Assembly (NCBI GenBank): GCA_947629895.1
Contig: CANRFP010000024.1
Coordinates: 1 to 17,191, forward strand
DNA from: an uncultured Clostridia bacterium
Lineage (GTDB): Bacteria; Bacillota_A; Clostridia; Christensenellales; UBA1242
DNA: 17,191 bases
Direction of reading: 5' to 3'
Shown here: positions 1 to 17,191 of the stretch, piece after piece
How positions within the stretch are numbered: position 1 is the stretch's first letter
Layout of the letters: the number at the start of each line of letters is the position of its first letter
Translations under genes and position numbers: made by a program
The notes under the pieces: generated by a model
What the model was told of the DNA's origin: nothing
The model's database searches: none
Seen by the model: the letters and a program-made list of their open reading frames with translations, nothing else

Positions 1-185
1 ATTGCCGCCGCTTTGCCAACAATTTTGTCCGCAGCAGAAAAGCCTTTAAGGTTAAGCCCTTGCGCAAGAAATTCCATCATTGGCGCGATGCCACTTTTGT
101 TTGAGATGTAAACTTCTTCGCCCTTAACCAAAACGCAGGTTGTGTCATCCACAAGCAAACTTTTTGCTTTTTGTAAATCAGTCAT
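1..185 (-). CDS. DUF1893 family protein (partial, C-terminus beyond window)
   Basis: The first 61 residues are visible, reading MTDLQKAKSLL, then TCVLVKGEEVYISNKSG, then GFSAADKIVGKAAA, before the window edge. The pattern of a cysteine in a short 'TCVLVK' strand followed by 'GFSAADKIVGKAAA' is what I recall of the DUF1893 family, small proteins of about 120-150 residues with no established function. The ATG (185-183) is preceded by AAGGA at a usable distance. It lies inside the end of the upstream ECF gene (8 nt overlap), so the two are probably translationally coupled and share an operon with DUF362 and LarC. No signal peptide or membrane segment is seen. The family call rests on motif memory and the rest of the gene is missing. 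Confidence 0.8.
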   Translation of the reverse strand, partial: MTDLQKAKSLLVDDTTCVLVKGEEVYISNKSGIAPMMEFLAQGLNLKGFSAADKIVGKAAA

Positions 186-756
186 TTTTCTTGTCCTTAG
201 TAAGCAAACATTGCAAACCTATTACAATGAGTGGAACGATTGCTGCTTGCAAAACAAGTCCAAGCAAACCTGTTTGAATTTGTGCCCAAACAACAGAAAC
301 ACTTAAATTGGAAACGGTTTGGAAGATTGCAGCCAAAGTTATAAACACCGCTCTTCCCGAAAGTTGAGCAAACAAAACTGCTGGAAACGCGAGCCATTTG
401 TTTTTGGCAATTCGTTTTGAAAATAAGCCAGCCACAACAGCAAAAGTTGCAAGTTCGCAAATCATAAATGGCAATCTTGCAAGCGCTGGCATAGGATTTC
501 CTGCCGCCCAAGTGATAAGAAAACTTGTTATTGGTGACATTATGCCAACGCCAAGTCCCCACCATGTTCCAAGAAGGCATCCGCCAATCAGCACAGGCAA
601 ATACATTGGCAGCCACTTAACGCCACCTTCCGCCCCTGCCGCCAAGTGAACAAGTTGAGGCAAAATTACACTGAGTGCAACCAGCCCAATAGAAATCAAA
701 CTTTTCACGGTTATTTTTGTTTTTACTGACTTAAAAGTTAAAACACTATCAATCAT
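178..756 (-). CDS. ECF transporter S component (substrate-binding membrane subunit), specificity unknown
   Basis: A 192-residue hydrophobic protein with five or six membrane segments, roughly residues 16-42, 48-82, 92-113, 120-145 and 158-186. The LPMYLPVLIGG...GLGVGIMSPITSFL region followed by 'ALARLPFMICELATFAVVAGL' is typical of Firmicutes energy-coupling-factor S components, which bind a vitamin or other micronutrient and dock on a shared EcfA/A'/T module. No EcfA or EcfT is in the window, so a housekeeping module elsewhere would have to serve it. I chose ATG 756-754 because AAGGAGAG sits 4-5 nt upstream; an in-frame TTG at 774 lies upstream of that ribosome binding site and is not credible. 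The last 8 nt overlap the DUF1893 start. The substrate cannot be read from the sequence; the LarC neighbour makes a cofactor precursor possible but unproven. Confidence 0.75.
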   Translation of the reverse strand: MIDSVLTFKSVKTKITVKSLISIGLVALSVILPQLVHLAAGAEGGVKWLPMYLPVLIGGCLLGTWWGLGVGIMSPITSFLITWAAGNPMPALARLPFMICELATFAVVAGLFSKRIAKNKWLAFPAVLFAQLSGRAVFITLAAIFQTVSNLSVSVVWAQIQTGLLGLVLQAAIVPLIVIGLQCLLTKDKKND

Positions 757-770
757 TTTTCTCTCCTTTT

Positions 771-872
771 TCAATTTTTTATTTGTTTTTTAATGATTTT
801 TTTGAAATTTTTCATATTTTTTCGCGTTTTTTCACGTTTTTTCGCGTTTTTTATTTTTTCAAAGTTTTTCAT
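771..872 (-). CDS. 33-codon Lys-rich ORF overlapping the larC stop (ATGA)
   Basis: Its ATG (872-870) overlaps the larC stop codon as ATGA. It encodes 33 residues beginning MKNFEKIKNAKKREKTRK, roughly half of them Lys or Arg, and stops at TGA (773-771) 15 nt before the ECF start codon. No Shine-Dalgarno sequence precedes it, so expression would need coupling to larC termination or a -1 frameshift at the TTTAAAA heptamer (878-872), which would add these residues to the LarC C-terminus. Much of it is encoded by a 10-bp tandem repeat, so it may be only an A-rich spacer that happens to be open. Not a recognised family. Confidence 0.3.
   Translation of the reverse strand: MKNFEKIKNAKKREKTRKNMKNFKKIIKKQIKN
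811..850. repeat. Imperfect 10-bp tandem repeat, four units
   Basis: Four consecutive 10-mers read ttcatatttt, ttcgcgtttt, ttcacgtttt and ttcgcgtttt on the plus strand. Units 2 and 4 are identical and unit 3 differs by one base. The array lies between larC and the ECF gene, inside the Lys-rich small ORF. A period of 10 is not a multiple of three, so it is not selected as a peptide repeat. The pattern fits replication slippage in an A/T-rich spacer. Confidence 0.7.
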
Positions 873-1645
873 TTTAAAATTTCAATTTGGCTCACCTTCA
901 AAACGCAAGGCAAGTTATACTTTCTTTTGCCCGCACCAAAGCCCGTTTTCAAACTTTTGTGCGTTGGCGCTTTTTCAAACTTTGAAGTTGCAGCAAGTGC
1001 GGCAAGCCCTGTTGGAGTGATAAGTTCCCCTTCAAAATCTATGTGCGAAATTGGAATGCAAAATTTGTCCATTATGTTTTTCACCGCCGGCGTTGGAATT
1101 GGAAGAAATCCAACCCTCGTTTGCACTTTTCCATGCCCTTCGCAAAGATTTTCAACATAAACCTTTTCCACTTTAAGATTGTCAAGGCAAAATGCAATTG
1201 AAGTGATGTCAATTATGCTGTCCATTGCACCGCTTTCATGAAAAATCACCTCTTCTTTTTTTACGTCGTGCGCTTTGCCTTCGCTCTCTGCAACAATCTC
1301 AAAAATTTTCATTGCAATTTGTTTGGCATTTTCTGTTAATTTTGAGTTTTGCAAAATTTGCTCAACATCTTTCAGCGTTCTTTTTTCTTCCAATTTTAAC
1401 TCCACCTTTTTCTTTCCAGAAAGATAATCCAAATCGTGGTCAAAATTGTTATTTTCCAAAAAAACATCAAAATCTGTGCAAAAAACGCCATTTTTTTCGA
1501 TTTTTTTGATAAAAATCGCATATTTTTTCAAATTTAAACTTTTTATTGCGGTTTTTAATTTGCTCGCATTTGCCCCCAAATCCAACAGCGCGCCCACAAT
1601 CATGTCGCCGCTCACGCCGCTTGAACAGTCAAACAAAATGTCCAT
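869..1645 (-). CDS. larC: LarC N-terminal part (nickel insertion protein for the nickel-pincer cofactor; DUF111 family), no C-terminal domain
   Basis: A 258-residue protein opening with MDILFDCSSGVSGDM and carrying FHESGAMDSIIDI (135-147), the LPIPTPAV segment (181-188) and EGELITPTGLAAL (205-217), all hallmarks of LarC/DUF111. LarC inserts nickel into the pincer nucleotide used by lactate racemase and relatives. Full-length LarC is about 400 residues; in Lactobacillus plantarum it is made from larC1 and larC2 by a reported programmed frameshift. This ORF ends where LarC1 would end (GFGAGKRKYNLPCVLK...), and only about 110 nt separate it from the next gene, too little for LarC2. The codons before the stop form a T TTA AAA slippery heptamer. 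ATG overlaps the DUF362 stop (TGATG) and no ribosome binding site is visible, implying coupling. Either a LarC1-only protein, a decayed gene, or complemented by a distant LarC2. Confidence 0.85.
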   Translation of the reverse strand: MDILFDCSSGVSGDMIVGALLDLGANASKLKTAIKSLNLKKYAIFIKKIEKNGVFCTDFDVFLENNNFDHDLDYLSGKKKVELKLEEKRTLKDVEQILQNSKLTENAKQIAMKIFEIVAESEGKAHDVKKEEVIFHESGAMDSIIDITSIAFCLDNLKVEKVYVENLCEGHGKVQTRVGFLPIPTPAVKNIMDKFCIPISHIDFEGELITPTGLAALAATSKFEKAPTHKSLKTGFGAGKRKYNLPCVLKVSQIEILK

Positions 1646-2535
1646 CAGTCAAGGCTCACAAGTTCATATTCTCTTGTTCCAAGTTTGTGCTGCTCGGCCG
1701 CCTCAACAATGTGAATGCCGTGTCTTGAATCCATTCTTTCAACCAAAGATTTTTTGCCTTTGTCTTTTGAATTTATCACCGCATCATAGCAGCATTGGTC
1801 AAGCGCAACAGGGTCTAGAGATGCAAAAATTCCTATGTCGTCCATTTCTGGCTCTGGTGGATTGGCATCGCAATCGCAGTTCACCGAAAGTCTGTTTGCA
1901 ACATTGATGTATGCCATGTTCTCTGGCTTAACATATTCAATCACAGCCTTGCACGCATCCGCCATACTTTCAATGAAAGCATCTTGCTCTCGGTCAAAAA
2001 GATTTTGCATCATAACCTCTGGATTGTCAGTTGCGCCAACCGAATGGATGAACGCCTTGCCGTTTCTGGAAGCAAATCCAATTGAAATGTTTTTAAGTGC
2101 TCCGCCAAATCCGCCCATAAGATGCCCCTTAAAGTGAGAAAGAATAAGCATGGAGTCATAATTTTTTAAGTGGTCGCCCACAATGTCATATGGAAGCCTA
2201 AGCCCGTTCTTGACAGGCAACTTAAACTCGCCATCCTCGTCAAGAATGTCACATGGCGCAATGTCCAAAAAGCCGTGCTCCCTAATTGTCTGCCAATGGT
2301 CCTTGGAGTGATATCTGCGCCCGGGATAAGCCGTATTGCATTCCACAATCGTTCCTTTTATCTTTGAAACAAGTGGAGCGATAAGTTTTGGATTTAAAAA
2401 GTTGTGCCCGCCCGGCTCACCTGTGGAAATTTTAACTCCAACTTTTCCTTTTAGTTCTCTGCCAAGTTTGTCATATAATTTGATTAGACTTTCAGCAGAA
2501 ATATCCTTAGTAAAATAAACCTTTGCTTTCTTCAT
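1645..2535 (-). CDS. DUF362 domain protein without ferredoxin domain
   Basis: A 296-residue protein with the conserved centre of DUF362: SHFKGHLMGGFGGALKNISIG (133-153), a downstream NCDCDANPP (219-227) and DIGIFASLDPVALDQCCYDA (233-252). Many DUF362 proteins carry a C-terminal 2[4Fe-4S] ferredoxin domain with CxxCxxC motifs; none is present here, although cysteines at 220, 222, 248 and 249 remain and could bind metal (inference). The family is uncharacterised and often labelled 'Fe-S centre protein'. No signal peptide, so probably cytoplasmic. First gene of the operon: AGGAGG lies 4 nt before the ATG and a promoter sits just upstream. Its stop overlaps the LarC start by one base, which suggests that the two products act together. 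Confidence 0.8.
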   Translation of the reverse strand: MKKAKVYFTKDISAESLIKLYDKLGRELKGKVGVKISTGEPGGHNFLNPKLIAPLVSKIKGTIVECNTAYPGRRYHSKDHWQTIREHGFLDIAPCDILDEDGEFKLPVKNGLRLPYDIVGDHLKNYDSMLILSHFKGHLMGGFGGALKNISIGFASRNGKAFIHSVGATDNPEVMMQNLFDREQDAFIESMADACKAVIEYVKPENMAYINVANRLSVNCDCDANPPEPEMDDIGIFASLDPVALDQCCYDAVINSKDKGKKSLVERMDSRHGIHIVEAAEQHKLGTREYELVSLD

Positions 2536-2553
2536 AAAACCTCCTAAATAAAT

Positions 2554-2582
2554 ATTATCACAAAGCTATTTTTGTTTGCTAA
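2554..2582 (-). promoter_or_regulatory. Sigma-A-type promoter of the DUF362-larC-ECF operon
   Basis: On the minus strand TTAGCA (2582-2577), a 17-nt spacer and GATAAT (2559-2554), preceded by TGT, giving an extended -10. Transcription would start near 2547, immediately before the AGGAGG at 2545-2540, leaving a leader of only about 12 nt. Confidence 0.6.
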
Positions 2583-2632
2583 TAATTTAATAAAAAAACG
2601 CTTCAAAAATTGGATTTTTATGAAAAATTAAC

Positions 2633-2657
2633 AAAAAAACAGAGATTTCTCTGTTTT
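2633..2657 (-). terminator. Intrinsic terminator of the lipoprotein gene
   Basis: On the minus strand the arms AACAGAGA and TCTCTGTT form a hairpin with a tight loop, followed by a run of seven T (2639-2633). It starts about 20 nt past the lipoprotein stop codon and separates that gene from the DUF362 operon promoter. Confidence 0.75.
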
Positions 2658-2675
2658 CTTTATGTTTTTTGTTTT

Positions 2676-4241
2676 TTATGAATGACGATAGCCCGTTTGA
2701 GTCACGCCAAGAAATTGATAATTTTCGGCTTGGGTTGCTTCATCAAAATATTGTGATTCATCCAAACTTGACCTGCAAAAATAATAGTTTGTGTCGTCAT
2801 TTCCCGTTTTATCATCACTCGTTTCGCCATCCGCATCCTCTGCCTCAATTGGGTTTAACTTTGCATAATAATAAACATAATTGCGGTCATAAGATGCCAT
2901 AAGTTGTTCGGTGAAAATTCCCGTTTCCATTGAAACAACTGTTTTTGCATCAACGCTTTCCGCTGTTCCATTTATGAATTTTGAAATTTCTGCTCTGTAA
3001 ACATTGTTGCCGCCAAGCAAAACAACCCACGTTCCGTCAACAGAAACAACCTGGCTGAAACTTATTGATTCGTTGTTTTCATTCACAAAATTGATTGTTT
3101 TGTCTGCGCTTGAGTTTTCAACATAGTGAACTTCGCTTCCTGTGGTGTAGATATAACCTTTGCTGATGAATTGTGTTGCGCCGCCAACGGTTTCTTCGCC
3201 AACAACCCTATAAATTTTTGCTCCGCTTAAAGCATTGTTTGAAACAAACTCTGGCGTGTCATAGAACACTTTTTCTTTCATTTGCCCATCTTCAAGTTTT
3301 TGCTCTGTCCTTCTTGTCATTTTGTAAGTTGAGCCGTCACGAGTGAAGAACACTTCATCCACAAGTTCGCTTCTCACATAGCCAACTTCTCTGTCAATAA
3401 ATGTGACTGCGCCGCCTTTTCCAGCGCCTGTGAGCGCCTCAATTTTGGTTGGTTTTTTGCTTAAGTCTGCCATTGAAATGCTGTAAACATCGTTGTAATA
3501 AACGTTGTCGTTTTCGCTGGATTTGGTGAAATACAAAATTCCGTTCCAATCTGTTGTGCTGCCCAGCCTTGTTGATTGATAGGTTTTTGGCATTGCCACG
3601 CTTGTTACATCTTTCAAAACTTGCGTGCCGCCATTTTCAAGATTGAGTTTAACAAGATTTGTTCCGGCAAGCATCATAAGATAATATTTTCCGTTGTATT
3701 TTAACACTTCAATTTTGGTCACGGCCGCTTTTAAATCTCTTGTTGAATAAATTTCTTTTTTGTTTGAGCCATCAAAGCGGCTTCTATAAATGCTCGTCCA
3801 GCCAAAATTAAATTGCCCGCCTGATGTTTCCCAATTGTTTGGCGCAGCATAGAAGACATAATTTCCAATCACAAAAGTGAAACTGTTAATTCCAGAAGCA
3901 TTTGTGTAAGTTGCAACCTCATCGCCAATTTTTGAAACACCTTTTGGCGAATAGTCAATGCCCTTTGATGATAACTTTTCTGCGTTCACATTAAGTTTTG
4001 CAAGATAGGCAAGCCCTTTGGCGGCGTTGTAGTTGCTTGAAGTTGTTCCAAGCGAATCTGCGGTTGTGTAATTTTCATTCATGCCGTTTCCAAAATACAA
4101 ATAATCGCCCACAATGGCGGCAGAAGGTCCGTTATAATATAAAACGTCATTTGCGCTTATTGTAACTGCATCATTTCCGCAGCCCATAAGCACAAAGCCC
4201 AGCGATAATATGCAACAAATAATAAAAGCCCACTTTTTCAT
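2676..4241 (-). CDS. Secreted lipoprotein, probable beta-propeller-like repeats, function unknown
   Basis: 521 residues. A lysine-led hydrophobic signal (MKKWAFIICCILSLGFV) ends in the lipobox LMGC, so Cys21 would be lipidated and the protein anchored outside the membrane. The mature part has recurring strand-rich segments with aromatic pairs (GDYLYFGNG, GNYVFYAAP, NGKYYLMML, NGILYFTKS, NYVYYYAK), the spacing seen in propeller-like lipoproteins such as DUF5050-type proteins; this fold is inferred, not shown. The acidic stretch NPIEAEDADGETSDDKTGNDD near the C-terminus is probably a flexible loop. ATG 4241 is preferred over the in-frame TTG at 4253, because GGAG lies 6 nt before the ATG and within the TTG-initiated codons. 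Transcribed alone, with a strong promoter upstream and a terminator downstream. Confidence 0.8.
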   Translation of the reverse strand: MKKWAFIICCILSLGFVLMGCGNDAVTISANDVLYYNGPSAAIVGDYLYFGNGMNENYTTADSLGTTSSNYNAAKGLAYLAKLNVNAEKLSSKGIDYSPKGVSKIGDEVATYTNASGINSFTFVIGNYVFYAAPNNWETSGGQFNFGWTSIYRSRFDGSNKKEIYSTRDLKAAVTKIEVLKYNGKYYLMMLAGTNLVKLNLENGGTQVLKDVTSVAMPKTYQSTRLGSTTDWNGILYFTKSSENDNVYYNDVYSISMADLSKKPTKIEALTGAGKGGAVTFIDREVGYVRSELVDEVFFTRDGSTYKMTRRTEQKLEDGQMKEKVFYDTPEFVSNNALSGAKIYRVVGEETVGGATQFISKGYIYTTGSEVHYVENSSADKTINFVNENNESISFSQVVSVDGTWVVLLGGNNVYRAEISKFINGTAESVDAKTVVSMETGIFTEQLMASYDRNYVYYYAKLNPIEAEDADGETSDDKTGNDDTNYYFCRSSLDESQYFDEATQAENYQFLGVTQTGYRHS

Positions 4242-4258
4242 AGTAATCTCCAACTTTA

Positions 4259-4287
4259 ATAATACAATATTATTGGCTTAAAGTCAA
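4259..4287 (-). promoter_or_regulatory. Strong sigma-A promoter of the lipoprotein gene
   Basis: TTGACT (4287-4282), exactly 17 nt, then TATTAT (4264-4259) on the minus strand; each hexamer matches consensus at five of six positions. It lies directly after the metallophosphoesterase stop codon. The predicted start near 4252 coincides with the GGAG ribosome binding site, so the leader is about 11 nt. Confidence 0.8.
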
Positions 4288-4294
4288 TAAAAAT

Positions 4295-4990
4295 TCAAAT
4301 AATCTCCACCAAATTGTTTCCAATAAGGTCACAAGAAGTTAAAAAATAGGTTATTCCGTTCTTTTCCAGCACCTTGTTTTGTTTAAGAAAAGCATGAATA
4401 TGCCCATACACAACACACTTAACTCCAAACCTCTCCAACATTGCGGTGATGTCGTTGTCCTCCTCGCGAAAAGTGTATGGCGGATAGTGCAGCATGCACA
4501 CAATTTCATCGCCCTCTTCCTGCAACTTTTTTGCCTCTTGCAGTGTGAGTTCCAAGCGAATGAGTTCTCTTTTATAAATTTTCTCGTTTTCTGGGGTCAT
4601 AGGTTTTCGCGTGTCTGGCAAGTTCCAAAGCCTTGTGCCACAAATCACAAATTTGCCAAACTTAATTGCATCGTTTTGAATGGCATAAAAATTTTCTGGC
4701 AAAACTGCCCGCACTGCGCTTATGCTCTTCCACCAATAATCATGATTGCCACGAATGATTATCTTTTTGCCCGGCAGCGGCGAAATAAGGTCAAAATCCG
4801 GCTTTGTTTCTTCAAGTTTCATCGCCCAAGAAAAATCCCCCGCCATAAGCACCAAATCATCGTCTGCAACCTTTGCCTTCCAATCGTCAAATATCTTGTC
4901 CAAATAACCTTCCCATGTTGGCCCAAAAATGTCCATTGGTTTTGGATTGTTTATGGAAAGGTGCAAATCACTTATCGCCCAAATTTTCAT
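4295..4990 (-). CDS. Calcineurin-like metallophosphoesterase
   Basis: 231 residues with all metal-binding motifs of the calcineurin-like phosphoesterase fold in order: DLH (8-10), GD (51-52), GNHD (81-84), a histidine in MLHYPPY (168) and GHIH (196-199). These residues hold two metal ions and cleave phosphoester bonds; the substrate is not evident. It lacks a signal peptide or membrane segment and should be cytoplasmic. Length and motif layout match the predicted-phosphohydrolase group COG1768, as I recall it. The ATG overlaps the yqeY stop as ATGA, so translation is coupled to that gene and the two share a promoter. No clear terminator follows; the lipoprotein promoter begins within 8 nt of the stop. 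Confidence 0.9.
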   Translation of the reverse strand: MKIWAISDLHLSINNPKPMDIFGPTWEGYLDKIFDDWKAKVADDDLVLMAGDFSWAMKLEETKPDFDLISPLPGKKIIIRGNHDYWWKSISAVRAVLPENFYAIQNDAIKFGKFVICGTRLWNLPDTRKPMTPENEKIYKRELIRLELTLQEAKKLQEEGDEIVCMLHYPPYTFREEDNDITAMLERFGVKCVVYGHIHAFLKQNKVLEKNGITYFLTSCDLIGNNLVEII

Positions 4991-5412
4991 TCAACACCTT
5001 TTAAAACTTCTTGAACAAGCCTCATGTCAACCTGCCCGTTGTAATTTGCTTTAAAATGCTTCATAACATTTGGAACAGATTTGTCGGCAAGCGAAAGAAT
5101 AATTGCCTTTATTTCCTCTCTTGACAGCATTTTTGGCAAATATGCACTTGCAATTTCAATTTGCCTGGAAACATTTTGCACTTGCTCGGTGTTGCCAACC
5201 TTTGCATAGTTCTCTTTCTCTTCGGAAAGTTCTTTTATCAATTTTTGGATGATGTTTGAAACGTCTGCATCGTTGAGTTCTTTTCCACTTTCACGTCTGG
5301 CAATTTTTTCAAGCATAATTTTGTTCATAAGCACACTGTAAAACGCACGCGCAACAGTGTCTTTGTTTTTCATAGCCTCAATGTTGGCTTTTTTAATGTT
5401 GTCTTCAATCAT
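4987..5412 (-). CDS. yqeY: GatB/YqeY domain protein
   Basis: 141 residues, close to the usual size of about 148. The all-helical N-terminal half (MIEDNIKKANIEAMKNKDTVARAFYSVLMNKI) and the C-terminal tail domain related to GatB/GatE (YLPKMLSREEIKAII...SVPNVMKHFKANYNGQVDMRLVQEVLKGV) are both present. The C-terminal module binds tRNA in amidotransferases, but the role of free-standing YqeY is not settled. AAGGAG lies 5 nt before the ATG. First gene of a two-gene operon with the metallophosphoesterase, overlapping it by 4 nt (ATGA). Confidence 0.9.
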   Translation of the reverse strand: MIEDNIKKANIEAMKNKDTVARAFYSVLMNKIMLEKIARRESGKELNDADVSNIIQKLIKELSEEKENYAKVGNTEQVQNVSRQIEIASAYLPKMLSREEIKAIILSLADKSVPNVMKHFKANYNGQVDMRLVQEVLKGVE

Positions 5413-5430
5413 AAAAACTCCTTATGCTTA

Positions 5431-5460
5431 ATTATACTGCAAAAAACAAAAAGAAATCAA
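5431..5460 (-). promoter_or_regulatory. Promoter of yqeY-metallophosphoesterase operon
   Basis: A perfect TATAAT (5436-5431) on the minus strand with TTGATT (5460-5455) 18 nt upstream. The expected start near 5424 is directly before the AAGGAG at 5423-5418, giving a leader of about 12 nt. Confidence 0.7.
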
Positions 5461-5493
5461 GCAAAAAGACGCTTTAATAAGAATAAATCAAAT

Positions 5494-5514
5494 AAAAAAA
5501 CAGCCTTAGGCTGT
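5494..5514 (-). terminator. Intrinsic terminator after the tRNA-Met partial copy
   Basis: The minus strand reads ACAGCC-TAA-GGCTGT followed by seven T. The hairpin sits just beyond the truncated tRNA-Met copy and upstream of the yqeY promoter. It stops any transcript that passes the terminator at 5605-5629. Confidence 0.75.
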
Positions 5515-5517
5515 GCT

Positions 5518-5542
5518 TGGTGGTGATAGGTGGGCTCGAACC
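5518..5542 (-). pseudogene. Partial copy of the tRNA-Met 3' end (T-loop, acceptor 3' strand, CCA)
   Basis: These 25 bases are identical to 5632-5656, the 3' end of the intact tRNA-Met: T-loop, 3' T-stem strand, acceptor 3' strand, discriminator A and CCA. The 5' T-stem strand does not match beyond its last two bases and no D-arm or anticodon arm follows in this orientation, so it cannot fold as a tRNA. A further tRNA-derived stretch, ATAAGGTCGGTG, lies inverted at 5571-5582. Tandem tRNA 3' ends of this sort are what integration at a tRNA att site leaves behind, but partial duplication is equally possible. Confidence 0.75.
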
Positions 5543-5570
5543 TAAGTGTTTATATTCCGCTCCGCTTCAT

Positions 5571-5667
5571 ATAAGGTCGGTGTTTCTCGCCTTTTACACA
5601 AAACAAAAAAAAGCGTCATTGACGCTTTTGCTGGTGGTGATAGGTGGGCTCGAACCACCGACCTTAT
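5571..5667. repeat. 12-bp inverted repeat linking tRNA-Met to the partial copy
   Basis: ATAAGGTCGGTG at 5571-5582 on the plus strand is the exact reverse complement of 5656-5667, inside the variable and T-arm region of tRNA-Met. The next bases (tttctcgcc) also resemble the tRNA (gttcgagcc). The repeat therefore looks like a second, inverted fragment of the same tRNA gene, flanking the terminator hairpin. Confidence 0.6.
5605..5629 (-). terminator. Intrinsic terminator of tRNA-Met
   Basis: On the minus strand AAAAGCGTC-AAT-GACGCTTTT forms a strong 9-bp hairpin with a three-base loop, followed by further T. It begins 2 nt past the encoded CCA of tRNA-Met. Confidence 0.85.
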
Positions 5668-5708
5668 GGGTATGAACCATACGCTCTAGCCAGCTGAGCT
5701 ACATCACC
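5632..5708 (-). tRNA. tRNA-Met (CAT anticodon), elongator type
   Basis: The 77-nt cloverleaf is complete on the minus strand. The acceptor GGTGATG pairs with TATCACC (one G-U pair), the D-arm reads AGCTCAGCTGGCTAGAGC, the anticodon stem-loop has TTCATAC (anticodon CAT), the variable region is AAGGTC, and the T-arm is GGTGG-TTCGAGC-CCACC, then A and encoded CCA. The paired first acceptor base and loop TTCATAC favour the elongator over the initiator; tRNA-Ile2 with modified C34 is less likely. It has its own strong promoter and terminator. Confidence 0.95.
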
Positions 5709-5721
5709 AAAAAGTAGTTGT

Positions 5722-5750
5722 ATTTTAGCATATATAAAATTAAATGTCAA
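5722..5750 (-). promoter_or_regulatory. Near-consensus promoter of tRNA-Met
   Basis: A perfect TTGACA (5750-5745), 17-nt spacer and TAAAAT (5727-5722) preceded by TGC (extended -10) on the minus strand, about 13 nt before the mature tRNA 5' end. This is the best -35 box in the window, as expected for a stable RNA gene. It is divergent from the promoter at 5800-5828. Confidence 0.85.
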
Positions 5751-5799
5751 CCAACTTCCAAAGATTTTTTGAAAAAACAACCAAAACAATTTTTTGGTA

Positions 5800-5828
5800 T
5801 TGATTTTTGCTTCTAAAAATGTTATAAT
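5800..5828 (+). promoter_or_regulatory. Promoter of the 73-residue protein gene
   Basis: TTGATT (5800-5805), 17 nt, then a perfect TATAAT (5823-5828). The predicted start near 5835 is immediately before AGGAGG at 5837-5842, leaving a leader of about 14 nt. Confidence 0.8.
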
Positions 5829-5848
5829 ATTTTTATAGGAGGCAAAAA

Positions 5849-6070
5849 ATGGCAAAAGTTAAAAGTAAAAAATCTTGCAAACTCTTTAATCATTTTGAAG
5901 AATTTTTATCGCCTTTTGCAGAATCCACCGGAATAACCGCTTTTCTTAAATCACTGGGAATGGTTAAGGATGAAAAATATTATCAGAAAAAAACTGCCGA
6001 TGCAATGGAAGAGACAAACAAAACCTTGGCAGAAATAGTGAAAAAACTTGATGAGATGACAAAGGGTTGA
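5849..6070 (+). CDS. 73-residue protein of unknown function, charged and helical
   Basis: The ORF is well supported by a consensus promoter and by AGGAGG 6 nt before the ATG. The protein begins with a basic segment (MAKVKSKKSCK), has a mixed centre (FEEFLSPFAESTGITAFLKSLGM) and ends in a long predicted amphipathic helix (TADAMEETNKTLAEIVKKLDEMTKG). No signal peptide or membrane segment is seen and I recognise no family. The C-terminal helix resembles, in composition and position, the last 25 residues of the VirB6-like protein encoded convergently downstream (KLTKKMLDKLDEISKKK). That could mean interaction with a shared partner, or just convergent coiled-coil sequence. The repeat cluster begins at its stop codon. 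Confidence 0.75.
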   Translation: MAKVKSKKSCKLFNHFEEFLSPFAESTGITAFLKSLGMVKDEKYYQKKTADAMEETNKTLAEIVKKLDEMTKG

Positions 6071-6353
6071 GATCCTTCGACTTCGCTCAGGATGACAATA
6101 TAGCCGCTGTCATGTTGAGCGCAGCGAAACATCCAAAGAGTAACGCTCGCACGCTGTCATGTTGAGCGCAAGCGAAACATCCAAAGAGTAACGCTTAAAG
6201 TGGATGAGATCCTTCGGCTCCGCTACGCTCCGTAGCGCCAACGCCCGTAAGCCCGTCAGCGAGATTGCTTCGCAATGCAGGATGACAGCATAGGGTTTAT
6301 TGGGATGACAATATAGCCGCTGTCATGTTGAGCGCAGCGAAACATCCAAAGAG
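6069..6353. repeat. Cluster of interspersed palindromic (REP-like) repeats
   Basis: Five related units fill the space between the small gene and the terminator. Direct-type units ('gagatccttcg...aggatgaca') lie at about 6069-6096 and 6205-6287. Inverted-type units ('ctgtcatgttgagcgc...gaaacatcc') lie at 6107-6136, 6153-6184 and 6319-6349. The two types are imperfect reverse complements, so opposite units can pair. Bases 6090-6140 and 6303-6353 are a perfect 51-bp direct repeat. The second direct-type unit is enlarged by about 55 bp containing the hairpins CGCTACG-CTC-CGTAGCG (6221-6237) and ATTGC-TTC-GCAAT (6264-6276). The motif resembles a repeat widespread in bacterial intergenic regions. 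The stretch is richer in G/C than its neighbours and has no supported ORF. Confidence 0.85.
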
Positions 6354-6367
6354 GATGGAATGACAAC

Positions 6368-6399
6368 AAAAAAAGACCGAAAATTCGGTCTCTTTTTTT
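6368..6399. terminator. Bidirectional intrinsic terminator between convergent genes
   Basis: AGACCGAA-AA-TTCGGTCT is a perfect 8-bp hairpin with a run of A on its left (6368-6374) and T on its right (6393-6399), so it works in both directions. On plus it ends transcripts from the small gene through the repeats. On minus it closes the VirB6-like gene, whose stop codon (6400-6398) touches the hairpin. Confidence 0.9.
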
Positions 6400-8977
6400 A
6401 TTTCTTTTTCGAAATTTCATCAAGCTTGTCAAGCATTTTCTTGGTGAGCTTAAGATTCTCCTCTGCAAGTTCTGTTCCTGCTGACATTTTTTCGGTGAGT
6501 TTAAGATTTTGTTCTGCATAGTCTGCTGCACGTCTTTGCTGGTCAACAGGTTTCTTGATGGCATCACGAATGCCAGCCGCTGCTGGATGTGCACTAACAA
6601 CATTATCATTAATCCACTTAAATGGATTTGCATCTTTCCACTTACCTGTGAGATTTTCAACCACGTTGTTCTTCTGTCGTTGATTTTTTGCTTCAATTGT
6701 TGCTTCAATACTTTTTATGGTTTCTTCATAACCTTTTTTGGTTGCTTCAAGGCCCCTTTTGGTTGTGTCAAATGCAACTGCAGTTCTACCATTTTTTTCT
6801 CGTAAATCCTTATATCTAGTATCTTTCTTCTCAAACTCTTTTCTTACTACATCAAAGTCGGTCTTGGACCAGCCTCTATCACCCATACCATGATGACCTC
6901 GGTAGTCCATCACGTCGGCCAAAGCTGCTGCTCTTGCATCATCCAATCCCGCATGTCTTGCTTGCACCTCAAAAGCGTCCCGGTCAAATCTGTTTCCTTT
7001 TTGCCCTTTCACGCTTTCAATTAAATTGTCAATTGTCTCCTGCTCTGCAACTTCACCTAATTGCCCTTCAACTGCGTTTATTTGCCCTTCAGTTTGTTTT
7101 AATCTTTGTTTATCTCTCATAGTTCCTGGGCCATACAAGTAATCTCCAGCTTTTTGTTGCCATTTCGTTTTACCAGTAAAGAAATTTCCCATTGCTTTAA
7201 AGCCATTTCTGTCAACAAGTGATCCGTCAGCACCTTTTTTTCGGAGAATTCCACCATGTGCATTTCCGTTTTTGTCATACCAACCCATTGTAGCAGCTCC
7301 AATACCTTTCTCTGCCAAACGCTCCAAAGGATTGTATCGGGAAACTTTTGTTGCGAATTTTGCGGCACCGGCGGTCATTTTAAGTGCCCCACCAACGGCG
7401 CTGCTCACATCTTTACTCATTTCTTCACCCGTTTTTTGGGCATCCGCAGCACCAATAATTGTGGAAAGTGTGGAAATCACCGCTTTGGTTGTGATTAAGC
7501 CAACAATTATGAACAAAGTGCTTGCCAAAGCATCGGCAATTCCAATGTTAAAGAATTTGATTTGATTTATATACGGCAATATCAACATAACTAAGTTCAT
7601 GCCGACCACTGCGCCATAAGTCATCAAAACTTGTTTTAAGAAGTTTTCTCGCCAATTCTTGGCGGCTTGTCCATTATCCAAAGGCATAAGCCCATATAAT
7701 GGCGGTGCGATAAGGAACAGCACAATGCACATGAAGAACCTTGCCATCAGCCCCAAGATGATGTTTAAGAAAATTGTAAAGCAAACAATAACTGCGCCAA
7801 ATCCGACAACAAAATTAAACTGCCATAGGTCATAGAAATACCACACCAAGCCCACATTAAATTTTGAAAAGGCAATTGTAAGGTAGCTGGTGAAGTTTGA
7901 TAGCCCAGACACAATATCCAGTGAAATAAGATGCTTCCAATCCTCCGCAGTGTACATCGGCGCTATTCTACACCCTTGCGCCGCATGCAAATTGCAAGCA
8001 AAAGCCAAGTCAATCATTTCAGCAAGTTCTTCGTTTCCTTCTGCATCCTTAAACAATTGGAAATCCTCATCATCCGGCCCACCCGTGTAACTGCGGCGCC
8101 CATACCAATTGTTTAGCCTTGCGCGATTTGCGTTGTATGCCGCGGCTTTAAACAAAGTGCCAGAAAAAGTGGCATTTGTTGCGGCAACACTTGCTAGGTT
8201 AACCCCATAAACGGTGTAATAATCATCAAAGACGTCTTGTTCCAGCTCTCCATAAAGCACGCCGCTGCCCACGCCAAAAATATCGTAAAAGACATAGGAT
8301 TTTTCGCCTTTTGTGGTGCTGTTTGGGTTGTCATCAAAATTCCGCGAGGTGTAAGTTGAATATAAATATTTTGAAACGTTGTTTGACCCATACATGCTTA
8401 TAATGGCCGTGTCAGAGGTTGATGTGAATTTGTCTAGCGCTGTTAAAAGTGCTTGTGAAAGATAAAGCCCCAAAACGATTGTGATTGGCACAATTGCCAT
8501 TCCAACAAGCGCTCTGCCGGCTGTGTATACATATTGCATTGGGCCTTTTGCAGCTTTTTCATCATAGTTATAATGCCCCTTTATTATTGCAACCAAAGTT
8601 GCTGCAAACAAGATGATAACTCCAAAAATTACAAATGACCAGAAAACTGTGGACAAAATGGAATATTGCAAATCATATTCATTTATTCCCAAAATGCCCG
8701 TGATGAATTGTGTGACAAGGTCTCCCGTTGTGTTGACTATTTTTCCTGAAACAGGGTCTTTTATATAAACAATGTCAAGCCCCGCAATCTTTCTGAAGAA
8801 AAGTTGTAACACGTCCATGAGGCACACGAGGCTGGCATACATCAAATACATAAATTTTGGAATAAAATCTAAAAGGCCCCCAATGACTTCCATTATTGGG
8901 CCAACAATATTGTCTACTATAAACTGTGCAACTTCGGTTATTATGGAAAAAATTCCACCTTGCATTGCAATATGCAT
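6398..8977 (-). CDS. VirB6/TrbL-like polytopic membrane protein with long cytoplasmic tail
   Basis: 859 residues. Hydrophobic segments lie at about 10-62 (one or two), 105-133, 150-182, 385-425 (two), 448-470 and 480-510. A polar, probably external loop (190-365) carries Cys328 and Cys336. A hydrophilic tail (515-859) is rich in charged predicted coiled coil and ends in a duplicated motif, EQNLKLTEKM / EENLKLTKKM (822-831 and 839-848). The segment FIPKFMYLMYASLVCLMDVLQLFFRKIAGLD and the helical-bundle layout recall VirB6/TrbL channel subunits, including the Mbov_0396-type proteins of Gram-positive integrative elements; this is fold-level recognition only. AGGAGG lies 4 nt before the ATG. It is monocistronic, and no VirB4, VirD4, relaxase or hydrolase lies nearby, so a conjugative role is uncertain. 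Confidence 0.6.
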   Translation of the reverse strand: MHIAMQGGIFSIITEVAQFIVDNIVGPIMEVIGGLLDFIPKFMYLMYASLVCLMDVLQLFFRKIAGLDIVYIKDPVSGKIVNTTGDLVTQFITGILGINEYDLQYSILSTVFWSFVIFGVIILFAATLVAIIKGHYNYDEKAAKGPMQYVYTAGRALVGMAIVPITIVLGLYLSQALLTALDKFTSTSDTAIISMYGSNNVSKYLYSTYTSRNFDDNPNSTTKGEKSYVFYDIFGVGSGVLYGELEQDVFDDYYTVYGVNLASVAATNATFSGTLFKAAAYNANRARLNNWYGRRSYTGGPDDEDFQLFKDAEGNEELAEMIDLAFACNLHAAQGCRIAPMYTAEDWKHLISLDIVSGLSNFTSYLTIAFSKFNVGLVWYFYDLWQFNFVVGFGAVIVCFTIFLNIILGLMARFFMCIVLFLIAPPLYGLMPLDNGQAAKNWRENFLKQVLMTYGAVVGMNLVMLILPYINQIKFFNIGIADALASTLFIIVGLITTKAVISTLSTIIGAADAQKTGEEMSKDVSSAVGGALKMTAGAAKFATKVSRYNPLERLAEKGIGAATMGWYDKNGNAHGGILRKKGADGSLVDRNGFKAMGNFFTGKTKWQQKAGDYLYGPGTMRDKQRLKQTEGQINAVEGQLGEVAEQETIDNLIESVKGQKGNRFDRDAFEVQARHAGLDDARAAALADVMDYRGHHGMGDRGWSKTDFDVVRKEFEKKDTRYKDLREKNGRTAVAFDTTKRGLEATKKGYEETIKSIEATIEAKNQRQKNNVVENLTGKWKDANPFKWINDNVVSAHPAAAGIRDAIKKPVDQQRRAADYAEQNLKLTEKMSAGTELAEENLKLTKKMLDKLDEISKKK

Positions 8978-9003
8978 ATAGCCTCCTCAAACTATTCTCT
9001 CTC

Positions 9004-9032
9004 ATTTTAACAAATTAATTTACATTTTGCAA
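9004..9032 (-). promoter_or_regulatory. Promoter of the VirB6-like gene
   Basis: TTGCAA (9032-9027), 17 nt, then TAAAAT (9009-9004) with a preceding TGT (extended -10), on the minus strand. Predicted start near 8997, about 20 nt before the ATG. Divergent from uvrC. Confidence 0.65.
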
Positions 9033-9074
9033 CAAAATTCGTAAAAAAAGTGGAAAATATTGGATAAAATGTTC

Positions 9075-9080
9075 TATAAT
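9075..9080 (+). promoter_or_regulatory. -10 box directly upstream of the uvrC start codon
   Basis: A perfect TATAAT ends 6 nt before the ATG at 9087, so the transcript would begin at or next to the start codon. The best -35 candidate, GTGGAA at 9050-9055 with a 19-nt spacer, is poor. A second weak option, TAAAAT at 9065-9070, would still give a leader of only about 10 nt. No ribosome binding site precedes the ATG. Confidence 0.5.
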
Positions 9081-9086
9081 ATAGCC

Positions 9087-10895
9087 ATGAACGAAAAAAT
9101 TCGCGAAAAACTGAAAAATTTAACCACTCGCCCCGGCGTGTATATCATGCGTGACAAAAATGGCGAGATTATTTATATTGGCAAGGCAAAAAATCTCAAA
9201 AACCGCGTTAGCCAATATTTCCGCAACAGCCCAAAACCAAGCAAAGTGCAAGCAATGGTGGACAATGTTGACAATTTTGATTATTTCATTGCCACAAGCG
9301 AACTTGATGCGCTGGGGTTGGAGAGCAACCTCATTCACAAACACCAACCTTTTTACAACATTTTGCTCAAAGACGGCAAGGCATTTCCATACATTAAAAT
9401 TGACATGAAAGATGACTTCCCTAGGTTGGAAATTGTTAGAAAAGTGAAAAAAAATGATGGGGCAAAATATTTTGGGCCTTACATTGCAGGAATTGACCCC
9501 AAAGAACTTTTGAAAATCATAAGTTTTGCATTCAAAATTCGCACCTGCGGCGGAAAAATTGACGGAAAAGCAAAAAGAGAATGTTTGAACTATTCTATGG
9601 GGCTTTGCCTTGCACCTTGCACGGGAAGAGTGACAAAAGAGCAATATGGGCAAGAGATAAAAAAGGTTGTGAAATTTTTGAGCGGCAATGATGACGAAGT
9701 GGAAGAAATTTTGAAAGAAAAAATGGAAACCGCATCACAAATGGAAAATTTTGAGCGCGCCATTGAACTGCGAGAAAGCTTGAAAATGATTGCTAAACTT
9801 AAACAAAAAGTGGTTGCAAACTTGCCTAAAAATGTTGACAAAGATGTGTTTTGTTTCCACTCAAATGGGCTTAGCGGCGTTGTGACGGCGCTTGTTATTC
9901 GCGGCGGAAAAATTTTGGGTGTGATGAACTTTGTGCAAAGCGATGCCGAACTTGAAGAAAATGAAACTTTGTTCAATTTTTTAACGCAATATTATGCAAA
10001 TTCGCTTGTGCCAAATGAACTTATTTTAAGCCACCAAATTGACGAAGAGTTGTTCAAGCAATATGTTGGCAAAAATGTGAAAATAATTTCAAATCCGCAT
10101 GGAATAAACCTGACACTTTTGAAAATGGCACGCGAGAACGCGGAGGAATATTTGACAAAACATCTTGAAAAGGAAAAGCGGGATTATGAACAGTCTTTTG
10201 GCGCAATGAAACTTTTGCAAGAAAAAGTTGGGCTTAAAAATTTGCCAAGAAGAATGGAGTGTTATGACATTTCGCACATCAGCGGCACAAACAAAGTGGC
10301 ATCTATGGTGGTTTTCATTGACGGCGTGCCAGCGAAAAAACACTATCGAAAATTCAAAATCAAAACGGTGCAGGGCAACAACGACTTTGAAAGTTTGAAA
10401 GAGGCCTTAACGCGAAGATTGAAGCGTTATTGCGAGCAAAACGGCGAAAGTTTTAAGGAAAAGCCAGATTTGTTGGTGATTGACGGCGGAAAAGGGCAAC
10501 TTTCGTCTTGTTATGAAATTTTGCAGAGTTTTGGGCTGCAAGACAAAATTGAAATGATTTCTTTGGCAAAAAGGATTGAGGAAGTTTTCACAACAAAAAC
10601 AAACGTTCCGGTGATTTTGAAATACGCAAGCGCCGAGCTTCGCCTGCTGCAAAGGCTGCGCGACGAGGCTCACCGTTTTGCCATCACTTTTCACCGCAGT
10701 TTAAGAACAAAATCGCAAACAAAAAGCGAACTTGAAGATGTTGTTGGGCTTGGGCCAAAAAAGATTGAGGCTCTGCTTTTGGCGTTTGGAACAACGGAAA
10801 ACATTAAAAAGGCAACCAAAGAGGAACTTTGCCTTGTGAAAGGAATAACCCCCGCCCTCGCCCACGAAATTTTGAAATTAAACGAAGAAAAATAA
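9087..10895 (+). CDS. uvrC: UvrABC excinuclease subunit C
   Basis: 602 residues, the normal size for UvrC, which makes the two incisions around bulky DNA lesions after UvrA/UvrB loading. Domains in order: GIY-YIG nuclease (GVY 17-19, YIG 30-32) for the 3' cut; four cysteines 154/166/174/178 (CGGKIDGKAKREC...CLAPC) where UvrC holds an Fe-S cluster; UVR helix near 205-240 for UvrB contact; RNase H-like nuclease with Asp394 (YDISH), Asp466 (VIDGGKGQL) and His529 (RDEAHR) for the 5' cut; tandem helix-hairpin-helix at about 550-600. The start MNEKIREKL matches the family N-terminus. In-frame ATG 9069 and TTG 9060 would put the -10 box inside the gene and have no better ribosome binding site. Monocistronic; no obvious terminator follows. 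Confidence 0.95.
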   Translation: MNEKIREKLKNLTTRPGVYIMRDKNGEIIYIGKAKNLKNRVSQYFRNSPKPSKVQAMVDNVDNFDYFIATSELDALGLESNLIHKHQPFYNILLKDGKAFPYIKIDMKDDFPRLEIVRKVKKNDGAKYFGPYIAGIDPKELLKIISFAFKIRTCGGKIDGKAKRECLNYSMGLCLAPCTGRVTKEQYGQEIKKVVKFLSGNDDEVEEILKEKMETASQMENFERAIELRESLKMIAKLKQKVVANLPKNVDKDVFCFHSNGLSGVVTALVIRGGKILGVMNFVQSDAELEENETLFNFLTQYYANSLVPNELILSHQIDEELFKQYVGKNVKIISNPHGINLTLLKMARENAEEYLTKHLEKEKRDYEQSFGAMKLLQEKVGLKNLPRRMECYDISHISGTNKVASMVVFIDGVPAKKHYRKFKIKTVQGNNDFESLKEALTRRLKRYCEQNGESFKEKPDLLVIDGGKGQLSSCYEILQSFGLQDKIEMISLAKRIEEVFTTKTNVPVILKYASAELRLLQRLRDEAHRFAITFHRSLRTKSQTKSELEDVVGLGPKKIEALLLAFGTTENIKKATKEELCLVKGITPALAHEILKLNEEK

Positions 10896-10908
10896 TTTGA
10901 TTTTTGTT

Positions 10909-10937
10909 TTGAAAAGCTTTTGCTTGTGTGATATACT
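10909..10937 (+). promoter_or_regulatory. Promoter of the plus-strand glycan operon
   Basis: TTGAAA (10909-10914), 17 nt, then TATACT (10932-10937) with TGA before it (extended -10). The predicted start near 10944 coincides with AAGGAG (10944-10949), again leaving a leader of about 11 nt. Confidence 0.75.
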
Positions 10938-10954
10938 CCAATTAAGGAGAAACT

Positions 10955-11773
10955 ATGAGAAAATTAAACGTTTTAAGCGATTGGGAAACTGCCAAGTATA
11001 TCATCGACCATAAATGCTCGGTTGCAAGATATGGTGATGGCGAAATGGACATTATGCTTGGAATAAATATTCCTTTCCAAAAAAGCACACACAAATTGAG
11101 AAAAATGTTAAAAGAAGTTAAAACAACCGATAAGTGCTTGTGTTGTGTGAGCGATGTTTTTAATAAAGAGCGCTTCAACAAAAACACAATTGTTGAAAAA
11201 GACTATAAATTTTGGCAAAAAGTAAAATTCTTTACAAAACCTTTCTATTATTTTTATTTTGGCAAAAACGAGGTTTTGGGCGACACATTTGTTTCAAGAT
11301 TTTATTTGCGATTTAAAGACCACTCACAAACGCCAGATTATATAAAATTCTTAAAACAAATCTGGCAAGACAGAAACCTGATTTTTGTGGAAGGCGAAAA
11401 GACAAGACTCGGCGTTGGAAATGATTTCTTTGACAACGCAAAATCTATAAGAAGGATTTTGGGACCAAGCAAAAACGCGTTTGATAAATATGACGAAATT
11501 AAGAAGGCAATTTTGGAGAACGCAAAAAAAGATGACCTTGTTATTTGTGCACTTGGGCCAACCGCCACCGTGCTTGCCTATGATTTGTCAGAGCAAATGC
11601 AAATTTTGGATTTGGGGCATATTGACATTGAATATGAGTGGTTTTTAAGGCACGCAGACAAAAAAATTCCTATTGAAAACAAATATGTGAACGAGTGCGG
11701 AAAAGACGGAAGAAATCCTGGCGAATGCACCGACAAAACCTATCTTTCGCAAATAATTAAAAGAATCGATTGA
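10955..11773 (+). CDS. GT-D fold glycosyltransferase (DUF1792 family)
   Basis: 272 residues. SVARYGDGEMDIMLGINIPFQ (22-42) is the DUF1792 signature; further family features are CALGPTATVLAYDL (198-211) and LDLGHIDIEYEWF (218-230). DUF1792 defines the GT-D fold, known from streptococcal enzymes that extend O-linked glycans on serine-rich repeat proteins, and is also common in capsule loci. The acidic residues of the GDGE motif (25-30) are likely to bind metal or sugar nucleotide. No membrane segment is seen, so the protein is cytosolic, perhaps membrane-associated. AAGGAG lies 5 nt before the ATG. First gene of a three-gene operon; the next gene starts 15 nt after its stop. Donor and acceptor sugars cannot be predicted. 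Confidence 0.88.
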   Translation: MRKLNVLSDWETAKYIIDHKCSVARYGDGEMDIMLGINIPFQKSTHKLRKMLKEVKTTDKCLCCVSDVFNKERFNKNTIVEKDYKFWQKVKFFTKPFYYFYFGKNEVLGDTFVSRFYLRFKDHSQTPDYIKFLKQIWQDRNLIFVEGEKTRLGVGNDFFDNAKSIRRILGPSKNAFDKYDEIKKAILENAKKDDLVICALGPTATVLAYDLSEQMQILDLGHIDIEYEWFLRHADKKIPIENKYVNECGKDGRNPGECTDKTYLSQIIKRID

Positions 11774-11788
11774 TTTTGGAGGAAAAAA

Positions 11789-12763
11789 ATGAAAAAGGGA
11801 TTGATTTCTGTTGTTATCCCCTGCTTTAATTGTGAAAAATATTTAGATGACACCGTTAAATGCTTAAACGAACAAACCTACAAAAATTTTGAGGCAATTT
11901 TTGTTAATGACGGTTCAACTGACGGCACTTTAAACAAACTCAATGACCTTTGCAAAAACAGCAAACAATACAAGGTTTTTTCAAAAGAAAATGGCGGCGC
12001 AAGTTCGGCAAGAAATTTTGGACTTTCAAAAGCAGAAGGCGAATTTGTGCTTTTCTATGACTCCGATGACCTGCTCGCCCCAAATCATTTGGAAACTCTT
12101 GCAAAAGAAATTGCCAATTTTGACTGTTTGGTGACAAGTTCGATTACAATAGATGACAACACCCGCTATGACGATGTAAAAAAAATTGAAACCTTTAATA
12201 AAACAGAGGTGTTTGAAGGTGCTGACGAACTTGTTGCCCAAATGATAATAACCAAAAAATTTATCACAGGTTTTTGGAACAAACTTTTGCGAGCATCAAT
12301 TTTAAAAGAATTTAAAACATATCCAAATGTTTTCACCGAAAATGTTCACTATGCAGAGGACGCACTTTTTGGAGTGGAATATTTTTTACATTGCAAAAAT
12401 GCAAAATGCATAAATTTGAAATCCTATTATTACAGAAGCCATCCCGGAAGTTTATCAAAAGCGTTCAGCAAAAGAATGCTTACAGTGACCAACTCGTTTG
12501 ACAAATACATTGAAATTTGTGAGGGCCGCCCACTTGCGCTTCAATATGTAAAAAGTTTTATATGCATGCTTTGTATCGAATTTTTGTTTAGAATAAGATT
12601 TAATAAATTTTACGACAAAAAAACAGTGGATTTTTTCTTCTCAACATTAAAAAAATATAAAAAAGACCTAAGAAAATGCAAAAAAGCGGCTTTTTATTAC
12701 AGATTTTTAACGCCTTGCACCATTTGCCTGTTGAAATTGCTTTTTGTGGGAAAATTAAAATAG
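11789..12763 (+). CDS. Family 2 glycosyltransferase (GT-A fold)
   Basis: 324 residues. The N-terminal catalytic half is typical GT2: ISVVIPCFN (6-14), FVNDGSTDGT (38-47) for the nucleotide, ENGGASSARNFGL (67-79), and the metal-binding DSD (91-93, in FYDSDDLL). The C-terminal half is less conserved, basic, and ends in a hydrophobic stretch (FLTPCTICLLKLLFVGKLK) that could hold it at the membrane. GGAGG lies 6 nt before the ATG. Its first 100 residues are closely similar to those of the two GT2 proteins on the minus strand, especially the one at 15005-15949 (same MKKGLIS start), so the three are probably paralogues. Sugar specificity is not readable. Confidence 0.93.
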   Translation: MKKGLISVVIPCFNCEKYLDDTVKCLNEQTYKNFEAIFVNDGSTDGTLNKLNDLCKNSKQYKVFSKENGGASSARNFGLSKAEGEFVLFYDSDDLLAPNHLETLAKEIANFDCLVTSSITIDDNTRYDDVKKIETFNKTEVFEGADELVAQMIITKKFITGFWNKLLRASILKEFKTYPNVFTENVHYAEDALFGVEYFLHCKNAKCINLKSYYYRSHPGSLSKAFSKRMLTVTNSFDKYIEICEGRPLALQYVKSFICMLCIEFLFRIRFNKFYDKKTVDFFFSTLKKYKKDLRKCKKAAFYYRFLTPCTICLLKLLFVGKLK

Positions 12764-12771
12764 GTGATTAG

Positions 12772-14043
12772 ATGGATAAAGTCAAAAAAAAATTATGCCA
12801 TTTGAAAAAACACTTTGATTTTAAAGAAAGTGAACTTGAAGAAATCCGCAAAATGTATTTGGGGCAACCTTTCAACCGTGAAGATGAAGGCTATTTGAAA
12901 TTGTTGGAAAAATCGAAGGCGTTGTGTGATAAATACAATTCTGTTTGCCAAAAAGAACTTGCGAAAAAAAGAAAATCCAAACATTGCAAAACCTCTTTGA
13001 TTGCCTACATCTATTTCTATTTTAAAAAATTGCACCTTTTAAAGTTGCTTTTTCCAATTCATGGTTTTATTTTGTATGCAGAAAGCGGAATTGATGCAGT
13101 GATTGGCCTTGTGGACTTGAAAGGTTATGGGTTTATAAATCAAAATGTTCGCTTCACGCCCAACTCCCTAGTGGATGTTAAAAAAGGAAATGTTTTTGCA
13201 CTTGACATTACTGTTGGCGCAACCACCCAATCTGCCGCTCTAAACAAAATCACAATACAAAAAAATTGTTGGATTTGTGCCGGCGTTTGTGTTTGTCCAA
13301 AAACCGATATTGAAATTGGGCAAGAAAGTGTGCTTGGCGCAGGTGCTTTTGTTGAAACCTCACTTCCTGCCAATTCTTTGGCTGTTGGAAGGCCAGCAAA
13401 AAGAATAAAAGATGTGAATGAAAGCAAAAATTCAAACATTTCTTCCCCTTTTTCCGCCGAACAGAAAAAATTTATTATGGAACACATAAAAAAGCACAAC
13501 TTTGGCAAGGTTTGTCCGGAATTTGAAAAAGCAATAAGCGGCCAAGTTTTCAATTCCATGGACAGAAAATTTTCTTATCTTTTGAGGTTAACCCGCTGCC
13601 TTTGTGATGAACTTAATTTTGAAGAAATCACACAAGCACGAAGAGAGGAAATTTTGGATATTCTCTTTGCAAGTCACGGAAAAAATCTTAAAGTTGGAAA
13701 AAATCTTAAAGTGGACTGTCTTGGCACAATTTTAATTGGCAACAATGTGACAATTGGCAACAATGTGTCAATGGGTGGGAACATAATTTTAGAGGACAAC
13801 GTGAAAATTGATGACAACTGCATTCTTTTTGCCTCTGGTCACAGCACGAAAGCCAAAGAGCGCACAATGAAATTTTCCATAAAGAAAGGTTTTTATGAAG
13901 ACACCTTTTACTCCTCAATTTTGGTCAAAAGAAATTGCAAAATAAGAAAAAACACTGTTGTTGTTCCAAACAGTGTTGTAAATATCAGCACGCCCGAAAA
14001 TTCGCTTTATGTAAAAGACAAAGTGATTATTTCAAACACTTAA
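12772..14043 (+). CDS. Tandem left-handed beta-helix acyltransferase (two fused hexapeptide modules)
   Basis: 423 residues that split into two acetyltransferase-like halves. Half 1 (about 1-218) has a helical lead like the maltose-acetyltransferase N-domain (ESELEEIRKMYLGQPFNRED...LCDKYNS), then hexapeptide strands and a classic end, VLGAGAFVETSLPANSLAVGRPAKRIK, but no obvious catalytic His. Half 2 (about 228-423) repeats the layout: a helical lead, the hexapeptide run TILIGNNVTIGNNVSMGGNIILEDNVKI, then FASGHS with His357 as the probable catalytic base, but a degenerate end (SLYVKDKVI). The family acetylates sugars or nucleotide sugars from acetyl-CoA; here it probably decorates the glycan made by its neighbours. 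A weak AGGTGA overlapping the preceding stop codon serves the ATG. Its last 17 bp overlap the convergent GT2 gene. Confidence 0.85.
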   Translation: MDKVKKKLCHLKKHFDFKESELEEIRKMYLGQPFNREDEGYLKLLEKSKALCDKYNSVCQKELAKKRKSKHCKTSLIAYIYFYFKKLHLLKLLFPIHGFILYAESGIDAVIGLVDLKGYGFINQNVRFTPNSLVDVKKGNVFALDITVGATTQSAALNKITIQKNCWICAGVCVCPKTDIEIGQESVLGAGAFVETSLPANSLAVGRPAKRIKDVNESKNSNISSPFSAEQKKFIMEHIKKHNFGKVCPEFEKAISGQVFNSMDRKFSYLLRLTRCLCDELNFEEITQARREEILDILFASHGKNLKVGKNLKVDCLGTILIGNNVTIGNNVSMGGNIILEDNVKIDDNCILFASGHSTKAKERTMKFSIKKGFYEDTFYSSILVKRNCKIRKNTVVVPNSVVNISTPENSLYVKDKVIISNT

Positions 14044-14995
14044 AATATCTCATTTTCACAAAAGGTTTAACGGCGGGAATGCCAAATCTCAAATACCAAG
14101 CATACAACTTACCTTTTCTAACATATTTGCAATTTGCGCAGTAATCAAGGCACAATTTTTTAATTTTTTCTTTGTCCCTAAAATCACTGTGCCAAATTTT
14201 CAACAGCATTTCCAAACTTGAAATTGCCCGTTGCCCTTTGATGTAGTTTTTTGCCTGTTTGTAGATGTTTTCGTTCAAGCCATCGGCATAATCAAGCCCG
14301 TTAAACACAGAAAGTTTGTTCTCATTAAACTTACTTCTAACCCCACTCCCCTTTCTTCTTTTGTAATAATAAAGTTTGTCGTCAATTATCAAAATGTTGT
14401 CAGCTTTTTCAAGATATTTTGTGTTAAATTCAATGTCCTCGCCATAAGAGCTTTTTTCGTTCATAACTCTTGGAAAGTTTGCAACCTGCTTTATGATGTC
14501 CATCTTAAACATTTTGTTCCAAAGCGTGTAGCCAAGATTTCCAGAATACAGCAAAGACATGATTTTGTCTTTGTCACTTTCCATCTGCTTTTTTTTGCCC
14601 TGTTTAACCTTAATTTTTTCATACTTAAAGTTTTCTTTAACCCAAACCGAGCCAAAAACCAAACAATCGGCTTTGCCTTTTTGTTCGTTCAGCACTTCCA
14701 TAAGGTTTGGAGCAAGCAAATCGTCGTCATCGGCAAAATAGACAAATTTTCCATTTGTTTTTGCTAAGCCCGCATTTCTTGCCGAACTAACACCCCCATT
14801 TTTTTTATCAACAAAAAAACGGTTTTCCCCCTTCTTGCAAAACTCTTTAATCACGTCCAAAGTTTTGTCGGTTGAGCCATCATTGACAAAAATCACTTCA
14901 AAATTTTTATAAGTTTGATTTTCCAAACTCTTGAAGCAATCTGCAAGCCTGTTTTGGGCGTTATAGCATGGTATGATAACTGAAATGTCTGGCAT
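14027..14995 (-). CDS. Family 2 glycosyltransferase (GT-A fold)
   Basis: 322 residues with GT2 motifs ISVIIPCYN (4-12), FVNDGSTDKT (36-45), KNGGVSSARNAGL (65-77) and the acidic metal site ADDDDLL (88-94). GEDIEFNTKYL in the second half is the acceptor-side helix typical of these enzymes. The C-terminus is basic and aromatic, suggesting loose membrane contact. AAGGAG lies 5 nt before the ATG and overlaps the stop codon of the upstream GT2, so the two are coupled. The 3' end overlaps the acetyltransferase gene by 17 bp in convergent orientation, with no terminator between them. Substrate unknown. Confidence 0.93.
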   Translation of the reverse strand: MPDISVIIPCYNAQNRLADCFKSLENQTYKNFEVIFVNDGSTDKTLDVIKEFCKKGENRFFVDKKNGGVSSARNAGLAKTNGKFVYFADDDDLLAPNLMEVLNEQKGKADCLVFGSVWVKENFKYEKIKVKQGKKKQMESDKDKIMSLLYSGNLGYTLWNKMFKMDIIKQVANFPRVMNEKSSYGEDIEFNTKYLEKADNILIIDDKLYYYKRRKGSGVRSKFNENKLSVFNGLDYADGLNENIYKQAKNYIKGQRAISSLEMLLKIWHSDFRDKEKIKKLCLDYCANCKYVRKGKLYAWYLRFGIPAVKPFVKMRYFKCLK

Positions 14996-15004
14996 AAAAA
15001 CTCC

Positions 15005-15949
15005 TTAAAAAAGCCTTATTTTGTAATAGAGATAAAGTGTAAACAAAATTGGATGGCAAGTTTGCCAAATGGTTTTTTTGAAATCTTTAAACAGCTTTTT
15101 TATTGTTTGCTTGTCCTTAAATTTGTCGCGAATCATCTCGTTGAAATACATCAAATATCTGTCAAACTTTCTTAAAACCACAGTGTGTTTCACTGATTTC
15201 AAATCCCCCACACACAATTCAATGGCGTTGTCATAACTTTGAAAGGTGCTAAGTTTTTTTGTTGAAAATTCTTTGTGCATGGCGCTGCTGTTGCGCTGTC
15301 TGTATAGATATAACTTGTCCTGCGTTAAGGCAACCTTGTTGCAATTTGCCAAATACTTAAAGTTGAAATCAACATCCTCGCCATAGTCAATGCTGGTTTG
15401 AAAAACATTTGGAAAGCCTGCAATTTTTTGCATGATGTCTTTCCTATACAAATTTGACCAAACAGCGTGCCCAAATTTTTTATAATTTATAAACAATTTC
15501 AAAATTTTTGTTCTATCACAAAAAACTTCTTCTTTTTTCGTTTCTTCATAATGTATGTTGTCAAAATGAAATTCCTCAGAAACCAATTCATATTTGCAAA
15601 TAGAACAATCCGCCTCAGTTTTCAGCAACAAATCATGCAATTTTTCAAGCAAATTAGGCTTCATAATGTCGTCCGCATCAAGAAAATACAAAAACTCCCC
15701 CTGCGAAGAGGCAATTCCCCTGTTTCTGGCCTCGCTAACGCCCGAATTTTTTTGGTTTATAATTTTGAAATTTTGCTTATTCTCACAAAATTTCGTCAGT
15801 TTTTCCAAAGTGTCATCTTTTGAGCCGTCATTCACGAAAATAACTTCAATGCTTTTATAAGTCTGATTTTCCAAGCCTTTGAAACAATCATCCAACCACG
15901 CAGACACGTTATAGCAAGGCACAATAATTGAAATCAGACCCTTTTTCAT
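15005..15949 (-). CDS. Family 2 glycosyltransferase (GT-A fold)
   Basis: 314 residues. Motifs: ISIIVPCYN (6-14), FVNDGSKDDT (38-47), KNSGVSEARNRGI (67-79), DAD (91-93, in FLDADDI) and YGEDVDFNFKYL in the second half. The opening MKKGLISIIVPC is nearly the same as that of the plus-strand GT2 at 11789. The ATG at 15949 is preferred, because AAGGAG (15960-15955) lies 5 nt upstream; the earlier in-frame ATG (15952) is only 2 nt from it and the GTG (15955) overlaps it. First gene of a two-gene minus operon. It begins 39 nt after tRNA-Arg with no terminator hairpin between, so it may be read through from the tRNA promoter. A weak extended -10 (TGTTATTCT, 15975-15967) could give a local start. Confidence 0.92.
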   Translation of the reverse strand: MKKGLISIIVPCYNVSAWLDDCFKGLENQTYKSIEVIFVNDGSKDDTLEKLTKFCENKQNFKIINQKNSGVSEARNRGIASSQGEFLYFLDADDIMKPNLLEKLHDLLLKTEADCSICKYELVSEEFHFDNIHYEETKKEEVFCDRTKILKLFINYKKFGHAVWSNLYRKDIMQKIAGFPNVFQTSIDYGEDVDFNFKYLANCNKVALTQDKLYLYRQRNSSAMHKEFSTKKLSTFQSYDNAIELCVGDLKSVKHTVVLRKFDRYLMYFNEMIRDKFKDKQTIKKLFKDFKKTIWQTCHPILFTLYLYYKIRLF

Positions 15950-15988
15950 CATCACTCCTTAATGAGAGAATAACACAAAAATTTTGTT

Positions 15989-16065
15989 TGGTGCACTCGT
16001 GGGGATTCGAACCCAAGACCTTTCGTTCCGTAGACGAACGCTCTATCCAGCTGAGCTACGAGTGC
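15989..16065 (-). tRNA. tRNA-Arg (ACG anticodon)
   Basis: Complete 77-nt cloverleaf on the minus strand. The acceptor GCACTCG pairs perfectly with CGAGTGC, the D-arm is AGCTCAGCTGGATAGAGC, the anticodon stem TTCGT/ACGAA encloses CTACGGA (anticodon ACG, reading CGN codons after inosine modification), and the T-loop is TTCGAAT. The discriminator A and an encoded CCA follow. Upstream lies a promoter with a 58-nt leader; downstream, 39 nt away, the GT2 operon starts. Confidence 0.95.
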
Positions 16066-16129
16066 GTAAGTTGAAAATATTAAGTTGTTTCAAGTGACTG
16101 TGGCGGGCAATTCCTTCCAACGCTTAAAC

Positions 16130-16158
16130 ATTATATCAAATACAAACAAAAAAGTAAA
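16130..16158 (-). promoter_or_regulatory. Promoter of tRNA-Arg
   Basis: TTTACT (16158-16153), 17 nt, then a perfect TATAAT (16135-16130) preceded by TGA (extended -10), on the minus strand. The start would be near 16123, leaving a leader of about 58 nt before the tRNA, to be removed by RNase P. Confidence 0.7.
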
Positions 16159-16288
16159 TCCTTTTTCAAAAACTTTAAAAATATTTTTTTCTCTTTATTC
16201 TGTCAAGTTTAAAACAAAGATTATTGTCTTTGTAACCTGTGTTTGTTGATAATTTAAAAAATAAATTTTGCAAATATGTTTTTTTACT

Positions 16289-16316
16289 TTGAAAACATCC
16301 TTGTTTGTTTTATAAT
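16289..16316 (+). promoter_or_regulatory. Promoter of the PP-loop gene
   Basis: TTGAAA (16289-16294), 16 nt, then a perfect TATAAT (16311-16316). The start would be near 16323, giving a leader of about 105 nt, far longer than the 10-20 nt leaders of other genes here. Confidence 0.7.
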
Positions 16317-16428
16317 TATTTAAGTCAAAAAGATAAAACCCAAATTGTGTGATTTAGCAAAACCGATTGAGTTCTTTCTTTAAACTTGTGTTTTGGCAAA
16401 CTTTGCGTTTGCTTAATTGGAGTGAATT

Positions 16429-17191
16429 ATGGAAATCATTTTAAACAAACCAAATCTGGTCATGGGGGGGGGATTTTGTCACCTGGTGTGTGAAGTTGAA
16501 ACTCAATCTTCAATCTATCCCCTATATTTGGAATTTGAGCAGAAATGGGCAAAATATGTGAGCTTTGAAGTGCTTGACAGCCAAGTTGTTGCACTTTTGC
16601 TTTATGCTATGGAGCATAATTTGAATATTGTTTGCAAAGGAAAAATAAGCGAGCGCTTACATAGGCAGTTGACGGAATATCTTATTCCTGCCATTTCAAA
16701 AAATTTGAAAAAATATCATCCAATTTCCATTTCGTGTGAAGGCTTTTCAAATGAAAATTTTGGCGGTAAAGTTGCCGGCACTGGGCTTTCTTGTGGCGTT
16801 GATTCTTTTTACACCATTTTAAAAAACCAAAACCATTCAAAAGAAAGCGGACTGAATGTGCAGTGTTTGGGGTTATTTAATGCTGGAGCTTTTGGTCAAG
16901 AAGATGCAGAAGAAAATAAGAAAAAGTTTTGGCAGCGCGCCAAAGATTGCAAGGTTGTTGCAGACAAACTTGGCTGTGATTTTTTGGCGGTGGATTCCAA
17001 CATGAACAAATTTTTACATCAAGACCATGAAGCAACGCACGTGTTTAGGACTTTAAGTGTGCCACTTGCTTTTCAAAAGTTGTTTAAACTGTATTACTTT
17101 TCATCAACTTTTGAATACAAAATGTTTAGATTCACCGATTTTGACCCATCTTATTATGACATTTTAACAATGCCAAACATCTCAACAGAAT
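16429..17191 (+). CDS. PP-loop ATP pyrophosphatase-like protein, surface-glycan type (partial, C-terminus beyond window)
   Basis: 254 codons are open to the window edge. SCGVDS (121-126, in VAGTGLSCGVDSFYT) is a PP-loop, the ATP-binding motif of enzymes that adenylate a substrate (NAD synthetase, QueC, asparagine synthetase and tRNA-thiolation families). The following QRAKDCKVVADKLGCDFLAVDSN fits the second strand-helix of that fold. The N-terminal domain (MEIILNKPNL...LLLYAMEHNLNIVCKGKISERL) matches, from memory, proteins found in capsule or lipopolysaccharide clusters of gut bacteria, where their reaction is unknown. ATG 16429 has GGAG 6 nt upstream. Codons 12-15 (MGGG) are encoded by a nine-G run at 16464-16472; the frame is intact through it. 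It probably opens a further plus-strand glycan operon. Confidence 0.75.
   Translation, partial: MEIILNKPNLVMGGGFCHLVCEVETQSSIYPLYLEFEQKWAKYVSFEVLDSQVVALLLYAMEHNLNIVCKGKISERLHRQLTEYLIPAISKNLKKYHPISISCEGFSNENFGGKVAGTGLSCGVDSFYTILKNQNHSKESGLNVQCLGLFNAGAFGQEDAEENKKKFWQRAKDCKVVADKLGCDFLAVDSNMNKFLHQDHEATHVFRTLSVPLAFQKLFKLYYFSSTFEYKMFRFTDFDPSYYDILTMPNISTE
16464..16472 (+). repeat. G9 homopolymer in the 5' coding region of the PP-loop gene
   Basis: Nine consecutive G in an A/T-rich genome, starting with the G of an in-frame ATG (codon 12). At this length the reading frame is open. Gain or loss of one G would shift the frame near the start of the gene. I saw no other G or C run of this length in the window. 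Confidence 0.9.

What the first reader, a model, noticed from the sequence alone, without database searches (positions are those of the whole stretch)
16464..16472. Nine-G tract at codons 12-15 of a surface-glycan-type gene: candidate phase-variation switch
A G9 run is very unlikely in DNA this A/T-rich and stands out as the only long G or C run seen. It lies in the first 5 % or so of a gene, where a one-base slip would abolish the product. Surface-polysaccharide genes in other bacteria (for example Campylobacter) are switched on and off by poly-G tracts. With nine G the frame is open, so this copy is 'on'.
Basis: partly seen in the sequence, partly recalled or inferred. Interest (0 to 1): 0.75.

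Follow-up and report, generated by a model that had tools for sequence, protein, structure and literature searches.

The report
Poly-G on/off switch in QueC-like gene
A run of nine Gs near the start of a gene in an uncultured, probably gut-dwelling bacterium is very probably a genetic on/off switch; the gene is an uncharacterised QueC-like ATP-using enzyme, and similar runs recur in its relatives from several bacterial groups.

Summary
The G9 tract (16464-16472) is real and the only G run longer than four in the window. It fills codons 12-15 of an open gene that runs off the window end; 8 or 10 G would stop translation after 43 or 21 residues. The gene is no glycosyltransferase but a PP-loop ATPase with a QatC/QueC-like fold. 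It sits beside glycosyltransferases; homologues adjoin polysaccharide genes. Comparative evidence for a phase-variation switch is strong. Of 98 distinct homologous genes, 26 carry a sense G>=7 run; sense C>=7 was seen in none of 101. The runs lie at different positions of the protein in different groups, so tracts arose several times (inference). I read 7 of the 26 as in frame, near the third expected of drifting lengths. In the window's genus-level group, three close copies carry G9 (in frame), G8 and G8 (out of frame) at one site. That group has many more poly-G tracts, in promoter spacers and lipoprotein starts. Switching within one population was not observed; the substrate is unknown. The mechanism is classical; I found no account of this gene family or these hosts in the paper listings searched.

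The parts
16464..16472 (+). G9 tract, codons 12-15, at the turn between two beta strands of the predicted fold
   Evidence: strands 9-13 and 16-24 in the model of the relative P0001
16429..17191 (+). QatC/QueC-like PP-loop ATPase gene (SCGVDSF motif), cut by the window end
   Evidence: relative P0001 (96 % over the 254 residues) has 374 residues
16419..16422 (+). ribosome-binding-site-like GGAG
   Evidence: read directly from the sequence
16289..16316 (+). promoter-like TTGAAA-16-TATAAT, 11 of 12 matches
   Evidence: consensus match only; 5 such sites in the region, 1.8 expected in shuffles
15989..16065 (-). tRNA-Arg(acg) between the glycosyltransferases and the switch gene
15005..15955 (-). 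family 2 glycosyltransferase
   Evidence: PF00535 5.5e-36
14027..14995 (-). family 2 glycosyltransferase
   Evidence: PF00535 5.8e-34
12772..14043 (+). hexapeptide-repeat acyltransferase-like protein
   Evidence: PF00132 2.2e-9, PF12464 1.5e-8
11789..12763 (+). family 2 glycosyltransferase
   Evidence: PF00535 3.6e-34
10955..11773 (+). GT-D fold glycosyltransferase
   Evidence: PF08759 9.3e-76

Best explanation
The G9 tract is a slipped-strand contingency switch. Replication slippage in the G run changes its length by one; nine Gs (or 6, 12) keep the QueC-like gene in frame (ON), eight or ten Gs truncate it at 43 or 21 residues (OFF), so a population would be a mixture of cells with and without the enzyme. 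Shown: the tract, its frame consequences, and in relatives G tracts at the same or other positions of the same protein with in-frame and out-of-frame lengths. Inferred: that slippage occurs in this organism and that loss of the protein has a phenotype. The likely target is the cell surface: an ATP-dependent enzyme that modifies a surface polysaccharide building block, perhaps by activating a carboxylate as QueC does (inference from fold and neighbours).
For: G9 is unexpected by composition (0.0017 expected). In the window's genus-level group, at the same hairpin: G195 G9 in frame, 400 residues; G708 G8 out of frame (downstream 1100 bp 93 % identical to G195); G710 G8 out of frame; G286 G11 out of frame. 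Of 98 distinct homologous genes, 26 have a sense G>=7 run. Runs >=8: 26 in 118,331 bp of these genes against 13 in 691,839 bp of surrounding DNA (binomial p 2.2e-13, relatedness ignored). Sense C>=7 in 0 of 101 genes (before duplicates were removed). My reading of frames: 7 of 26 in frame, 19 out, close to 1/3. Control within the 36 loci found by homology alone: 5 of 36 gene-sized intervals have a run >=7 against 1.35 on permutation (9/2000 reach 5). 93 of 112 genomes of the group have a G9; 47 of 98 sampled tracts sit in a TTGACA-tract-TATAAT-like spacer against 215 of 1960 random places; 13 of 98 follow a lipoprotein signal. In genome G687 four near-identical lipoprotein starts carry G9, G9, G10, G10.
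Against: No reads, so no mixture of lengths within one population was seen. The relatives are largely draft metagenome assemblies (titles; G handles bear none), where homopolymer length can be wrong by one. 72 of 98 homologues have no run >=7, including 3 of 8 in the window's group. The overall p is inflated by related copies: 12 of the 26 runs come from one set (handles and the genus of G002). By subgroup p is 3.7e-3, 8.3e-5, 0.025, 0.16 and 0.069. With runs >=9 only, the 36-locus permutation is borderline (92/2000). The comparison of G195 and G708 upstream of the tract gives only 69 % over 400 bp without gaps, though the nearest ~125 bp look identical by eye. A MutS-family gene (PF00488) is present in 40 of 41 genomes of the group, so loss of mismatch repair is not the cause; MutL was not tested.
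Confidence: 0.83

Rival explanations
1. The run is a stable, structurally tolerated glycine turn that happens to be written with GGG codons; no switching.
For: The glycines fall in a predicted beta turn, and the 96 % relative P0001 keeps Gly-Gly-Gly (its DNA was not seen). 72 of 98 homologues have no run.
Against: Among the 30 aligned proteins most others do not have three glycines there; runs of G7-G14 recur at this and other positions and are mostly out of frame, which stable glycine codons cannot explain.
Confidence: 0.08
2. Programmed transcriptional or ribosomal slippage on the G run makes a fixed fraction of product irrespective of the DNA length.
For: Out-of-frame copies keep long open downstream frames (388-405 codons in L050, L051, L053, L055, L057-L060), so they look maintained.
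Against: In-frame and out-of-frame lengths coexist in close relatives and sites differ between lineages. No stimulatory element was looked for.
Confidence: 0.06
3. Sequencing or assembly error, or pseudogenes: the out-of-frame copies are artefacts or decaying genes.
For: Homopolymers are error-prone and many genomes are drafts. Two group matches without a tract have in-frame stops: G278 (one TAA) and the weak match in G289 (one TGA, one TAA).
Against: A G9-G14 run is not created by a one-base error; the runs concentrate in these genes and in one strand sense; downstream frames are long.
Confidence: 0.03
4. A switch, but of phage defence rather than of a glycan: the protein acts like QatC or Cap9, modifying a partner protein.
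Against: No QatC model match in the 10 members; no qat operon noticed by eye in the neighbourhoods listed; neighbours include capsule genes. The 8 window-group genomes with a homologue have no PTPS/QueD match and only weak QueC-profile matches, so a 7-deazaguanine substrate is probably not made there, drafts permitting. QatC's own substrate is unsettled (PMC13279940, passages).
Confidence: 0.15

Closest known systems
Poly-G/C contingency loci of Campylobacter (PMC6321876; listing and start of abstract seen)
   Same: G run in a reading frame; one-base length changes switch ON/OFF; glycan genes among the targets (recalled)
   Different: Different phylum; the gene here is a QueC-like PP-loop ATPase; a MutS-family gene is present in 40 of 41 related genomes
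Poly-G promoter tract of porA in Neisseria meningitidis (PMC3639595; start of abstract seen)
   Same: Like the TTGACA-tract-TATAAT spacers found in the window's genus-level group
   Different: Not what the window's tract is; that one is coding
QatC of qatABCD (PMC13279940, passages seen)
   Same: Whole-length fold match, PP-loop, N-terminal extension before the QueC core
   Different: 11 % identity; zinc motif of QatC is C(x)19CGxCxxRR (PMC13329287, passages); no qat neighbours noticed
QueC, PF06508 (PMC13329287, passages seen)
   Same: PP-loop S[GC]GVDS and a C-Cxx-C-xx-C type motif; QueC fold in residues 114-314
   Different: Extra ~110-residue N-terminal domain, polysaccharide neighbours, none of three QueC substrate motifs

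Membership tests
Simple-sequence contingency (phase-variable) locus | Long homopolymer beyond chance inside a reading frame or promoter | tested here: met
Simple-sequence contingency (phase-variable) locus | One-unit length change abolishes the product | tested here: met
   frames for 6-12 G, (on sequence only)
Simple-sequence contingency (phase-variable) locus | Length differs between closely related copies at the same site | tested here: met
   G9/G8/G8/G11 at one site in relatives of the same genus-level group; not tested in the window's own species
Simple-sequence contingency (phase-variable) locus | Reversible switching within a population | not testable with these tools
   needs reads or culture
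QueC family (PF06508) | Pfam profile match above cut-off | tested here: not met
   no PF06508 match for the window gene, P0001, P0093 or L199's copy; L211's copy 13.1 bits against cut-off 22
QueC family (PF06508) | PP-loop SGGxDS | tested here: inconclusive
   S[GC]G[VIL]DS in 97 of 104 full-length proteins, strict SGGxDS in 11 of 104
QueC family (PF06508) | C(x)8CxxCxxC zinc motif | tested here: not met
   C(x)5-12CxxCxxC in 91 of 104, but spacing mostly 6 (54) or 11 (24) and 8 in one
QueC family (PF06508) | YxQxHxxE, VPxRN, YPDC motifs | tested here: not met
   0 of 104 each
QatC / qatABCD | QatC-like fold including N-terminal extension | tested here: met
QatC / qatABCD | PADLOC QatC model match | tested here: not met
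   none in 10 members; two other weak matches, DpdC and PDC-M46A
QatC / qatABCD | QatA, QatB, QatD beside it | tested here: inconclusive
   none noticed in the window or the listed neighbourhoods; not searched by profile

The most novel reading that the evidence does not exclude
A QueC-derived ligase has been recruited to surface-polysaccharide biosynthesis in gut bacteria of several phyla, where it conditionally modifies a carboxylate (for example to an amide) on the glycan, and it has repeatedly and independently been put under poly-G control at different loops, making it a convergent antigen or phage-receptor switch; its host here belongs to a genus-level group with a large, apparently undescribed poly-G phasome.
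Probability: 0.35. Interest if true: 0.75.

Novelty: new member of a known kind. Interest (0 to 1): 0.6.

Why it matters
Poly-G phase variation is best known from a few Gram-negative pathogens (recalled). Finding it in uncultured Clostridia, Synergistaceae and Selenomonadaceae, aimed repeatedly at one uncharacterised enzyme family, would point to that enzyme as a surface determinant under selection by phages or host immunity. It would also mean that gene callers split or lose such genes in metagenome assemblies, and that read-level tract lengths can test switching directly.

Tried and rejected
Viral contigs: 18 stretches matched a pattern, none encoded a relative, so a phage origin is not indicated. 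Sequence comparison with solved structures gave nothing convincing (4 hits, best E 0.017); only the fold search did. PADLOC gave no QatC, only weak DpdC and PDC-M46A matches. A deazaguanine substrate was weakened by the absence of PTPS in 8 of 8 window-group genomes with the homologue. For QueC, all 20 genomes tested have some match over the cut-off; in those 8 the best is E 9.8e-8 to 2.0e-5, in open frames of 387-412 codons, which I take for other PP-loop enzymes, while two other genomes (G009, G1101) have E 1e-56 or better. Loss of MutS as the cause was rejected (present in 40 of 41). Protein-only hints (P0011, P0030, P0026 starting at MGG) were not counted because no DNA was at hand.

The far-neighbour control (first 114 of 129 ORFs) is itself full of glycan genes, so the neighbour tallies show a glycan setting, not a contrast; ORFs of 2000 bp or more were left out of both sets. 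The ON/OFF labels printed use the longest open frames and are unreliable for single tracts; I did not use them for counts. The residue positions of tracts are rough: eight out-of-frame Synergistaceae copies map to residues 20-23, inside a strand, because their alignment begins after the tract; the in-frame copies of that site map to 26, 27 and 31, in or beside the turn 25-28.

Dropped rows: L061 and L255 were removed as duplicates of L035 and L245 before the count of 98; L083 was merged with near-identical L081, and L088 (G10, out of frame, a distant relative) is not among the 26. Tracts within 60 bp of a locus end were left out of the 98 tracts. 17 of the 47 promoter-spacer tracts come from one genome, G295.

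Full report
Observation. The G9 run is at 16464-16472 as stated. It is the only G run above four; the longest C run is five. Under the window's own G-to-G frequency 0.0017 runs of nine or more are expected. The frame from ATG 16429 is open for 254 codons to the window end. Lengths 6, 9 and 12 are open; 7, 8, 10 and 11 stop after 20, 43, 21 and 44 residues. A promoter-like TTGAAA-16-TATAAT lies at 16289-16316.

Setting. In the window the gene follows a tRNA-Arg, two family 2 glycosyltransferases on the other strand and, further upstream, an acyltransferase-like protein, another family 2 and a GT-D glycosyltransferase. Around 36 homologues found by homology alone, the 114 ORFs within two genes on either side hit Polysacc_synt (12), PS_pyruv_trans (7), FrhB/FdhB (7), PGA_cap (5), family 2 glycosyltransferase (4) and others. 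ORFs further off in the same loci are also rich in glycan genes, so these are largely polysaccharide loci. In the window's own genus-level group the copies sit instead near ribosomal-protein, transporter and lipoprotein genes (by eye), which does not speak for a glycan role.

Host. The only listed UvrC relative with a genus name is Candidatus Caccovivens sp. at 76 % (P0233, best 120 of 7998 listed). PMC8035907 (passages seen) places Caccovivens (UBA11517) in order Christensenellales, family UBA1242. The placement of the window rests on that one gene. The group of G195 has 112 held genomes of 0.6-1.5 Mb.

Tracts in relatives. In that group 8 of 112 genomes have a homologue. At the same hairpin as in the window: G195 G9, in frame, 400 residues; G708 G8, out of frame, downstream 1100 bp 93 % identical to G195; G710 G8, out of frame; G286 G11, out of frame. 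These copies are about 30 % identical to P0001. G297, a distant relative, has G10, out of frame, at a later hairpin (by eye). G285, G688 and G278 have none. In the genus of G002 (L035 titled Fretibacterium sp., L033 Synergistaceae), 10 of 43 genomes match; of 18 distinct copies 15 carry G8-G14 and 3 (L049, L056, L062) none. In the family of G004 (Selenomonadaceae by titles) 31 of 189 genomes match, some weakly; tracts lie at the window's hairpin (L274, L282, L291) or just before the PP-loop (L024, L028, L288). In the family of Eubacterium plexicaudatum (Lachnospiraceae, recalled) 10 of 299 match; L245 has an in-frame G9 before the PP-loop and L032 a G8 after it. The positions differ (about residues 12-15, 20-31, 111-114 and 138 of P0001, roughly mapped), so tracts probably arose at least four times (inference); all fit in or beside loops of the model, with the mapping caveat given under Tried and rejected.

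Counts. Of 98 distinct genes 26 have a sense G run of 7 or more; no sense C run of 7 or more was seen in 101 genes before duplicates were removed. Runs of 8 or more: 26 in 118,331 bp of genes, 13 in 691,839 bp around them (p 2.2e-13, relatedness ignored). By subgroup, inside against outside: 5 against 10 (p 3.7e-3) in the 36 loci; 12 against 2 (8.3e-5) in handles and genus of G002; 3 against 0 (0.025) in the window's family and genus; 2 against 0 (0.16) in the family of G006; 4 against 1 (0.069) in the family of G004. Permutation within the 36 loci: 5 loci against mean 1.35 for runs >=7 (9/2000), 4 against 0.94 for >=8 (18/2000), 3 against 0.85 for >=9 (92/2000). Frames, read by me: 7 in frame (L046, L052, L054, L063, L071, L245, L282) and 19 out, of 26; with the window, 8 of 27.

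A phasome. 93 of 112 genomes of the window's group have at least one G9 on either strand. Of 98 distinct tracts fetched around listed places (not all listed places were fetched), 47 lie in a TTGACA-tract-TATAAT spacer with at most 3 mismatches, against 215 of 1960 random places; 17 of the 47 are from one genome, G295. 13 of 98 follow a lipoprotein signal sequence and 38 fit neither class. With at most 2 mismatches there are 39, 31 of them with a downstream ORF; 26 of those 31 have a hydrophobic N-terminus against 12 of 27 control ORFs (p 0.0023). In G687 four near-identical lipoprotein starts carry G9, G9, G10, G10, so they cannot all be in one frame (inference). PF00488 (MutS family) is present in 40 of 41 genomes.

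Mechanism. Best supported: slipped-strand mispairing changes the tract, switching translation of the enzyme. The enzyme's reaction is inferred: an ATP-dependent activation, perhaps of a carboxylate on a surface sugar. A deazaguanine substrate is unlikely in this group: PTPS/QueD has no match in 8 of 8 group genomes with the homologue, and QueC-profile matches there are weak (best E 9.8e-8 to 2.0e-5). PTPS is present in 9 of 9 Synergistaceae tested, whose QueC-profile matches are weak too.

Print. Searches for Fretibacterium with phase variation (no paper), Synergistetes/poly-G, gut/homopolymer/Clostridia, QueC/phase-variable, Selenomonas/Synergistes/phase variable and Caccovivens (two papers; 'phase variation' 0 times in the held part of one) showed no account of these tracts in the titles and abstract starts listed (up to 20 each); the library holds only open papers. 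PMC3711429 (passages seen) describes frame-transition clusters in general.

Verdict. A real and very probable phase-variation switch of a known mechanism, in a gene family and hosts for which I found no report. Within-population switching and the reaction remain to be shown.

Noticed in passing
genus-level group of G195, e.g. L149, L153, L112, L126, L156: About half of the sampled poly-G/C tracts (47 of 98) lie between TTGACA- and TATAAT-like hexamers, often upstream of genes whose products have a hydrophobic N-terminus: candidate transcriptional phase variation.
   Followed up: partly
L120, L121, L127, L134, L137, L161, L185, L187-L190: G9-G12 tracts a few codons after the lipobox cysteine of large lipoproteins; near-identical starts in one genome differ in tract length.
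   Followed up: partly
genus of G002 (43 genomes): Every genome has G9 matches, some a great many (301 overlapping matches in G032).
   Followed up: no
L210:3870-8935: Genes for a TPP-dependent enzyme, an SDR, an epimerase and the QueC-like protein in a row, with G11, G7 and G10 runs among them.
   Followed up: no
P0097: Protein in which a phage-type integrase is fused to the QueC-like family member; may be an assembly chimera or a mobile fusion.
   Followed up: no
window 6398-8977 (-): 859-residue protein matching the MMCAP2_0566 conjugal transfer family (103.9 bits, cut-off 90); no other transfer gene was looked for.
   Followed up: no
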